Source: Allocoleopsis franciscana PCC 7113 (GTDB lineage: Bacteria; Cyanobacteriota; Cyanobacteriia; Cyanobacteriales; Coleofasciculaceae). Taken from it: 64,000 bases of DNA. Of the stretch, positions 1-64,000 are shown piece by piece. Location: positions 5,668,001-5,732,000 of the forward strand of contig NC_019738.1 of NCBI RefSeq assembly GCF_000317515.1, in the 5' to 3' direction. How positions within the stretch are numbered: position 1 is the first letter of the stretch; each line of letters begins with the position of its first letter. The notes under the pieces were generated by a model, which saw nothing but the letters and a program-made list of their open reading frames with translations, searched no databases and was not told the origin of the DNA. A program made the position numbers and the translations under genes.

Positions 1-1
1 C

Positions 2-724
2 AATATCTGGGTCAACGAGGGTGAAATTGCAGGCAATGGTGTTGATGATGATGGCAATGGCTATATCGATGATGTCAATGGTTGGGATTTTGTGGCTGGC
101 GATAATGATGCCATGGATGTGTATGGTCACGGCACCCATGTTGCCGGTACAATCGCCGCTGAAAAGAATGATTTTGGAGTCACTGGCATTGCCTACAATG
201 CCAAAATCATGCCTGTGAAAGTACTCGATGACAATGGCAGTGGTAGCAATGTTGATGTTGCTGCTGGAATTAAATATGCCGCTGATAACGGTGCTGATGT
301 GATTAACCTCAGCTTGGGAGGAGGATATTCTTCTGAGATTAAAGATGCCGTTGAATATGCGACAGCCAAAGGTGCGGTTGTGGTTATGGCAGCAGGAAAT
401 GAATCTGGCAGCCAACCCGGTTTTCCAGCTAGCTTCGCGAACCAATGGGGTGTTGCGGTTGGAGCCGTCGATAGTAATAACAAGATGGCTGACTTTTCTA
501 ACAAGGCAGGAAGCACAGAACTGGATTACGTTGTCGCTCCAGGAGTCGATGTGTACTCTACAACTCCAGGTAACACCTATCAGTCCTTTAATGGCACATC
601 AATGGCTACTCCCCATGTAGCTGGTGTCGCAGCGCTGATTTTAAGTGCTAATCCGAACCTCACGCCTGCTGAAGTTGAGAGTCTCCTGACTAAAACCGCA
701 AATCCGACAGCTATTACCGTCTAG
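2..724 (+). CDS. Subtilisin-like S8 serine protease, C-terminal part (5' end outside window)
   Basis: The frame is open from the first bases of the window, so the N-terminus, with the catalytic Asp and any signal or pro-peptide, is missing. Visible are an Asp/Gly-rich calcium-binding-like stretch (GNGVDDDGNGYIDDVNGWD), the catalytic-His block GHGTHVAGT, the oxyanion-hole Asn in AAGNES, and the catalytic-Ser block GTSMATPHVAG. The protein ends about 35 residues after the Ser motif, as in compact peptidase S8 enzymes without a long C-terminal extension. In cyanobacteria such proteases are often calcium-dependent and secreted or periplasmic, but location cannot be judged without the N-terminus. 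A stem-loop follows the stop codon. Family is certain; substrate is unknown. Confidence 0.93.
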   Translation, partial: NIWVNEGEIAGNGVDDDGNGYIDDVNGWDFVAGDNDAMDVYGHGTHVAGTIAAEKNDFGVTGIAYNAKIMPVKVLDDNGSGSNVDVAAGIKYAADNGADVINLSLGGGYSSEIKDAVEYATAKGAVVVMAAGNESGSQPGFPASFANQWGVAVGAVDSNNKMADFSNKAGSTELDYVVAPGVDVYSTTPGNTYQSFNGTSMATPHVAGVAALILSANPNLTPAEVESLLTKTANPTAITV

Positions 725-740
725 CAATAGTTAATCGGTT

Positions 741-765
741 AGGGAGGAGAAACTTTCTTCTCCCT
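741..765 (+). terminator. Stem-loop after the protease gene
   Basis: AGGGAGGAGAA pairs with TTCTTCTCCCT (11 bp with one G-T wobble) across a 3-nt loop, 17 bp after the protease stop. There is no T-run, so it may be a weak terminator or an mRNA 3'-end stabiliser. Confidence 0.5.
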
Positions 766-915
766 GCTACAAAATCTTAGTGCAAGCAGGCAGTTCAGTC
801 AGATGACAGCAATACTGGTTAAAGAGGCGTTAAAGGCGAGAGGGACGATTTCCCAAAAACAACCCCTCCTCTCTAGTACCGGGGTCAAAGGCAGGGGAAC
901 GAAAGGAGGTGAGGA

Positions 916-1797
916 GTGAGCGAGGCTGAGGCTATCGCTATGGTATACACCATACCCAAACTTTCTACCAAACCGGGCTATAAACCCCAGGCTTTTGACA
1001 CGAGCATTGAAACCGACCTGCTAACCTTCTATTTACTTCGTCAGCGCTCACCCCAGGAGCGGTTAAGAATGGCAGCATCGCTAACTCGCAGCGCCCGCAG
1101 GCTTTCGTTAGCTTGTCTGGGTCAACAGTTTAGCCATCTCAATTCACAGCAGTTGGCTTTTAAAATCGCAAGAGCGTGGTTGCAAGAATATTGCCCACCT
1201 GATTTCGTCCCTATAGATAATCCTTCCATGTGGATTCAGGATTCAGTTTCGTTAGCTGCTAAACTCCATCCCATCTTTGAACAATTGTCCATTCCCTACT
1301 ACATTACGGGAGGAGTAGCGGCGATCGCCTATGGAGAACCTCGCACCACACAGGATTTAGACTTAGTGATGGCGATTTCTCCAGATGGCATCGATTCACT
1401 TGTCAGGGCACTCACGGGGGCGGGTTTCTATGTTCCTGGCGTAGATGATGTTAAATCTGACCGAATGAGAACGCTGCAAATTACCGACATGGAAAGCATC
1501 TCTCGTGCCGATTTGATGGTATCCGGGAATGATGAATTTGACCGTCAAAAATTTGAGCGGCGGCGCAGATTTTCTTCTTTAGGAGTAGAAGGGCTTTATT
1601 TTGCTTCTCCGGAGGATGTCATTTTGAACAAACTGCGGTGGCGGCAACGTTCTGGTTCTGAAAAGCAGTGGCGCGATGTTCTGGGTGTGTTGAAGGTTCA
1701 GAACGAGTCTCTAGACTTTAGATACCTCAGAGATTGGGGAGAAGAATTAGGACTTACTGAGGAGTTAGACCGGGCGTTTACTGAGGCAGGAATTTAA
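916..1797 (+). CDS. AbiEii-type (MNT superfamily) nucleotidyltransferase-domain protein
   Basis: A 293-residue protein starting at GTG 916 behind a strong AGGAGGT ribosome site; ATG 940 is the alternative start. Residues about 25-95 form an all-helical N-terminal region (RSPQERLRMAASLTRSARRL). From about residue 128 there is a minimal nucleotidyltransferase fold: YYITGGVAAIAYGEPRTTQD contains the GG-helix and DLDLV provides the DxD metal ligands. The C-terminal segment (SPEDVILNKLRWR) is the conserved Lys-containing motif of AbiEii/DUF6036-type proteins. Relatives act as toxins or abortive-infection components that transfer nucleotides to tRNA or protein. No antitoxin or HEPN partner gene is adjacent, so the function is open. 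A perfect hairpin lies just downstream. Confidence 0.75.
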   Translation: MSEAEAIAMVYTIPKLSTKPGYKPQAFDTSIETDLLTFYLLRQRSPQERLRMAASLTRSARRLSLACLGQQFSHLNSQQLAFKIARAWLQEYCPPDFVPIDNPSMWIQDSVSLAAKLHPIFEQLSIPYYITGGVAAIAYGEPRTTQDLDLVMAISPDGIDSLVRALTGAGFYVPGVDDVKSDRMRTLQITDMESISRADLMVSGNDEFDRQKFERRRRFSSLGVEGLYFASPEDVILNKLRWRQRSGSEKQWRDVLGVLKVQNESLDFRYLRDWGEELGLTEELDRAFTEAGI

Positions 1798-1833
1798 AGG
1801 AAGATTTATTCTCGCTCATTCCAACAATTAGTT

Positions 1834-1858
1834 ATATATAGCGCGTAGCGCTATATAT
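1834..1858. repeat. Perfect 11-bp inverted repeat (hairpin)
   Basis: ATATATAGCGC and GCGCTATATAT flank the triplet GTA about 40 bp after the nucleotidyltransferase gene, between two convergent genes. It could form a bidirectional hairpin at the 3' ends of both, and its core resembles GCGC-rich palindromes common in filamentous cyanobacteria. Confidence 0.6.
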
Positions 1859-1916
1859 CTGAGTTGACTACCCCTCGCTCCAAGAAGGATAGTCTCTAAC
1901 TTTCGCGCTCTGCGCT

Positions 1917-2813
1917 TCACTCTTCTCGCTTCGCTATTGTCAATTGGTGTTTTTCTGTTAAACACATCGCGATGCCTTTTTCATAGTAAGCGGCCTCATT
2001 AATAAAGATGGGATAGACGGTTGATTCCCCTTCGTAAGTAATGACTTGATTTTCAAAGGTTAAAAATATTGGTTCACCAGGATTAAGCTCTTCATAATCT
2101 TTGCCTTGAAGCTGGGGGTGAATCATGGCTTGAATCTCCCCATTTTTATTTCTGGGATAGTCAATGGTTCCTACATATTGATAGAGAGTGAAAGCGGAGC
2201 TTCTATGTAGTACTTTTCCTTGATTATAAGCTTCTAAATAATCCAAAATAACATGGATGAGTTCCTCTGTTTTATTAAAAAAACTGGCATCCAGAACACC
2301 CTGATAGACAGGGCCAATTTCTATCGAAAAACTCAATTCACAGAGAGACCTCAAAACGGCACTTTTTTGACCGTATTGTGTGCCATTATACACTCTGACT
2401 AAGGGATTGATTGAACTCAGATAGGCCGCTAATTGTAAGTTAAAAGGATGGGTATTCCCCAAAATCAGCGTTAGACCCATATTCGCTGTTGTACTATGTA
2501 AATCTATAATCAAATCGACTGGGGATTTCCCTGGTGGTTTTAGCTGCTGGTAAATCGTTTTTGCGCGGTGTTCTTCATAGCTAGAAAGGGTTGGGTCATG
2601 TAAATCTTGACTGTAGAAGCAGCGATTTAAGTCTTTATCAATGTATCGTCTTCCCAATTTAAAAGCCTGAGGATTTCCCAATAAGGTAAAGGTTTCAAAA
2701 CTTGATCTCTGAATGAGCTGAGGAAATTGCTCGAACTTCTTGACTAGGTATACCCCTGTTAATTCATTTCCATGAATCCCTCCAACGATTGCAACCCGAT
2801 TAATTTGCTGCAT
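1917..2813 (-). CDS. Probable aspartoacylase (AstE/AspA family zinc hydrolase)
   Basis: Predicted cytosolic M14-like zinc enzyme that deacylates N-acetyl-aspartate or a similar N-acyl amino acid. The ATG at 2813 ([12 protein letters not shown]) is preferred because GGAG lies just upstream; an in-frame ATG at 2834 would add seven residues. Metal ligands are in [12 protein letters not shown] (His, Glu) and [10 protein letters not shown] (His). Substrate residues are in KDLNRCF, and the catalytic Glu is in [12 protein letters not shown]. The length of about 298 residues is normal for the family. A single-gene unit convergent with the nucleotidyltransferase gene; the physiological substrate in cyanobacteria is not established. 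Confidence 0.87.
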
Positions 2814-2946
2814 ATTCTCCATCCCTAACTTCACGCTTCAGTACAGTTGTTTTCTGATCACCACACTAAGGGACGGTTTTACTATATGTCCAATACTTTC
2901 TTAATCAAAAGATTATATTTAAAATATATAGTCGCTTTTCTCATCT

Positions 2947-3045
2947 ATGGAACTCCGACATCTACGTTACTTTGTTGTATTGGCTGAAGAACTGAATTTT
3001 AGTCGTGCTGCTGAACGGTTACACATTGCCCAGCCGACAAAATGA
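2947..3045 (+). pseudogene. LysR-family regulator stub (N-terminal helix-turn-helix only)
   Basis: From ATG 2947 the frame encodes 32 residues ([20 protein letters not shown], then [12 protein letters not shown]) and stops. This is the characteristic start of a LysR-type regulator and breaks off inside the recognition helix, where LSRQI would normally follow. Nothing in the next 90 bp continues the protein. It points away from the aspartoacylase gene, the usual arrangement for a LysR regulator and its target, so it may be the remains of that gene's regulator. A decayed gene is the simplest reading. Confidence 0.7.
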
Positions 3046-3138
3046 TTCAACTGCAATTCTGCACAATTTCATTGATGTCGTCAAAACGGTAAATTTAACC
3101 TAAATATATAGACTATAATTTGCGATTTTGGGGAGTCT

Positions 3139-4635
3139 TTATCTCACAGAAAATGCCTCATGCAATCGACGAGTGACAGGCTCAATTAAAAACGTCAAAA
3201 TAGATTTTTTTCGAGTAACAATTTCTCCCGTGGCTGCCATGCCTGGAGTAAAAGCAACTTCTTGACCACGCACATTAATTGAATGCTGCTGTAATTTAAT
3301 TCGAGTGGGAAACACTAGACCCAATTCCTTATCAATAATCGCATTGGGGCTAACTTTAATCACTTCTCCTTCAATGGTGCCAAATTCTTGAAAGGAAAAA
3401 GCCGCCATCTTAACTTTCGCTTCCATTCCTTGGCGAATAAATCCAATATCTCGGTTGAGGACTTTAACCTCTAACACCAATTCTTCATCCTGTGGGAGAA
3501 TAGAGAGTAATTCTTCACCCGCTTGTACAGGTCCCTTCGTGGCTTTGATACTGTAAACAGTACCCGCAACTGGAGCCTCAATTGTTTCCCGTTCTTGCTG
3601 CTTTTTCGCCTGTTCTAGTTCACCTTCAATGGTTGCTTGTTCTTCCCGGCGCTTGTTGAGTTGAGTGAGAATTTCACTATTACGCTCTGCCTCAACGCGG
3701 GTAGAATCATTCCGAGCTTTTTGATAGGCTTCTTGAGCTTGACGGATTTCTTGCTGTTGGGTGGCGATGTCTTTCTCTAAAGAGGTGACTTTATCTTGAG
3801 CATCGGTGACGCGATCGCTGGCATTGGTAATGTCAGATTGCGTCCTCGTCACATCCGCTTGCGCTTTCACCAGTCTATCTTGAGCCTCCAAATAATCCAG
3901 TCGAGGCACAGCACCGGAATTCACGAGTGGTTTGTAGGACTCTACCCGTTTTTCAGCATTGGCAAGGTTTTCTTGTGTTTTTGGGAGTAATTCTTTGGCG
4001 TTGGCGAGGTTGGTTTGGGAATTGGTCAGGTTGATTTTGGCATTCGCGAGGTTGTCTTGCAAACGGGTAAGACGAACTTTGGCAGCATCGATCGCCGCTT
4101 GTTGACGATTGGCTTCGGCAATTGCGGCGGCTTTAGCGGCTTCAAAGTTGCGTAGACGCGAGGTGAGGAGTTGGTCTTGCAAGGATGTTCCGGCGCTTGT
4201 TTCTCCCTTACGTTCAGCGTCGAGACGACTTAAATCTTCTCGAATCAGTTTGGCTGATTTGGCGAGGCGGTCAACTTCGGTTTGGGGGAGGCCGGAATCT
4301 CGTTCAACGAGGATTTCACCTTTTTGCACGCGATCGCCTTCTTTCACCTTCACCTCCCGAATCGTACCCTCACCCAGCGATCGCACGGGTCGCACTTGGG
4401 TCGAAGCCAGCAATTCTCCTTGCCCTACAGCCACTTCATCTACTTGGCTAAAGTGCGCCCAGGCGATCGTGCCAAATATCAAAAGACTAATACTACCCGC
4501 TAACAGTCGAGTGTAGAGGGGTGGTAGTTCTTGTACCGCTTTACCCAGTTCGTAAGATAACTCATCTTCCGGATTGGCAAATCGCTCTCTGGTTTGTCGA
4601 GATTGAGCTGGAGAAGAGATTAGGGGAAATTGCAT
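3139..4635 (-). CDS. HlyD-family membrane fusion (periplasmic adaptor) protein
   Basis: Adaptor that links an inner-membrane transporter (usually a type I ABC exporter) to an outer-membrane channel. ATG 4635 follows an in-frame GTG at 4638. Order: short cytoplasmic N-terminus, one membrane span at about residues 42-62 (LLAGSISLLIFGTIAWAHF), first half of the barrel-sandwich/lipoyl domain (GEGTIREVKVKEGDRVQKGE), a very long coiled coil at about 120-345 rich in Ala, Asn and Gln, the second lipoyl half (IEAPVAGTVYSIKATKGPVQ), then a beta-barrel region. The length of 498 residues fits HlyD-type adaptors of type I secretion. No ABC exporter or TolC gene is adjacent, so its partner must be elsewhere. 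It lies 163 bp downstream of the gamma-glutamyltransferase gene on the same strand. Confidence 0.88.
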   Translation of the reverse strand: MQFPLISSPAQSRQTRERFANPEDELSYELGKAVQELPPLYTRLLAGSISLLIFGTIAWAHFSQVDEVAVGQGELLASTQVRPVRSLGEGTIREVKVKEGDRVQKGEILVERDSGLPQTEVDRLAKSAKLIREDLSRLDAERKGETSAGTSLQDQLLTSRLRNFEAAKAAAIAEANRQQAAIDAAKVRLTRLQDNLANAKINLTNSQTNLANAKELLPKTQENLANAEKRVESYKPLVNSGAVPRLDYLEAQDRLVKAQADVTRTQSDITNASDRVTDAQDKVTSLEKDIATQQQEIRQAQEAYQKARNDSTRVEAERNSEILTQLNKRREEQATIEGELEQAKKQQERETIEAPVAGTVYSIKATKGPVQAGEELLSILPQDEELVLEVKVLNRDIGFIRQGMEAKVKMAAFSFQEFGTIEGEVIKVSPNAIIDKELGLVFPTRIKLQQHSINVRGQEVAFTPGMAATGEIVTRKKSILTFLIEPVTRRLHEAFSVR

Positions 4636-4798
4636 CACAATTGTTGCTGATTTAAATTACTTTTTCATACCTCAGAGCTTGCACCACTCTCAACCCAGAA
4701 ATTTTTAGTAGAGTGAGCAATAAATATAAAACTTACAAGCTTAAGCTATCGTTGGTTAACCTTACCTATCCTTTGTGATTCAATTTTACAAAATTTAC

Positions 4799-6358
4799 TT
4801 AAAAACTGGCGACAACTCCATCTCTACGGCGATCACCCGCACCCTCCATTAACCCTTCATCCGTTTCCCGTACCGTATGCACGCCACCAAAGAATAAATT
4901 GTGTTCTTGCCATCTTACTAATTGTTGATGAGCAGGAAGTTGTATTTTGTTAACGTCCTCTTCGGGTAATCCTGGCTCAATATTAAAAACATTATTTTCC
5001 CAGTGAATTCGTGGACTATCTACGGCTTGAGTCACAGGCATATTAAAATCTAAAATATTAGAAATTACTTGTAAAATTGCCGTTCTAATTCGTTTAGAAC
5101 CACCTGTTCCTAGGACAATCTCCGGTTGATTATTTTTCAATACTATGGTAGGAGCCATCATAGAAGAAATCCGCATGTTTTCTTTCCACTGATGGAATCC
5201 CTGAGGATTAATATCTTCCTCACCCAGCATATTGTTAACCATCATTCCCGTACCAGGAATGACATAGCCAGACCCTTCACCATTAGATGTAGTCACGCTG
5301 GCAGCATTTCCGTCTCCATCTAAAACACTAATATGAGTTGTACTTCCCCATTTATTCACCCTGCCTGTTAACTGATTCGTGTACGGCAAAATATGTTCGT
5401 CCACTAAGAATTGTTCAGCAATTCTTTCTTGATAAAGATTAGAATCATATCCATCCGTTCTCGCTTCATTGGTCAAGCGCATGACCTCAGCCAGAATTTC
5501 TAAGTGGGGAAGACTACCGAATTGAAATTGAGATAAATCAATGTTTGATAACAGCTTTAAAGCAAAAGCAATTAAAATACCCCCTGAACTGGGAGGAGGA
5601 TTAGTCAGTAGCGTGTTACCCCGATAATCAATGATGAGCGGTTCTCTCTCAATGACTTGATAACTTTTCAAATCATCTAAGGTTAAGTATCCCCCTAAAT
5701 CTTGACAATCTTGAACAAGTTGATGAGCAATTTCTCCCTGATAAAATTCTTTTATGCCTTTTTGGGTTAAATAGGATAAAGTATCGGCAAAATCAGTCAT
5801 CTTTATTATCCCTTCTGGTTCAATTGGCTCACCCGTTAGGGAAAAAACTTGCCGACCTGCTTTCTGAGTGGTAATAATCGGTTTAAGAATTTCAGCTAAA
5901 CAATAATATTGAAATCGATTTAATTGAATGCCATTTCGGGCATAATCAATAGCTGGCTCGGCAACGACATGGAAAGGCAGCTTACCAAGTTTTTGGTGGA
6001 CGTGAAACACTCCGGCAAGATTTCCGGGAACTGCCATAGAACCCAGTCCAATATGAAACTCCTGCACGGCAACTCCAAAATCGACTTCTACTGGGTAAAA
6101 GTCAATCTCGCTCAGATTTCTTTTACAACGTGGGGTTTGAGAAAAAAAATCAAAGAGAATGTTTTGGTTCTCCTGAGTATGGGCTAAGAGAAAACCTCCA
6201 CCCGCCGCCGAGGTAAGCCCAGGTTCGGCAACGAAAGAAGCAAGAATAGCAGCAACAGCGGCATCAAAAGCATTTCCCCCGTTGCGAAACATTTCAATCC
6301 CAGCTTCGGCTGTCTTTTCATGTCCAGCTGCAATGACACCGCGAGTTTTTTGGCTCAT
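4799..6358 (-). CDS. ggt: Gamma-glutamyltransferase family protein
   Basis: N-terminal-nucleophile hydrolase that cleaves or transfers the gamma-glutamyl group of glutathione and related peptides. ATG 6358 (MSQKTRGVIAAGHEKTAEAG) is preferred over an in-frame TTG 18 nt upstream; GGGGAT lies ahead of it. Early family motifs are GGNAFDAAVAA and GLTSAAGGGF. The autocatalytic Thr of the small subunit is in STTHISVLDGDGNAASVTTS, followed by the glycine-rich GTGMMVNN and the PTIVL/GTGGSKRIRTA blocks. The C-terminus ends in the typical GAGDRRRDGVV. At about 519 residues it is near normal size. No signal peptide is evident, unlike the periplasmic enterobacterial enzyme, so a cytoplasmic location is possible. 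Confidence 0.9.
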   Translation of the reverse strand: MSQKTRGVIAAGHEKTAEAGIEMFRNGGNAFDAAVAAILASFVAEPGLTSAAGGGFLLAHTQENQNILFDFFSQTPRCKRNLSEIDFYPVEVDFGVAVQEFHIGLGSMAVPGNLAGVFHVHQKLGKLPFHVVAEPAIDYARNGIQLNRFQYYCLAEILKPIITTQKAGRQVFSLTGEPIEPEGIIKMTDFADTLSYLTQKGIKEFYQGEIAHQLVQDCQDLGGYLTLDDLKSYQVIEREPLIIDYRGNTLLTNPPPSSGGILIAFALKLLSNIDLSQFQFGSLPHLEILAEVMRLTNEARTDGYDSNLYQERIAEQFLVDEHILPYTNQLTGRVNKWGSTTHISVLDGDGNAASVTTSNGEGSGYVIPGTGMMVNNMLGEEDINPQGFHQWKENMRISSMMAPTIVLKNNQPEIVLGTGGSKRIRTAILQVISNILDFNMPVTQAVDSPRIHWENNVFNIEPGLPEEDVNKIQLPAHQQLVRWQEHNLFFGGVHTVRETDEGLMEGAGDRRRDGVVASF

Positions 6359-6586
6359 AATTTTTGATATCCCCAAGCAAGAACACGGCGACTTATTGGA
6401 TTGATAGAATGATTCATTCCCTGATTTTTTAATTAGGATGCCATCTTATATCAATTCTCGATGACGTTGCACTTTATGAACCCTCGGCTATCGCCGTCCA
6501 CCTGAATAAGGGGGACTACAGGGGGTAATCCATTAAGTAGATTGCTACAGAGAAATGGTATTAGCTGATCGCATCTTGACAACGCA

Positions 6587-7363
6587 ATGACTCACAACAG
6601 TTTCTATCACATTGGCTTTGGGCGAGATGACCTTGGCTCACACCCTCCCACCCTCGCTTTATTATCCGGCGATCCAGAACGCGCCCGTCTGATTGCTCAA
6701 GAACATTTGCAGGATGTGCGCCGGCTATCGGAAAATCGCGGACTGAATAGTTATGTGGGTAGTTTACCAAACGGTCGTCCAGTCTTATCGGCTACCAGTG
6801 GCATGGGTGCCCCTTCTTTGAGTATTGTAGTCAATGAGTTGGTGCAAGTTGGAATCCGGCAAATCATTCGGATCGGAACTTGCGGTTCAATTCAACCCTA
6901 TGTGCCAGTCGGGGCACTTGTGATTAGCAATGGCGCATTGTGTCGGCAGGGTGCGGCAAATGATCTTGCTCCGATTGAGTATCCCGCCGTTGCTGACCCA
7001 TTTCTTACGGTAGCCTTAGTTAAGGCAGCAGAGGAATTAGAGGTTGAGCATTACCTCGGAATTACAGCGTCGGTGGATACGTTTTACGAAGGACAGGAAC
7101 GTACAGATTCAGCTAATCCTTATTTAATGCGATCGCTCCAAGGCATCACAGAAGAATATCGCCGTTTGAATGTGTTGAATTATGAGATGGAATGCGGCAC
7201 CCTATTTAAGATGGCGGGAGTGTATAATTTTGCCGCCGCTTGTGTTTGCGCTGTAGTGGCTCAGCGCACTGTTGATGAGAAGGTTATTTTGGAACAAAAA
7301 GATGTTGCGGTGAAAAATGTGATCGCGGTTGCCCTACGTGCGGCTACAAGTTTAATCCAATAG
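6587..7363 (+). CDS. Nucleoside phosphorylase, uridine phosphorylase-like
   Basis: Phosphorolyses a nucleoside to a free base and ribose-1-phosphate for nucleoside salvage. ATG 6587 starts MTHNSFYHIGFGRDDL. Family-I phosphorylase motifs are present: LSGDPERARLIA (phosphate site), ATSGMGAPSLSIVVNEL, IIRIGTCGSIQ, and VLNYEMECGTLFKMAG (ribose-binding Met-Glu). The YEMECGTLF block and the 258-residue length resemble Escherichia coli uridine phosphorylase more than hexameric purine nucleoside phosphorylase. Sequence alone does not settle uridine versus purine preference. It is a lone gene; a mosaic repeat element lies in the downstream gap. Confidence 0.85.
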   Translation: MTHNSFYHIGFGRDDLGSHPPTLALLSGDPERARLIAQEHLQDVRRLSENRGLNSYVGSLPNGRPVLSATSGMGAPSLSIVVNELVQVGIRQIIRIGTCGSIQPYVPVGALVISNGALCRQGAANDLAPIEYPAVADPFLTVALVKAAEELEVEHYLGITASVDTFYEGQERTDSANPYLMRSLQGITEEYRRLNVLNYEMECGTLFKMAGVYNFAAACVCAVVAQRTVDEKVILEQKDVAVKNVIAVALRAATSLIQ

Positions 7364-7411
7364 TTACAGCGGATTGCACGTTTATGAAGTACAGTAATCG
7401 GTGTTAGGGGA

Positions 7412-7509
7412 AGGGGCGAAGCATTTAGTGAGAAAATCTTCTTATTAATTTATAGCTTATCGCCCAAATGCTGACGCTCGTTCCTCGCTACCGCTACGCT
7501 AACGCCCCT
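7412..7509. repeat. Imperfect inverted-repeat element with nested repeat
   Basis: The left end AGGGGCGAAGCATTT is matched on the right by AAATGC...CGCCCCT, but the right arm is interrupted by a roughly 30-bp insert (gacgctcgttcctcgctacc and following) ending in CTACGCTAACG. Uninterrupted versions of this GGGGCGAAGCATT palindrome are common between genes of filamentous cyanobacteria. The insert belongs to another common motif class (…CGCTACGC…) also found at 56.13 kb. Confidence 0.6.
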
Positions 7510-7562
7510 ACAGATGTACTCTATTTACCTGCAATCTGCTGTATATCTAAAAAATTAGAAGT

Positions 7563-8414
7563 TTGAAACAACGACTCGATACATTATTAGTAGAACTTGA
7601 CCTTTGCTCATCACGACAACTAGCGCAACGGCTGATTCGTGCGGGTGAAGTGAGGGTAAATCAGCAGGTGATTGATAAACCGGGGACTGAGGTTGACACC
7701 ACCGCAGAAATTCAAATTAAGGAAAAATCGCCTTATGTTTCCAGAGGTGGCGAAAAGCTTGCTAAAGCCCTAGAAGAGTTTGCCATTCCTGTGGAAGGGC
7801 GCATCTGCCTAGATGGGGGTATCTCAACCGGTGGCTTTACCGACTGCTTGCTGCAAGCTGGAGCAAAACAAGTTTATGGTGTGGATGTGGGTTATGGACA
7901 AGTTGCCTGGACGTTGCGGAATGATCCACGGGTCATTTTGAAAGAACGCACTAATATACGCCATCTGCAACCGGCTGAGTTGTACGGAAGTACGCCCCCC
8001 CTCACCCCCTCTGATCAAGGGGGAGAAATTAAGGAAAATATTTATGCAGATTTGGGGGTTGTGGATGTTTCGTTTATTTCCCTGACGAAAATTCTAGAAG
8101 CGTTGTGGCATCTACTGCAACCCCCGCGTGAGGTGGTGTTGCTGGTGAAGCCACAGTTTGAGGTGGGGCGGGAACGGGTTGGGAAAAAAGGGGTGGTGCG
8201 CGATCCGAATGACCATGCTTTGGCGATCGCACAAGTCTTACAATCGTCCCAACAGTTAGGCTGGACATACAAGGGTTTAACTTGGTCGCCAGTGACGGGT
8301 CCTGCGGGTAATATCGAGTATCTTCTCTGGCTAGGAATGGAAAGCCAAACCACAATTCCTGATTTGGCGGCAATTAAACACATCACCCAATCCGCTGTTT
8401 CTTACTTTCGGTAG
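7563..8414 (+). CDS. tlyA: TlyA-family rRNA (cytidine-2'-O)-methyltransferase
   Basis: Predicted S-adenosylmethionine-dependent ribose methyltransferase acting on ribosomal RNA, often mis-named hemolysin A. The start is TTG 7563 (MKQRLDTLLVEL). Residues 1-62 are an S4 RNA-binding domain (SSRQLAQRLIRAGEVRVNQQ). The FtsJ-like methyltransferase domain follows (RGGEKLAKALEEF, CLDGGISTGGFTDCLLQAGA, VYGVDVGYGQVAW, VVDVSFISLTKILEAL, LLVKPQFEVGRE). An in-frame insert of about 15 residues (STPPLTPSDQGGEIK) separates ELYG from IYADLGVVDVS, a spot where homologues have a short loop. It is encoded by a C-tract/G-tract palindrome and is described as a separate finding. The 283-residue length is otherwise typical. 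Confidence 0.9.
   Translation: MKQRLDTLLVELDLCSSRQLAQRLIRAGEVRVNQQVIDKPGTEVDTTAEIQIKEKSPYVSRGGEKLAKALEEFAIPVEGRICLDGGISTGGFTDCLLQAGAKQVYGVDVGYGQVAWTLRNDPRVILKERTNIRHLQPAELYGSTPPLTPSDQGGEIKENIYADLGVVDVSFISLTKILEALWHLLQPPREVVLLVKPQFEVGRERVGKKGVVRDPNDHALAIAQVLQSSQQLGWTYKGLTWSPVTGPAGNIEYLLWLGMESQTTIPDLAAIKHITQSAVSYFR
7991..8027. repeat. C-tract/G-tract palindromic repeat inside tlyA
   Basis: CCCCCCCTCACCCCCTCTGA is followed directly by TCAAGGGGGA, which pairs with the C-tract. It is an imperfect single copy of the palindrome type found three times in tandem in the kinase gene at 39.1 kb. It adds residues rich in Pro, Gly and Gln without breaking the frame. Confidence 0.6.
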
Positions 8415-8519
8415 ACCCTATCTGCGTGAAGTTTTCTGTTAATTTCGCTACGGTTTAATCAGAAGTATGTGAAATTAAGAACAGAGAAACGTTTTAACCG
8501 TTACGCAAAGAGGAACACA

Positions 8520-8774
8520 ATGAATACACAAGAACAAGCGCGGGAGTTAGCCGCACAGGAACGTCAGCATCAAGAGCATATCAAAGAATCCATGTTGAAT
8601 CGTGCAGAGGCTGAAGTGCATAATCCGGATCAAAATAACCAGACTCAACAACATGCACGGGAGTTAGCCACCCAAGAACGTCGGCACGATGAACATTTAA
8701 AAGAATCCATGTTAAACCGTGCCAAAGGTGAAATAGATTCCTCTAGTGATACCGCCGATACTTCGGCACCATAA
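8520..8774 (+). CDS. Small hypothetical protein with an internal duplication
   Basis: 84 residues from ATG 8520, preceded by AAGAGGA; an in-frame GTG at 8469 would add 17 residues that look untranslated. The protein is two copies of a charged helical unit: ARELAAQERQHQEHIKESML and ARELATQERRHDEHLKESML, each followed by NRA. The linker is Asn/Gln-rich (HNPDQNNQTQQ) and the tail is Ser/Asp-rich. It is hydrophilic, with no signal or membrane segment, and likely alpha-helical. I do not recognise the family. It is a monocistronic gene between tlyA and a convergent pair. Confidence 0.7.
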   Translation: MNTQEQARELAAQERQHQEHIKESMLNRAEAEVHNPDQNNQTQQHARELATQERRHDEHLKESMLNRAKGEIDSSSDTADTSAP

Positions 8775-8819
8775 GCCTTGAAAATTCCCAGTTTTAGAAA
8801 AAAACCGATTTAAATTAAA

Positions 8820-8966
8820 TTACTTTAAGGTTTGTCCAAAAATAATTTCGCCCTTTTTAGCAGGGGCTAAGGCTTCAGTAACATCTGGGCTGACAACAAT
8901 ATTAGCCATGCCGTACCCCTGCCAATCATAAGATTTGTTTTTGGACGCCTCCTTAAAAGCCTTCAT
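8820..8966 (-). CDS. Possible small protein (48 aa) overlapping the end of the preceding gene
   Basis: An ATG at 8966 lies in another frame, 14 bases inside the 3' end of the 681-residue gene. It opens a 48-codon frame ending in TAA at 8820 (MKAFKEASKNKSYDWQGYGM … EALAPAKKGEIIFGQTLK). The overlap suggests translational coupling, and the composition looks protein-like. There is no strong ribosome site and I recognise no family. It could equally be a chance frame or the remnant tail of a lost gene. Confidence 0.4.
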   Translation of the reverse strand: MKAFKEASKNKSYDWQGYGMANIVVSPDVTEALAPAKKGEIIFGQTLK

Positions 8967-10998
8967 TGTATGGGCTAAGTTCTACTGGGCTAGGAGGGGG
9001 TGGGTTCAGAGTCCGTTGCCAGGACTGAATTTGCGATTGAGCTGAATCATAGGCATTCGTCCCAGAAGGAATCATTCTGGCAATTTCAATCGCTTCCTGG
9101 AGATTGTACAACGACCGATCATTTGCCATGGAGAAGAGTTGATCGCTCCATCGATTCACTGAGGTTCGGGCATCCCCTTTAACCGTGGCAGAACTAGGAA
9201 CTTGTCTGGCCAAGCGAATGGCGGACGAGAGTGCTTCTGGGGTTCCGGGAGTCGCCGCTTGGTAAGCTTGTTGTAAAAGCTGCTGACCTTCAACTTCCCT
9301 CTGCCAGCCTCTGATTTCATTTTGTGCTTCTTTGTAGAGTGCCCGTCCTGCTCGAATTTGTTGAGCCGAGGCGATCGCATCGGGCAGATTACCACTCGCT
9401 GCCAAAGTACGGGCTTGGTCGAGGAAAGGCTGGTCTTGCTCCCGCTGAATCGTATCAGTCCACTTGGCAATCCTGCTTTGTGCTTTCTTATACAGAGTAC
9501 GGCCTGGAGGAATGCGGCTGGCTTCTTGAATGGCTTCTTGTAAAGAGGGGCCTCCACCAAAACTGGCGATTTGTTCAGCACGGTCGAGATAGGGCTGATC
9601 TTCGATCGTCTCAGCTTGAGCCGTCCAGCGTGTGATGTCCTTACGGGCTTCGGAGTAGCGGGGATTGCCACTCGGAATCTGATTGGCTTCGGCGATCGCT
9701 GTTCTTAAGTCGGGAACCAGACCCGATTCGGCATACATTCGCGCCCGTTCCAGTCTTGCCACATCTTCCGTTTCTCGCTGCCAACGGGTGATGAATCCCT
9801 GTGCTTTGTTATACAAGGGGCGACCGGACTGTAGCCTTTGCGCCAAAGCGATCGCTCTTTCCAAATCCGAACTCGTTCCTGATGACGCCGTCGATATAGC
9901 CTGTGCCAAATCAATCAAGTCGGCTTTTTGGTCTTCTAATTTAACGCTGGGAGGAATCTTATTCGCAATTTCCAGAACACCTTCCCAGTTGCGCTGTTCG
10001 AGTCGAGCCTCTGCCATTTTCACCAGCTTTTTGCCCGACTCAGCAATTAAATCTTGAGCCTCCTTATAGGCATAGCTTTCACGGGAAATCTTCTCAGCCT
10101 GCTTAATCCCTTCCAAGATATCGTCTACATTCCTGCTCTGACTCAGTTGGAAAGCTTTATCCAGCTTGGCGCTATCTTCCCGTGCCACCTGAATCTTTTT
10201 CGCCACTTGGTCATACTTGGTGGTGGCCCAGTATTTATTGTCGATTGAGTTTAATTTGACGGCTTCTCTAAACGCCTGATTCCAGTTTGACTGCCGCAGC
10301 TCTTGCTCAACTTTGCTAAATATTCCCTCAGCTTTCGACCAAACTGTCTGCCAACGGTCGATTTGCTTTTCCACTAGATTGTAAGCCGAGACACGAGCGG
10401 GAATTTTTCTGGCAATGTCGATTGCTTCACTTAACTTCCCCGCCTGAAACTTTTGTTCACCGATTTTCAAGATATCGAGTGACCACTGTTCAATATTACG
10501 ATTGATTTCTGTCCGCATCGCGTGATCGTTGGGCAACGCCTCTACTAAGGCAATTGCCTCCAGCAAATCCTCTGCTGTCTGCTTGTTTGCCGCCAACTGA
10601 GCACAATAAAGGCGCATCGACGCCGAAGCCGTTGGCCAAAATATCGCAGGGCAGTTGGGAACCGCTGGCAACTTCAACAACAGGGCTATGGCAATAAATC
10701 CTATCCCACCGGAAAACAGCACAATTAACAATGCCCCAAAATGCCAAGGCCGGGGAAACCCTCGCTTAGGCTTCCGCCGTTTTTTGGACGGTGGGGGCGA
10801 AGTCACTCCCGGTGTCGCTAAATTTTGAGGAACGGTATACCCATCAGCGATTGGCGCATCAGGTACTCCTGGGCCAGGATTAACCAAAGGACGATTGGCT
10901 CCAAAAGCTTTTCTCGTGCTTTGCCACTCAGGGTTCTGACCTGGCTGCGAAGAGTTGGAGGGAGGCCAACTGTCGGGAATTTCTCGATTTCTGGTCAT
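8953..10998 (-). CDS. Hypothetical membrane-anchored protein with tandem IPxGxxxYxxAQ repeats
   Basis: 681 residues. The N-terminal 80 are Pro/Ser-rich and basic (SPPPSKKRRKPKRGFPRPW), followed by one membrane span at about 85-108 (FGALLIVLFSGGIGFIAIAL). The rest is a string of helical repeats of roughly 45-60 residues with the pattern A-I-x-x-A-x-x-IPxGxxxYxxAQxxIxxWQ. Examples are NQIPSGNPRYSEARKDITRW, SRIPPGRTLYKKAQSRIAKW, QQIRAGRALYKEAQNEIRGW and RMIPSGTNAYDSAQSQIQSW. The tail is Pro-rich (LNPPPPSPVELSP). The topology suggests a large repeat domain outside the cytoplasmic membrane. Cyanobacterial homologues are usually listed as hypothetical or as chromosome-segregation ATPase, but I see no Walker motifs. 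The repeats resemble TPR/Sel1-type solenoids in spacing only. Confidence 0.85.
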   Translation of the reverse strand: MTRNREIPDSWPPSNSSQPGQNPEWQSTRKAFGANRPLVNPGPGVPDAPIADGYTVPQNLATPGVTSPPPSKKRRKPKRGFPRPWHFGALLIVLFSGGIGFIAIALLLKLPAVPNCPAIFWPTASASMRLYCAQLAANKQTAEDLLEAIALVEALPNDHAMRTEINRNIEQWSLDILKIGEQKFQAGKLSEAIDIARKIPARVSAYNLVEKQIDRWQTVWSKAEGIFSKVEQELRQSNWNQAFREAVKLNSIDNKYWATTKYDQVAKKIQVAREDSAKLDKAFQLSQSRNVDDILEGIKQAEKISRESYAYKEAQDLIAESGKKLVKMAEARLEQRNWEGVLEIANKIPPSVKLEDQKADLIDLAQAISTASSGTSSDLERAIALAQRLQSGRPLYNKAQGFITRWQRETEDVARLERARMYAESGLVPDLRTAIAEANQIPSGNPRYSEARKDITRWTAQAETIEDQPYLDRAEQIASFGGGPSLQEAIQEASRIPPGRTLYKKAQSRIAKWTDTIQREQDQPFLDQARTLAASGNLPDAIASAQQIRAGRALYKEAQNEIRGWQREVEGQQLLQQAYQAATPGTPEALSSAIRLARQVPSSATVKGDARTSVNRWSDQLFSMANDRSLYNLQEAIEIARMIPSGTNAYDSAQSQIQSWQRTLNPPPPSPVELSPYNEGF

Positions 10999-11271
10999 AA
11001 CTCACACCACGCGCAATGCCTATTCCAGCGTGCTTTTTTACACCCTCAGTAGTTGCCATCCTACCCCCACGAGACAGAAAAAGCTACCTATACTCAGAGG
11101 CGTCAGGAATGGAGACTGGGGAAGAAGCCCGTCCCATAAAGAATACCTTAGCCTTCCTCGATTGAAAGTTTTTCCGACTGACACTCAAGGCTTGTACTCG
11201 CAAAGGCGTCGTTTCCTTACTTTTACCCCTTCTCGATTCCCCAGTCCTAATCCGTACATTTAGTACATTTA

Positions 11272-12177
11272 TTAAACAGACTCAGCCCGCAAATCTTCAA
11301 TCAACTGCGCTAGCTCATCAGAACTCGCCTGGTAAACTTCCCCACAGAAATGGCAAGTGGCTTCAGCTCCGTCGTCTTTTTCAATCATATCCTGAAGTTC
11401 GGCTTCGCCCAGAATCTTCAGTGCACCTAACATGCGATCAAATGAACAACCACAGTGAAAGCGTATCATCTGGATTTCTGGAAGAATCACCAGACCCATA
11501 TCGCCTAGAAGCTGTTCAAAAATCTCTGGCAGTGTTTTGCCTGCGTTTAAAAGAGAGGTCAGTCCTGTCTGCTGAATGATTTGAGCACGTTCTTCTAGTG
11601 TTTGCACTAACGCTTCATCTCTGGCGGCTTTGGGAAGAACTTGGAGTAGCAATCCTCCAGAGGCTCTAACCCCTTCTGTGCCAACCAATACACCCAAAAG
11701 CAGAGCAGATGGCGTTTGTTCGGAATTCACGAGGTAATGAGTGAGGTCATCGCCAATTTCACCCGATACCAGCTCAACGGTGCTGGAATAAGGGTAGCCA
11801 TAGCCCACATCTCGGACAACGTAGAGGTAGCCCTCACGGCCTACTACACCCCCCACATCCAGTTTGCCTCGCTCATTCGGGGGCAACTCTACAAATGGGT
11901 TGTCCACATAACCCCGTACAGTTCCATCTAATCCAGCATCAACGAGAATTCCCCCCAAGGGGCCATTCCCTTTAACCCGAATATTCACCCTCGACCCTTC
12001 TCGCTTCATGCTAGAGACGAGCAATAGACCCCCAGCCATCGTGCGACCTAATGCCGCTGTTGCCTCACTGGAGAGTTTGTGACGCATTCGTGCTTCTTCC
12101 GTGAGGCGTGTGGTAATGACGCCGACGGCTCGGATGCCCCCCTCCGCCGCTGTGGCGCGAATTAACTGATCAGCCAT
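11272..12177 (-). CDS. hslO: 33 kDa redox-regulated chaperone Hsp33
   Basis: Cytoplasmic holdase that binds unfolding proteins under oxidative stress. The start MADQLIRATAAEGGIRAV has AGGA upstream. The N-terminal domain has the family blocks ALGRTMAGGLLL, VKGNGPLGGI and GYVDNP. The C-terminal redox switch has the four zinc-binding Cys of Hsp33 in HCGCSFDRM and ATCHFCGEVYQ (CxC plus CxxC). The 301-residue length is slightly longer than the E. coli protein but usual for cyanobacteria. It is a lone gene, separated by about 270 bp from the repeat protein downstream. Confidence 0.95.
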   Translation of the reverse strand: MADQLIRATAAEGGIRAVGVITTRLTEEARMRHKLSSEATAALGRTMAGGLLLVSSMKREGSRVNIRVKGNGPLGGILVDAGLDGTVRGYVDNPFVELPPNERGKLDVGGVVGREGYLYVVRDVGYGYPYSSTVELVSGEIGDDLTHYLVNSEQTPSALLLGVLVGTEGVRASGGLLLQVLPKAARDEALVQTLEERAQIIQQTGLTSLLNAGKTLPEIFEQLLGDMGLVILPEIQMIRFHCGCSFDRMLGALKILGEAELQDMIEKDDGAEATCHFCGEVYQASSDELAQLIEDLRAESV

Positions 12178-12799
12178 GAACGATCCTTACACTTCTTAAC
12201 AGTCCTTTTTTTATTGTAAGTCTCGTGGCTGGAGGCAGTTGATTGAAAGTTTGTTTCAGAGCAACGGCTTTTGCTCGCCTCCCCTGTACTTCAGTCGTGG
12301 GATTCGCCGTTGATGGTTGATGACATTCTTTTATGAACCATGAACTATGAACATCTTGCTGCCATTGCGAGAATCCTCACGCTTAACTTTGGTTGAAACG
12401 AGGTGGGCTTCCAGGAAATCAATCTTAATCTACTTAAAATTTTAAAAACCATTTTTGTCTAGAAAGATGTACTTATATATTTTTAATATTTCAAGATTTT
12501 TAAAAGTGTGAATTCAAAGGTATGGAATAATCCCTATTTATATTTATGCCTAAAAGTAGAAGCAAATCGGATTAGCTTATCGGTAGAGTAAGAAAAGTGT
12601 TAATGAGGAGTCTGCTTGAAAAGCTTCTCCTCTGAAAAAAATGTTGTGTTCTTTGTGCAACACCAATCCTCTTAAAAATTTGGTTTAATTTCGGTGTAAG
12701 AGATGAGCTTGGGTACTTTTACATCACTAATTTTCTGCTTTTCAGTTTTTTACAACAATCCGCTAATTAAGTAAAGTTTCAATAAGGAGTTATAGTAGA
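12178..12799. other. Intergenic region, no gene seen
   Basis: About 620 bp between divergently transcribed hslO and the 70-residue ORF. AT-rich in its middle. A hairpin GAGGAG...CTCCTC (12605-12632, with an inner CTT/AAG pair) lies about 170 bp before the downstream start and could sit in that gene's 5' leader. Nothing else could be assigned. Confidence 0.5.
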
Positions 12800-13012
12800 A
12801 TGCTGTTCCATGTGTTCTGCGAGTTTGCTGACGGATCATCCAGATATTTACAGATAAAAACATCTACGATGAAGGAAGCTTATCGGCAAGCTAAACACGA
12901 CTATTACGCCTCGCAGGTGCTTTGGATTATTAGTAGTATTGACCCTTTTTGTAGGACTCTCGGATTGGAGTATACCCCCTCAATTCTTTACAGAGCAATG
13001 GAGAGAAGGTAG
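12800..13012 (+). CDS. Small hypothetical protein (70 aa)
   Basis: ATG 12800 with AAGGAG ten bases upstream. The protein begins MLFHVFCEFADGSSRYLQIK, continues with TSTMKEAYRQAKHDYYASQV and ends in a basic tail (RAMERR). The N-terminal part reads as two beta strands followed by an amphipathic helix, and the central helix (VLWIISSIDP) is moderately hydrophobic but too short for a confident membrane span. No recognised family. A long AT-rich leader precedes it. The ribosome site and clean codon use suggest it is real. Confidence 0.6.
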   Translation: MLFHVFCEFADGSSRYLQIKTSTMKEAYRQAKHDYYASQVLWIISSIDPFCRTLGLEYTPSILYRAMERR

Positions 13013-13088
13013 CTTAATTCCATAATATACTAACCCGATGGGTCAAGAACTTATAGAAGCTTGGAAACTGTGAATTTTACAGAATTCC

Positions 13089-13715
13089 TTAAGCCAATAC
13101 AAGCCTTGATTCAGTTTGTTGAATTCCTTTCACAGTAGAGTAAGGTTTAATGGAGTCGGAATCCGGTAAACCTACGGTACGAACTCTAGCCCCAAGGGTA
13201 GGTTTCCATTGCTTAAGACCCATAGCTGTTCTATTATTGGGTACCCTGAGTGTTGGTACTACTGCCGATACACTCAAACCCGTCATTTCCCGCATAGGTA
13301 AAGGTAGATTTTGATCAAATTCAAACTGCCCTTCCTGGAGTTGACATAATGCATAAACAGGCTGCAAGACTTGAGCAATAAATAGCTCTTTGAGTTGGAA
13401 GTTTCGTAAAATTCCTTGATTTTTAAGATGCAAGCCGAGTGGTTTATTTGTTGGACATAACTGAGCAAGTTTATCGACGACACGAGAACTCACCCACTGA
13501 CGCTGATGAATGAGCTGAACTAAACCTCGCTCCTCCAAGTGATGAGATGCCGCGACAAGGCGACCTTGATACATCCAGATATAGTAAATGGGTAAGGATT
13601 TAGATTGATCTACGGGTTCGGCAAAAAGCGTAATTAAGCCAGTTTTCTTCCCTTTCTCGGCAAACAGAAGAATTTCTGGTAAGGATAAGTCTGTCAAGGA
13701 ACCTGTAAGGCACAT
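13089..13715 (-). CDS. PATAN/DUF4388-domain protein
   Basis: 208 residues starting MCLTGSLTDLSLPEILLFAE, the hallmark of the DUF4388/PATAN (PatA N-terminal) domain. The GKKTGLITL and YYIWMYQGRLVAASHH strands that follow match the family. In cyanobacteria this domain is found at the N-terminus of PatA-type response regulators of phototaxis and heterocyst patterning and mediates protein interactions. This protein has no receiver domain: after residue 150 there is only a Pro/Thr-rich tail (SAVVPTLRVPNNRTAMGLKQ). It is a stand-alone PATAN protein whose partner must be encoded elsewhere. It is transcribed alone. Confidence 0.8.
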   Translation of the reverse strand: MCLTGSLTDLSLPEILLFAEKGKKTGLITLFAEPVDQSKSLPIYYIWMYQGRLVAASHHLEERGLVQLIHQRQWVSSRVVDKLAQLCPTNKPLGLHLKNQGILRNFQLKELFIAQVLQPVYALCQLQEGQFEFDQNLPLPMREMTGLSVSAVVPTLRVPNNRTAMGLKQWKPTLGARVRTVGLPDSDSIKPYSTVKGIQQTESRLVLA

Positions 13716-14057
13716 AGTTGTAATTTACAGCAAAAAAAATTACAAATTAATAATCAGATTAAAAAGGTTTAAGCGCTCAACCCCCAAGCTTAAACTGTTG
13801 CTGATGCCACCCCAGATCAAGTAATGATTTTTCTAGAAGGCTGAAAGTAGGTTGTATTAATAACAGGTTAAAATTTTTGAAGTTTAAGGTTATCGTTCTG
13901 AAGATGGAATCACCCTCATCCAGGGGAAGGAACCCTCGGCTCCGTTTTCATCTATCTTTGGAATGAGTTAGAGGTAAAAGGTACAAACCCCCCATCAGCT
14001 AGCGCTCACGAACATTGGATGGAAATCTCTCTTTCCCATTACTCCTTTTCAAGTTAG
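13716..14057. other. Divergent intergenic region
   Basis: About 340 bp shared by the PATAN gene (minus) and the DUF58 gene (plus). It must hold both promoters. AT-rich near the PATAN start. No repeat, RNA gene or convincing small frame was seen. Confidence 0.45.
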
Positions 14058-15215
14058 ATGAATATGATTAATCGCATCAATGACTGGCTAGAAACTCACT
14101 GGGTAACACCGGCCTATGGGGGTTGCCTCTTAGCTGGCATTGCTCTGTGTTTTTTTGGAGCAGCGAGCAATACAATGGCAGGGTGGCTGTATGTGATCAG
14201 TGGTCTGATTTTTGGCTTGTTGGTCGTGGCGGCTGTTCTGCCAGCGCGATCGCTCAAGTTAATTCAGGTACGACGACGCCCAATGGCACCCGTCAGTGCA
14301 GGCGACGATCTCTGCATTGAATTAGAAATTGAAAATCTTGCCCCTAAGACCAAATCCCTCTTACAAATTCGGGACGTTTTACAATCCACATTAGGGTTAC
14401 CCAGGCAGACGCCCGTGGAAGCGATCGCACCCCAAAGCGTCTACCGTTGGGTTGACTACTATCCCACCCAAAAACGAGGTGTCTATCGGTGGCATGAGGT
14501 ACAGATTAGAACCGCAACACCGTTAGGATTATTTTGGTGTCGTCGCAGTTGGGAAGCACCAGCTAGGGCTATTGTCTATCCCCTGGTGTTACCTCTCACC
14601 CATTGCCCCTTAGTGGATGAAATGGGTAGAGAAGATAGTGCCCAATTTTATAGCGATCGCCGTTCTCAGTCTACTACAGAAGACATTACCAGAGGACTAC
14701 GCCCTTATCGAGTTGGTGACCCTATCCGCTTGATTCACTGGCGCACGAGTGCCCGTTACGGCACATTGCAGGTGCGAGAGTTAGAGGTATTCACAGGTTC
14801 TCAAGAAATTATCATTTGTTTGGATAGTTCGACCGTTTGGCGTCCCGATGACTTTGAACAGGCGGTTATTGCTGCCGCATCAATGTATTTTTATGCGATG
14901 CGTAGTCAGTTCAATGTGAAACTTTGGACGCCGAAAACTGGCTTATTACATGGCAACCAAGTAGTTTTAGAGGCTCTTGCTGAAACGACGGCGGGAGAGG
15001 AGGCTGAGATAGAGGCTCCATCGAATCTTCCCTTAATTTGGCTTACTCAAAATTCCCCTAGCCTTGACACTTTACCTATAGGTAGTCGCTGGATCTTATG
15101 GCCTCCAGTTGCATCGGTTTCTGACTCGGTAATTCCAGCGCAACGCAATCATTTAGGTGTGCTTATCGATCCCACAAAATCTCTACAAAGTCAGCTTCAG
15201 CAATCTTTAAGATAG
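14058..15215 (+). CDS. DUF58 domain-containing membrane protein
   Basis: 385 residues from ATG 14058. Two N-terminal hydrophobic segments at about residues 20-38 and 41-63 form a hairpin anchor. A beta-rich region follows, then the DUF58 core (TRGLRPYRVGDPIRLIHWRT, SARYGTLQVREL) and a von Willebrand-like stretch (EIIICLDSS). In other bacteria DUF58 proteins are coupled to MoxR AAA ATPases and transglutaminase-like proteins; neither is adjacent here. The role is unproven, and assembly or folding of membrane complexes has been suggested for the family. Convergent with the next gene, with only 23 bp between stops. Confidence 0.85.
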   Translation: MNMINRINDWLETHWVTPAYGGCLLAGIALCFFGAASNTMAGWLYVISGLIFGLLVVAAVLPARSLKLIQVRRRPMAPVSAGDDLCIELEIENLAPKTKSLLQIRDVLQSTLGLPRQTPVEAIAPQSVYRWVDYYPTQKRGVYRWHEVQIRTATPLGLFWCRRSWEAPARAIVYPLVLPLTHCPLVDEMGREDSAQFYSDRRSQSTTEDITRGLRPYRVGDPIRLIHWRTSARYGTLQVRELEVFTGSQEIIICLDSSTVWRPDDFEQAVIAAASMYFYAMRSQFNVKLWTPKTGLLHGNQVVLEALAETTAGEEAEIEAPSNLPLIWLTQNSPSLDTLPIGSRWILWPPVASVSDSVIPAQRNHLGVLIDPTKSLQSQLQQSLR

Positions 15216-15238
15216 ATAAATTAATGCTGATCTTTCTC

Positions 15239-15613
15239 TTAAGCTCCGATTGAGAAATTGCGTTCGATTGGAGCTGAGTCTTTGCTGCTCTGCTTAAAGC
15301 GATTCCTCGGCTCTAAACTGATTGAACGCTTGAGGAGGCAATGAATTGTATTTTTAGGATAACGACTTTGATTTTTTTCTTGGGGTCTTTCAACCTTAAT
15401 CGCTTCCCACCCTTGTTGCTGATAACGCCTTAACTGATTATTTAAATGCTCTTCTATATTTTCAATGCCACCAGCTAAATTCTGTATCTTTGTTACTCCA
15501 TTTTGGGTGATGAGTAATCGGATGTTGTTCCAAGACATTTCCTTCAGACTACCGGGATTCATACAACCTTTTGAAGCGGTGAGGTTAAGGGATAGGTACT
15601 CAGAATACAGCAT
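15239..15613 (-). CDS. Hypothetical protein (124 aa)
   Basis: ATG 15613, or an internal ATG giving MNPGSLKEMSWNNIRLLITQ. No strong ribosome site is visible. The central part (GGIENIEEHLNNQLRRYQQQ, then GWEAIKVERP) looks like a helix and strand. The tail is basic and Ser-rich. No signal peptide, membrane segment or known motif was seen and I do not recognise the family. It is convergent with the DUF58 gene and preceded by a 365-bp gap. Confidence 0.55.
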   Translation of the reverse strand: MLYSEYLSLNLTASKGCMNPGSLKEMSWNNIRLLITQNGVTKIQNLAGGIENIEEHLNNQLRRYQQQGWEAIKVERPQEKNQSRYPKNTIHCLLKRSISLEPRNRFKQSSKDSAPIERNFSIGA

Positions 15614-15978
15614 GTTTATTCACTCAATTTGTGCTTGTAAATATATATTACTGAATTTGTTTAGCTGTCTAACTCCGCCAATACCCTGAAAAAGGGTACG
15701 CCATTATGCTTAGATTTATGAAGATATTTTCTACTTAGAGAAGATAAATTATAAGTCGGCGTGAGAGAATTTTACCCTTGAATTCGAGGCTTTGTTCGGT
15801 AACCCAGAATGAGGCTTTATTCTCGTCTTATATAGGTTGATTGATGGGGAGTAGGGGCTTTTTTAATATTCTTTATTCAATAAAAATGCGATCGCGTCTG
15901 TGGGTGTAGGAATGCGATCGCATTTTCTTCTATGAAGCTAGTATGCTATCAGTGCTGACGAGAGAAACCAAGCAAAGT
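15614..15978. other. Intergenic region holding a HIP1 hairpin
   Basis: About 365 bp between the hypothetical gene and the end of the split pentapeptide gene. Apart from the inverted repeat at 15883-15926 it is AT-rich and no gene is seen. Confidence 0.45.
15883..15926 (-). terminator. HIP1-containing stem-loop after the pentapeptide gene
   Basis: AAAATGCGATCGC and GCGATCGCATTTT form a perfect 13-bp inverted repeat around an 18-nt loop. Read on the minus strand it ends in GCGATCGCATTTTTATT, a good intrinsic terminator 50 bp after the pentapeptide stop. Both arms carry the cyanobacterial HIP1 octamer GCGATCGC. Confidence 0.65.
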
Positions 15979-16364
15979 TTACTCGTGAGTCGTACCATCG
16001 GGCATGATAGCGCCACTAAGCTTTGCCCCCTCCAGTTTTGCCCCCTCCAGTTTTGCATCTTTTAGATTAGCTTTTTCTAGATTGGCGTTGCTTAAGTTTG
16101 CCCCACGCAAGTCGGTTACAGAAAGGTTTGCTTGACTCAAGTTTGCTGAACGAAGGTCAGCGGCACAGAGATTTGCTTGACTCAAGTTTGCCCCACTCAA
16201 GTTTAAGTTTATTAGGGATACACCCAGTAGATTTGAGGCATATAGGTTAGTGCCGCTTAGGTTGGCAGAATTAAATTGTGCGTTTTTCAGATTTGCTTGA
16301 CTCAGGTTGGCTGCACTTAAATTCGCACACATAAGATTTGCCTGATTCAAGTTTGCTCTATATA
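15979..16364 (-). pseudogene. Pentapeptide-repeat protein, C-terminal part (split by IS)
   Basis: Downstream remainder of the gene beginning at 19289. It encodes uninterrupted A(D/N)LxX pentapeptides (CANLSAANLSQANLKNAQFN, DLRGANLSNANLEKANLKDA) and ends LSGAIMPDGTTHE. The first ATG here is at 16350, but the repeat pattern continues back to the IS edge in the same frame (YRANLNQANLM). Removing the IS and one copy of TATATA joins it in frame with the upstream part, giving 545 codons including the stop. A short product from ATG 16350 cannot be excluded, but the gene as a unit is broken. Confidence 0.85.
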
Positions 16365-16473
16365 GGGCTTGCTGAATAAGTCGGCGAAAAACAACCGATG
16401 GATTAATCAGTTATTTAATCCTGGAATAATAATGAGCTTTTGTTGTTGTTAATTCCCACAAGCATAAGCCGAA

Positions 16474-17382
16474 TTAATAGTTATCGAGAAAAAAGGCGTG
16501 ATGTTGTGTATTGCACAAAAAAAGACAAAAAAACTGCCGTAGCAGGGTGGAAAGATTCATGACTAAAAAAGTGATAGCAATAGCCGTTTGAGAAGTATGA
16601 GGCAGTTTAGCCATGACGCGATTCAAGCTAAATCTTCGCTTTGAGATGCCAAATTTTCCTTCAATAGCATTGCGAACCTTCTCGTCGTCTAAGGCTTGTT
16701 TCTTTTTGTCTGAGCTGACATTAGCTGGAGGTCTGCCTAAGGGGGGGCCACTTATTCTAATCCCTCTTTCTTTACAGAATGCTCGATTCTCGCGATTTCG
16801 ATAAATTCTATCTACATGTACTGATTCGGGATAGACTCCTGTGTGCTGTTTAAATGCTTCTATTTGGGCTTTTAAGTCTCCGGCTTCATTAAAGTTATCC
16901 CAGCTTATACGGTCTAAAAAGACATATCCATCTCTGACGCTTGCTGCTAGTTTAGCTCCAAATTCTACAGGTTTTCCGGCTTTTCCTCTCACAATTGGAC
17001 GGATATGGGGCTGACTTAAACTGACTATTCTGTCGTCAATTCTCTGGGCTTTATTCTCATACATCCATTGCTGTTGACGGTAAACTTCCGCCACCACCAG
17101 CAAGCTCTTATATTGAGAGATGCTCAAACCCTCAAGTGCTTCTCCTGTCTGAAGGAGCTGGTCAATGTGTGATAAATTTCTTTTTATATATTTCAGTTGT
17201 TTTTTTATAGCTTTTCTTCTCTCTTTTCTTGACGATCTCCGTTTTTTGGCGACTTTCAAGTAATCTTTCCGAGCGAGGTTTCTATAAGTTTTTGGCTTTT
17301 TCTTTAGTCTCCCTTTTAGGGGCTTATAGAGAGTATCTATTATCTTTTCCGTTTTGACTCTGGCTTGATTTAATAGACCCAA
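16474..17382 (-). CDS. IS transposase, downstream frame (catalytic C-terminal part)
   Basis: The frame is actually open upstream to the A8 tract at about 17484-17491, encoding ESPNQGKLILDATCAPGDIS ahead of the first ATG. ILDATCAPGD is the first catalytic-Asp block of IS5-type DDE transposases. A highly basic region follows (KKRRSSRKERRKAIKKQLKY), then SQPHIRPIVRGKAGKPVEFG, the second Asp region (HVDRIYRNRENRAFCKERGI) and FGISKRRFSLNRVMAKL with the final Glu region. Most likely expressed only as a fusion with the upstream frame, by slippage at the A8 tract. Confidence 0.85.
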   Translation of the reverse strand: MGLLNQARVKTEKIIDTLYKPLKGRLKKKPKTYRNLARKDYLKVAKKRRSSRKERRKAIKKQLKYIKRNLSHIDQLLQTGEALEGLSISQYKSLLVVAEVYRQQQWMYENKAQRIDDRIVSLSQPHIRPIVRGKAGKPVEFGAKLAASVRDGYVFLDRISWDNFNEAGDLKAQIEAFKQHTGVYPESVHVDRIYRNRENRAFCKERGIRISGPPLGRPPANVSSDKKKQALDDEKVRNAIEGKFGISKRRFSLNRVMAKLPHTSQTAIAITFLVMNLSTLLRQFFCLFLCNTQHHAFFLDNY

Positions 17383-17383
17383 G

Positions 17384-17983
17384 TCATTGGGATAGCTGAT
17401 ATCTCCTGGCGCACAGGTAGCATCCAGAATTAATTTCCCTTGATTCGGGCTTTCTCTTGTTTCTTGCCTTTCTGAGAGTGAGCTTTTTTTTAGATTCCTC
17501 CTCTGTTTCTTCCTGAATCTTCTTTACCATTCTTTGATTTATTTGATTTACTAAATCAACATTTATCCTTTCTCTAAATCTTACCAAAAGTGAGGCATCA
17601 TAAGGGGCTTCGTTGCTGTAATGCTTTCTCCCTATAAAGTATTGTAAGTAAGGGTTTTCTTTTATTTGTTCTACTGTTTCCCGATCGCTTATTCCTAATC
17701 TTTCTTTGATTATTAATGAACCCAATGCCATCCGAAATGGCAGCGCAGGTGCCCCCATATCAATAGAAAAAATTTTGGCGTATTCCTCTTCAAATTCATC
17801 CCAGGGTATCAGATTTGCCATGATTACCCAACGGTTATCTTGTGATAACTTTCCCTCAAAGGGCAGCTCAAAGTTTTCCGGTGGGGTCGGGCTTGAGGAA
17901 GCTTTTCTGTACATTTTCCCTGCTCTTGGTACAAGGATTTTGTGGGATTCTACCAGATTTCCTGGGAGCTGAACAACTTTCAA
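17384..17983 (-). CDS. IS transposase, upstream frame (N-terminal part)
   Basis: Contains the characteristic N-terminal block of this transposase group (PPENFELPFEGKLSQDNRWV, DMGAPALPFRMALGSLIIKE, ISDRETVEQIKENPYLQYFI). The natural start may be an internal ATG (MYRKASSSPTPPENF). The family-like sequence ends at EESKKKLTL, where an eight-A tract lies. Beyond it the reading frame is nonsense (RKARNKRKPESREINSGC…), while the family sequence continues in the other frame. With seven A's the two parts would be one protein of about 500 residues. Confidence 0.85.
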   Translation of the reverse strand: MKVVQLPGNLVESHKILVPRAGKMYRKASSSPTPPENFELPFEGKLSQDNRWVIMANLIPWDEFEEEYAKIFSIDMGAPALPFRMALGSLIIKERLGISDRETVEQIKENPYLQYFIGRKHYSNEAPYDASLLVRFRERINVDLVNQINQRMVKKIQEETEEESKKKLTLRKARNKRKPESREINSGCYLCARRYQLSQ

Positions 17984-18034
17984 GACCGCTCAAACTATTT
18001 ATAGCTAAGGGTTTCCGGTTTTTACAGCAAACCC

Positions 18035-19289
18035 TATATAAAATTGCCGCAGTCAGGTTGGCACTGCTGAGATTTATCTCGCTCAAGTTGGCTTGACTCA
18101 AATCTGCCTGAAGGAGTTTTGCACTCTGCAAATTTGCCTTAACTAGGTCGGCTCGATATAAAGCTGCTTCACTCAGATCTGTACCACGTAAGTTAGCGCC
18201 AGCTAATTTAGCATTTTGGAGTGAGGCGTTAGGAGCAATAAAATAAGCACCAGCTTTAACAGGATCAAAACCTATGGGAAAGATTGTTTTTTTAGTACAA
18301 AGCGCTTGCTTAAGATTCGCTTCCTGAAGGTTTGCCCCTTCGAGGTTTGCCTCCGATACGTCTGCATCACTAAGATTGGCATGGCTCAGGTCTGCACTGT
18401 TCAGCTTCGCATTCCTTAAATTTGCTCTATTGAGATTTGCCTTTTTAAGCGTTGCCGTCTCTAAGTTGGATTGAGACAAATTGGCTCCACTTAAATTCGC
18501 ATCATCTAAGTTAGCTCCTCTGAGATTCGCATTTTCAAATTGATTATTACTCAAATCTGCTCCTTTTAAGCTAGCACCCATCAGATTAAGGCTGCTCCAA
18601 TTAACATTCCTCAGGTTAGCTCCATTCAGGTTTGCTTTACTTAGGTTGACACCATGATAAGAATGCATCGGTAAATTACTAAGATTGGCTCCAGCTAGGT
18701 TAACACCTGTAAAATCTCTTTCTCTCTCGTTATACCGCCGCCAAAATTCTTCAGCATTGATAGGTGTATTCTGACTTCCTTCCTCATCTGCATAGATTCT
18801 ATTCAGCAGCCACATCATTCTCTCTAGCTTGAATTCCTCATCAGTGAAAGCTCTAGTGAATTCCTCCAGTTGAGCAGTAGCAGTCTCCTCATCTGACTCA
18901 GCTTCAACAACAGCAGCATTCACTTTCTCTTCATCTAAATTGTTCTGTTCAGAGTCAGCATCAGCATTCACTTCGACTTCAACGGGTGTGGCAAGCATTA
19001 CATCTGTTGAGTTGTTGAACCTTATACTCTCATCATTATCAGTCCCAGATGTTACAGCTACGGATTCACTTGATACTAATCCGTTAGTAGATTTGGCACT
19101 ATTTAAGTCATTGCTCAAAGCAGCTTGCTGTTCAAAGCGCTCTTGCAGGTTATTGAATTTCTCAATTAGTTCATCTAACTGGCGTTTAACCCCTACTGCA
19201 TACTTTGCCGTAATATTTTGTCGTTCCTCAATCTGTTCAATCTTTGATATTAGAGACCCTAAATTTCTATCTGAGTCAACCATATTCAT
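18035..19289 (-). pseudogene. Pentapeptide-repeat protein, N-terminal part (split by IS)
   Basis: Starts MNMVDSDRNLGSLISKIEQI. Residues about 1-60 are a coiled coil, followed by an acidic Ser/Asp/Glu-rich spacer to about residue 180. From about residue 190 runs a long right-handed beta-helix of pentapeptides (LAGANLSNLPM, LSKANLNGANLRNVNWSSLN, …). One break (CTKKTIFPIGFDPVKAGAYF) is the usual non-pentapeptide insertion of such proteins. The family sequence ends LTAAILYR at the IS border; codons beyond it run into IS sequence. It starts 24 bp after the FHA gene on the same strand, so the two are probably co-transcribed. The coiled coil plus beta-helix suggests a scaffold role; no enzyme domain is present. 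Confidence 0.87.
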
Positions 19290-19313
19290 TTCTCGCTAAG
19301 TTTGCTAATATAT

Positions 19314-20078
19314 TTAATTTCTGAAAATCTTTTTAAGGTCAAACAGGTTGTAATTCAAAATCTTCCCAGCGGTAAATAACTGATATCCAGCAGAAATTGC
19401 GCCAAACGCCAGGAGAAAAGACAGAAGAGTCATTGACTGCAAAACAATGCCACCGCTAGCAAAAGCCATCACAACACCTACCGTGATTAAAATCCATCCC
19501 AGGTTCCGATTGGCACGACCATAAGTTAAGGTCAAAACTCCGGCTATGACTAACAGAACAGAACCCATCGCTGGAAGATACATAATTGAAAACGTACCCA
19601 AAACAACGCTGGAACTCAAAAAGGCAAGTCCGCCAAGCATGAGAGCTAAGCCAATAAACTTGGTAAAAAAATCTACATGCTCTGCTTCTTCCTTTTCTGC
19701 CTTGCTGGTAACAGGAGGAATAGTCTTCGAGAGTTGAAACAAAAAGGTTACCTGGTTGTCTTTGCCGAGGTCTATCCTGTCTCCTAGCTTTAGCTGATGC
19801 TGAGTTAGAGGTCTCAACAGTGAATCATTGAGATAGGTTCCGTTAGCACTCCCCAAATCTTCAATCAAGTAAGTGTTTCCCTGTACCAGGATATGGGCGT
19901 GAATTCTGGAAACAACGTCTGAGTTAGGAAAGTTTGAAACATCAATATCAGGAGGGATACATTCATTCGCCTTACCAATATGAATCACAGAAAGATGTAG
20001 CGGCAAGTCGATGTAAGTATTGGTTTGAACGTGAAGCAGTTTTGCTAGCTGTCCTGTGTGTACTCGTGTAGCTTCCAT
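19314..20078 (-). CDS. FHA-domain membrane protein
   Basis: 254 residues. Residues about 25-115 are an N-terminal forkhead-associated domain with the phosphothreonine-binding signature: IGK, then DVVSRIHAHILVQGNTYLIE and DLGSANGTYLNDSLL (Ser-Arg-x-His and the NGT loop). A short linker leads to four hydrophobic segments (about 145-165, 168-190, 195-215, 218-240), so the FHA domain is membrane-tethered on the cytoplasmic side. FHA domains read Ser/Thr-kinase phosphorylation; a cyanobacterial STPK lies 18 kb away. It is first in a likely two-gene unit with the split pentapeptide gene. Signalling partners are not known. Confidence 0.87.
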   Translation of the reverse strand: MEATRVHTGQLAKLLHVQTNTYIDLPLHLSVIHIGKANECIPPDIDVSNFPNSDVVSRIHAHILVQGNTYLIEDLGSANGTYLNDSLLRPLTQHQLKLGDRIDLGKDNQVTFLFQLSKTIPPVTSKAEKEEAEHVDFFTKFIGLALMLGGLAFLSSSVVLGTFSIMYLPAMGSVLLVIAGVLTLTYGRANRNLGWILITVGVVMAFASGGIVLQSMTLLSFLLAFGAISAGYQLFTAGKILNYNLFDLKKIFRN

Positions 20079-20144
20079 GGTTAGATGTTCTGGTAAATTC
20101 CTGCTCTTAGTATTTAGAACAGCGGCGTGTTTGCGCGATGGGAT

Positions 20145-20200
20145 AAATACGGAAAAATTTTTTAGGTGGCGACAACTATCCGTATTTCATCCGTATTTCA
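20145..20200. promoter_or_regulatory. Repeated TCCGTATTTCA motif upstream of ftrC
   Basis: TCCGTATTTCA occurs twice in direct tandem (20179-20189 and 20190-20200), and an inverted copy of nine bases (AAATACGGA) lies at 20145-20153. The array sits between the divergent FHA and ftrC genes, about 100 bp before the ftrC start. A possible -10 box TACAAT lies at about 20261. It looks like a regulator binding site; the regulator is unknown. Confidence 0.45.
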
Positions 20201-20300
20201 ACGGAGAGCTTGTACCACCCCTTGGTTCGACGTAGCTACTGTTGGGTAAAAGCAGTGCGTTACAATGCAAAAAAATTGTTTACCTGCCGAACCTGACTAA

Positions 20301-20666
20301 ATGAGCACTTCACCAGCCAATAATCTCTCCAGTGACAAAAACTTAGATGCAATGAGGCATTTTTCGGAAACCTATGCCAAGCGTACAGGTACTTACTTCT
20401 GTGTTGACCCTTCCGTGACGGCTGTGGTGATTGAAGGACTCGCCAAACATAAAGATGAGCTTGGCTCTCCCTTGTGTCCCTGCCGTCACTATGAAGACAA
20501 ACAAGCCGAAGTCAAAGCCGCCTATTGGAACTGTCCTTGTATCCCCATGCGTGAGCGCAAAGACTGCCACTGTATGCTGTTCTTGACGCCGGATAACGAC
20601 TTTGCTGGTGACAAGCAAGAGATTAGCCTAGAAGAAATTTACACGGTGCGAGAAAGCATGGGCTAA
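20301..20666 (+). CDS. ftrC: Ferredoxin-thioredoxin reductase, catalytic beta subunit
   Basis: Passes electrons from photosystem-I-reduced ferredoxin to thioredoxin, linking light to enzyme redox control. The 121-residue protein has the full cysteine pattern for the [4Fe-4S] cluster and adjacent redox disulfide: YFCVDP, PLCPCRHYEDK, WNCPCIPMRE and KDCHCMLFL. These motifs are characteristic of FtrC. The start is ATG 20301 (MSTSPANNLSSDKNLDAMRH). It is a single-gene unit; the variable alpha subunit is not in the window. A hairpin follows the stop codon. Confidence 0.97.
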   Translation: MSTSPANNLSSDKNLDAMRHFSETYAKRTGTYFCVDPSVTAVVIEGLAKHKDELGSPLCPCRHYEDKQAEVKAAYWNCPCIPMRERKDCHCMLFLTPDNDFAGDKQEISLEEIYTVRESMG

Positions 20667-20692
20667 CTTTACTTTGCATGTTTCAGGCTCAA

Positions 20693-20713
20693 TCCCCTGG
20701 TGCATCCAGGGGA
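20693..20713 (+). terminator. Stem-loop after ftrC
   Basis: TCCCCTGG and CCAGGGGA pair perfectly around TGCAT, 27 bp after the ftrC stop. No T-run follows, so termination efficiency is uncertain. Confidence 0.5.
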
Positions 20714-20764
20714 GTTCACTCAGCCATCGGCAATCGCCCATCCACAATCCCCATCTAAAACCCC

Positions 20765-21250
20765 ATGACACCTGTCGCACAACCCTCTTCATTCCCCCCT
20801 TCAAGAGGGGATAGCAGCGGCTCGAATGTTTTTCCTGAAGAATTTTGGCAGGGTGTTGAGCAATTTAACCAACAGGAATATTACGCCTGTCACGACACTC
20901 TAGAGGCATTGTGGATAGAAGCGGTTGAGCCGCAAAAGCGATTTTACCAAGGGGTTTTGCAAATTGCCGTTGCCTGCCATCATCTCTTCAATCTCAACTG
21001 GCGCGGTGCTGTGATTTTGTTGGGCGAGGGGCTGGGACGCCTCAGAGATTACCAACCTGACTACGAAGGAATTGATATCACAAGTTTAATGATCCAGAGT
21101 GCGGAACTTTTGCAGGCACTACAGGAGTCTGGCTTAGAACAAGTGGCTGATTTTGTCAAGCACCTAGAGGAAGAACTGACAAGTGGTGCGAACCCAGCCA
21201 GTGAAGCCGCGATCGCTCGGTTGCCAAAAATTAAGCGAGTTGAGTCCTGA
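20765..21250 (+). CDS. DUF309 domain-containing protein
   Basis: 161 residues. The core EEFWQGVEQFNQQEYYACHD and TLEALWIEAVEPQKRFYQGV carries the DUF309 signature (an Asn/Glu-x-x-Y-x-x-H-D-x-L-E-x-x-W pattern), followed by QIAVACHHL. The family is a small all-helical domain of unknown biochemical role, cytosolic. The N-terminal extension SSFPPSRGDSSGS is low complexity and encoded by a C-tract/G-tract palindrome (CCCCCCTTCAAGAGGGG) of the kind found inside tlyA and the kinase gene. Lone gene about 100 bp after ftrC. Confidence 0.85.
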   Translation: MTPVAQPSSFPPSRGDSSGSNVFPEEFWQGVEQFNQQEYYACHDTLEALWIEAVEPQKRFYQGVLQIAVACHHLFNLNWRGAVILLGEGLGRLRDYQPDYEGIDITSLMIQSAELLQALQESGLEQVADFVKHLEEELTSGANPASEAAIARLPKIKRVES

Positions 21251-21585
21251 ATCCCTGTGTAAGTTGAAAGTAAACTGGTTAGTCGCAAAGCCAGCTAGTA
21301 CAAGAAGGCAGAAGGCAGGAGGCAGAAGGCAGAAGGAAAGAAAGTTTGTACAGTAAGCTTTTTAACCTTTTTCAACTGGATAGTTATTTCCGCCATGCTG
21401 CACTAGAACCTTCAACCCTTAGCAGCGAAACTTCCAGACATGTCTGGTCGTCAAGAGATTTATCGCCTTTTCTAACAGGAAGCATTCTTGAACCCACTAA
21501 CTAGATGGCGTGGGCTTTCTTACTGGATTTCTGTAAACTAGGCACAGCAGCATCACATCTTTGACCTCAGTTACCCGTACAACCT
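21251..21585. other. Intergenic region with MITE-like element
   Basis: About 335 bp between DUF309 and lptA. It is largely occupied by the short repeat element at 21295-21406. The rest (21407-21585) holds CTTCAACCCTTAG-type repeat debris and presumably the lptA promoter; no gene is seen. Confidence 0.5.
21295..21406 (-). repeat. MITE-like element, copy 1 (112 bp)
   Basis: Bounded by CTAGTACA at the left and TGCACTAG at the right (imperfect terminal inverted repeats). Read on the minus strand it contains GTTGAAAAAGGTTAAAAAGC and TTACTGTACAAA, then a run of CTTCTGC-type heptamers. The plus strand shows AGAAGGC repeated about five times. The same arrangement recurs on the plus strand at 56035-56170. 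It encodes nothing. Confidence 0.7.
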
Positions 21586-22059
21586 ATGAAGCCTTCTTTT
21601 CGACTCTCTGACAGCTTGAGGCGACGCTTAGGTTTAGTGGTCTTGCTTCCAGCTACCTGCCTCGGAGCGATCGCCATTCCCACTCACCTACAAAACGCCC
21701 AAGCTCAAACCGGTGATGGTCGTGCCATCACCATCCGTTCCGATGTCCAAGAAGCTGACCGAACCACCGAAGTCATTACGGCACGGGGTAACGTCCAAAT
21801 CGACTACCCAGCCCGACAAATTCAGGCAACCGCCGCCCAAGCCCAATTCTTCAATCGCGAACGTCGCATCGTCCTCAGTGGCAACGTGTACGTTTTGCAA
21901 AATGGTAATAGTATGCGAGGCGAGACCATCACCTATTTGATTGATGAGGGTCGTTTTATCGCGCTGCCAAAAAGCAACCGACAAGTAGAATCCACATACA
22001 TTTTGTCTGACCCCGACTCTCCTGGATCACCATCCGCGACTTCTCCCAAACCCCGATAA
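21586..22059 (+). CDS. lptA: LptA/OstA-like periplasmic LPS-transport protein
   Basis: 157 residues. The N-terminal signal peptide (basic RRR, hydrophobic LGLVVLLPATCLGAIAI) has a likely cleavage after NAQAQ. The mature part is one OstA/LptA beta-jellyroll: ITIRSDVQEADRTTEVITAR, GNVQIDYPARQIQATAAQAQ, IVLSGNVYVLQNGNSMRGET. LptA bridges the periplasm and hands lipopolysaccharide from the inner-membrane extractor to the outer membrane. Directly followed on the same strand by an lptB-type ATPase, with an LptF/G permease further on, which supports the call. Confidence 0.88.
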   Translation: MKPSFRLSDSLRRRLGLVVLLPATCLGAIAIPTHLQNAQAQTGDGRAITIRSDVQEADRTTEVITARGNVQIDYPARQIQATAAQAQFFNRERRIVLSGNVYVLQNGNSMRGETITYLIDEGRFIALPKSNRQVESTYILSDPDSPGSPSATSPKPR

Positions 22060-22104
22060 TACTCAAGACACCTGTCAGCAAGCCAGCGTCTAGGCGGTAA
22101 AAGG

Positions 22105-22197
22105 GTTGAAGGTTAGAACGTTAAAAGTTGAAGGTTAGAACGTTAAACGTTCAAAGTAAGCAAGATCACCTTCAACCGGATAACCTTCAACCGGATA
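22105..22197. repeat. Short tandem repeats between lptA and lptB
   Basis: A 22-bp unit beginning GTTGAAGGTTAGAACGTTAA occurs twice (22105-22126, 22127-22148). Then ACCTTCAACCGGATA occurs twice (22168-22182, 22183-22197). The two repeat types carry GTTGAAGGT and its complement ACCTTCAAC, so the transcript could fold. Such GTTGAAG repeats are frequent in filamentous cyanobacterial spacers. Confidence 0.75.
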
Positions 22198-22224
22198 GCC
22201 TCCAACCCCTAAGAGGTGAAATCA

Positions 22225-22953
22225 TTGAAAATCCTTCTCGAAAATATTCATAAATCTTATGGCAATCGGGCAATTGTTAAACGTGTCAACCTTTCAGTAG
22301 CCCAAGGGGAAATCGTCGGGCTACTCGGTCCCAATGGTGCGGGAAAAACCACAACCTTTTACATCGCAATCGGTTTAGAAAAACCGAACCAGGGGACAGT
22401 TTGGCTCGATAATGTGGACATCACGGCCTTGTCCATCAACCAACGGGCACATTTAGGAATTGGCTATCTAGCTCAGGAAGCGAGTATTTTCCGTCACCTC
22501 AGTGTCTACGACAATATTAAACTCGTACTAGAGCAAACTGGTGTGCCTCGTCACGAGTGGCGCTGGCGGCTACGTAACCTGCTCAGTGAGTTTCGCCTGG
22601 AAAAAGTTGCCCATACTCTAGGGAATCAAGTCTCTGGAGGAGAACGGCGTCGCACCGAACTGGCAAGAGCCTTAGCCGCAGGTATGGAAGGCCCAAAATT
22701 TTTGTTTTTGGATGAACCCTTTGCCGGGGTTGACCCCATTGCCGTGTCGGAGATACAAAAAATGGTAGCGGGATTGCGCGATCGCCAAATGGGTATTTTG
22801 ATTACCGACCACAACGTTCGAGAAACCCTGGCGATTACCGACCGAGCTTACATTATGAGGGATGGACAAATCTTGGCGGCAGGTAATACCGAAGAACTAT
22901 ACGCCAACCCCTTAGTGCGGCAGTACTATCTCGGCGATGAATTTCAACGATAG
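22225..22953 (+). CDS. lptB: LPS export ABC transporter ATPase LptB
   Basis: ATPase that powers extraction of lipopolysaccharide from the inner membrane. TTG 22225 (MKILLENIHKSYGNR) is preferred: AAGAGG lies eight bases upstream and homologues start MKI-LENIHKSYG. GTG 22216 is the alternative. Walker A is GPNGAGKTT, the Q-loop follows in GIGYLAQEASIFRHLSV, the signature is VSGGERRRTELARALA, Walker B is FLFLDEPFAGVDP, and the switch His is in LITDHNVRETL. The YLAQEASIFR and DHNVRETL blocks are specific for LptB. Its permease is probably the LptF/G-like gene at 26746. Confidence 0.93.
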   Translation: MKILLENIHKSYGNRAIVKRVNLSVAQGEIVGLLGPNGAGKTTTFYIAIGLEKPNQGTVWLDNVDITALSINQRAHLGIGYLAQEASIFRHLSVYDNIKLVLEQTGVPRHEWRWRLRNLLSEFRLEKVAHTLGNQVSGGERRRTELARALAAGMEGPKFLFLDEPFAGVDPIAVSEIQKMVAGLRDRQMGILITDHNVRETLAITDRAYIMRDGQILAAGNTEELYANPLVRQYYLGDEFQR

Positions 22954-23113
22954 AGTATTGAGATTTTATCCTATATCATTCATAGGTTTGACATAATTGG
23001 CTGACTTGGTTTTTTCCAGTAAGCCGTAAACTTCTATGTGAATTGTTTGTGTCCATAGCCTGGTGGTCTACTGGTGTACGAGTAAGACTGACCCCTTGAT
23101 TCTCCTAGATTCC

Positions 23114-24970
23114 ATGAAATTAAGTTTTAATCGCCTGATTACACAAGGTTTAAAAACCTGGGAGCGTCATCCAGCCATCCCATGGGTGCTGTCAATGGCG
23201 TGGATACTGTTAATTAGCTCCCTCGCCTTCTTTTGGAACTTGGGCAACACTGGCTTATTGGATGAAACAGAGCCATTGTTTGTGGAAGCCTCTCGACAAA
23301 TGACCATAACGGGGGATTGGATTACTCCTTACTTCAACGGAGTGACTCGGTTTGATAAGCCGCCACTGATTTATTGGTTTCAGGCGATTAGCTTTCTCAC
23401 CTTCGGCACCCACGAATTCGCCGCCCGACTCCCTTCCGCACTGGCAGGCTTAGCACTGACGGGTTTTTGCTTCTACACCCTACGCTATTTTGGCATTCCT
23501 GAACAGGGCTGGAGACAAGGGACAAGGGACTGGGAACAAACAGGACAAGCAGAACAAAAAGACAAGGACGTAGAATCAGTCCCCCCCTCCCAATGGCAAT
23601 CCTGGCTAGTCGCCAGCCTAGGAGCCGCAATGGTAGCCTTAAACCCCCTCACGCTGTTTTTTGGGCGCACAGGCTACTCCGATATGCTACTGAGCTTATG
23701 TTTCTCAGGGACGCTGTTCGCCTTCTTTTTGGGCTATGCTCAACCGGAACAACGCAAGGTGCAGGAACGTTGGTATTTGGCCTTCTACGTCCTGAGTGCT
23801 TTGGCGGTATTAACCAAGGGTCCTGTGGGAGTGGTTCTACCCGGATTGATTATCCTTGCCTTCCTGCTTTATGTGGGCCGACTCAGGGAAATCCTGGGAG
23901 AAATACGACCCGTGCGCGGGGGTTTAATTTTTCTGGCAATCACCCTGCCCTGGTTTATTCTGGTGACGTTGCATAACGGCGAGGCTTACATTAACTCGTT
24001 TTTTGGATATCACAATTTTGAACGCTTCACCAGTGTCGTCAATGAGCATGGGGGGCCTTGGTACCAACAAATCTTGGTCATGTTCCTTGGCTTTATGCCT
24101 TGGTCTGTTGCTTTACCCGCCGCCATTGCTCAATTTAAAGTGTTCCAGCGACAGCGTTGGCAAAAATCGCCGCGTTCCACCCATCTAGGATTATTTGCCC
24201 TATTTTGGTTCCTGATTGTTTTAGGCTTTTTTACGGTCGCCGTCACTAAATACTTCAGCTACACCCTGCCGTTAATGCCAGCCGCCGCAATTCTGGTGGC
24301 ACTTTGGTGGAGCGATCGCATTGTCCAGGGGCAAATTTTTCATCAGACTGGCAATCATCTCAAACTCACGAGTCTCTTGAGTATTGTGATTTTTTTAGCT
24401 TTAGCCGGGGCAACTTACTACTGTCCCAACTGGCTCAATGATGACCCCTCCATGCCGAATCTGGGAGTCTTAATCGACCAATACCATTTAAATGTGGTTG
24501 GTGCAGTGATTTGGGGAGCTAGTGCGATCGCAGGAATCATTTTACTCCTACGCCGTCAAGCCTACTGGCTCTGGGGAGTCAGCTTTTTGGGATTTGTAAC
24601 CTTCTTAATGTTTGTCATCCTACCCGCCTTAGGCATCGTAGATATGGAACGCCAACTACCTTTGCGCCAAATGGCTGAGGCGGCGGTGGAGGTGAAAGCA
24701 CCCGGTGAAAAGCTGATGATGATTACAGAGGGATTTGAAAAGCCCAGTTTGGTTTTCTATACAAAACAACAGGTGACTTTTGTGCATGACTCTTCTCAAG
24801 CCATCTCCCAAATCAAGAAGGTTGAACAAAAATGGAATACTAACTCTGTACTGTTAGTCGTCACCGACAAATCTTTAAAGAATAGCGGCTTAAAACCGAA
24901 CCAGTACCAAGAGATTCGTCAAGCTGGAATTTATCAGTTAATCCGTGTACCCAGGGCAGAGGTTCTCTAA
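23114..24970 (+). CDS. Glycosyltransferase family 39-like membrane protein (ArnT/PMT type)
   Basis: GT-C-fold enzyme that uses a polyprenyl-phosphate sugar to glycosylate lipid or protein on the periplasmic side. ATG 23114 (MKLSFNRLITQGLKTW) is chosen over an upstream GTG at 23063. The first luminal loop carries the acidic GT-C motif (LLDETEPLFVEASRQMTITG) and DKPPLIYWFQ, as in ArnT. There are about a dozen membrane segments. A hydrophilic loop rich in Gln and Lys (QTGQAEQKDKDVESVPP) interrupts segments around residue 150. The C-terminal 100 residues are soluble. Its stop overlaps the start of the next glycosyltransferase (TAATG), so the pair is translationally coupled. Confidence 0.88.
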   Translation: MKLSFNRLITQGLKTWERHPAIPWVLSMAWILLISSLAFFWNLGNTGLLDETEPLFVEASRQMTITGDWITPYFNGVTRFDKPPLIYWFQAISFLTFGTHEFAARLPSALAGLALTGFCFYTLRYFGIPEQGWRQGTRDWEQTGQAEQKDKDVESVPPSQWQSWLVASLGAAMVALNPLTLFFGRTGYSDMLLSLCFSGTLFAFFLGYAQPEQRKVQERWYLAFYVLSALAVLTKGPVGVVLPGLIILAFLLYVGRLREILGEIRPVRGGLIFLAITLPWFILVTLHNGEAYINSFFGYHNFERFTSVVNEHGGPWYQQILVMFLGFMPWSVALPAAIAQFKVFQRQRWQKSPRSTHLGLFALFWFLIVLGFFTVAVTKYFSYTLPLMPAAAILVALWWSDRIVQGQIFHQTGNHLKLTSLLSIVIFLALAGATYYCPNWLNDDPSMPNLGVLIDQYHLNVVGAVIWGASAIAGIILLLRRQAYWLWGVSFLGFVTFLMFVILPALGIVDMERQLPLRQMAEAAVEVKAPGEKLMMITEGFEKPSLVFYTKQQVTFVHDSSQAISQIKKVEQKWNTNSVLLVVTDKSLKNSGLKPNQYQEIRQAGIYQLIRVPRAEVL

Positions 24971-26637
24971 TGCAGAAAGTTCAGAAATGGTTGGCTCAAA
25001 AAGCCAATCAATCCGTACTATTTTGGCTGCTTGGGGGACTGCTATTTCGGAGCTTTGTTGCCTTTTGGCTTTACCCCGGATTTGATGAAGCTTATTATTA
25101 TCTTTACAGCATTCATCTGGATTGGAGTTATTTCGATCATCCCGTTTTAGTCGCACTTCTTACGGGTTTAGGCCCTTGGTTGACTGGAGAGGTATCGCAA
25201 TTTACGATTCGCCTGGGAACACTAATTTTATATACCGGTAGCTTGATACTTCTGTATCTCACTAGCGCTAAACTTTTCTCGGAAAAAGCCGCCAGAATTA
25301 CGTTAGCGATCGCCTCTATTATTCCAATTTTTCAAATTGCCTTTGGCATCTTCACTCTACCCGATGTTCCTCTAATATTTTTCTGGACAGCCAGTTTATA
25401 CTGTGCCGCCCATGAATTTTTTCCTCAACCACAGCCCTCTCAAAATTACAGTGGGTTAGAAGCTGAAGAATCTCCACCCTCAATTCCCTACCAACCCAGC
25501 TACCGCTTAGCCCTTCTCGGTATCCTTGTCGGTTTAGCTTGCTTGGGCAAATATCACGGTTTTATTTTGGGCTTTGGGCTGGTTGCTTTTTGTTTAACCA
25601 GTTCACGGTATCGTGCTGCATTCTTTTCCGTTTGGGCATGGCAGGGAGTCGCTTTATTTATCCTCACGATTTTCCCCATTTGGTTCTGGAATATACAGCA
25701 TGATTGGGTATCTTTTGGCTTTCAATTAAATCGGGGAGTGCCCCAGCGTGACCTCAATTTAATTAAGGTAGGACTTGTATTTTTAGAAGGTATTGCTTAC
25801 TTATTCCCCACCTTCGGCTTGCCGCTGTGGTGGGTGAGTTGGCGGTCAGTACAGGAGCAAATTCGACCCCTTTTCAGGAAGAAATTCTCAACAGTATCCG
25901 AAGACTTTCGACAAAAGCAACTGTTAATTTTATGGGTATCTTTGCCCCTAACGGTAGGATTTACCTTGATGGGAGCTTACCAGCAAATTTTACCCGCTTG
26001 GCCTATGCCCGGATTTTGGGGACTTACACTCCTTTTAGGGGAACGTGCTGTTCACTGGCAGCAGCAATCTCGACGTGGGGTGCAGCGCTGGGTGCAGGGT
26101 TCAGGAATTGTAGTGGTGACAGCTTTACTCTTGGCTCTGTTACATGTGACAACAGGAACCCTACAACAAGGAAGTCAATACGCCATACTGGGAGGGTTCT
26201 GGCCTGCTAAAGATGACCCCTCAACACAACTGCTGGATATTCAGCAACTGCGCCGTGGTTTTGCGGAATCGCCTGTCTTGAGTCAGGCGTTACGGGAGTC
26301 TAGTTTTATATTTAGTAATGGTTATTACCTGGCTGCACCGATTGGGATGGCTCTTGTACCTTTGGAGGGAACCCCAATAACGGCCTTTAGTTCGGATATG
26401 CGGGGGTTCGCGTTTTGGTCAAAACCCGATCAATGGGTAGGCAAAGACGCGCTGTACATTACGATTTCCCGCTTTGAACAAGAAAAAGAGTTAATGGAAC
26501 GTTATCAAACTTACTTTAGTAGCCTACAGCAGATTGGAACGGTACCCATTCGACGAGGTGGTGCGGTGACAGAAGTCGTTTACGTTTATCAGGCTAAAAA
26601 CTTACTCAAACCTTATCCTCGACCTTATGGTATTTGA
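24970..26637 (+). CDS. Second glycosyltransferase family 39-like membrane protein
   Basis: 555 residues, start ATG 24970 overlapping the preceding stop by one base. N-terminal span LFWLLGGLLFRSFVAFWLYP, then the GT-C acidic motif PGFDEAYYYLYSIHLDWSYF and DHPVLVALLTGLG, typical of dolichyl-phosphate-mannose/undecaprenyl-dependent glycosyltransferases. At least nine further hydrophobic segments follow, with a soluble tail ending VVYVYQAKNLLKPYP. It likely transfers a sugar or modified sugar onto the same class of envelope lipid as its neighbour. Donor and acceptor cannot be predicted. Confidence 0.87.
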   Translation: MQKVQKWLAQKANQSVLFWLLGGLLFRSFVAFWLYPGFDEAYYYLYSIHLDWSYFDHPVLVALLTGLGPWLTGEVSQFTIRLGTLILYTGSLILLYLTSAKLFSEKAARITLAIASIIPIFQIAFGIFTLPDVPLIFFWTASLYCAAHEFFPQPQPSQNYSGLEAEESPPSIPYQPSYRLALLGILVGLACLGKYHGFILGFGLVAFCLTSSRYRAAFFSVWAWQGVALFILTIFPIWFWNIQHDWVSFGFQLNRGVPQRDLNLIKVGLVFLEGIAYLFPTFGLPLWWVSWRSVQEQIRPLFRKKFSTVSEDFRQKQLLILWVSLPLTVGFTLMGAYQQILPAWPMPGFWGLTLLLGERAVHWQQQSRRGVQRWVQGSGIVVVTALLLALLHVTTGTLQQGSQYAILGGFWPAKDDPSTQLLDIQQLRRGFAESPVLSQALRESSFIFSNGYYLAAPIGMALVPLEGTPITAFSSDMRGFAFWSKPDQWVGKDALYITISRFEQEKELMERYQTYFSSLQQIGTVPIRRGGAVTEVVYVYQAKNLLKPYPRPYGI

Positions 26638-26745
26638 AATTTTGCTCTGTTTAGATGCCAGAGTATAGTTACCGGGTTAAAAACCTGGGATTAACTTGTC
26701 GTCGCTTCTAAAAAACTACCCCGTGAAGGTTAACCACTGACTGCA

Positions 26746-27912
26746 ATGAAATCAGGTTCAAGTCAATTTTTCTATTCACTAATCCCTGGCATATCCGTCA
26801 TGGATCGGTACATTGTCACTGAACTAATACCGCCTTTTTTATTTGGGGTTGGAGCCTTTTCCTCAGTCGGCGTCGCGATTGGTACCCTATTTGATTTAGT
26901 CCGAAAAATAACGGATGCGGGATTACCCCTAGGGATTGCGGTTCAAGTGTTGATGTTGAAAATGCCCCTATTTATTGCCTATGCATTTCCAATGTCTACT
27001 CTCTTAGCCGCGATGATGACATTCTCTCGTCTCAGCAGTGATAGTGAGTTGATTGCCTTGCGTGGCTGTGGTGTGAGTCTCTACCGAATTGTTGCGCCTG
27101 CGGTGGTTTTGAGTTTGGTGGTGACGGGTATGACGTTTTTATTTAACGAGTTGGTGGTTCCTGCTGCCAACCGCCAAGCCACTGTCACGATGGAGAAAGC
27201 ACTGAAAGAAGAAAAACCATCCTTTCAAGAGAATAATATTTTCTATCCCGAATATGGAGAGGTTACACAGCCGGATGGTCAAAAAATCAGGGCACTCAAG
27301 CGCTTATTTTATGCCAATCAATTTGACGGCGAACGCCTGAAAGGTTTGACCATTTTAGACTGGTCTCAGCAAAGTCTCAACCAAATTGTAACGGCTGAAT
27401 CTGCTATTTGGAACCCAGCGCAAAATACTTGGGATTTCTTCAACGGTACCATTTATGTCATCTCGCCGGATGCTTCTTACCGAAATATTGTGCGATTTGA
27501 AAATCAACAATTAAAATTGCCCAGAGCGCCTTTCGATCTGGTTGGGAAAGACCGGGATTCGGCTGAAATGAATATTGCCCAAATTCATGAGTATAAAGAA
27601 ATTATCAAGGTTAGTGGCGATGCCAAAAAACTCCGTAGACTTGATTTACGGGTTCAACAAAAACTCGCTTTTCCCTTCATCTGTTTGGTCTTTGGATTAA
27701 TCGGTGCAGTATTGGGCACTCGACCTCAACGTACAGGTAAAGCTACGAGTTTTGGGATTAGTATTATTATTATTTTTACCTATTATTTATTAAACTTTAT
27801 CTGTGAAGCATTAGGTCTGTCTAATGTTCTTTCTCCAATTATGGCAGGCTGGTTGCCCAATGTCTTTGGTGTAGGAACAGGAGCATTCTTGTTATATAGA
27901 ACGGCTCGTTAA
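26746..27912 (+). CDS. LptF/LptG family permease (YjgP/YjgQ)
   Basis: Membrane subunit of the lipopolysaccharide extractor. 388 residues; the start is at ATG 26746, or at MDRYIVTELIPPFLFG, which is the usual family N-terminus, 18 codons later. N-terminal spans and the family block MPLFIAYAFPMSTLLAAMMT with SRLSSDSELIALRGCGVSLY (the conserved Ser-Glu-Leu-Ala/Ile-x-Arg region that contacts LptB) are clear. A periplasmic beta-jellyroll of about 150 residues follows, then three C-terminal spans (FPFICLVFGLIGAVLGTRPQ). Cyanobacteria commonly have one such permease serving as both F and G. It completes the lptA-lptB-permease set around the two glycosyltransferases. Confidence 0.92.
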   Translation: MKSGSSQFFYSLIPGISVMDRYIVTELIPPFLFGVGAFSSVGVAIGTLFDLVRKITDAGLPLGIAVQVLMLKMPLFIAYAFPMSTLLAAMMTFSRLSSDSELIALRGCGVSLYRIVAPAVVLSLVVTGMTFLFNELVVPAANRQATVTMEKALKEEKPSFQENNIFYPEYGEVTQPDGQKIRALKRLFYANQFDGERLKGLTILDWSQQSLNQIVTAESAIWNPAQNTWDFFNGTIYVISPDASYRNIVRFENQQLKLPRAPFDLVGKDRDSAEMNIAQIHEYKEIIKVSGDAKKLRRLDLRVQQKLAFPFICLVFGLIGAVLGTRPQRTGKATSFGISIIIIFTYYLLNFICEALGLSNVLSPIMAGWLPNVFGVGTGAFLLYRTAR

Positions 27913-28025
27913 ATAGGATGTACTGACAGTAGGGTGCATTAGGCGCAGACTATCCCTCTTTTGTCACTCTGGTCAGAGTAAAATTAGAGAAGACCAATAG
28001 AACGCCTGCCAGATGGGAGTTTGCC

Positions 28026-28556
28026 ATGAACTTACCTAGAGATGCGATTGCTACCGTTTCCTTTGTGGATCAGTACTGTGCTGTCTACCAGAATCTGTTT
28101 CCAGAAGTGAGGAGCTTTGAATGTTTCAAGTTCCTGCATTTAGGGATGATTTCAGAAATCAAAAGAAAATCTTTGCCTGCAATTGCGAGAGCCGTAGGAC
28201 TAGAAAGCTCACAATCGTTACATCATTTTCTCGCCAACTCGCCTTGGGATATAGAAACGGTGAGACAACAACGAATTGAGTTAATAAAGCTGGCTTTAAA
28301 AGAGCGAGAAATTATCCTATGTATTGATGAAACTGGAGACAATAAAAAAGGTAAAAGTACAGATTATGTAGCGCGGCAATATATTGGAAACTTGGGAAAA
28401 ACTGAAAATGGGATAGTATCGGTCAATGCTTATGGAGTTTTAGAGGGTATTACATTTCCCTTAATTTTTAAGATATTTAAGCCAAAGTCTCGCTTGCAAG
28501 AGAAAGATGTTTATAAAACTAAACCTCGGTTAGCTATAGAAATTATTCATGAACTA
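28026..28556 (+). pseudogene. IS701-like transposase, N-terminal fragment
   Basis: Encodes an N-terminal block of an IS701-type transposase (FPEVRSFECFKFLHLGMISE, LESSQSLHHFLANSPWDIET) and the first catalytic Asp region (ILCIDETGDNKKGKSTDYVA). After ...LAIEIIHEL it runs straight into the left end of the IS630-like element, which supplies a TAG. The rest of the transposase (roughly half) and the right end of the element are absent on the far side, so the fragment was truncated by deletion at or before IS630 arrival. Confidence 0.82.
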
Positions 28557-29675
28557 TAGCAATCCTAAATCATTTGTGAAAACTCAGACTCATCGATATG
28601 CTTAAATAAGCCATAGCAGGAGGAGGCGTTGTTGAGCAATGGAAGAGTTGATGGATTTCATTCAAGGAAACCCAGACTCCAGGGAACTAAAACGAGCGCT
28701 GGCTGTGCAGATGGTAATGCAAAACTACACTCATGCTCAGATTGGAGAGATTTTGCGCGTGTCTGTAGGATTTGTCAATAAGTGGAAATATGCGTTTTTG
28801 TCACAGGGCATTGTCGGATTGAGACTTAAGCATCAAGGGTCGAGAGGTTATCTTAATGATGTGCAAAAACAAACAGTTATTAGCTGGCTCAAACAAAAGA
28901 ATTACTGGCATTTAGACGAACTAAAGGAACACGTCGAAGATAGTTTTGGCGTGGTGTATGAATCAAACCAGAGCTACTACAAACTGTTTAAACAGGCAGA
29001 TATCAGTTGGAAAAAGACGCAGAAGAAGAATCCTAAAAAAGACCCTGACTTAGTAGCGAAAAAAAACTTGAAATAACGGAATGGCTAGATACTAATCAAC
29101 GTGAGATTGTGTCTGGGGAACTCGTTGTGTTTTTTGAGGATGAATGCCATCTGTTATGGGGGGACATCTGTGGTTATGTCTGGGGTAATACAAAAGAACG
29201 AATTGAAGTTCCCGTAATCAACGAGCGGCAAAGACAGACGTATTTTGGTGCGCTTAACTATTACACACAGGAATTTTGGGTTAAGCCTTATAAACAGGGG
29301 AATTCACAGAGCGCGATTGCCTTCGTGCAATACTTACTCAGGCAGTATCCTCAAAGCCGTATTGCCTTGAGAGAGGGATGGAGCCAGCTATCATCGTTCG
29401 GTTGAATTTAGAGCGTACTTAGATTCCGTAAATCAAGGACTTGATGAGAACGAATGGAAAGTTACTTGTATTCAGTTTGCTCCCAATGACCCAGAACAAA
29501 ATCCTGTGGAAGACATTTGGCTGTATGCCAAAAGATTTGTGAGAGAGTTTTACCACTTATGTAAATCCTTCGCGGCAGTCAAGAGATTATTTGAACTCAT
29601 TACTCATCATCAAGTCTTCGATTTTCCGAAAATCTTTATGTATAACTCATGTTCACGAATCATTTAGGATTGCTA
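28557..29675 (+). mobile_element. IS630-like element, about 1.12 kb
   Basis: Inverted ends match over about 24 bp with two mismatches: AGCAATCCTAAATCATTTGT at the left and AGCAATCCTAAATGATTCGT read inward from the right. They are flanked by TA/TATA, consistent with the TA target of IS630/Tc1-mariner elements. The exact border within TATA is ambiguous. It carries one transposase split over three frames. Confidence 0.85.
28639..29667 (+). pseudogene. IS630-like transposase with two frame changes
   Basis: Part 1 (28639-29076) is an N-terminal helix-turn-helix (HAQIGEILRVSVGFVNKWKY) and linker. At an eight-A tract (29059-29066, zero frame GCG AAA AAA AAC) the family sequence continues in the -1 frame as KKLEITEWLDTNQREIVSGE, with the DDE Asp in VVFFEDECHLLWGD. 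A second break near 29375 (a GGG run) shifts to the first frame again, with DGASYHRSVEF and the final Glu block FAPNDPEQNPVEDIWLYAKR. It ends at 29667. The first break fits a programmed -1 frameshift; the second looks like a genuine one-base indel, so this copy is probably dead. Confidence 0.8.
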
Positions 29676-29765
29676 TAGTACAGCAAATGCCTCATCTTGA
29701 AATCCTTGTTCTTGTTGATAAAACCAAATTCTAAAATCTGGATCAAAGATGATATTCCATTCCAT
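29673..29765 (-). pseudogene. RelE/HigB-type toxin (Gp49-like) N-terminal fragment
   Basis: From ATG 29765, preceded by GTGGAG, 30 codons read MEWNIIFDPDFRIWFYQQEQ, then GFQDEAFAVL. This is the typical opening of phage-derived Gp49-like/HigB toxins of the RelE superfamily (a W-x-(I/V)-x-F-x-P-x-F strand, then a helix with LQDE/FQDE). The frame then meets the IS630 inverted repeat, which supplies TAG. The remaining two thirds and the antitoxin are missing. The short length makes the family call probable rather than certain. Confidence 0.6.
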
Positions 29766-29788
29766 AACTCCACTATATTCTATATAAA

Positions 29789-29827
29789 GAAAAAGGAAAA
29801 ATTGGAAGTTGACCTTTTTCCTTTTTC
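29789..29827 (-). terminator. Likely icd terminator (A/T-rich hairpin)
   Basis: GAAAAAGGAAAAA and TTTTTCCTTTTTC form a 13-bp inverted repeat with a 13-nt loop, 20 bp after the icd stop. Read on the minus strand, the stem is followed by TTTATA. The right arm is part of a CCTTTTT tandem repeat. Confidence 0.55.
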
Positions 29828-29847
29828 CTTTTTCCTTTTAGTTTGCT

Positions 29848-31272
29848 TTATTTGAAATGCTTGATGATTGCATCAGCAAACTCGGAACATTTCAAAGGTG
29901 GATCGACTGGTGGTTCCATCATCCGGGCTAAGTCGTAAGTAACTTTCCGATTAGCGATCGCATCCCCAATTCCCTTCTTAATCAGATCCGCCGCTTCCTG
30001 CCAACCCATAAATTCCAACATCATCACCCCCGACAGGATAACGGAACCTGGATTAATCCGATCTAACCCAGCATGTTTCGGTGCCGTGCCGTGAGTCGCC
30101 TCAAAAATGGCGCAAGTGTCACCAATATTGGCTCCTGGCCCCATTCCTAAACCACCTACAATCGCCGCCGCCGCGTCAGATAGGTAATCTCCATTCAGGT
30201 TCATGGTGGCGAGAATCGAATATTCATCCGGTCGCGTCTGGATTTGCTGAAAAATGCTGTCAGCAATCCGGTCATTGACCATGATCTTCTCTTTCCACTG
30301 ACCATTGCCGTGAGTGTCCCAAATGGCATTGAGAACACCTTCCACTTCACTGGTAACTTCAGCTTGTTTCTCCGGCGTCAGGGCATCGTAGCCCGGTTCA
30401 ATCTGACGAGCATTCTCTTCCAGAGTAATATCAGGATTTCGTTCCTTGTTGCTAAGAATCCAGGATTCCCGTTCCGTCACACATTCAGCCCGAAACTCAG
30501 TTGTAGCTAGCTCATAGCCCCAATCTCGAAAGGCTCCTTCGGTGTACTTCATAATATTGCCCTTATGCACCAAAGTCACCTGCTGCTTATCTTTGGGAAG
30601 CCGCAAGGCGTGCCGGATGGCACGGCGTACCAGACGTTGGGAACCGGTTTTACTAATGGGTTTAATACCAATCCCAGAGTCGAGGGGAATTTGCTTTTTG
30701 CCGTGTTCGGGTGTTCCTGGGATTAGCTCATTATTGAGGAGCGAAATCAGTTTTTCAGCCATTGGGCTACCTTGACGCCACTCGATTCCCAGATAGATAT
30801 CCTCGGTGTTCTCCCGATAAATAATCACATCGAGTTTTTCCGGTGTTTTGTGGGGAGAGGGTGTTCCCGCGTAATACTTACAGGGGCGTACACAGGCGTA
30901 GAGGTCGTTAATTTGCCGCAGGGCAACATTGAGTGAACGAATCCCACCCCCGATGGGGGTGGTTAATGGCCCTTTGATCGCAATGCCATATTCTTTAATG
31001 GCTTGGAGCGTGTCTTCGGGCAAATATTGATAAGTGCCGTATTTGTCACAAGCTTCGTCACCCGCATAAATCTTAAACCAGCTAATTTGTCGCTTATCAC
31101 CATAGGCTGCGTGAACAGCGGCATCGAATACCTTTTGGGCTGCTGGCCAAATATCAACACCTGTGCCATCACCGCGAATGAAGGGAATAATCGGATTGTC
31201 CGGAACGATGGGTTCACCCTCTTTGAAGGTAATGCGAGAGCCGGTATTTGGAGCAGTTATTTTCTCGTACAT
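29848..31272 (-). CDS. icd: NADP-dependent isocitrate dehydrogenase
   Basis: Makes 2-oxoglutarate for ammonium assimilation in the cyanobacterial TCA pathway. ATG 31272 ([20 protein letters not shown]) is the usual start; an upstream in-frame start would add ten residues. Motifs: [37 protein letters not shown] with the substrate Ser and Arg, [45 protein letters not shown], and [40 protein letters not shown]. The 474-residue length is characteristic of the cyanobacterial homodimeric enzyme, which is longer than that of E. coli. In cyanobacteria icd is commonly NtcA-controlled; no clear NtcA site was identified here. Confidence 0.96.
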
Positions 31273-31302
31273 AGAGCAGTTGATTGGAGTCGAGATTAGC
31301 AT

Positions 31303-32322
31303 CGGTAGAGCCTAGGTAGGCCAACTACCCGATCCCTCTTGAAAGGAACTTTAACCGCAACTTAGCAGGCAGTCTTTTCCGACATAGGGATGAGAAGCTT
31401 CGTTAGAAGCTAGCATCTTTGTGTTGAGACTGCATCCGACAAGAGGTTAATTTTTGTATAAGTGAATTTAATTTTTGTAACCCTTATCCAACCAGATGCC
31501 GATGATCCTCATGGCAAGAAAACAGCCAAGTTCCACAACCCTAAACGCTTTATCTAAGCCGTCCCGGCTTTGAGCCAGTGTAGAAATAAGCCATTATGCT
31601 GTAAGAGAGCATCTTAGGCGCTAAAGAGCAAAGCGAGGCTTGAAGTAACAACAAGGTGCCTGAAGTCCGATAGTCTAGACTCGCTGATCGGCGTCTGCGA
31701 CCCTATGGCTTGTCATGGCACTCCTATGTTAAAGCTGTTAAAGCGAAAGCGATCGCGCACAGCGCAGCGCCAGAGGCAGACGCTGTGAGCCACATAGCGA
31801 TGACGCTACCTAGCCCCAGCGTGAACGTGCCTACAGCATTATCCCGATCCGTTGAGACGGCGAGAGTGTTTGGTTAAGCCAATGCCAAAGTGCGTAGCGC
31901 AAAGCCTAGCTATCCTATTTGCGCTCTTGGATTAACGCGCTTGAAGCCTAAAATTCCTCTTAGCTGTGGAAATTTTCCACAATTAGGCTAGAAAAAGACC
32001 TAGGGCAAGCGCCTATCCCCATCCATCTCAGTCTCCGTACTACCAATCGAAATCGCCCTCATGCAACTTATGATCTCAAGTGACAAAATAGACCTAAATT
32101 CGACCTAAGACAGAAAATCTGATTTTGATGACCTTGATCTTGAGGTCGCTTTCGCCTTTGGGCACAGTTTAGATGCTGCACTCGGATTCAGGTAAACAGA
32201 ATAAATATGATGTATTGCTTATCTCAGTCCTACTCTCAATCCGCCCAACCAACACGGATGGGATATAGATTGAGTAATCTAATAACCGGGACTCTGGTAG
32301 GAAAGGTGGCTCTAGCAAAACG
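31303..32322. other. 1-kb intergenic region without a recognised gene
   Basis: Lies between divergent icd and the LuxR-type response regulator. A perfect palindrome TGTGGAAA-T-TTTCCACA is at 31965-31981; its half TTTTCCACA equals the cyanobacterial DnaA-box type. The 31.74-31.80 kb stretch is GCG-rich repeat debris. Near 32.1 kb GACCTAA occurs twice. No open frame with family resemblance and no tRNA-like fold was found. An unannotated small RNA cannot be excluded. Confidence 0.45.
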
Positions 32323-33057
32323 ATGAAAAAGATTTTAATCGTTGACGATGATCGAACGATGCGAACGGTCTTGACTCGCTACCTGAAAAATCGGGGATAC
32401 CAAGTAGAGCAAGTGAGTTCTGGCATCGATGCTTTAGTGGCTTTTGCCAAAAATCCACCAGATTTGGTCGTTTCTGATGTAATGATGCCAGAAATGGATG
32501 GATTAGAATTTTGCCGTCGGTTGCGATCCACACCTTCCGGTCAACTGATGCCATTTATATTTTTGTCAGGGAAGGGAGAACTAGAAGACCGAATTTATGG
32601 TCATGAGATTGGAGCTGATGATTATTTAACCAAACCCGTTGACCCTAGAGAATTAGTCGCTAAAATTGAAGCGCAGCTAGAGCGCACCCGCCGCATCCAT
32701 TCTGAGATTATTCGGTTAATGCAACTGTCGATGGGTTCACGCCCTACCTCATCATTCAACCCATCTTCGCTCGAAGAAACCGCAGAGATATCGGAGACAA
32801 TTCCTGAGGAAGCGAGTACACCGATGCCTTTACCCTTGACACCCGCAGAAGAGCGTGTGTTTTGGGAAGTGATTCAAGGATTGACTAACAAACAAATCAG
32901 CGATCGCTTATTTATCAGCCCCCGCACCGTTCAGACTCATCTCAGTAGCATCCTTAATAAGCTAGGACTAGAGAATCGCGCTCAACTGATTCGTTTTGCC
33001 TACGAACAGGGATATCAAGCGCCGAATGAAGAGAAAGAAAGTCAACAGGAGGGATGA
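32323..33057 (+). CDS. Response regulator, receiver plus LuxR/NarL-type DNA-binding domain
   Basis: 244 residues. The receiver domain (1-125) has the acidic pair in ILIVDDDRTMRTVL, phospho-acceptor Asp in DLVVSDVMMPEMDG, Ser/Thr in FIFLSGKGE and Lys in DDYLTKPVDPREL. A linker of about 50 residues rich in Ser, Thr and Pro leads to a LuxR helix-turn-helix (LTPAEERVFWEVIQGLTNKQ, ISDRLFISPRTVQTHLSSIL). It should bind DNA when phosphorylated. The cognate kinase is not adjacent; the kinase-like protein 1.1 kb downstream appears catalytically dead. Gun4 follows on the same strand. Confidence 0.9.
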   Translation: MKKILIVDDDRTMRTVLTRYLKNRGYQVEQVSSGIDALVAFAKNPPDLVVSDVMMPEMDGLEFCRRLRSTPSGQLMPFIFLSGKGELEDRIYGHEIGADDYLTKPVDPRELVAKIEAQLERTRRIHSEIIRLMQLSMGSRPTSSFNPSSLEETAEISETIPEEASTPMPLPLTPAEERVFWEVIQGLTNKQISDRLFISPRTVQTHLSSILNKLGLENRAQLIRFAYEQGYQAPNEEKESQQEG

Positions 33058-33221
33058 ACCGTTTGGGGGACTCGGCAGAACCTCGGCAAAGTCTATGTAT
33101 AACCCATTACCCCAAAAACCGATTGTAACCGTTTAGGGCAAGAATCTAAGTTCCAACCTTCCAACTTTTAGCCCTTACCCGCCACAATTAATATTGCCGC
33201 AACCAACAACCAAGCCGCTTC

Positions 33222-33989
33222 ATGACAGACCACACCACTGCCTCAGTAACAGAAGACTCTGATCGCCCTTTAGACAGTGCCGTAGGCAATCCCATGGCTG
33301 AGCTCATGCACCAGCTTCGGACAAGTTCGGAAAAAAAACAGCTTCAGCTCATTGCCGAACTGCCCAGCTTAGGCGAGACTGGCTTAGACGCCTTAATGGA
33401 ATTTTTAAAAGAGCAACAGTCCACTCCAGCGAATCTTGTTATCGGTCTTGCCTACCAAACGCTGTACCAGACCAATACACCCAACGTCAAAGCTTTTCTA
33501 CAAAGCCATTTCCCCACAGGGGTCGTGCCGTTGAAGTCTGAGGTTGGGATTGACTATCTGCCTCTACAACAGCAACTTGTCCAGGCTGATTTTCTCGCTG
33601 CTGACCGTTTTACATTAGAAAAACTCTGTGAATTAGCAGGCCCTGCCGCATCGGGACGAAAATGGCTGTACTTTTCTGAAGTCGAAAATTTTCCCATTAC
33701 CGATTTACAAACCATTAATACCCTGTGGTTTATTCACTCTCAAGGCAAATTTGGATTTACTGTCCAACGGGAACTGTGGCTGTCGATGGGCAAAAACTGG
33801 GAAAAGCTTTGGCCTAAAATCGGTTGGAAGACAGAAAACAATTGGACTCGTTACCCAAACGGGTTTACATGGGATCTCAGTGCGCCTAAAGGTCATCTAC
33901 CCCTTTCTAATCAACTACGAGGTGTACGGGTTATCGCCTCTCTCCTCTCTCACCCAGCTTGGACTACCACAAACAAGGGGGATGGTTAA
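33222..33989 (+). CDS. gun4: Gun4 tetrapyrrole-biosynthesis regulator
   Basis: Binds protoporphyrin IX and Mg-protoporphyrin and stimulates Mg-chelatase (ChlH), steering flux to chlorophyll. 255 residues: an N-terminal helical bundle (about 25-105, MAELMHQLRTSSEKKQLQLI) and the Gun4 core from about 110, with FTLEKLCELAGPAASGRKWL, YFSEVENFPITDLQTINTLW and GKFGFTVQRELWLSMGKNWE. The full two-domain layout matches the genuine cyanobacterial Gun4 rather than the multi-domain kinase-Gun4 proteins. ATG 33222 is used. It sits between a response regulator and a kinase-like protein, a suggestive but unproven link to signalling. Confidence 0.93.
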   Translation: MTDHTTASVTEDSDRPLDSAVGNPMAELMHQLRTSSEKKQLQLIAELPSLGETGLDALMEFLKEQQSTPANLVIGLAYQTLYQTNTPNVKAFLQSHFPTGVVPLKSEVGIDYLPLQQQLVQADFLAADRFTLEKLCELAGPAASGRKWLYFSEVENFPITDLQTINTLWFIHSQGKFGFTVQRELWLSMGKNWEKLWPKIGWKTENNWTRYPNGFTWDLSAPKGHLPLSNQLRGVRVIASLLSHPAWTTTNKGDG

Positions 33990-34165
33990 TGGAATGGGTC
34001 ATTGAAAGACTCATTACTCACGTAAGTTAGTCTCAAAACAATCTCCATACCTCCTAATGTTTGTTCTAGACGCCATCTGGGAACGTTATGTATATCTCAT
34101 GGCGGATAAAACTTCAAGAACACTGAGAGCCGCTCAAAGCAATAGGTATGGAGCTTTAAGATTTT

Positions 34166-35728
34166 ATGACCAATCCGGAACCCCGAATTTTTTGTCGTTT
34201 AGATGGTTTGACGCCCGCCGCACGAGAACAAAAACGGCTCACAGCGCTTATAGAGCTTGGCCTACTCGAAACGGAAACCGTTACTGTTTTTGAGGAAGCG
34301 GCTCAAACGGCAGCGCGGCTGATAGATGCCCCCATTGGCATTTTAGGCGTCATGGGGCAAAATGACCTGCACATCAAGGCAGCCGTCGGTTTATCCAGAG
34401 TTGGGCTGATGAATCAGTTGGCAAAGTCGCGCCTGCTGCCGCGAAGTGAAAGCTTTTGCACTTATGTGGTAGACTCTCATCAAGTTTTGGCGATTTACGA
34501 TACGGCAATTCATCCCATTTTTGCCAGTAGTTTGTTGGTTGGACACTACGGCATCCGTGCTTATCTGGGTGCGCCGCTATTGACGGCAGATGGGCTATGT
34601 TTAGGTACGCTAGCCGTCATGGATTGGGAACCTCGCTCTTTTAGCGCCAAAGAAATTGAATTGCTAGCGATTACAGCTCGCTGGAGTCTGAGCGAATTTG
34701 AGCGGAACCGTTTTTTACAACAAGAATACAGCAGCTCTATCCAAAAAATACCTTTATCATCCACTATCAGTCAGTACCGAGGGGGGTGGGGCGGTGAATC
34801 AACAACGGATAGGCAGGATGTTTCCCAGGATTTTTCTGCTGGTCTTAACTCTGGTAACTCCATTAAACTCCAATTGCTCGCTCAGTTGACTCAGGAACTC
34901 CGAACCCCCTTAACCTCTGTGATGGGAATGGCTAGCGTACTGACACGCCAAGTTTATGGCCCTCTCACCAGTAAACAGAAGGAATACTTGGAAATTATTC
35001 ATCGTAGTGGTCAACAGTTAATATCGCTGGTTGATGAAATTGTTGACCTCAAGATTTTGGATGACGGCAGCGAACAGCTGCAACTGACATCCGTCGATAT
35101 CGAAATGCTTTGTCAACAAGCCATCAATAGCCTGTTAGAAATTGCCCAACGTCAGCAACTCGAGATCCGTTTATCGGTTGAGCCAGGAAATCGCATTGGG
35201 TTGCTGGATAAGGATAAAGTCAGACAAATCCTCTATTACCTCATCTATAGTGTGATTCAATCCGCTGAGGCAGGGAGCGAGGTTCGCCTTCATGCTTCTC
35301 GCAAAACCGACACAATCAATATGGCGGTTTGGGTTTCTCACCCTTGGTTAGGGGATGGGTTACCTCAGTTCGGTGAGGGAGTTGTTGAATCGTATTTACC
35401 TTCATCAGCGATTGCTGCTGTTTCTACGGCTCTAGAAACTTCACCAGACAATAGTGAGATGGAAAGCAGCGAACTGATTGCAATGTGTTACCTATCACCG
35501 ACTGCTCCGGTGCTTTCAAGTGCTTTGCTCCCGGTACCCTTGAGTTTGAACAGTAAACCCAACAAGACTCCTGAGAAGCCTGAGTCCCGTGAGAGCCTAG
35601 GGCTATTACTCAGTTCCCATTTGGCAGAACTTCATGGGGGAGAAATTTCCGTTCAAGGCTCCACAGAAGCCGGGTATCGCTATGTTGTGACGCTGCCTTT
35701 ATTTGAGTCGGAGAAAGAAAGGTTGTAG
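34166..35728 (+). CDS. GAF-domain protein with degenerate histidine-kinase module
   Basis: 520 residues. The GAF domain covers about 30-180 (FEEAAQTAARLIDAPIGILG, YLGAPLLTADGLCLGTLAVM), followed by a Ser/Gly-rich linker. The kinase-like region starts at about 230: LLAQLTQELRTPLTSVMGMA is an H-box in which the phospho-acceptor His is replaced by Gln (CAG). The N-box (KVRQILYYLIYSVIQSAE) lacks the usual Asn residues, the G1 DxGxG is not recognisable, and a G2-like end remains (LGLLLSSHLAELHGGEISVQ). It probably senses through GAF and dimerises without autophosphorylating. Cyanobacterial relatives with a similar altered H-box exist to my recollection. No membrane segment. It lies 3' of gun4. Confidence 0.85.
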   Translation: MTNPEPRIFCRLDGLTPAAREQKRLTALIELGLLETETVTVFEEAAQTAARLIDAPIGILGVMGQNDLHIKAAVGLSRVGLMNQLAKSRLLPRSESFCTYVVDSHQVLAIYDTAIHPIFASSLLVGHYGIRAYLGAPLLTADGLCLGTLAVMDWEPRSFSAKEIELLAITARWSLSEFERNRFLQQEYSSSIQKIPLSSTISQYRGGWGGESTTDRQDVSQDFSAGLNSGNSIKLQLLAQLTQELRTPLTSVMGMASVLTRQVYGPLTSKQKEYLEIIHRSGQQLISLVDEIVDLKILDDGSEQLQLTSVDIEMLCQQAINSLLEIAQRQQLEIRLSVEPGNRIGLLDKDKVRQILYYLIYSVIQSAEAGSEVRLHASRKTDTINMAVWVSHPWLGDGLPQFGEGVVESYLPSSAIAAVSTALETSPDNSEMESSELIAMCYLSPTAPVLSSALLPVPLSLNSKPNKTPEKPESRESLGLLLSSHLAELHGGEISVQGSTEAGYRYVVTLPLFESEKERL

Positions 35729-35842
35729 TCTAGAGTCCGGAATCCAGATGCAGCCTTCAGAATTAAAACTCAAAGAATCTTGATTTTGGGTTCTGAATTT
35801 TGCATTTTTAAGGCTTCTAGTCTCTCGCTCTTACTCCCTATT

Positions 35843-37270
35843 ATGAATTCAGTTTGGCAACAGCTTACTCTGTCAAATTTACAGTTGTATCAGTGGCGAG
35901 GCGCTAGCTATTTATATCGGCTGGTGGGATTGCTACAGTCTTGGCGTAGGGGCAGCTACGTCATGCAGTGGGCTGAGCCGATAGGGGCACTGTTGGTGGC
36001 TTTAGTGCTGGTTCTAGCTCCTTTTGTCGGGAGAAGCAACAATGCACTGATTGCTGTTTTGTTATCAGCCTGTGGGGCTTTTTGGGTATTACTTACCCTA
36101 TCGGATGAGGCAGGACAGCGACAAGGTCTTCACCCGAAGGTGACGCCCATTCATCTTTTGGTGTTGTTGTATTGGGGCATTTCCGTGGTGGCATGTGCCC
36201 TCTCGCCCGTGAAAAAAGCAGCGGCTACGGGATTGGGGAAGCTAACACTTTATTTGTTGCTATTTGCCTTGATGGCGCGGGTATTGCGCTCGCCCCGCCT
36301 TCGCTCTTGGATTATTGCTCTGTTTCTCCATGTCTCACTGTTTATTAGTGTTTACGGGCTACGACAGTGGTTTTTTGGGGCAAAAGCGCTGGCGACTTGG
36401 GTCGATCCCACCTCAAGTGCGGCAAAACTGACGCGGGTCTATAGTTATTTAGGTAATCCTAATTTACTGGCTGGGTATCTGATTCCGGCTGTTGCTTTGA
36501 GTTTAGCCGCGATCTTCGTTTGGCAGCGCTTACTCACCAAAGCCTTGGCAGCAACCATGTTTGTCGTGAATTCCGCCTGTCTGGTGTTAACCTTCAGTCG
36601 CGGTGGCTGGATTGGCTTTGTGGTCTGTCTTTTCGTCTTCTTGGTGCTGCTGGTGTACTGGTACAGCGTTCAGCTACCATCCGAGTGGCGTCCTTGGGCA
36701 ATGCCCGTACTAGTGGGCGGTTCGGCGGCTGTGATGATTCTGGCTGTGCTGTTTGTGGAACCTGTGCGCGATCGCGTTGCTAGTATGTTTGTCGGTCGGG
36801 AAGATAGTAGTAACAACTTCCGGATTAATGTCTGGTCAGCCGTTCTAGAGATGATTCATGATCGCCCCATTATCGGCATTGGCCCAGGCAACCAGGCGTT
36901 CAACAAAGTCTATCCCCTCTACATGCGTGCTCGCTACAGTGCTTTGAGTGCTTATTCCATTTTTCTGGAAGTGGCTGTGGAAACCGGTTTAATCGGATTG
37001 TCCTGTTTCCTGTGGTTGCTTGTTGTCACGTTTAATCAAGGTGTCCAGCAAGTGCGTCGTTTGCGGACGTTAACTAACCGTAATAGCTTTTGGTTAATGG
37101 GTGCGATCGCGGCGATGTTTGGAATGCTTGGTCATAATCTTTTTGATACCGTTTGGTATCGTCCCGAAGTGAACACCCTCTGGTGGCTGATGGTCGCTCT
37201 TATTGCCAGTTTCTATGTCTCTCCCATTGCTGATACGTCAACCGTTGAAGAGTTGAAGGTTGAAGGTTGA
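35843..37270 (+). CDS. ictB: IctB-type polytopic protein (O-antigen ligase/WzyC superfamily)
   Basis: 475 residues from ATG 35843 (MNSVWQQLTLSNLQLYQWRG); a TTG at 35780 would add 21 residues. About ten membrane segments, with the Wzy_C superfamily region LTRVYSYLGNPNLLAGYLIP, LVLTFSRGGWIGFVVCLFVF and PIIGIGPGNQAFNKVYPLYM. The N-terminus and these blocks match the cyanobacterial IctB group, first described as involved in inorganic-carbon accumulation; the name is historical and the transport function is disputed. Structurally it belongs with O-antigen ligases and polymerases, so a role in surface glycans is possible. Convergent with smpB. Confidence 0.85.
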   Translation: MNSVWQQLTLSNLQLYQWRGASYLYRLVGLLQSWRRGSYVMQWAEPIGALLVALVLVLAPFVGRSNNALIAVLLSACGAFWVLLTLSDEAGQRQGLHPKVTPIHLLVLLYWGISVVACALSPVKKAAATGLGKLTLYLLLFALMARVLRSPRLRSWIIALFLHVSLFISVYGLRQWFFGAKALATWVDPTSSAAKLTRVYSYLGNPNLLAGYLIPAVALSLAAIFVWQRLLTKALAATMFVVNSACLVLTFSRGGWIGFVVCLFVFLVLLVYWYSVQLPSEWRPWAMPVLVGGSAAVMILAVLFVEPVRDRVASMFVGREDSSNNFRINVWSAVLEMIHDRPIIGIGPGNQAFNKVYPLYMRARYSALSAYSIFLEVAVETGLIGLSCFLWLLVVTFNQGVQQVRRLRTLTNRNSFWLMGAIAAMFGMLGHNLFDTVWYRPEVNTLWWLMVALIASFYVSPIADTSTVEELKVEG

Positions 37271-37331
37271 AGCCTCCTAAGCGGCTAAATTAGCAACTTG
37301 CTTTCCCTTTAACCTGCCAACATTCAACCCT

Positions 37332-37799
37332 TTAATCGCGCTTCATCGCTCGTGCCATATCTCGCTTATCTTGACGCTCCTTCAGGCTTTCGCGCTTGTC
37401 ATGGAGCTTTTTTCCTTTGCCTAGAGCAATGGTGACTTTGACAAATCCCCGCTTGAAGTACATTTTCAACGGCACCAGCGTCAAACCTTCTTGTTCCACC
37501 TTGCCGATGAGCTTGCGGATTTCCTTTTTGTGTAACAAGAGTCGGCGAGTGCGACGCGGGTCATGGTTAAAAAAATCAGTGGCTTTTTGGTAAGGCGAGA
37601 TATGCACATTCAAAAGCCAAGCTTCTCCATTCCGAATCAGGGCATACCCGTCTTGTAAATTGGCTTTCCCCTGTCGAATGGACTTAACCTCGGTTCCCTT
37701 TAACTCAACTCCTGCTTCGTAAGTTTCTAGAATTTCATAGCGGAAACGGGCTTGCCGATTATCCGCAATCACTTTATAACTATCACTCTTTTCACTCAT
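37332..37799 (-). CDS. smpB: SsrA-binding protein SmpB
   Basis: Binds tmRNA and delivers it to stalled ribosomes for trans-translation. ATG 37799 (MSEKSDSYKVIADNRQARFR) is preferred; an upstream TTG would add nine residues. Family motifs: YEILETYEAGVELKGTEVKS, IRQGKANLQDGYALI, HDPRRTRRLLLHKKEI, PLKMYFKRGFVKVTIALGKG, KKLHDKRESLKERQDKRDMA. The basic C-terminal tail that enters the decoding centre is intact (RDMARAMKRD). At 155 residues it has normal length. The tmRNA gene ssrA was not found in the window. Confidence 0.97.
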   Translation of the reverse strand: MSEKSDSYKVIADNRQARFRYEILETYEAGVELKGTEVKSIRQGKANLQDGYALIRNGEAWLLNVHISPYQKATDFFNHDPRRTRRLLLHKKEIRKLIGKVEQEGLTLVPLKMYFKRGFVKVTIALGKGKKLHDKRESLKERQDKRDMARAMKRD

Positions 37800-37944
37800 A
37801 CCAACAAATTTAACGTCAGACGGCAAGCAATGTGAATTATAGAGGCAATTCCTTGTACTGGGTTTATTGTGTTACAACCTGTCACACGCTGAAGAGAATG
37901 GATACAGGCCATTTGCCATCCCATTGTAAAGATTTGTTAAAGAC

Positions 37945-37973
37945 TTGACAAATAACCTAAAAATGGTAACAAT
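37945..37973 (+). promoter_or_regulatory. Probable sigma-70 promoter of the DUF4278 gene
   Basis: Consensus -35 TTGACA at 37945-37950, a 17-bp spacer, and a -10-like AACAAT at 37968-37973. It would give a 5' leader of about 120 nt before ATG 38104. Confidence 0.55.
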
Positions 37974-38103
37974 AGATACAGAAAGAAAAAATCGTTCATC
38001 TCTCTTAGCCCAATAAAAATGTCGCTAACAGGGAGACGGAAGTAGGGACAAACCCCGAAGGAACGCGCCTCATACCACTACAGTTCATTTAGAGGCGAAA
38101 ACC

Positions 38104-38451
38104 ATGAAACTCTCTTATCGCGGTGTTGAATACGATTACAACCCCCCAGTTGTTGAAACCACAGAAGATGTAGTCGGGGGCAAATATCGGGGTCTAGATT
38201 GGAGATTCCGCAATATGAAAAAGCCACCGGTGCTGCAACCCAGGGTTAACCTAACCTATCGCGGTGTTCATTACCAAAATGGTGTGGCTCCAGCTACCAA
38301 CAGCACCCAACCCACAACGATTCCTGCTTTCTCGACTCAAGATAAAGCGCGTTCGCTGATGCTGAATTCCCAGCGAGTCATCAAGAATCGTCAGCAAGCC
38401 ATGCTATATCGTTCCGCAGCGGAAGTTGGATTGCTCGCGCATCACTCCTAA
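38104..38451 (+). CDS. DUF4278 domain-containing protein
   Basis: 115 residues with two DUF4278 motifs, MKLSYRGVEYDYNPP at the start and VNLTYRGVHYQNG at about residue 49. Between them is KYRGLDWRFRNM, and the C-terminus is a helical, Gln/Arg-rich segment. DUF4278 is a short cyanobacterial domain of unknown role, often in small stress- or light-responsive proteins. No membrane segment. It is a monocistronic gene with its own promoter (37945) and a strong terminator (38520). Confidence 0.85.
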   Translation: MKLSYRGVEYDYNPPVVETTEDVVGGKYRGLDWRFRNMKKPPVLQPRVNLTYRGVHYQNGVAPATNSTQPTTIPAFSTQDKARSLMLNSQRVIKNRQQAMLYRSAAEVGLLAHHS

Positions 38452-38519
38452 TATCCAGCCATAATTTTAAGAAAGAGCCTATCTGGCTTTTCCTAGAAAT
38501 AATTAGCTGATGAATAAAA

Positions 38520-38549
38520 ATACTCCCTACATTAGGGGGTATTTTTTTG
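38520..38549 (+). terminator. Intrinsic terminator of the DUF4278 gene
   Basis: ATACTCCCTA and TAGGGGGTAT (one wobble pair) form a 10-bp stem with loop CAT, followed by TTTTTTTG, 68 bp after the stop codon. Confidence 0.85.
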
Positions 38550-38753
38550 TTAAATACCATACGCTTAGGGATTGGTAAATAGGGTCATTCCTCATGCTTT
38601 AACTATTGAGCGGTACGAGGTAGAACGGGTGCATGAGATTTTGGTATAGCTTACCCCTACAGAAAAGGTATTAATGTCCGGGATCATTCTAAAGTTGTGT
38701 GCAAAAATCGAGTAATCATCACTGCGATGCCTGCATTCCTTCGGCGAAACTGC

Positions 38754-40970
38754 ATGAACCTGGGACTCGGACAAACAATTGGTGGACGCTACACCATCAT
38801 CAGCCAACTGGGACAAGGTGGCTTTGGCAGAACCTTTGTGGCACAAGACCAACACCTGCCCGACCACCAGCAGTGTGTCGTCAAGCAACTGAAACCTCAA
38901 GCGACAGACCCCTTTACCCTGCAAACGGCAAGGCGTCTATTTGATACGGAAGCTAAAGTCCTACATCGGTTGGGAAGTCACGACCAAATTCCCCAACTTT
39001 TTGCTTACTTTGAGGAAAATCAAGAATTTTATTTGGTGCAGGAATTCATTGAAGGGGATGACCTCAGTCAAGAACTCACCCCCCCAACCCCCCCTTATCA
39101 AGGGGGGGCTAATACAGGTAATCCCTCCTTGTACCAAGGGAAAGCTAGTGCAGGTAATCTTCCTCTTTACCAAAGGGGAGCTAGGGGGGGGCAATTAAGT
39201 GAAGATAAGGTGATTTCCCTGTTAAAAGAAATCCTGGAAATCTTAGATTTTGTTCATCAGCAAAACGTCATTCATCGAGATATCAACCCGCGAAATATCA
39301 TTCGGCGTAAGCAAGATGGCAAGTTAGTTTTAATTGATTTTGGGGCGGTTAAACAAGTTAGCACTCAAGTCGTTCAAGGAGGGCGAACAAACATTACGAT
39401 CGCCATTGGTACTCCTGGCTATTTACCCAGCGAACAAGCCAACAGCAATCCTAAATTAAGCAGTGATATTTATGCTGTAGGAATGGTGGGAATTCAAGCT
39501 CTGGCTGGCATCAGCCCTGAGCAACTGCCAATCAACCCCGATACAGGTGAAATTAGTTGGCAGGATAAGGCATCGGTTAGCCTTGAGTTTGCCGAAGTAT
39601 TAGATAAGATGGTGCGCTACGATTTCCGGCAACGCTACCAGTCAGCGGCTTTAGCCTTACAAGCGCTGAACGAATTAAAGACTATTTCTAAAAGTACTGT
39701 TTCCTTGCCTGCGGCTGCATCATCAAAACCTATTATTGCCAAGCCAAAACTATCTAAATCGTTACTGTACAAAGTTTTAATTTCAATGGGTGTCCTCAGT
39801 TTGGGGTTGGCTGCAACCGTTTTAATCGTTAACTTGGTGAAGTCTTCTAATGCAACTGACTTGTATAAACGGGGCGATACATTTTTAGAATTGAAGCGAT
39901 ATGATGATGCACTTGCGTCTTATAATCGCGCTGTTGAACTGAAACCTGAATACGCAGCGGCTTGGAATGGAAAAGGGAATACTCTTTTAGCTCTGAAGCG
40001 GTATGAAGAAGCCCGTAATGCCTACGACAAAGCGATTCAAATTCAGCCGGATTATGCAGAAGCTTGGATTGGGCGAGGGAATGCCCTAGATTCTTTGCAG
40101 CAGTACAAAGAAGCTATTAATTCGTTTGATAGAGCACTTGAATTTAAATCAGATAGTCTAGAAGCCTGGAATAATAAAGGCAATGTGCAGATTAAATTGC
40201 AGAAATATTCAGACGCGATTGCATCTTTTGATAAAGCCATTGAACTTCAACCCAATTACGCTCCCACCTGGAACCATCGCGGCTGGGCACTGCATAATTT
40301 GAGACAATATGAAGAGGCTGTTAAATCATATAACAAAGCAGTTGAATATCAACCCGATTTCCCTAATGCTTGGTATCAGCGCGGAAATGCGTTAATTAAT
40401 TTACAAAAATATCAAGAAGCGGTGGAATCTTATGATAAAGCCGTTCAATTTCAGCCCAACTTTTATAAAGCCTGGTATAGCCGAGGCAGCGCCCTCCTTA
40501 ACTTACGGCAATACGAGCAAGCCTTTGCCTCATTTGACCAAGCCGTTAAATTCAATCCTGATGATTCGGAAGCTTGGTACAATCGCGGCTGGTCACTTCA
40601 TCAATTGCAACGCTACCAAGAAGCTGTTGCTTCTTACAACAAGGCAATTCAATTACGGAAAAAATTTTACCAAGCCCAATATAATTTGGGGAATGTATTT
40701 TATAAATTAAAACGCTACCAAGATGCGTTCGTGTCTTACAACAAAGTTTTAGAAATTCAACCCAACCACTACGAAGCTTGGTACAGTCGGGGCAATGCTT
40801 TAGTTAACTTAAAGCGATATCAAGACGCCATTGATTCATATAACAAAGCACTTCAATACAAGCCAGATTATCAAGCTGCCAAAGACGCCCGGAACCAAGC
40901 GGAAAGTCAGCTAGATTCGGTACCCAAGAAGCCAGAAGAGCAAAAACAGCAGGGGGAAGCAAAGAACTAA
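38754..40970 (+). CDS. Serine/threonine protein kinase with C-terminal TPR repeats
   Basis: Start ATG 38754 (MNLGLGQTIGGRYTIISQLG), as in cyanobacterial kinases; upstream GTG 38697 is less likely. Kinase domain about 10-315: Gly-loop LGQGGFGRTFVAQD, ATP Lys in CVVKQLKP, catalytic loop VIHRDINPRNIIRR (the usual Lys of HRDxKP is Asn), DFG in LIDFGAVKQV, and GTPGYLPSEQ. A 39-residue in-frame insert (TPPTPPYQGGANTGNPSLYQ and following) lies between the hinge and SEDKVISLLKEILE. A membrane span at about 340-362 (LISMGVLSLGLAATVLIVNL) is followed by about ten TPR units (AWxxxGNAL…YxxAxxSYxKAI) facing outward. It probably senses or binds a partner through the TPRs. The membrane protein 100 bp downstream may be co-transcribed. 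Confidence 0.92.
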   Translation: MNLGLGQTIGGRYTIISQLGQGGFGRTFVAQDQHLPDHQQCVVKQLKPQATDPFTLQTARRLFDTEAKVLHRLGSHDQIPQLFAYFEENQEFYLVQEFIEGDDLSQELTPPTPPYQGGANTGNPSLYQGKASAGNLPLYQRGARGGQLSEDKVISLLKEILEILDFVHQQNVIHRDINPRNIIRRKQDGKLVLIDFGAVKQVSTQVVQGGRTNITIAIGTPGYLPSEQANSNPKLSSDIYAVGMVGIQALAGISPEQLPINPDTGEISWQDKASVSLEFAEVLDKMVRYDFRQRYQSAALALQALNELKTISKSTVSLPAAASSKPIIAKPKLSKSLLYKVLISMGVLSLGLAATVLIVNLVKSSNATDLYKRGDTFLELKRYDDALASYNRAVELKPEYAAAWNGKGNTLLALKRYEEARNAYDKAIQIQPDYAEAWIGRGNALDSLQQYKEAINSFDRALEFKSDSLEAWNNKGNVQIKLQKYSDAIASFDKAIELQPNYAPTWNHRGWALHNLRQYEEAVKSYNKAVEYQPDFPNAWYQRGNALINLQKYQEAVESYDKAVQFQPNFYKAWYSRGSALLNLRQYEQAFASFDQAVKFNPDDSEAWYNRGWSLHQLQRYQEAVASYNKAIQLRKKFYQAQYNLGNVFYKLKRYQDAFVSYNKVLEIQPNHYEAWYSRGNALVNLKRYQDAIDSYNKALQYKPDYQAAKDARNQAESQLDSVPKKPEEQKQQGEAKN
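39078..39192. repeat. Three tandem palindromic 36-bp units inserted in the kinase gene
   Basis: Each unit is a C-rich arm, a TTxTxCAA centre, a G-rich arm and a GCTAxTxCAGGTAAT linker. Units begin at about 39072, 39108 and 39144, with period 36 (12 codons). They encode PPYQGGANTGN, PSLYQGKASAGN and LPLYQRGARGG in frame. The first centre is the perfect palindrome CCCCCCCTTATCAAGGGGGG with one base in excess on an arm; later units have drifted. Confidence 0.85.
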
Positions 40971-41070
40971 TCCCAGGTATCATCTATCATGGCTTGTAGA
41001 AGGATATAAGATGCGACAACTCCCGTAGCGTTTTATCTTTGAAAAGGACTAAGAAGGTACGCTGAGGATT

Positions 41071-42408
41071 ATGGCTGTATATAAAGACAGGGAGGCATTC
41101 ATTCCCTATCGACGAACAGACTTGATTGAACTTTGTATAGAAGATGGTCAGTTGGATGCCGTGGAAGCGCAGAAGTTTCGAGAATTCTGTTCCATTCTTT
41201 CTGCCTATTACCATTTTCAGTTTCATGCCTATCTAGAAAGCTTAAAGGATAATTATGCTCCTTTTGATCCGGATGCTGATACCAAGTATCGAGTTGAAGT
41301 TAGTTCCCAAGATCGGGCCGCTATGGAATCTATGCTGGTTGCCGACTTTAAGAGTATCTTAGAAAGAGCCAATTACATTCCTCTATCCCAAGAGAGCTTA
41401 CAAAGAGCCTTTGAAGACAGATCATTGATTGAACTGAAAACCCATGTCGATTTTAACGACTTTGAGCAGATGGTTTGCTACTGTCGAGGTGATATTGATA
41501 AAGCGGCTTGGGTGAAAAAATTTCTCAGGAAAAGAAAAAAGACTATCAATGTATTTGAACGGGTGGTTTTGTTGATTAAATTCAAAGATGAATCTTATTT
41601 TGCTTCCCAAAAAACCAAACCTGATAAACTGAAATTTATTCCTGGTAAAATGTACGTTTACCTCTATAAGAATATTCCCAAATTTGATATAGAATTATTA
41701 TTTCCTAATGTCAAAACGAGTATGACATGGAAAGACCGTATCTTGTTTGGAATTCCAGCGATTGGAGCTGCCATTCCACTCGTCCTGAGAGTTCTACCCC
41801 AACTATTACTAGTGATCAGTGTTATTTTGTTTATCACTGTCGGTCCCGAATATTTAAAACAATTAAAACAATCGACGCCTAGCCAGGAAGAAGTGCGGAA
41901 TATTATGCCTGTGCTAGTGGCTATCTTATCCCTAGCACTCACCCTAGGGGGATTCGCTTTTAAGCAATACACTAATTACAAAAGTAAGCAAATAAAATTC
42001 CAAAAGAATGTAACAGAAACTCTTTTTTTTAGAAATCTAGCTAGTAATGTTCGCGTTTTTCAGTCTTTAATTGATGCGGCTGAAGAGGAAGAATGTAAAG
42101 AGATTATCCTTGTCTTTTATCACCTGCTAACCAGCCAAACACCTCTTACCCCCGAACAGTTGGATAACCGAATTGAGGCATGGATGGATGAGAAATTTGG
42201 CACCCAGATTGACTTTGATATTCATGGCCCCCTGCATAATTTGGAAGTGATACGTGGCAAAATCGCCCAGGATGGCTCCTCAACAAATACACCTGATATA
42301 GCAATACTCACCAGAGATTCTCAGGGCTATTGTCACCTGCTCTCTTTAGACGAGGCTTTAGCCGTAATTGACTACATTTGGGATAAAGCTTTTCTCTACA
42401 GTCTTTAG
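41071..42408 (+). CDS. TMEM143/DUF3754 family membrane protein
   Basis: 445 residues from ATG 41071. The N-terminal part begins MAVYKDREAFIPYRRTDLIE and contains FERVVLLIKFKDESYF and KMYVYLYKNIPKFDIELLFP, the conserved core of DUF3754/TMEM143 proteins. Two membrane segments follow at about 228-262 (ILFGIPAIGAAIPLVLRVLP and the next 15 residues) and 275-295 (IMPVLVAILSLALTLGGFAF). The C-terminal cytoplasmic part has NVTETLFFRNLASNVRVFQS and a DIHGPLHNLEVI motif typical of the family. Homologues occur in cyanobacteria, plastids and mitochondria; function is unknown. It follows the Ser/Thr kinase by 100 bp. Confidence 0.82.
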   Translation: MAVYKDREAFIPYRRTDLIELCIEDGQLDAVEAQKFREFCSILSAYYHFQFHAYLESLKDNYAPFDPDADTKYRVEVSSQDRAAMESMLVADFKSILERANYIPLSQESLQRAFEDRSLIELKTHVDFNDFEQMVCYCRGDIDKAAWVKKFLRKRKKTINVFERVVLLIKFKDESYFASQKTKPDKLKFIPGKMYVYLYKNIPKFDIELLFPNVKTSMTWKDRILFGIPAIGAAIPLVLRVLPQLLLVISVILFITVGPEYLKQLKQSTPSQEEVRNIMPVLVAILSLALTLGGFAFKQYTNYKSKQIKFQKNVTETLFFRNLASNVRVFQSLIDAAEEEECKEIILVFYHLLTSQTPLTPEQLDNRIEAWMDEKFGTQIDFDIHGPLHNLEVIRGKIAQDGSSTNTPDIAILTRDSQGYCHLLSLDEALAVIDYIWDKAFLYSL

Positions 42409-42529
42409 CAAAAGATAAAGGCAAGATATTGACCGAGCTTGTAGGTGTACTTGGGTTCCATACGCAGAAGTAGAAACCTGACTAACCTTGTCTTAAAAAG
42501 GCTGATTTTAGGGTCAATCCCATGATCAA

Positions 42530-43576
42530 TCACTGTTTACACCACTCTAAAACGCGATTCCATGCCCACCAACAATCCAGGTCATTCGCTTGACGCTGAC
42601 ATGCTTTGCTACTGAGATACCCCACATGACCCCCGTGTCTAGTTAACATCAAGTCGATCGCAGAATTACCAGCACAAGCCGCTTTTAAGTCCGGTACAAG
42701 GGTGGGATCAAACAGGGGATCATCGGCAGCGTACAGGATGAGAGTTGGTTTTTGGAGATGAGGTAATAGATGAAGCGCACTGCTCGCGTCATAGTACTCT
42801 TCGACGGATGAAAAGCCTAAACGCGAAATTACTAATTCGTGGTCAAAGCCCCAAATACTGTTAGCTCGCTCAATGGCGGCTGGGTCGATTGCTCCTGGAT
42901 GAGCCTCATGAATTTGCCAAGCGAGTTTTTTGAGTTGCCGTGCGATCGCTTTTTCCAAATACTTCCCCAATGGAGCGTTAACCAGATAGTTAAGAGAGCG
43001 GTTGGAATCCAAGCTAGGACAAATCACTGCCCCACCACCAATATCTGACTCACTAAGCCCCAAATCCTGCCCCCAACTCTCTATGGTTTGTCCAGCTTTA
43101 ACACCCCATAACGCCAGTTGCCCTCCTAGAGAAAACCCTGTAAACCAGAAGGGAGCCGGACACCCCATGGCCTTAGCCTGAGCTGCAATGCGGACAAAAT
43201 CTTCTCCCTCATATAAGCCATCAGAGGTTAACGTCGGAGATAACTTAGCTGTTTTGCCGTGAGCTCGCCAGTCAAACAGAACCACGGCATAGCCTTGGGC
43301 AAAAGCCTTACGCCCTAGTAGTCTAAGAAACCATTGGTTATCTAGCTCGCCTGTAATCCCATAGGTACCCACAAAAGTGGCTTGGGGATTCTCAGGAATG
43401 GCAACAAGTCCGAAAATCGGCACACTTTGTGCGCCCCTAAAGATTTGTTCTTGGTAAAACGGCTCTGTTGCAGAGGTAGTCTTTTCCCAATGACGGGATG
43501 CTCTCAACGCCGTGTACAGCGTCATGAGTAGTCCATTCTGGAGCCACCACGGTGGAGTGTAAGGGGGATTGGGCAT
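42530..43576 (-). CDS. YheT-like alpha/beta hydrolase
   Basis: 348 residues. Alpha/beta-hydrolase fold with nucleophile Ser in WFTGFSLGGQLALWG, acid in LILYAADDPLFDP, and His in LTRHGGHVGYLS. The TRHGGHVG block and overall layout are diagnostic of the YheT/ABHD1-3 group. An N-terminal hydrophobic stretch (PPWWLQNGLLMTLYTAL) may associate with membrane. The group is thought to include lipid or ester hydrolases; the substrate is unknown. Single gene, minus strand, upstream of divergent rpaA. Confidence 0.86.
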   Translation of the reverse strand: MPNPPYTPPWWLQNGLLMTLYTALRASRHWEKTTSATEPFYQEQIFRGAQSVPIFGLVAIPENPQATFVGTYGITGELDNQWFLRLLGRKAFAQGYAVVLFDWRAHGKTAKLSPTLTSDGLYEGEDFVRIAAQAKAMGCPAPFWFTGFSLGGQLALWGVKAGQTIESWGQDLGLSESDIGGGAVICPSLDSNRSLNYLVNAPLGKYLEKAIARQLKKLAWQIHEAHPGAIDPAAIERANSIWGFDHELVISRLGFSSVEEYYDASSALHLLPHLQKPTLILYAADDPLFDPTLVPDLKAACAGNSAIDLMLTRHGGHVGYLSSKACQRQANDLDCWWAWNRVLEWCKQ

Positions 43577-43929
43577 ACTGGGGACAGTGAAAGGACAAAT
43601 AGGACACTATTGCTCGGAGTGAGCCAACCCATAGAAGATCATCGTCAGTGCCAAGGGTGAGATTAGCCTGACGTGAAAATCTTGACGGCACAAACGCTTC
43701 AGCCGATAGCCGTTATTTCCTTTATAAATCTTTACACATTAGACTTTGCGGAGGAAGCAAACCGGCTAAACGATAGACTCACGGTCAAATCGCTACCGAA
43801 AAAAGTTCAGTTACCCCTAGTTTCTTCAAAAAGAATATAGAATCTGTGCTTATAATCAGTAAAGTATTTTTAGCTCATCTCACAGTTCTTATCGAACGTT
43901 AACAGACACCTTAGTTCACACTCTTAGTG

Positions 43930-44670
43930 ATGCCCCGGATACTGGTCATCGACGACGACCCTGCAATTTCAGAATTAGTCTCCATCAATCTGGAGATGGC
44001 TGGTTACGAAGTTAACCAAGCCGCCGATGGCATCAAAGGTCAGGCACTGGCTCTCCAAATCCAGCCCGACCTGATTATGCTTGACTTGATGCTGCCCAAA
44101 GTTGATGGCTTCACAGTCTGCCAACGACTTCGCCGGGACGAGCGGACTGCCGATATTCCTGTATTGATGTTGACTGCCCTAGGTCAAACTCAAGATAAGG
44201 TAGATGGCTTTAATGCTGGTGCCGACGATTACCTGACTAAACCCTTTGAACTCGAAGAAATGCTGGCGCGGGTACGAGCGTTGCTCAGACGCACAGACCG
44301 TATCCCTCAAGCCGCCAAGCACGCAGAAATCCTGAACTATGGGCCTTTAACCCTCGTTCCCGAAAGGTTTGAAGCGATTTGGTTTGAAGAGACGGTTAAA
44401 CTTACACATTTAGAGTTTGAACTTCTGCACTGCTTACTCCAGCGCCATGGTCAAACTGTTTCTCCCAGCGAAATCCTTAAGGAGGTTTGGGGTTACGATC
44501 CAGATGATGATATCGAAACCATTCGGGTGCATATTCGCCATCTCAGAACCAAGCTAGAACCTGATCCCCGCCATCCCCGTTATATCAAAACCGTTTATGG
44601 TGCAGGTTATTGCTTAGAGTTACCCACCGCTGATCAGTCTACGGCAGAGGCTGATTCAGAAGCGAGTTAA
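43930..44670 (+). CDS. rpaA: Response regulator RpaA (OmpR family)
   Basis: Master output regulator of the cyanobacterial circadian clock and of phycobilisome energy distribution, normally phosphorylated by SasA. ATG 43930 ([20 protein letters not shown]). The receiver has DDD, phospho-Asp in [20 protein letters not shown], Thr in [20 protein letters not shown] and Lys in [14 protein letters not shown]. The winged helix contains [20 protein letters not shown] and [20 protein letters not shown], ending [15 protein letters not shown]. These blocks are near-identical to RpaA as I remember it, clearly different from RpaB. A TATAAT at 43851-43856 is a candidate -10 box. Confidence 0.92.
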
Positions 44671-45283
44671 CATTATCCATTTCAGATTATTCAGCCAACT
44701 ATAGGGTCACTCCACTCACCGGATTGACCTATTTTTCTATTGAGAAATGCACTGAAATTATTAGAAATCCCAATTCCCTATTTCTTCCCGATCTCTTCCT
44801 CAAATTTTTTACTTCCGCCCTGTACACTCAAGACAAAATCAGTTAATAGATAACGATACAAATGAGTGATCCATCTCTAAGAAGAGTGAGCGCTCCTCCA
44901 TAAATGATAGCCGTAGAGTGAACAGTGATACCAAGTTGCATTCAAACATATAACTTTCTCTTTCTCTTACCTCAGCGTACTCTGTGCCTCTGTGCCTCTG
45001 TGGTTCGTTAAATTCTACGTTAGATAGCAACTCAGTATGACGCTGCCACATAGCCGCTAAGCACCAACAGCATTATTCATCAGGGTGTCAATCAACCTTA
45101 ATTAAAAACCTGATCAAACCTTTAGAGAAAATAGGTTTCTAAAGGTAGCCTGAGCTTTGAGAGAAAAATATAAAACTTTTCAAGGGAGTCTGCCCTCGCA
45201 TTCATTGCAGCTACCGCTTGATCAGAATAACTCTCTCCTAATACCTACCTGAACCATGGCATGTGACACCAGAGGAATGAAAA
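44671..45283. other. Intergenic region, no gene seen
   Basis: About 610 bp between rpaA and the 109-residue ORF. Contains a CCTCTGTG tandem (CTCTGTGCCTCTGTGCCTCTGTGG written as units at about 44980-45003), a repeat type frequent in these genomes. No convincing frame or RNA fold; AGAGGA just before 45284 serves the next gene. Confidence 0.45.
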
Positions 45284-45613
45284 ATGGATATAACATTCGT
45301 CAATTTAACCTTATTAAAGATAAATGGAGAGATTGAGAATCTGTCAGGTCATATTTATCCGACGGCGACGTATCAGAAAATTTTGAATAATCCGAGATTA
45401 CGGCAAAAACTATTAACCTACATCTTGGATAGGGTTCCCAATAACTATGCTGCGCTCAATGCGGATAAAATCGTTACCATTTCCCCTGAATCTCTATACT
45501 GTTCAATCCGTGAAAAGGTGGAAATCAAACAATTTGTTCAACAAGGCGTTGTTTATCTCATCCTGTCAGAACTTAACAAAAGTTCTTTACTGAACCAACG
45601 GGATGCAGTCTGA
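45284..45613 (+). CDS. Hypothetical protein (109 aa)
   Basis: ATG 45284 with AGAGGA twelve bases upstream. The sequence begins MDITFVNLTLLKINGEIENL and continues SGHIYPTATYQKILNNPRLR and QKLLTYILDRVPNNYAALNA; the C-terminal half predicts a strand-helix-strand (QFVQQGVVYLILSELNKSS). No signal, membrane segment or known motif. I do not recognise the family. It is followed by a long hairpin and then convergent chlP. Confidence 0.6.
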   Translation: MDITFVNLTLLKINGEIENLSGHIYPTATYQKILNNPRLRQKLLTYILDRVPNNYAALNADKIVTISPESLYCSIREKVEIKQFVQQGVVYLILSELNKSSLLNQRDAV

Positions 45614-45665
45614 AGCCAAAGCCAAAATTCTATTGATAGTAGCTGGAAAATTTTTAAATCCAAAA

Positions 45666-45731
45666 GGAGTGGAGCATTCATCTGAGACATTGAGATTACA
45701 ATTAAATGTCTTGGGACGAATGCCTCACTCC
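45666..45731. repeat. Long imperfect hairpin between convergent genes
   Basis: GGAGTGGAGCATTCATCTGA with GACATT (45666-45691) pairs with AATGTCTTGGGACGAATGCC with TCACTCC (45705-45731), leaving about 13 nt of loop and a handful of mismatches. It lies 52 bp after the hypothetical gene and 30 bp after the chlP stop on the other strand. Could be a bidirectional terminator, a small structured RNA or a miniature element. Confidence 0.6.
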
Positions 45732-45760
45732 TCTGGAATAATTAGGATAATGGCTGAGTT

Positions 45761-46984
45761 CTAGGGAGCTAGAGCATTTCCCCGCAGCAGGCTACCAATC
45801 GTCTTGGCTGTTATTTTCATTTGCACAAAAGGATTGGCGGGTACAACGGTTTTGTAGAGATAGCTGTCAAAGGTTAATTTTTGCACATCCTTGTCAGCAC
45901 ACATCTCGACAAACGCCTCACGGGTGGCGTCGGAGCGATAGAAGACGGTTTGGAGAATATCCAGGACTTTGTAGGTCATGCCGTACTTCTTATCCCAGCG
46001 CTTCAGATACAGCTTGAGGTCAGCTTCTGTGGGGATGCGAGTCCCGCCGTTGGAGGTTTCGACAATGGTTTCGGCACACATCCGAGCGGATTTGGCGGCA
46101 AAGTAAATGCCTTCACCCGAAGACTTGGTGACTGTACCGGCAGCATCGCCCACTAAGGCCACCCGACCGACGACGCGGCGCGGTCTGGGGTGTTCTGGAA
46201 TGGGGTGAGCTTCGACTTTAATGATTTCTCCCCCTGCCAAGCGTTTGGCGGCGCGAGCACGGATACCGGCTTGCAGTTTTTTGATGTCGGCTTTATTCAC
46301 CTTCATCGTGCCGGTGCCAACGGCGACATGGTCATATTTGGGGAAAACCCAAGCGTAAAAGTCGGTGGAAACGTCGTTCCCCACATACATTTCTGCCAGG
46401 TCTTCGTAATAAGCCATTTTGTCTTCTGGCAGACGGATGCGCTCTTGGAAGGCGATTGCATAATTATAATCCCCAGCGTCAATGGCCTTCGCCACGCGGG
46501 AATTAGCCCCATCAGCTCCAATCACGAGATCAACCTTCAGAGTCTTGGCTGTTCCTTCCAGACTGCCATCTGAATGGTCGGCGTAGTGGATGGTATAGGG
46601 ATCTGTATTATTGGTCGGAATATCGAGTTTGTGAACGGTACCATTAATCAGCTTGGCACCTAACTTGGCGGCGCGGTTACGCATGAAGCCATCGAGGACT
46701 TCGCGGCGGCACATGCCAATATATTCGTGTTCTTTTTCTATGTTGATATCAACTTCGACATTAGACGGTGAGATCATTTTCATTTTTCTCACCCGACGGT
46801 CAATAATTTCCGGTGGCAGGTCAAACTCACTCACCATACACAACGGAATCGCGCCACCACAGGGCTTCGCGTTGTCGAGCTTGCGCTCAAACAGATAAGT
46901 TTCAATTCCGGCTTTTGCCAAAGTCTCTGCGGCAGAAGAGCCGGCTGGCCCTGACCCAACAACAGCAACTCTAAGTGCTGGCAT
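45761..46984 (-). CDS. chlP: Geranylgeranyl reductase
   Basis: Reduces the geranylgeranyl chain to phytyl for chlorophyll and tocopherol. ATG 46984 (MPALRVAVVGSGPAGSSAAE) is preferred because GGAG lies just upstream and homologues start here; earlier in-frame ATGs at 47041 and 47020 are possible. FAD site VVGSGPAGSSAAE, then LFERKLDNAKPCGGAIPLCM, EYIGMCRREVLDGFMRNRAA, VIGADGANSRVAKAIDAGDY, and RRVVGRVALVGDAAGTVTKS, SGEGIYFAAKSARMCAE. About 407 residues, normal for ChlP. Divergent from cysA with about 360 bp between the preferred starts. Confidence 0.96.
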   Translation of the reverse strand: MPALRVAVVGSGPAGSSAAETLAKAGIETYLFERKLDNAKPCGGAIPLCMVSEFDLPPEIIDRRVRKMKMISPSNVEVDINIEKEHEYIGMCRREVLDGFMRNRAAKLGAKLINGTVHKLDIPTNNTDPYTIHYADHSDGSLEGTAKTLKVDLVIGADGANSRVAKAIDAGDYNYAIAFQERIRLPEDKMAYYEDLAEMYVGNDVSTDFYAWVFPKYDHVAVGTGTMKVNKADIKKLQAGIRARAAKRLAGGEIIKVEAHPIPEHPRPRRVVGRVALVGDAAGTVTKSSGEGIYFAAKSARMCAETIVETSNGGTRIPTEADLKLYLKRWDKKYGMTYKVLDILQTVFYRSDATREAFVEMCADKDVQKLTFDSYLYKTVVPANPFVQMKITAKTIGSLLRGNALAP

Positions 46985-47342
46985 GTTTTCTCCAAATCTT
47001 GCTAGAGCTACGGAATGCATGGTATCACGGACTTTCGGCATAGCTGACCGACAAGCTTATATATTGGCTCAACTTGAAATACTGCTTAACAACTGAGCAT
47101 CACAGAACTTAACAATTGATAGAGTGATTGGTCATCCTGTAGGATACGTCGCGACGCCGCCAGCTACAATTTTTTTTTCTAGTTACTTTATAAAAAGAAC
47201 ACACAAAAAGCCATTATTTTATGATATAAAACTACAGTAATCCCATCTAAGAACCGGGGATTATAGTTGTAGCGGTTAACTCGCTATCTTGCCACACCGC
47301 CCAGTAGAAAAAAGCCGATCGCTTCATAGAGGGTTCATAACC
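46985..47342. promoter_or_regulatory. chlP/cysA divergent promoter region
   Basis: About 360 bp between opposite starts. It includes AT-rich blocks (TTTATGATATAAAAC at about 47219-47233 and a nine-T run near 47170) that could hold both promoters. No specific operator was recognised. Confidence 0.4.
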
Positions 47343-48359
47343 GTGGGTATTGTTGTTGAAAATGTATCTAAACAGTTTGGTAGTTTTAAGGCTGTTGACA
47401 ACGTCAACCTAGAAATCAAAAGTGGTTCCTTAGTCGCTTTACTCGGTCCATCCGGTTCTGGGAAATCTACGCTGTTGCGGGTGATTGCGGGTCTAGAGCC
47501 ACCGGACACCGGTAAAATTTGGCTAACGGGCAAAGATGCGACGAACACTAGCGTCCAAGACCGCAATATTGGGTTTGTGTTTCAGCACTACGCCCTGTTC
47601 AAACATCTAACGGTGCGACAGAATGTTGCCTTTGGCTTGGATATTCGCAAAACACCCAAGTTAAAAGTGAAGGCGCGAGTAGAGGAACTACTAAATTTAG
47701 TGCAGTTAGGTGGCTTAGGCGATCGCTATCCTTCCCAATTATCGGGGGGTCAGCGGCAGCGTGTCGCGTTGGCACGAGCCTTAGCCGTTCAACCCCAAGT
47801 CTTGCTGCTAGATGAACCCTTTGGAGCCTTGGATGCCAAAGTACGGAAAGACCTTCGTGCCTGGTTACGACGCCTGCATGATGAAGTCCACGTGACAACC
47901 GTTTTCGTGACTCATGACCAAGAAGAGGCGATGGAAGTCTCCGATGAAATCGTCGTCATGAATAAAGGACGGGTGGAACAGGTGGGAACACCGGCACAAG
48001 TTTATGACAATCCCGCCACGCCGTTTGTAATGAGTTTCATTGGCCCTGTGAATGTGTTGCCTAGCAGCGCCCAGATTTTTCAAAGCGGCGGCTTTGATTC
48101 TGCCAATCCTGAAATCTTCTTGCGCCCTCACGATATTGTTGTAGAAACCAAGCCCAACGGTTCAACCGCCCCGGCTAGGGTGACACGTCTGGTGCATCTG
48201 GGATGGGAAATTCAGGCAGAATTAACCTTGGGCGATGGTCAAGTCGTGATGGCGAATCTGACACGAGAACGATTCGATCAGTTGAAGCTAGAACCCAATC
48301 AGGAAGTTTACGTCAAACCCAGAGACGCCAAGGCATTTCCGCTGTATTACGAAATATAA
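47343..48359 (+). CDS. cysA: Sulfate/thiosulfate ABC transporter ATPase
   Basis: Energises sulfate uptake with CysT/CysW and a binding protein. GTG 47343 ([20 protein letters not shown]) is the family-like start; a TTG at 47289 would add 18 residues. Walker [11 protein letters not shown]-loop [20 protein letters not shown], signature [16 protein letters not shown], Walker [22 protein letters not shown]-loop [20 protein letters not shown]. The C-terminal TOBE-like domain ([20 protein letters not shown]) is typical of CysA. The permease genes are absent: the next gene is an unrelated oligopeptide-type binding protein. The sulfate assignment rests on overall similarity. Confidence 0.9.
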
Positions 48360-48550
48360 GTTAAGGGGTATCCAACAGAAAATCCATCTTTGGTAGGGCA
48401 CGGCATCGTTAATAATTAATAACTGTGCCTCAGCTTAGATATGAGAATTGCCGTGCCCTGACTGGCTGAAAGATTGGCATTGAGCTATGTTGTATAGCTG
48501 AATATATATAATTAACTTCTGCCTTATCGCCAATCTCAAATCAATCCCCA

Positions 48551-50215
48551 ATGCAAGTGCTTAACTGGTTTCGTCTGTCTCGTAAACGCTGGTGGTCTAT
48601 TGGAAAATACCTAACATTATGGGTCTGTTGCTGCATTCTCGTCATTAGTTGTGGAGGACGCCCCAAAACGGAACAAGCGGCTGCACCCAGTACTAGCGCT
48701 AGCGGGACTGGTCGGTTGATCGTTGGCACCACTCTAAAACCCAGGACACTCGATCCAGCCGATGCCTACGAATTGGCAGCGAGTAATGTTCTCTATAGTT
48801 TGGGCAATCGCCTCTATACTTACAAGCTGGGCACAGACGAGATCGTGCCACAACTGGCAACAAAACTGCCCGAAGTCAGTCCGGATGGTTTAACCTACAA
48901 GATTCCCCTGCGCGAAGGGGTGATCTTTCACGATGGGACACCCTTTGATGCCCAAGCCATGGCATTTTCCCTCAAGCGGTTTATGCAAAACGGAGGTAAA
49001 CCCTCGTCCCTGCTAGCGGATGTTGTGCAATCGGTGGAACCGTCGGGCAAGTCCGAACTGACGATTAAACTGAAAAAGGTTTTTGCTCCATTTCCTTCAC
49101 TCCTTGCCTTTTCCGGGATGTGTGCGGTATCGCCCAAAGCCTATGAGATTGGCAGTGGCAAATTTCAGCCGACAAAGTTTGTAGGAACTGGCCCCTATAA
49201 GCTAACCGCGTTTAATGCCAATTCCATTCGTTTGGATGTGTTTGACCAGTATTGGGGAACCAAACCCCCAAATCAAGGGTTGGATTATCAAATCCTCACC
49301 AGTTCAGCAAACCTATTTAATTCTTTCCGCACGGGTGCCGTTGATATTGCCTATCAAACCTTAGATCCCGATCAGATTACCAGTCTGAAAAATGGAGCCA
49401 AATCCGGCGGTTGGCAAGTCATTGAAGCGCCAAGTAATGTAGTGAGTTACATGGTGCTGAATGTGAAGCAAAAACCGTTGGATCAGCTAGAAGTGAGACA
49501 AGCCCTTGCTTCCCTCATGGATCGAAAACTGATCAACGAGCGCATTCTTAGAAACCAGGCACAACCCGCCTATACCCTAATTCCAACTAGCTTCCAGGCT
49601 TCTAAACCGACCTTTGAAACCGCCTACGGAGACGGTAATTTTGCTAAAGCCAAAGAACTATTGACAAAGGCAGGATTTAGCAAAGAGAAACCCTTAAAGT
49701 TAGAGATTTGGTACCCCACCGGCTCAGCCGTTCGGCAACAAGTGGCTAGTACCTTAAGAGAATATGCAAGCCAAAAATTAGAGGGGATACTTCAAATTCA
49801 ACCACAACCGGTGGAGGCTCCCACCTTATTTGCCAACATCGGCAAAGGCATTTATCAGACAGCTTTAGTGGATTGGTATCCCGATTTCTCCGATGCCGAC
49901 AACTTCATTCAGCCTTTAGTGAGCTGTAGCAAAGGTTCAGAAACTGAAGGTTGCCAAGAAGGCGCAAGTAAAAGTCAGGGTTCATTTTATTACAGCGATC
50001 GCATGAATAAACTAATCGAGCAGGAACGCGCCGAACAAAACCCCCAAAAACGCCAACAAATTTTTGCGGAAATTCAAGAATTGCTAGCTAAAGATATTCC
50101 CTTAATTCCGATTTGGCAACCCCAAGAATATGCCTTTGCTAAACAAGAATTAAAGCAAGTTCAGCTAGACCCCATTCAGCAGCTTCCTCTGTGGCAAATC
50201 GCCAAAGGAGCTTAA
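48551..50215 (+). CDS. ABC transporter substrate-binding lipoprotein (family 5, peptide/nickel type)
   Basis: 554 residues. Basic N-terminus, hydrophobic segment LWVCCCILVISC with a lipobox Cys (LVISC), so a lipid-anchored periplasmic protein. The SBP_bac_5 body shows VGTTLKPRTLDPADAYELAA, LTYKIPLREGVIFHDGTPFD, FVGTGPYKLTAFNANSIRLD, VRQALASLMDRKLINERIL and a C-terminal DWYPDFSDADNFIQPLVSC. Captures di/oligopeptides or another small ligand. No permease or ATPase of this family is adjacent; the upstream cysA belongs to a different transporter class. Starts 191 bp after cysA. Confidence 0.9.
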   Translation: MQVLNWFRLSRKRWWSIGKYLTLWVCCCILVISCGGRPKTEQAAAPSTSASGTGRLIVGTTLKPRTLDPADAYELAASNVLYSLGNRLYTYKLGTDEIVPQLATKLPEVSPDGLTYKIPLREGVIFHDGTPFDAQAMAFSLKRFMQNGGKPSSLLADVVQSVEPSGKSELTIKLKKVFAPFPSLLAFSGMCAVSPKAYEIGSGKFQPTKFVGTGPYKLTAFNANSIRLDVFDQYWGTKPPNQGLDYQILTSSANLFNSFRTGAVDIAYQTLDPDQITSLKNGAKSGGWQVIEAPSNVVSYMVLNVKQKPLDQLEVRQALASLMDRKLINERILRNQAQPAYTLIPTSFQASKPTFETAYGDGNFAKAKELLTKAGFSKEKPLKLEIWYPTGSAVRQQVASTLREYASQKLEGILQIQPQPVEAPTLFANIGKGIYQTALVDWYPDFSDADNFIQPLVSCSKGSETEGCQEGASKSQGSFYYSDRMNKLIEQERAEQNPQKRQQIFAEIQELLAKDIPLIPIWQPQEYAFAKQELKQVQLDPIQQLPLWQIAKGA

Positions 50216-50330
50216 ACAAACAGTCATCCCATCAGCGCGATCACTCTTAAAAGTAGAGAGTGATCACGACAAATCCTCCTCCTAACCCTCTTCTTTCCCA
50301 CGCCATACAGACGAACTAAAAATCAACTGC

Positions 50331-50374
50331 AAAACCTCAGCGTCCCTCTGCGAAAACCTCAGCGTCCCTCTGCG
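50331..50374. repeat. Tandem 22-bp repeat
   Basis: AAAACCTCAGCGTCCCTCTG plus CG occurs twice back to back (50331-50352, 50353-50374) in the spacer between the binding-protein gene and the convergent SpoIID-like gene. A related CCTCTGTG run lies near 44.99 kb. Confidence 0.8.
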
Positions 50375-50429
50375 TTAAAAAACCTACTATGAGGAACATC
50401 ACTTCTACTCTGTACTATTAACCAGTCCT

Positions 50430-51695
50430 CTACTTTTTATTAGAAGACTGTACATCCATCCAAGCCAAAGACGCACCCGGATAATACCTACCGAGAATTT
50501 GTTGATAGTTATAACCCTGTTGAGCCATACTCAAAGCACCATTTTGGCTCATGCCACTACCGCCATGCACATTGCTCACAATTTCATCATTAGCGGCATA
50601 CAAAGATTCAACCACCCCACCTTTGTAACTAAGAAAAACGCCCTTCGTTTCCTCCGCCGCATAACGTGTGGTATTCCATTCAGAATTAACACCTCGATAA
50701 ACTTGCCAACGCTGAGTATTACCGAGATCATACAGAGAATTGGCGGGTCGTAAATAATGAACTAAAGCATAAGAACGTGCAGCAATCGCTTGCGCTTTTA
50801 AGGCATCCATCGGCCAACTCGGAGAGACTTCACAACCCACAACACTGGCGATGTAAGACTCCAAATCAACGTAATTAACCGCTAAGAGAGTATTGCCTTG
50901 AGAAACGAGCAGTACATTGCCACGATACCAGCGATCGCCGACAAAAACCAATCCTCCGTTGGATGGTTTCACCCAAACGCCTGCTGGTGTTTCCCACTTC
51001 CCAACCCGCAAACTTGCGCCATTGGGGACAACATTTGCGGCTTCATTGGCAGGGAGTTTCCCTAAAACCTTGCCACGCCCATCCCGAATTTCACCCCCTG
51101 TTGAAGTCCCAATCACCAATGATTTTTCTCCAGTGGCGATTGCCACTCGTATATCTATCGACGGCGTTGTGTGAGAACTTTGTGTACCCTTTGCCTTGCT
51201 TTTGGTGGAACGATGAGATTTACTTTTCGGTTGATGGCTCGTTTGAGAAGATTCTGACGCTTTAGCTTTAGCGAGGGGTTGAGAGGGCTGTGAAGAATTG
51301 CTCTTGGTTGTAGGGACAGCCGCAGAAGATAGAGATGTATTTGTTTTGGAGTTGTTTGTTTGAGGGACAGCCGCAGAAGATGGGGATGTATTGGTTTTGG
51401 AATTAGAAGTGTGGGCTGGGGTTGGACTTGTAGCGGAATTTGGACTGTGTTCCCAGGAGAGAGTTTGGCTAGCAATACGCTGATGCCATTCTTGTTCGGC
51501 GGCACGCGGATCTGGGGAGGGTTGAAGTACAGGTTCAGACTGGGGAGAAGGTGTTAAAGAAGATAGTTTTGACTCCGGTTGATCGGGTAAAGTTTCTGCT
51601 AATACCCACGGTACAAACAAGGCGGCAGAGAACAAGAAAATCGACCATAATACGGAGCGGTTAAAGATTGGGTGCTTGTTAGGCAAACGAAACAT
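50430..51695 (-). CDS. SpoIID/LytB-domain protein
   Basis: 421 residues. N-terminal signal anchor (SVLWSIFLFSAALFVPWVLA) and a long Ser/Thr/Pro/Asn-rich linker (about 30-175) containing an imperfect duplication (SSAAVPQTNNSKTNTSLSSA). The SpoIID domain has VDLESYIASVVGCEVSPSWP, MDALKAQAIAARSYALVHYL and GGSGMSQNGALSMAQQGYNY (the conserved GxGMSQxGA motif). In Bacillus SpoIID is a lytic transglycosylase for denuded glycans; cyanobacterial members are probably amidase- or lytic-enzyme modulators at the cell wall. Single gene. Confidence 0.9.
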   Translation of the reverse strand: MFRLPNKHPIFNRSVLWSIFLFSAALFVPWVLAETLPDQPESKLSSLTPSPQSEPVLQPSPDPRAAEQEWHQRIASQTLSWEHSPNSATSPTPAHTSNSKTNTSPSSAAVPQTNNSKTNTSLSSAAVPTTKSNSSQPSQPLAKAKASESSQTSHQPKSKSHRSTKSKAKGTQSSHTTPSIDIRVAIATGEKSLVIGTSTGGEIRDGRGKVLGKLPANEAANVVPNGASLRVGKWETPAGVWVKPSNGGLVFVGDRWYRGNVLLVSQGNTLLAVNYVDLESYIASVVGCEVSPSWPMDALKAQAIAARSYALVHYLRPANSLYDLGNTQRWQVYRGVNSEWNTTRYAAEETKGVFLSYKGGVVESLYAANDEIVSNVHGGSGMSQNGALSMAQQGYNYQQILGRYYPGASLAWMDVQSSNKK

Positions 51696-51834
51696 ACATC
51701 CTCACTTCTAATTTTGGCTTGGCTGAAGATTAAAACAACCGCAAATTCAATCAGCTTAGCAAATCATTAGGGAGAACATCCCAAGAGCAGGAATTAAATT
51801 TTTGTTCATCCTTCATCCTTGGTTTAACTCCTAG

Positions 51835-52926
51835 TCACAACCGAACCACTAAACTGGAGTCAATATCTTGTAACTTGGCACAACCACTTAAAGCCATCGC
51901 CAGATCGAGTTCATCCCGCAATAATTCAAGCACATGTTTTACCCCCGCTTCTCCGGCTAAGGTTAATCCCCACAAGATAGGGCGTCCCAACAGCACGGCT
52001 TTTGCCCCTAATGCTAGGGCTTTCAGGACATCGGTACCCCGCCTGATACCCCCATCCACGAGTACATCCACTTGATCTCCAACGGCGGCGACGACTTCAC
52101 TGAGGGCATCAATAGAGGCGATCGCACCATCCAATTGTCTGCCACCATGGTTGGAAACGATCACCGCTTTTGCCCCATGTTCCACCGCCCGAAGCGCATC
52201 ATCTCCCCGTAAAATTCCTTTCACCACTAATGGCAACGGAGATAAGGATTGCAACCATTCCAAATCAGACCAAGTTAAAGCGGGATTAAGCTGTTCTAAG
52301 AAATAGGCAAATAAGCCCGATTCACCGGGTTGGTAGGGAATTTCCAAATGGGCTAATCGGGAGAAATTCGCCAGTTCCATGTCGGAGGGGAGTACAAACT
52401 GATTGTGTATATCTTTTTCCCGCTTGCCCAACACAGGAGCATCAACTGTGAGGCAAAGAGCTTGGAATCCTGCGGCGTGAGCGCGTTCTACGAGGGCACG
52501 GGTTAAACTGCGGTCGCGATGCACATAAAGTTGAAACCATTGAGGGGTTTGGCTGCTCACACTCGCCACGTCTTCCATACTCGTTGTTGCCAGCGTACTC
52601 AATACCATTACGCTTCCCAATTGACGCGCCGCTTTGGCTGTAGCAATTTCCCCTTCTGGATGCGCCAGACATTGAAACGCCATCGGGGCAATCAGAATCG
52701 GCAGTGACAGCGATTGACCGAGAATTGTAGTACTTAAATCTCGTTGACTCACATCCACTAACATGCGGGGACGGAGTTTATAACGTTCAAAAGCGGCACG
52801 ATTATCTCGCAGCGTGATTTCATCCCAAGAACCACTCGCGTAATAATCTCTCGCCATGGGAGAAAGTTGCTGGGAGGCGAGGGTTTGATATTCAAAAAGG
52901 TTAATCGGTTTTGTAGGAGGAGTCAT
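51835..52926 (-). CDS. FMN-dependent alpha-hydroxy-acid oxidase (lactate/glycolate oxidase type)
   Basis: Oxidises an L-2-hydroxy acid, either lactate or glycolate, using FMN. 363 residues with the conserved active site: DYYASGSWDEITLRDN, PILIAPMAFQCLAHPEGE, WFQLYVHRDRSLT (Gln and Tyr), LTVDAPVLGKREKDI (Asp and Arg), LVVKGILRGDDAL (Lys), VIVSNHGGRQLDG (catalytic His and Arg), LVDGGIRRGTDVLKALALGA and LLGRPILWGL. All catalytic residues are present. In N2-fixing cyanobacteria the related enzyme favours L-lactate; sequence here does not decide. Soluble, monocistronic. Confidence 0.92.
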   Translation of the reverse strand: MTPPTKPINLFEYQTLASQQLSPMARDYYASGSWDEITLRDNRAAFERYKLRPRMLVDVSQRDLSTTILGQSLSLPILIAPMAFQCLAHPEGEIATAKAARQLGSVMVLSTLATTSMEDVASVSSQTPQWFQLYVHRDRSLTRALVERAHAAGFQALCLTVDAPVLGKREKDIHNQFVLPSDMELANFSRLAHLEIPYQPGESGLFAYFLEQLNPALTWSDLEWLQSLSPLPLVVKGILRGDDALRAVEHGAKAVIVSNHGGRQLDGAIASIDALSEVVAAVGDQVDVLVDGGIRRGTDVLKALALGAKAVLLGRPILWGLTLAGEAGVKHVLELLRDELDLAMALSGCAKLQDIDSSLVVRL

Positions 52927-53087
52927 CTGCTAATCCTACTGGATGGTGGGAGAATATGATCAGCTTTATTCGTGCAGACTGGCAGGAATAATCCACTAGT
53001 TTGTTTCTAGATGTTTCTCTTCCTCCCCCACTTTCCTGCTGTTTCTGATCTATCCCGTTTGAACGCAACTTCGTATCAGTTTAAAAC

Positions 53088-55796
53088 TTACGAATCTTTT
53101 CTCCCCATCAGCCAATAGGTGATCATATCTCCTTTACCCTTAATCGAGGTCAACCCTCGCTCCTCAAACACATACTTGTCCCGCAATCGTTCGTAAGTCG
53201 TATCCGTCACTTGAATGCATCCAGCAACCCCATGAGATTCCATGCGAGACGCCACGTTAACCGTATCACCCCACAAGTCATAAGTGAATTTTTTCGTGCC
53301 AATGACTCCGGCAATCACCGGCCCTGTATTAATCCCAATCCGGAGACGGAAGGGTTCGCCATTGAGTCCTTTAAAGCGAGTTATTTTCTGTTGCATATCG
53401 AGTGCCATTTCTGCGATCGCTTCCGCATGATCAGGACGAGTCGTCGGCAGTCCTCCCACCACCATGTAAGCATCTCCAATGGTCTTAATCTTCTCTAACG
53501 AGTGCTTCTCTGCCAAGTGATCGAACTCGGAAAAGATTTTGTTGAGCAAATCCACTAATCGGGTGGGAGGAATTTCCGCCGAAATTTCGGTAAAGTTAAC
53601 GAGGTCAGCAAACAAAACGGTGACATCAGCAAAGTTATCAGCGATCGTACTTTCCGCCCGTTTCAGTCGTTGTGCGATGGGAGAAGGTAAAATATTCAGA
53701 AGCAATTCTTCTGTGCATTCCTGTTGATAACGCAAAGCTTCTTCCCAAACCTTCCGCTTAGTAATATCAACAACACTGCCTTCGTAATAAAGCAATTCAC
53801 CCTGAGGATCGCGAACAACGTGGGCATTTTCTGAAATCCAAATCACTTCACCATCTTGGCGATACACCTGAGATTCAAAATCGGATACCCGTTCATCAGT
53901 TTGCATCCGCTCCAGAAAAATATCCCAACGACTTTTATCAACATAACGTTGCTGATTGAGGCAGATTACAGCCGCCCTCAGTTCTTCGGCAGACTCATAG
54001 CCATAAATTCTCGCTAACCCAGGATTTGCACTCAATAGACACCCATCCGGTGTCATTTGAAATAGACCTTCATAGGTGTTTTCAAAGATACTACGATATC
54101 GCGTCTCCGCGCTGCGCCTTGCCTCCTCTGCCTGCTTACGCTCGGTCATATCACGCGCCACCCAAATCACGGAATTGTTGTCCAAAGGAGAAATGCTAGC
54201 CGCGAACCAAACTTCTTTTTTCTCTCTGGTGGGATGACTGTACTCAATATTGAAGGTTTGTTGAGTCTCCAATGATTCTTGAATCCGACATAAAAACATA
54301 TCGGCTTGAGCTTTAGAAAAAACCTCATGAAGTGTCTTGCCAATCAATTCATCAGGGGGTTTATGGAGAAGTGCCAGATTAGTCGGTGCAATTTTAAGAT
54401 AGCGACCCTGCATATCAAGAACAAGAACAACGTCCGTGATTGCTGTTAGTAAGGCATGAAGTTGCGCCTCCGAATCCCGCAATACCAGTTCTACATTTTG
54501 GCGTTGAGTAATTTCACGTTGTAACTGTACATTAGTAGCTTCTAATTCCCGATATTTTTGCTCTAATTCCCACGTTTCATGAATTTCTTGACTGACATCA
54601 GATAACATTTTAATTGCCGCTTCAGGGAAGTTTAAATTTCCTGGTTCAAGCCCTAACCAAGGTAATGGTTGAATTGGGCAATTACAACTATCAATATCAA
54701 TCATGTTAAATTGTCCCGTGGGCAAAATTTTTCCAATATGGCAGGCTCTGGTAACATGATGATTGGGTTCGATTCGGATTAATCCACCTGGAGCTTCAAA
54801 ACTCTGACCATAAGCCGCCACTCGTACCCATTCCACTTCAAAAGATTGCGCCTGTTCTACCGCTTGCTTCCACAAATAAACTTGAGTATAGGCGGCTTCA
54901 ATCGGGGCAGAGGTTACACGATCGCTGCCATAGCGTTGTTGAAAGTTTTCCACAAACTGTCGATTTCTGGGAGTATCTAGGCTCTGAAAATAACTCCAAC
55001 AAGCATAATGACCCGCTGCCGCCTCACCAATTCGTTGCAGTTCCGCTTCGGCAATGCTGATGGTTAGGATGGGAATTTGGTCAGATGTAATTCCTGATGC
55101 TTGATACTGGCGATAAAAAGCAATATTGCTGTCGCCGTTGAGGGTATTGAAAACAACATCAGGTTGAGCTTGTTGAATTCGGCTAACAATTTCTGTAAAA
55201 TTACTTTCTCCTAAGGAGACATATTCTTCGCCAACAACGGTGCCTTCCTGCTGTTTGAGTTGTGCTTTAATAATTTTGTTCGCCGTGCGAGGAAAAACCG
55301 AGTTACTTCCTAGCAGATAGAAGCGTTTTCCTTTGTGAGAGAGCAGCCAAGTGACAGCAGGCTCAATTTGTTGATTTGGACAGGAGCCAGTGTAGAAAAT
55401 GTTTTTAGAACACTCTAATCCTTCGTATTGGACAGGATACCAGAGGAGACCATTAAGTTCTTCAACCACAGGTAAGACGGCTTTGCGACTTTCAGAAGTC
55501 CAACCACCAAAAATAGTAGCGACCCGATCGCATTGGATGAGTTTTCTCGCTTTGACTGCAAACAAGTTAGAATCAGACGCGGCATCTTCAATCACAGGTT
55601 CGATATCCTGACCCAGGACTCCTCCAGTTTGGTTAATCTCTGCGATCGCCATCAGTGCGGCATCCACCAAGGGAGCTTCACTAATTGCCATTGTTCCGCT
55701 GAGAGAATGCAAGATGCCAACTCGCATATATGACATAGCTGGGTTTTTAGCTGCTGATTTGACATAGATCCCGAATGCAACAAGCACAGAAAGCAC
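53088..55796 (-). CDS. UrtA-like sensor - PAS - PAS - class III adenylate cyclase
   Basis: 902 residues from GTG 55796; ATG 55736 or 55727 (MRVGILHSLSGTMAIS) is as likely. Residues about 24-400 are a Peripla_BP_5 domain very close to the urea-binding protein UrtA (AVLPVVEELNGLLWYPVQYE, GSNSVFPRTANKIIKAQLKQ, VVFNTLNGDSNIAFYRQYQA, IEAAYTQVYLWKQAVEQA). A coiled coil follows (about 410-440), then two PAS domains (440-560, 570-690) and a cyclase from about 700: VTVLFADLVNFTEISAEI (metal Asp), LEKIKTIGDAYMVVGG (adenine-selecting Lys, second metal Asp), TYDLWGDTVNVASRMES (Asp, Asn, Arg). No clear membrane span: the N-terminal hydrophobic stretch is only about 11 residues. Predicted to make cAMP in response to a urea- or amide-like ligand. 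Confidence 0.9.
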   Translation of the reverse strand: MLSVLVAFGIYVKSAAKNPAMSYMRVGILHSLSGTMAISEAPLVDAALMAIAEINQTGGVLGQDIEPVIEDAASDSNLFAVKARKLIQCDRVATIFGGWTSESRKAVLPVVEELNGLLWYPVQYEGLECSKNIFYTGSCPNQQIEPAVTWLLSHKGKRFYLLGSNSVFPRTANKIIKAQLKQQEGTVVGEEYVSLGESNFTEIVSRIQQAQPDVVFNTLNGDSNIAFYRQYQASGITSDQIPILTISIAEAELQRIGEAAAGHYACWSYFQSLDTPRNRQFVENFQQRYGSDRVTSAPIEAAYTQVYLWKQAVEQAQSFEVEWVRVAAYGQSFEAPGGLIRIEPNHHVTRACHIGKILPTGQFNMIDIDSCNCPIQPLPWLGLEPGNLNFPEAAIKMLSDVSQEIHETWELEQKYRELEATNVQLQREITQRQNVELVLRDSEAQLHALLTAITDVVLVLDMQGRYLKIAPTNLALLHKPPDELIGKTLHEVFSKAQADMFLCRIQESLETQQTFNIEYSHPTREKKEVWFAASISPLDNNSVIWVARDMTERKQAEEARRSAETRYRSIFENTYEGLFQMTPDGCLLSANPGLARIYGYESAEELRAAVICLNQQRYVDKSRWDIFLERMQTDERVSDFESQVYRQDGEVIWISENAHVVRDPQGELLYYEGSVVDITKRKVWEEALRYQQECTEELLLNILPSPIAQRLKRAESTIADNFADVTVLFADLVNFTEISAEIPPTRLVDLLNKIFSEFDHLAEKHSLEKIKTIGDAYMVVGGLPTTRPDHAEAIAEMALDMQQKITRFKGLNGEPFRLRIGINTGPVIAGVIGTKKFTYDLWGDTVNVASRMESHGVAGCIQVTDTTYERLRDKYVFEERGLTSIKGKGDMITYWLMGRKDS

Positions 55797-55909
55797 TTGG
55801 CTGGGGATGCGGTTGGGCTTTTTGCCCTAAATTTCCTGTTGAATGATGGTAGAGGTGTCCCTTGTAACTCTGTATAATCCAAGAGCAGGCGGTTAAAACC
55901 CAATTTCAC

Positions 55910-56612
55910 GGTGACAAGACCACGCTGCCTGATTCCCTGAGCCGTAGCCTATCTCGCTTTTCAAAAGTTTAGAGCCTCCACTCAAGGGGTGAAGGCGTCC
56001 TTAAACTTATGTTTATCGCTGGTCGTTTAACACCCTAGTGCAGCGCGGCAACAATAACCCACCAGTCTAAAAAGGTTAAAAAGCTTAGTGTACAAGCGTT
56101 CATACCTTTTTCCTCCTGCCTTCTTTCTACTCCTACGGAGAACGCTACGCGAACTGCCTTCTTGCACTAGGTCAGTCTACCTGTGAGGGTTACGGTTAAC
56201 CTTCAGTTCAAGGCCATGCGGGTTCTCTACAGACTTATTGCACAAAACACAGGAAATAGCTTGCGCTTTGCTTTGTGGGAAAAAGCAACGCAGCACCGAA
56301 ATCTATGCACCCACTCTTCTACCTTACTCGATCTGAAAATTCGTTATGGAGATAAAAGAGTCAGGAGGGTATTAGGGGAGCGGGGGAGCGGGGGAGATGG
56401 GGAGCTGGGGAGCATTGCATTTAGATATAAATTTTACCTCGCCGTTCTTGGAATTTGCACATTTGGGATGCTTCCAGAGAACAAATCTTGACGCTTTGAC
56501 TGGCTCACAAAAAGCTCCGGTTATCTTCTTGCTGATCTAAAGGCTCAAAAAGTACCGACTGCGGTAGGCTAGATCGAGTCACTATCATTGCTCCAATTCA
56601 CGCGATCGCTCT
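55910..56612. other. 700-bp intergenic region with repeats
   Basis: Between the cyclase gene (minus) and hemC (plus). Holds the second MITE-like copy (56035-56170) and a G-rich tandem of GGGGGAGC units at about 56375-56413. A 102-codon frame at 56183-56491 spans this G-rich repeat and shows no family resemblance, so it is not called. HIP1-like GCGATCGC lies about 12 bp before hemC. Confidence 0.5.
56035..56170 (+). repeat. MITE-like element, copy 2 (136 bp)
   Basis: Terminal inverted repeats CTAGTGCA and TGCACTAG are perfect. Internal TCTAAAAAGGTTAAAAAGCT, TAGTGTACAA and CCTCCTGCCTTCT match copy 1 at 21295-21406 (opposite strand). The extra length comes from a nested CCTACGGAGAACGCTACGCG insert near its right end. 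No coding capacity. Confidence 0.7.
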
Positions 56613-57581
56613 ATGTCCCCTATTGTTAGTAGCCCTCCTCGCACGATTCGTATTGGTTCCCGCAAAAGTCAGCTTGCTCTGGTTCAAACCTATTGGGTAC
56701 AGGAACAACTGCAAAAACACTTCCCAGATCGGCAGTTTGAAGTCCAGACGATGAGTACCCAAGGGGACAAAATCCTAGATGTTGCCTTATCCAAAATTGG
56801 CGATAAGGGATTGTTCACCAAGGAACTGGAACTGGGAATGATCAATAATGACATTGATTTAGCCGTGCATTCCCTCAAAGATTTGCCGACCCGATTGCCT
56901 GAAGGGTTGGTTTTGGGCGCTGTGACGGAACGAGAAAACCCGGCTGATGCGCTTGTGGTTCACAGCAAGCATCAGGATAAGCAAATTGATACTCTCCCCG
57001 AAGGCGCTGTGATTGGAACGTCTTCACTGCGGCGGTTGGCTCAACTGCGTTATCATTTCCCCCATCTAGCGTTTAAAGATATTCGGGGTAACTTGAATAC
57101 CCGACTGGCAAAACTGGATGCGGGTGAATACGATGCTCTGATTTTGGCAGCGGCAGGGTTAAAGCGATTGGATATGAGCGATCGCATTCACCAGATCTTA
57201 CCCTCAGACCTCTCGCTTCATGCCGTGGGACAAGGTGCCTTGGGCATTGAATGTCGTGAAGATGATGCGGAAGTTTTAGAACTGCTCAAAGCCCTAGAAC
57301 ATATCCCAACAGCTCAGCGCTGCTATGCTGAACGTGCCTTTCTCCGTGAACTCGAAGGCGGTTGTCAAGTACCCATTGGCGTTAATACAATCCTGGAGGG
57401 TGAGCAACTCACTTTAACCGGTATCGTCGCCAGTGTGGATGGACAAAAGCTAGTGAAAGATACCGTAAGCGGCAATGCCACTGAAGCAGAACAGATAGGG
57501 AATGAACTTGCTCAGCGGATGCGTCAACAAGGAGCACAGGAGATTTTACAAGAAATCTTTGCTCAAATTCAGCGAGGTTAG
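56613..57581 (+). CDS. hemC: Porphobilinogen deaminase (hydroxymethylbilane synthase)
   Basis: Polymerises four porphobilinogens for heme, chlorophyll and bilins. ATG 56613. Conserved blocks: [127 protein letters not shown] and the dipyrromethane-cofactor Cys in [11 protein letters not shown]. 322 residues, normal. Single gene ending in a strong hairpin; ho1 lies convergent to it. Confidence 0.97.
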
Positions 57582-57611
57582 GGCGTTAGACGGCTGGCAA
57601 CAAGACTTGAA

Positions 57612-57643
57612 GAATCCCTCTTGATGATTGATCGGAGGGATTC
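57612..57643 (+). terminator. Terminator of hemC
   Basis: GAATCCCTC and GAGGGATTC form a perfect 9-bp stem with a 14-nt loop, followed by TGTTTGTTCT, 30 bp after the hemC stop. Confidence 0.75.
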
Positions 57644-57828
57644 TGTTTGTTCTGCGGCTATCCTGAGCCAGGATGTTAGCACTCTCAGGACTTACGCAAC
57701 TGGCTACGCTTATATATTTGGAATCTAGAAGTTACTGTAGAGGCACGGCGACAGTAAGAGTTTGGATTAAACAATACTAAGGAAAATGCCGTGCCCCTAA
57801 ACACCCTAAGGCGATGACGTATAAAAAC

Positions 57829-58545
57829 CTACTCCGCCGTTGCCAATTCAGTACTACCGCGAGTGCGACGGCGAGTTATGGAATTGTACAACATGCGACC
57901 GATCGCATCAATTAAATTCCCTTCCAATTCTTGGTACATTTTCCCATTCATGGCAAAAGCCGCGTTGGCTTCATCCACAATCCGCTCACAACCCGCCTCA
58001 TCAATGGGCAGTTCATCCAAGGTTTGACGATAGTCAGCTTTGAATGCCTTCGCGTCAGGAATATCGGCAAACTCATAGAAAGCCACACCCTTTCCATCCG
58101 GCAAGTTCATCGCGGTTTGAGCAATACCTTTGAAAATTTGTCCGCCGGATAAATCCCCCAGATAACGGGTGTAGGAGTGGGCAACTAACAGTTCCGGTGC
58201 TGTTTGGGAGAGTTCTCGGATGCGTTCTACATAGGCTTTCCCAGCTGGAGAAAGTTGAATTTGCTCCCGCCAGTTTGCCCCATAATAGTAAGCCAAGTCT
58301 TGCTCTAGAGACTGCTTGCGGTGAAGTTGGGGAAAGTGAATTTGGGAGACAATCGGATGGTTGCGGCGCTTCTCCATCTCCTCTTCCATCGCGGAATAGA
58401 CGAAGTAGAAATTAGCCAGCAGCTTCCGGTAGGAATTTTTCTCCACCACTCCTTTTAAAAAGCACTTCACAAAACCGACATTTTCGGCAAACGTATGGGC
58501 TTTTTTCGTGCCGACACGCAGTTTAGTGGCTAAATTGCTGCTCAT
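57829..58545 (-). CDS. ho1: Heme oxygenase
   Basis: Opens heme to biliverdin IX-alpha, CO and iron with ferredoxin electrons, the first step to phycobilins. 238 residues: proximal His in LRVGTKKAHTFAENVGFVKC, then FLKGVVEKNSYRKLLANFYF, VYSAMEEEMEKRRNHPIV and distal helix HSYTRYLGDLSGGQIFKGIA (GDLSGGQ). The C-terminal basic segment RRRTRG is soluble, without a membrane tail. Length and sequence match HO1 rather than the low-oxygen HO2, but discrimination is not absolute. Divergent from a GAF-LuxR regulator with 92 bp between starts. Confidence 0.95.
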   Translation of the reverse strand: MSSNLATKLRVGTKKAHTFAENVGFVKCFLKGVVEKNSYRKLLANFYFVYSAMEEEMEKRRNHPIVSQIHFPQLHRKQSLEQDLAYYYGANWREQIQLSPAGKAYVERIRELSQTAPELLVAHSYTRYLGDLSGGQIFKGIAQTAMNLPDGKGVAFYEFADIPDAKAFKADYRQTLDELPIDEAGCERIVDEANAAFAMNGKMYQELEGNLIDAIGRMLYNSITRRRTRGSTELATAE

Positions 58546-58637
58546 GCCAAAGTTCTCAACGTTTGTTTATGAGAACTATCATAGGAAGGGTTCCCAATCG
58601 AGCCTAGTCCCCAAATGGGTACAGTTGTAATTACTTA

Positions 58638-59324
58638 ATGGCACGCTCTCTACATCCTCTATTTGATGCGATCGCAAGTGCTCGGAATGAGCAGGAACTC
58701 CAACTCGCTATCATGGATACAGTGGGTAAACATTTTGGCGTACAGCGATCAGGTATTTATCTCCTCAATGACCCCTCTCGCTTGACTGAAATTAATGTCC
58801 AGAGTATCCCTGAAGCTTGTGTCGCCCATAATCCCGTCTTGGGCTACGTGGTTGAACGTCATGTTCCCGCCCATGAGGGCTTAGTCTTACCCCCAGGAGA
58901 CTGGAAGCAGCTTTGTCCGCGTCATGACCATGAACATGTGATGACAGGCCCGATTGTCAGTGGGGGGCGTCTGGTGGGAACGGTTAACTTTACCCGCATG
59001 AGTGGTACACCCGCCTTTGATACCCATGATATTGCTGACCTCAGCGCTTTATGCTTGCATTTGTCAGCCAAATTTGCCACCCTACAGACGCAACCCACAC
59101 GATTAACCTCCCCCTTAGCCAGTCGCCTAACGCCGCGCGAACTCGAAATTGCTGAACTTGTTGCCCAAGGACTGACGAATGTGGAAATTGGTGCAGCCCT
59201 TTGGATTCAGCCTAATTCTGTCAAACAAGCGCTCAAACGCATGTTCCGTAAGCTAGAAGTTTCGACTCGTGCTCAACTCGTAGCGCAGCTTCAATCGGTT
59301 CTGGCTTCACGCCCAGTTCTATAA
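58638..59324 (+). CDS. GAF-LuxR transcriptional regulator
   Basis: 228 residues. GAF-like domain about 5-150 (FDAIASARNEQELQLAIMDT, HFGVQRSGIYLLND, MTGPIVSGGRLVGTVNFTRM) with an unusual Cys/His cluster (EACVAHNP … QLCPRHDHEHVM). C-terminal LuxR helix-turn-helix: LTPRELEIAELVAQGLTNVE, IGAALWIQPNSVKQALKRMF. The DNA-binding part resembles that of PedR, the LuxR-type regulator responding to photosynthetic electron flow. No receiver domain, so it would sense directly through GAF. Its divergent arrangement with ho1 hints that it may control bilin synthesis or respond to heme/redox; that is inference. Confidence 0.85.
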   Translation: MARSLHPLFDAIASARNEQELQLAIMDTVGKHFGVQRSGIYLLNDPSRLTEINVQSIPEACVAHNPVLGYVVERHVPAHEGLVLPPGDWKQLCPRHDHEHVMTGPIVSGGRLVGTVNFTRMSGTPAFDTHDIADLSALCLHLSAKFATLQTQPTRLTSPLASRLTPRELEIAELVAQGLTNVEIGAALWIQPNSVKQALKRMFRKLEVSTRAQLVAQLQSVLASRPVL

Positions 59325-59427
59325 AACCACCTAACGAGCCTTTCTCAGCTATTTGATTTAGTGCAGGAGGATGTCAAAGTATTACTAAGTATGACTAGCT
59401 GAAAAGCAAAAGCACAAAAAAATCAAC

Positions 59428-60858
59428 ATGAGAATTCTATTTGTTGCCGCCGAAGCTGCACCCATTGCCAAAGTCGGTGGTATGGGGGATGTTGTGGGTG
59501 CGTTACCTAAAGTCTTGAGGCGGATGGGGCATGATGTGCGTATTTTTATGCCTTACTACGGTATGTTGCCGGATAAGATGAAAATCCCCGCAGAACCCAT
59601 CTGGAAGGGATATGCGATGTTTCAGGATTTTTTCGTCTATGAAACGGTTTTACCGGGGAGTGATGTTCCTCTATACTTATTTGGGCATCCTGCCTTCTCT
59701 GGTCGTAACGTCTATGGTGGAGAAGATGAAGAATGGCGGTTCACGTTATTCGCTAATGGTGCCGCTGAGTTTGCCTGGAACCACTGGAAACCGCAGCTAA
59801 TCCACTGCCACGACTGGCACACGGGGATGATTCCGGTGTGGATGCACCAAGACCCCGATATCAGTACAGTCTTCACGATTCACAACCTCGCCTATCAAGG
59901 GCCGTGGCGCTGGTTCTTAGATAAGATTACTTGGTGTCCTTGGTACATGCAAGGACATAACACAATGGCAGCGGCGGTTCAGTTTGCTGACCGAGTGAGT
60001 GTGGTTTCCCCCACTTATGCCGAGCAAATTAAAACCGCTGAATATGGTGAAACGTTAGAAGGATTGATGTCTTTCATCAGTGGGAAGATCGTGGGTATTG
60101 TCAATGGTATTGACACCGAAAGCTACAATCCAGAGACAGATAGATATATCCCAGAAAAATTTACGGCGGATACCATTGAGCAACGCCGTGCCAATAAAAT
60201 TGCTCTACAAGAAGAAATCGGCTTAGAGGTAAATTCCAGCACTTTCCTCACCGGAATGGTGACGCGGTTGGTAGACCAAAAAGGAATTGACCTGCTGATT
60301 CAGGTACTTGATCGCTTCCTTGCCTATACCGATAGTCAGTTTATTCTATTAGGAACAGGCGATCGCTATTATGAAACCCAAATGTGGCAGATGGCCTCCC
60401 GTTATAAGGGTCGCATGTCCGCCCAACTACTCTATAACGATGCCCTCTCCCGCCGTATTTATGCAGGTTGCGATGCCTTCTTGATGCCTTCCCGCTTTGA
60501 ACCCTGTGGCATCAGCCAAATGCTGGCGATGCGTTACGGTTGTGTCCCCATTGTGCGGCGGACTGGCGGTCTTGTTGATACCGTCTCCCACCACGACCCG
60601 GTGAACCAAACAGGCACCGGCTATTGTTTTGACCGCTATGAGCCGTTAGACTTTTATACAGCGGTGGTTCGTGCCACTGAGGCTTTCCGTTTTAAAGACC
60701 AATGGCAGACTCTACAGCAGCGCGGGATGCGGCAAAACTTTAGCTGGGATAAGTCAGCGGTTCAGTACATCAAGATGTATCAAGAAATCTTGGGACTGCC
60801 TCAAGATGAACCGACAGAAGCACAGTCAGAGCAATCACTAGCGGGTGTTGTTAGCTAG
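59428..60858 (+). CDS. glgA: Glycogen synthase (GT5)
   Basis: Extends alpha-1,4-glucan from ADP-glucose. ATG 59428 ([20 protein letters not shown]): the KVGGMGDV block is the ADP-glucose site. Further: [108 protein letters not shown] and the C-terminal [30 protein letters not shown] with the catalytic Glu. 476 residues, one of the two GlgA isoforms usual in cyanobacteria. Monocistronic. Confidence 0.96.
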
Positions 60859-61218
60859 TCGCAATTGGGTGATTAGTAAATCTTAAAGATTGGGGGAGAC
60901 AGTACACCGATCAACACGGAGAGCTTGCTGGACTTCTCCCCATTTTTAGGGCAACCTAATCGCTTTTCTATCTAAATCTAACCTTTTATTATATCATAAA
61001 TTTTATATTTATTGGATATAGACGTTATCCCCACAACACTTTTGAATTAACCGCTAGTTAACCAAAGAACGAAACTATCTGGATCGAGTAACTCTGCAAC
61101 CGGGGGAAACCATTAAATAAATGAATTAATTTCTAATCGACCTACTCCTAAAGATTGCGCTATACAAAAACAGTAGGGCTTGAACCTTAACAACATCTGG
61201 ACGGCTAAGAAAAAGAAA
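60859..61218. other. Intergenic region, no gene seen
   Basis: 360 bp between glgA and the sensor kinase, same strand. GGAGAG...TTCTCC at about 60921-60942 followed by CCATTTTTAG is a weak terminator candidate for glgA. The rest is AT-rich, with no frame of note. Confidence 0.45.
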
Positions 61219-64000
61219 ATGCTGAACGTGTTGAGTCCCCGATTGCGTCGTTATGGTGTTGCGGGATTAGTTGTTGTGCTAGCGTTGCTACTCAAATTCC
61301 TGCTAGAACTTCAAATTAAAGTAGAAAACCCGTTTCTACTCTTCTTTCCGGCGGTCATGTTCAGCACCTGGTATGGGGGTTTGGGAGCAGGGCTATTAGC
61401 GACCCTAACAACTAGTTTGCTCTCCTACTATTTCTTAGTAGACCCCAACTCTTCCCTGCTGTTTTCCATTTTTGGGCGAATGGCATTATCGGAGTCTACT
61501 GTAGGGCAAAGCTTACGGTGGATACCAACGCCTGAGCAAATCTTGCAGTTAGGATTATACCTGCTGCAAGCCTTACTATTTAGTCAGTTAAGCGGTGTGC
61601 TGCGCGATCGCAAACCGCAAGATCAATTATTAGAGAAAACGCCAAGCATACTCGTCCATACTGCTCCCGTAGATCAGGATATAGATGTAGATGCCCATGA
61701 CATTTCAGATTGTAAACATGGAGAGGAGATACTGCGTCAGAGTGAAGAGCATCTGCGCTTAGTGGTGCAAAATATGCCAGTGATGATGGATGCCTTTGAT
61801 GCCCAGAAGAACATTATCGCCTGGAATCGGGAGTGTGAGCGAGTAACCGGTTATAGTGCCGAGGAGATTATTGGCAATCCCCACGCCTTAAAACTGCTAT
61901 ATCCCGATGCCGCCTATCGGGAGTGGATGCTTGCCGAACATGGGACGCGGGTTCACAACTACCGCAATTGGGAATGGAATATTACTTGTAAAGATGGCAC
62001 GGTTAAAACCATCGCTTGGTCGAATATTTCCGCAGAGTTTCCGATACCGGGTTGGGTTACCTGGGGCATTGGAGTTGATGTTACCGAACGAAAAGCGGCT
62101 CTAAGTGAACGCCAACAGACGGAGGAAGCCCTGAAAAACAGTCAAGAACGGCTACTCTTAGCTCAAAAGGCGGGGAAAATTGGTACTTTTGAGTGGAACC
62201 TCCAAACCCATGAACTGATATGGACACAAGAACTGGAAGCCTTGTATGGTTTAGCACCCGGTAGCTTCGGAGGTAAATATAAAGATTGGTTAAAAACAAT
62301 CCACCCAGATGATCGGGCAAGAGCCAAACAGGAAGTCCGATGCATCCTGACTCAAGGCTTAGACTCTAAGATGGAATACCGCATGTTATGGCCTGACGGA
62401 AGCTTACATTGGATTGCCAGCAGAGCCAGGGTTTTTAACGATGATGCCGGGAAGCCCAGGCGCATGATTGGGGTGAATATGGACATTACTGAGCGGAAAC
62501 AGGCAGAAGAGGCGCTGAAGGAAAGCGAGATGCGATTCCGGGTAATGTTCAACCAAGCGGCTGTGGGCATTGCATTGGTGGCCTTAGACGGTTACTTTAT
62601 TCAAGTCAATCCAGCGATGTCCAATATTACGGGGTACAGCCGCGCTGAGTTACTCCAGCTAACCGTCCAAGAAATTAGCCATCCTGATGAACAACAGTCC
62701 GATGAGGCTTACTTGCAACGAGTGCTAGAGCGAGAAATTAATGGTTATTCAGTCCAGAAGCGCTTTTTCTGCAAGGATGGCTCGATCGTATGGGTGAACG
62801 TCACTGTCTCGGTGGTTTGGGACTCCAATGGGTCACCGAAGTATGGGATTGGGATTATTGAGGATATTAGCGATCGCAAACATGCGGAAGCCTCACAGCA
62901 ATTTCTGTTAGAAGCCAGTCGTCTGCTGGCTGCCTCCTTAGATTATGAAACCACATTGAGCAATGTCGCTCACTTAGCTATCCCCACCTTGGCGGATTGG
63001 TGTCTGGTGGACATGTTCCAAACCGATGCCTCAATCCGGCAAATCGCCATCGCTTGTACGGAACCCTCGAAACAGGCAACATTGAACGAACTGCGACGCC
63101 GCTACCCCCCTAATCCAAAAGTACAGAATCCACTGTGGCAAAGCCTCCTGAAGGGTCAATCCATCATTTATCCAGAATTGACCGAGTCCCAGATAGTGGC
63201 TATGGCTCAAGATGATGAACACTTACAATTACTGAAAAGTTTGGGGAGACGGTCGGTGATGATTGTTCCCATTCAATCTCGGCAACAGGTGCTGGGTGTG
63301 ATTTCCTTCGTCTCATCGCAATCGAAGCGTCGCTACAACCCAACTGACCTCGCTTTGGCAGAAGATATTGCCCGTCGTGCGGCGACAGCGATTGACAATG
63401 CTCGTCTCTACCGCGATAGCGAAGCGGCTCGAAACGCCGCTCAAGAGGCCAATCGAATGAAGGACGAGTTTCTCGCCATACTCTCTCACGAATTGCGATC
63501 GCCTCTCAATGCCATTCTCGGTTGGACACAGATGCTACGAACACGCAAGTTTGGTGAAGAGGCAACATCCCGTGCCTTAGAAACCATTGAGCGCAATGCT
63601 AGGGCACAAACCCAGCTCATCGAAGACCTCCTGGATGTCTCACGGATTATACGAGGAAAACTCAATCTAAGTATCTACCCCCTCAACCTAGCTTCAGTGA
63701 TTGAGGCGGCAATTAATACGGTACGCCCAGCAGCGGATGCCAAAGGCATTCAAATTGAATTTATCGCCACTTCCGGAATAAAATTCATTTCCGGCGATGC
63801 AGGCCGCTTACAGCAGGTGGTGTGGAATTTATTATCTAACGCGATTAAGTTTACCCCTCAGGGGGGGCGAGTCGAAGTTAGACTTGATAGCACCAACACT
63901 CACACTGAAATTAAAGTCACAGACACGGGAAAAGGAATTAGTCCTGATTTTCTGCCCCAAGTTTTTGATCGCTTCCGTCAGGCCGATAGTACCACTACCA
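61219..64000 (+). CDS. Multi-PAS/GAF sensor histidine kinase (3' end outside window)
   Basis: From ATG 61219 the frame is open to the window edge (927 full codons). Residues 1-135: DUF4118 membrane domain with several spans (GVAGLVVVLALLLKFLLELQ, FFPAVMFSTWYGGLGAGLLA, LGLYLLQALLF), as in KdpD. Then three PAS domains (starting about residues 175, 310 and 437), each ending DVTERK/DITERK/DISDRK, and a GAF domain about 555-730. The kinase core begins with HisKA DEFLAILSHELRSPLNAILG (intact His), N-box RLQQVVWNLLSNAIKFTPQG and G1 VTDTGKGIS. A receiver may follow beyond the edge. Ligand unknown; probably light, redox or small-molecule sensing. Confidence 0.92.
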   Translation, partial: MLNVLSPRLRRYGVAGLVVVLALLLKFLLELQIKVENPFLLFFPAVMFSTWYGGLGAGLLATLTTSLLSYYFLVDPNSSLLFSIFGRMALSESTVGQSLRWIPTPEQILQLGLYLLQALLFSQLSGVLRDRKPQDQLLEKTPSILVHTAPVDQDIDVDAHDISDCKHGEEILRQSEEHLRLVVQNMPVMMDAFDAQKNIIAWNRECERVTGYSAEEIIGNPHALKLLYPDAAYREWMLAEHGTRVHNYRNWEWNITCKDGTVKTIAWSNISAEFPIPGWVTWGIGVDVTERKAALSERQQTEEALKNSQERLLLAQKAGKIGTFEWNLQTHELIWTQELEALYGLAPGSFGGKYKDWLKTIHPDDRARAKQEVRCILTQGLDSKMEYRMLWPDGSLHWIASRARVFNDDAGKPRRMIGVNMDITERKQAEEALKESEMRFRVMFNQAAVGIALVALDGYFIQVNPAMSNITGYSRAELLQLTVQEISHPDEQQSDEAYLQRVLEREINGYSVQKRFFCKDGSIVWVNVTVSVVWDSNGSPKYGIGIIEDISDRKHAEASQQFLLEASRLLAASLDYETTLSNVAHLAIPTLADWCLVDMFQTDASIRQIAIACTEPSKQATLNELRRRYPPNPKVQNPLWQSLLKGQSIIYPELTESQIVAMAQDDEHLQLLKSLGRRSVMIVPIQSRQQVLGVISFVSSQSKRRYNPTDLALAEDIARRAATAIDNARLYRDSEAARNAAQEANRMKDEFLAILSHELRSPLNAILGWTQMLRTRKFGEEATSRALETIERNARAQTQLIEDLLDVSRIIRGKLNLSIYPLNLASVIEAAINTVRPAADAKGIQIEFIATSGIKFISGDAGRLQQVVWNLLSNAIKFTPQGGRVEVRLDSTNTHTEIKVTDTGKGISPDFLPQVFDRFRQADSTTT

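Follow-up and report, generated by a model that had tools for sequence, protein, structure and literature searches.

A gene for a Ser/Thr protein kinase with C-terminal TPR repeats in the genome of the cyanobacterium Allocoleopsis franciscana PCC 7113 contains an array of three tandem, palindromic repeat units that leaves the reading frame intact, and this raises the question of whether the array is a part of the protein or a DNA element that the protein tolerates. The gene lies in a stretch of 64,000 nucleotides (NC_019738.1, positions 5,668,001 to 5,732,000 of the forward strand), here referred to as the window, whose numbering is used throughout. Very probably, the array represents one copy of a dispersed cyanobacterial palindromic element resembling the G/C-rich triplex motif, of which frame-keeping copies are tolerated within genes.

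The kinase ORF spans 38754–40970 on the plus strand (Pfam Pkinase, E 7.4e-31, in addition to TPR families), and its reading frame runs uninterrupted through the array from the ATG at 38754 to give 738 aa. The whole element (39078–39192, plus strand, as are all of its parts) encodes TPPTPPYQGGANTGNPSLYQGKASAGNLPLYQRGARGG and consists of a 5′ foot, three hairpin units, two linkers and a 3′ foot, amounting to a net gain of 102 nt relative to the empty site. The 5′ foot is a C7 run (39079–39085), the third strand of a putative triplex, which the predicted fold pairs with the 3′ foot. It is followed by the hairpin of unit 1, CCCCCCCTTATCAAGGGGGGG (39088–39108; match to covariance model R1 at 39078–39117, E 8.1e-10), by linker 1 (39109–39122), by unit 2, a decayed hairpin around CCCTCCTTGTACCAAGGGAAA (39123–39143) in a region that differs in a congeneric genome with one unit fewer, and by unit 3, a hairpin around CTTCCTCTTTACCAAAGGGGAG (39159–39180). 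The 3′ foot, a G8 run (39184–39191), mirrors the 5′ foot and is preceded by the spacer CTA. Since a C-run foot at the 5′ end and a G-run foot at the 3′ end are able to pair, the limits originally given to the array coincide with those of the whole element.

The 36-nt spacing and preserved frame described in the original prediction were confirmed, with CAA at 39099, 39135 and 39171 in exact 36-nt steps and the same period recovered at the array by TRF in the window. The linkers of the pattern GCTAxTxCAGGTAAT number two, not three, namely GCTAATACAGGTAAT, a 15-mer that begins at the final G of the arm of unit 1, and GCTAGTGCAGGTAAT. Among the units, originally described as palindromes with C-rich and G-rich arms, perfect C7/G7 symmetry is confined to unit 1; unit 2 has decayed, and about 8 pairs are left in unit 3. 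The core CCCCCTTATCAAGGGGG had four matches in the window with up to three mismatches, compared to 0.11 expected. An Rfam scan of 38900–39400 returned no match.

The position of the array in the protein, predicted to be a loop-tolerant site just after the hinge, was located more precisely with AlphaFold. In the model of the kinase domain, built with 18 homologues, the kinase fold was retained and insert residues 104–142 were predicted to be disordered (pLDDT 25–34). The insert falls between a helix ending at residue 103 and a helix starting at residue 145, helices alphaD and alphaE, so that "just after the hinge" corresponds to the alphaD–alphaE loop.

A search of the genome (7.97 Mb, 9 contigs) found the repeat elsewhere, as had been anticipated. 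The kinase array had 45 matches in its own genome, and the repeat had none in shuffled sequence. A hairpin pattern gave 256 matches compared to 45 for a reversed control, about six times as many, with adjacent registers of one site counted repeatedly. The basic unit consists of C6-7, a spacer (TAA, TAG, AA, CA, TG and similar), C6-7, TTnnnAA and G6-7, followed by a loose tail, and inverted pairs or multi-hairpin arrays end in a mirror foot, [CT]TA or [CT]TG plus G6-8. From an alignment of 37 copies, all from this genome, we built a covariance model, the E-values of which are rough. No covariation was seen in the hairpin of this alignment; the stem is nearly invariant and leaves none to count, so the result supports neither side. 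The model lists 157 matches, and those to an E-value of about 8e-6 make up 84 sites, of which 63 have a perfect C6-N-C6-N-G6 layout and 77 have it with one mismatch (hairpin loop of up to 7 allowed). Among the model matches was the relative originally noted in tlyA (7991–8027; E 2.5e-7). A second proposed relative, in the DUF309 gene (about 20795–20812), was rejected as a family member: the corresponding stretch of the congener shows no indel and a degraded hairpin, and the model gives no hit there. A search of plasmid records, which possibly did not take in those of this genome, returned psbA neighbours only.

Many of the hairpins carry a second small repeat of about 20 nt, TCCTCACTAAAGCTCCGG, nested at the border of C-run and loop (L048, L176, L228, L024, L335, L344, L360, L192 and others). 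This repeat is in frame in XdhC (L048), and a 45-nt stretch related to it lies within the hairpin in the congener's RluA-type gene. Heptamer tandem repeats, perfect or near-perfect, were also observed in the window at 21303–21336 (AGAAGGC), 29813–29839 (CCTTTTT) and 37244–37272 (GTTGAAG).

Copies were scored as intragenic where the ORF spanning the site extended for 60 codons or more in both directions, an assignment based on open frames and Pfam matches. By this measure 26 of the 84 sites are in-frame copies well within long ORFs, and two further sites lie near ORF ends (28 in total). The distribution of flanking codons was bimodal; the remaining sites, nearly all below 35 codons, are clearly intergenic, and copies are more often intergenic than intragenic. 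Most of the host genes, conserved enzymes among them, could be named by Pfam; they encode XdhC, ChlH (CobN/Mg-chelatase with DUF3479), prolyl-tRNA synthetase (ProRS), UvrC, HypF, CbiG plus methylase, a radical SAM (rSAM) protein with DUF2344, an S9 peptidase, an RPE65-type oxygenase, an RluA-type synthase, a DEAD helicase, a GAF kinase, Ser/Thr kinases, NACHT, CHAT and TPR proteins, and TlyA. The copy in tlyA (S4 and FtsJ domains) is a single hairpin on the plus strand (7991–8034; model E 2.5e-7) that is in frame and encodes TPPLTPSDQGG. A count of frame phase and domain position, suggested with the original prediction, showed that all six combinations of orientation and phase are represented among the intragenic hairpins and that the inserts are often within the span of a Pfam domain (ChlH, ProRS, UvrC, HypF, CbiG, S9 peptidase, RPE65, CHAT and GAF). 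Encoded peptides include TPPYQGG, NPPLVRGG and SPLDKGG; a Pro/Gly peptide results in any orientation or phase because C-runs are read as Pro and G-runs as Gly whatever the frame, and their order is unchanged in the reverse complement. An AlphaFold model of ProRS reached a pLDDT of only 34 with a shallow alignment and was left out of the evidence.

Intragenic copies also differ from the others in sequence. C arms of at least 7 were found in 12 of the 22 measurable intragenic copies compared to 1 of 36 intergenic copies (Fisher p 7.5e-6), and the mean number of stop-free frames out of 6 was 3.8 in copies inside genes versus 3.1 in copies outside. We read this bias as a filter for frame-keeping copies, although the difference in C-arm length could be the mark of a subfamily instead of frame selection.

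Comparison with a genome of the same genus (G001; about 90% DNA identity over aligned blocks) showed that sites vary among close relatives. Its kinase array has two units versus three in A. franciscana and is exactly 36 nt shorter. Among the 18 aligned kinase homologues, 17 have the short form with an empty site (e.g., ELTPGKRLSED), the array occurs only in the congener, and no homologue has the loop written in other codons. Of the two outcomes named beforehand as refuting the prediction, such a loop in homologues and absence of the repeat from the rest of the genome, neither occurred. The clean presence/absence that had been sought was found at several genes: the congener is without the copies in tlyA (net 45 nt), ProRS (net 120 nt), RPE65 (net 27 nt), rSAM and UvrC. 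The CbiG, S9 peptidase, RluA-type and XdhC sites are common to both genomes, and the ChlH arrays of the two differ in make-up and unit number. All differences seen at the compared sites keep the frame. At some of the junctions inspected a few bases seem to have been replaced. Presence/absence at these sites suggests gain, though individual sites may reflect loss in the congener. The original suggestion that the repeat may be "active" is supported with respect to recent gain and change in array length, and not to observed transposition.

At an E-value of 1e-5 the model matched 25 times in the congener, compared to 84 sites at about that level in A. franciscana, a difference that may reflect recent gain or loss. 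A second Ser/Thr kinase (L027, compared with L141 of the congener) has a hairpin copy between HRD and DFG that is shared by the two genomes, as well as about 90 nt of additional in-frame sequence, containing CGCGGGGA repeats, in A. franciscana only.

Beyond the genus, at least 87 of the 145 sampled genomes of the class had model matches at E 0.01 among the candidates scored, at most about 45 per genome. Sites inside ORFs made up 9 of the 30 inspected in G020, a member of another family, about 7 of 10 loci in the congener (four of them assigned to it by list order) and about 1 of 10 in G149 (under a printed label that mixes G149 and the congener). Copies in frame in both G020 and the congener show that the phenomenon is not peculiar to A. 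franciscana.

Several known systems share features with this element, and its anatomy agrees with that of the G/C-rich intrastrand triplex motif (TM or TMECO), with the E. coli consensus CCCTCNCCC N3-6 GGGNGAGGG N3 GGGNGAGGG (Holder et al., 2015; PMC4666352). The motif occurs in high numbers in cyanobacteria and is locally unstable, its copies in E. coli K-12 are always intergenic, and single-strand folding into a triplex has been reported for the E. coli motif (PMC4666352). Both families have a C-run, a loop, a G-run, a 3-nt spacer (often TTA) and a G-run, occur as singles and inverted pairs, and are unstable between close relatives. At the sequence level the present element falls within the definition of the motif (C, loop of 1–6, G, short spacer, and G, or the complement, with a stem of at least 6), and the pattern counts and the class-wide matches given above agree with the abundance above chance described for cyanobacteria. 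It differs from the E. coli motif in its longer arrays, in blocks of pure C6-7/G6-7 and in location, which is not part of the definition: about a third of the sites here (26 of 84) are in frame in genes.

Rickettsia palindromic elements are in-frame palindromes of about 150 bp in several families (PMC10969869). The resemblance noted in the original prediction is good as an analogy and goes no further. Both are palindromic, in frame in unrelated protein genes and tolerated at loops, but the unit here is about 30–40 nt, the phylum is different, and the likeness is one of description, not of sequence. GTAG/CGTC REPs have been found inside genes of several bacteria, some of them the DNA-repair genes uvrA and uvrB (PMC3733652). 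With these the element shares short hairpins, singlets and inverted dimers, some of them in ORFs (uvrC here). However, the terminal GTAG or CGTC is absent (alignment A1 has C6-7 plus a TAR/AA spacer), the C/G-run feet are much larger, and a RAYT partner is inconsistent. Cyanobacterial small dispersed repeats (SDR) are reportedly very small hairpin elements, nested in one another and in minitransposons; the likeness in size, dispersal and nesting is again by description, not by sequence. MITEs such as Nezha are likewise non-autonomous dispersed repeats, and some copies here lie inside MITEs. Unlike MITEs, the element has feet of C/G runs, and the terminal inverted repeats of transposon type and the target-site duplication were not seen.

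We therefore favor the reading of the kinase array as a tolerated copy of this dispersed element, which is found in intergenic DNA, within MITEs and, in frame, within many genes. The element consists of a C-run foot, a spacer of 2–4 nt and a C-run/G-run hairpin, arranged as singles or as inverted pairs and arrays that are footed at both ends. Surface loops would be its entry points into genes, where a stop-free copy would add a hydrophilic Pro-turn-Gly segment in any orientation or phase, frame-keeping copies would survive and others would be purged. Within genes, the arrays would then grow and shrink by whole multiples of 3 nt, with slippage or unequal recombination at the hairpin repeats as the probable cause, and the insert would be tolerated selfish DNA rather than a conserved part of the protein.

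How the element spreads could be explained in more than one way. Spread by DNA repair, in which replication stalls at the hairpin or triplex and units are then inserted, duplicated or lost through gap filling, template switching or recombination between copies, is a possibility that we hold tentatively. Array lengths and units vary at shared sites (kinase, ChlH and UvrC), no target-site duplication was seen at the junctions inspected in the comparisons with the congener, and the same class of motif has been linked to local instability in E. coli (PMC4666352). Repair of this kind accounts better for change within an array than for arrival at new, unrelated sites. It seems rather unlikely that the element is a sequence of REP/REPIN type copied by a RAYT (HUH) transposase since lost from A. 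franciscana. Its singlets of foot plus hairpin and its inverted pairs look like REP singlets and dimers, and in G059 (L264, 1875–2049) a RAYT gene starts 5 nt from one copy and has a second about 90 nt further, both upstream. However, a GTAG or CGTC tag is missing, a clear copy was present at only 2 of the 30 loci that hold relatives of this RAYT, and the element-rich genomes G020, G129 and G139 are without it. The A. franciscana genome has a single intact Y1 transposase, which is IS200-like, plus a fragment, with no copies beside either. No transposase was tied to the element among these Y1 genes and the 30 loci examined.

We consider it improbable that MITEs with a central motif brought the copies into genes and then eroded. 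Short MITE-like repeats with long inverted arms and one element copy near the centre were observed (L010–L013, L015, L018, L022, L038 and L039), and such repeats hold 16 of the 84 sites. However, none of the 16 is intragenic and MITE arms were found at none of the 26 intragenic copies; more likely, the motif inserted into MITEs, which then amplified it. Very unlikely is the proposal that the Pro/Gly loops are selected parts of the proteins, such as flexible linkers, with a DNA similarity that stems from codon usage. The inserts do occupy loops, and several genes share the position across lineages, but a single DNA layout is read in every orientation and phase, the element is more often outside genes than inside, and most homologues are without the insert. 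Strong RNA hairpins notwithstanding, it is scarcely credible that these are transcription terminators or attenuators that happen to fall in ORFs, given the absence of a T-run after the hairpins, the many copies deep in enzyme ORFs and the lack of an Rfam match around the kinase array.

The best-known palindromes that invade proteins are those of Rickettsia and of a few bacteria rich in REPs. Here, a class of motif known mainly as intergenic DNA lies within the reading frames of core enzymes in free-living cyanobacteria, and in the literature searched, outside of which many subscription papers fall, we found no description of a triplex-type motif in frame in proteins or of such cyanobacterial inserts. 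The element offers an explanation for Pro/Gly-rich loops in cyanobacterial proteins that could otherwise be mistaken for functional linkers. A connection of recurrent in-frame loop gain with a DNA structure of triplex type would be new, if true. With full, shorter and empty sites available in congeners, the spread of such elements and the reasons for their tolerance by proteins become testable.

Some of the same loops hold inserts in other lineages, as was seen when homologues were searched by their flanks alone and the loci then fetched. ProRS of G020 has a different array at the same codon as in A. franciscana, TlyA of G020 has a copy in the corresponding loop, and element-like inserts occupy the same UvrC loop in G020 and, in part, in G003. 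The ProRS inserts of A. franciscana and G004, which belong to two genera, are 97.5% alike compared to 91.3% in their flanks, even though the congener is without the insert. The 3′ ends of the UvrC inserts of A. franciscana and G020 have an uncommon spacer, GGGGAACGAGGGGGGG, in common, and for UvrC this argues for shared descent or transfer. Given this spacer and the nearly identical ProRS inserts, we do not claim that insertion at shared sites was independent, although we considered it. Length variation is usual in the ProRS, TlyA and UvrC loops, so part of the shared occurrence is explained by tolerance. That the element repeatedly entered these loops in separate families, by targeting or by exchange between lineages, and so continually supplies core proteins with loop variants that keep the frame is, in our assessment, doubtful. 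In the ProRS of G024 (L288), the same loop was observed to hold an unrelated insert of more than 60 aa.
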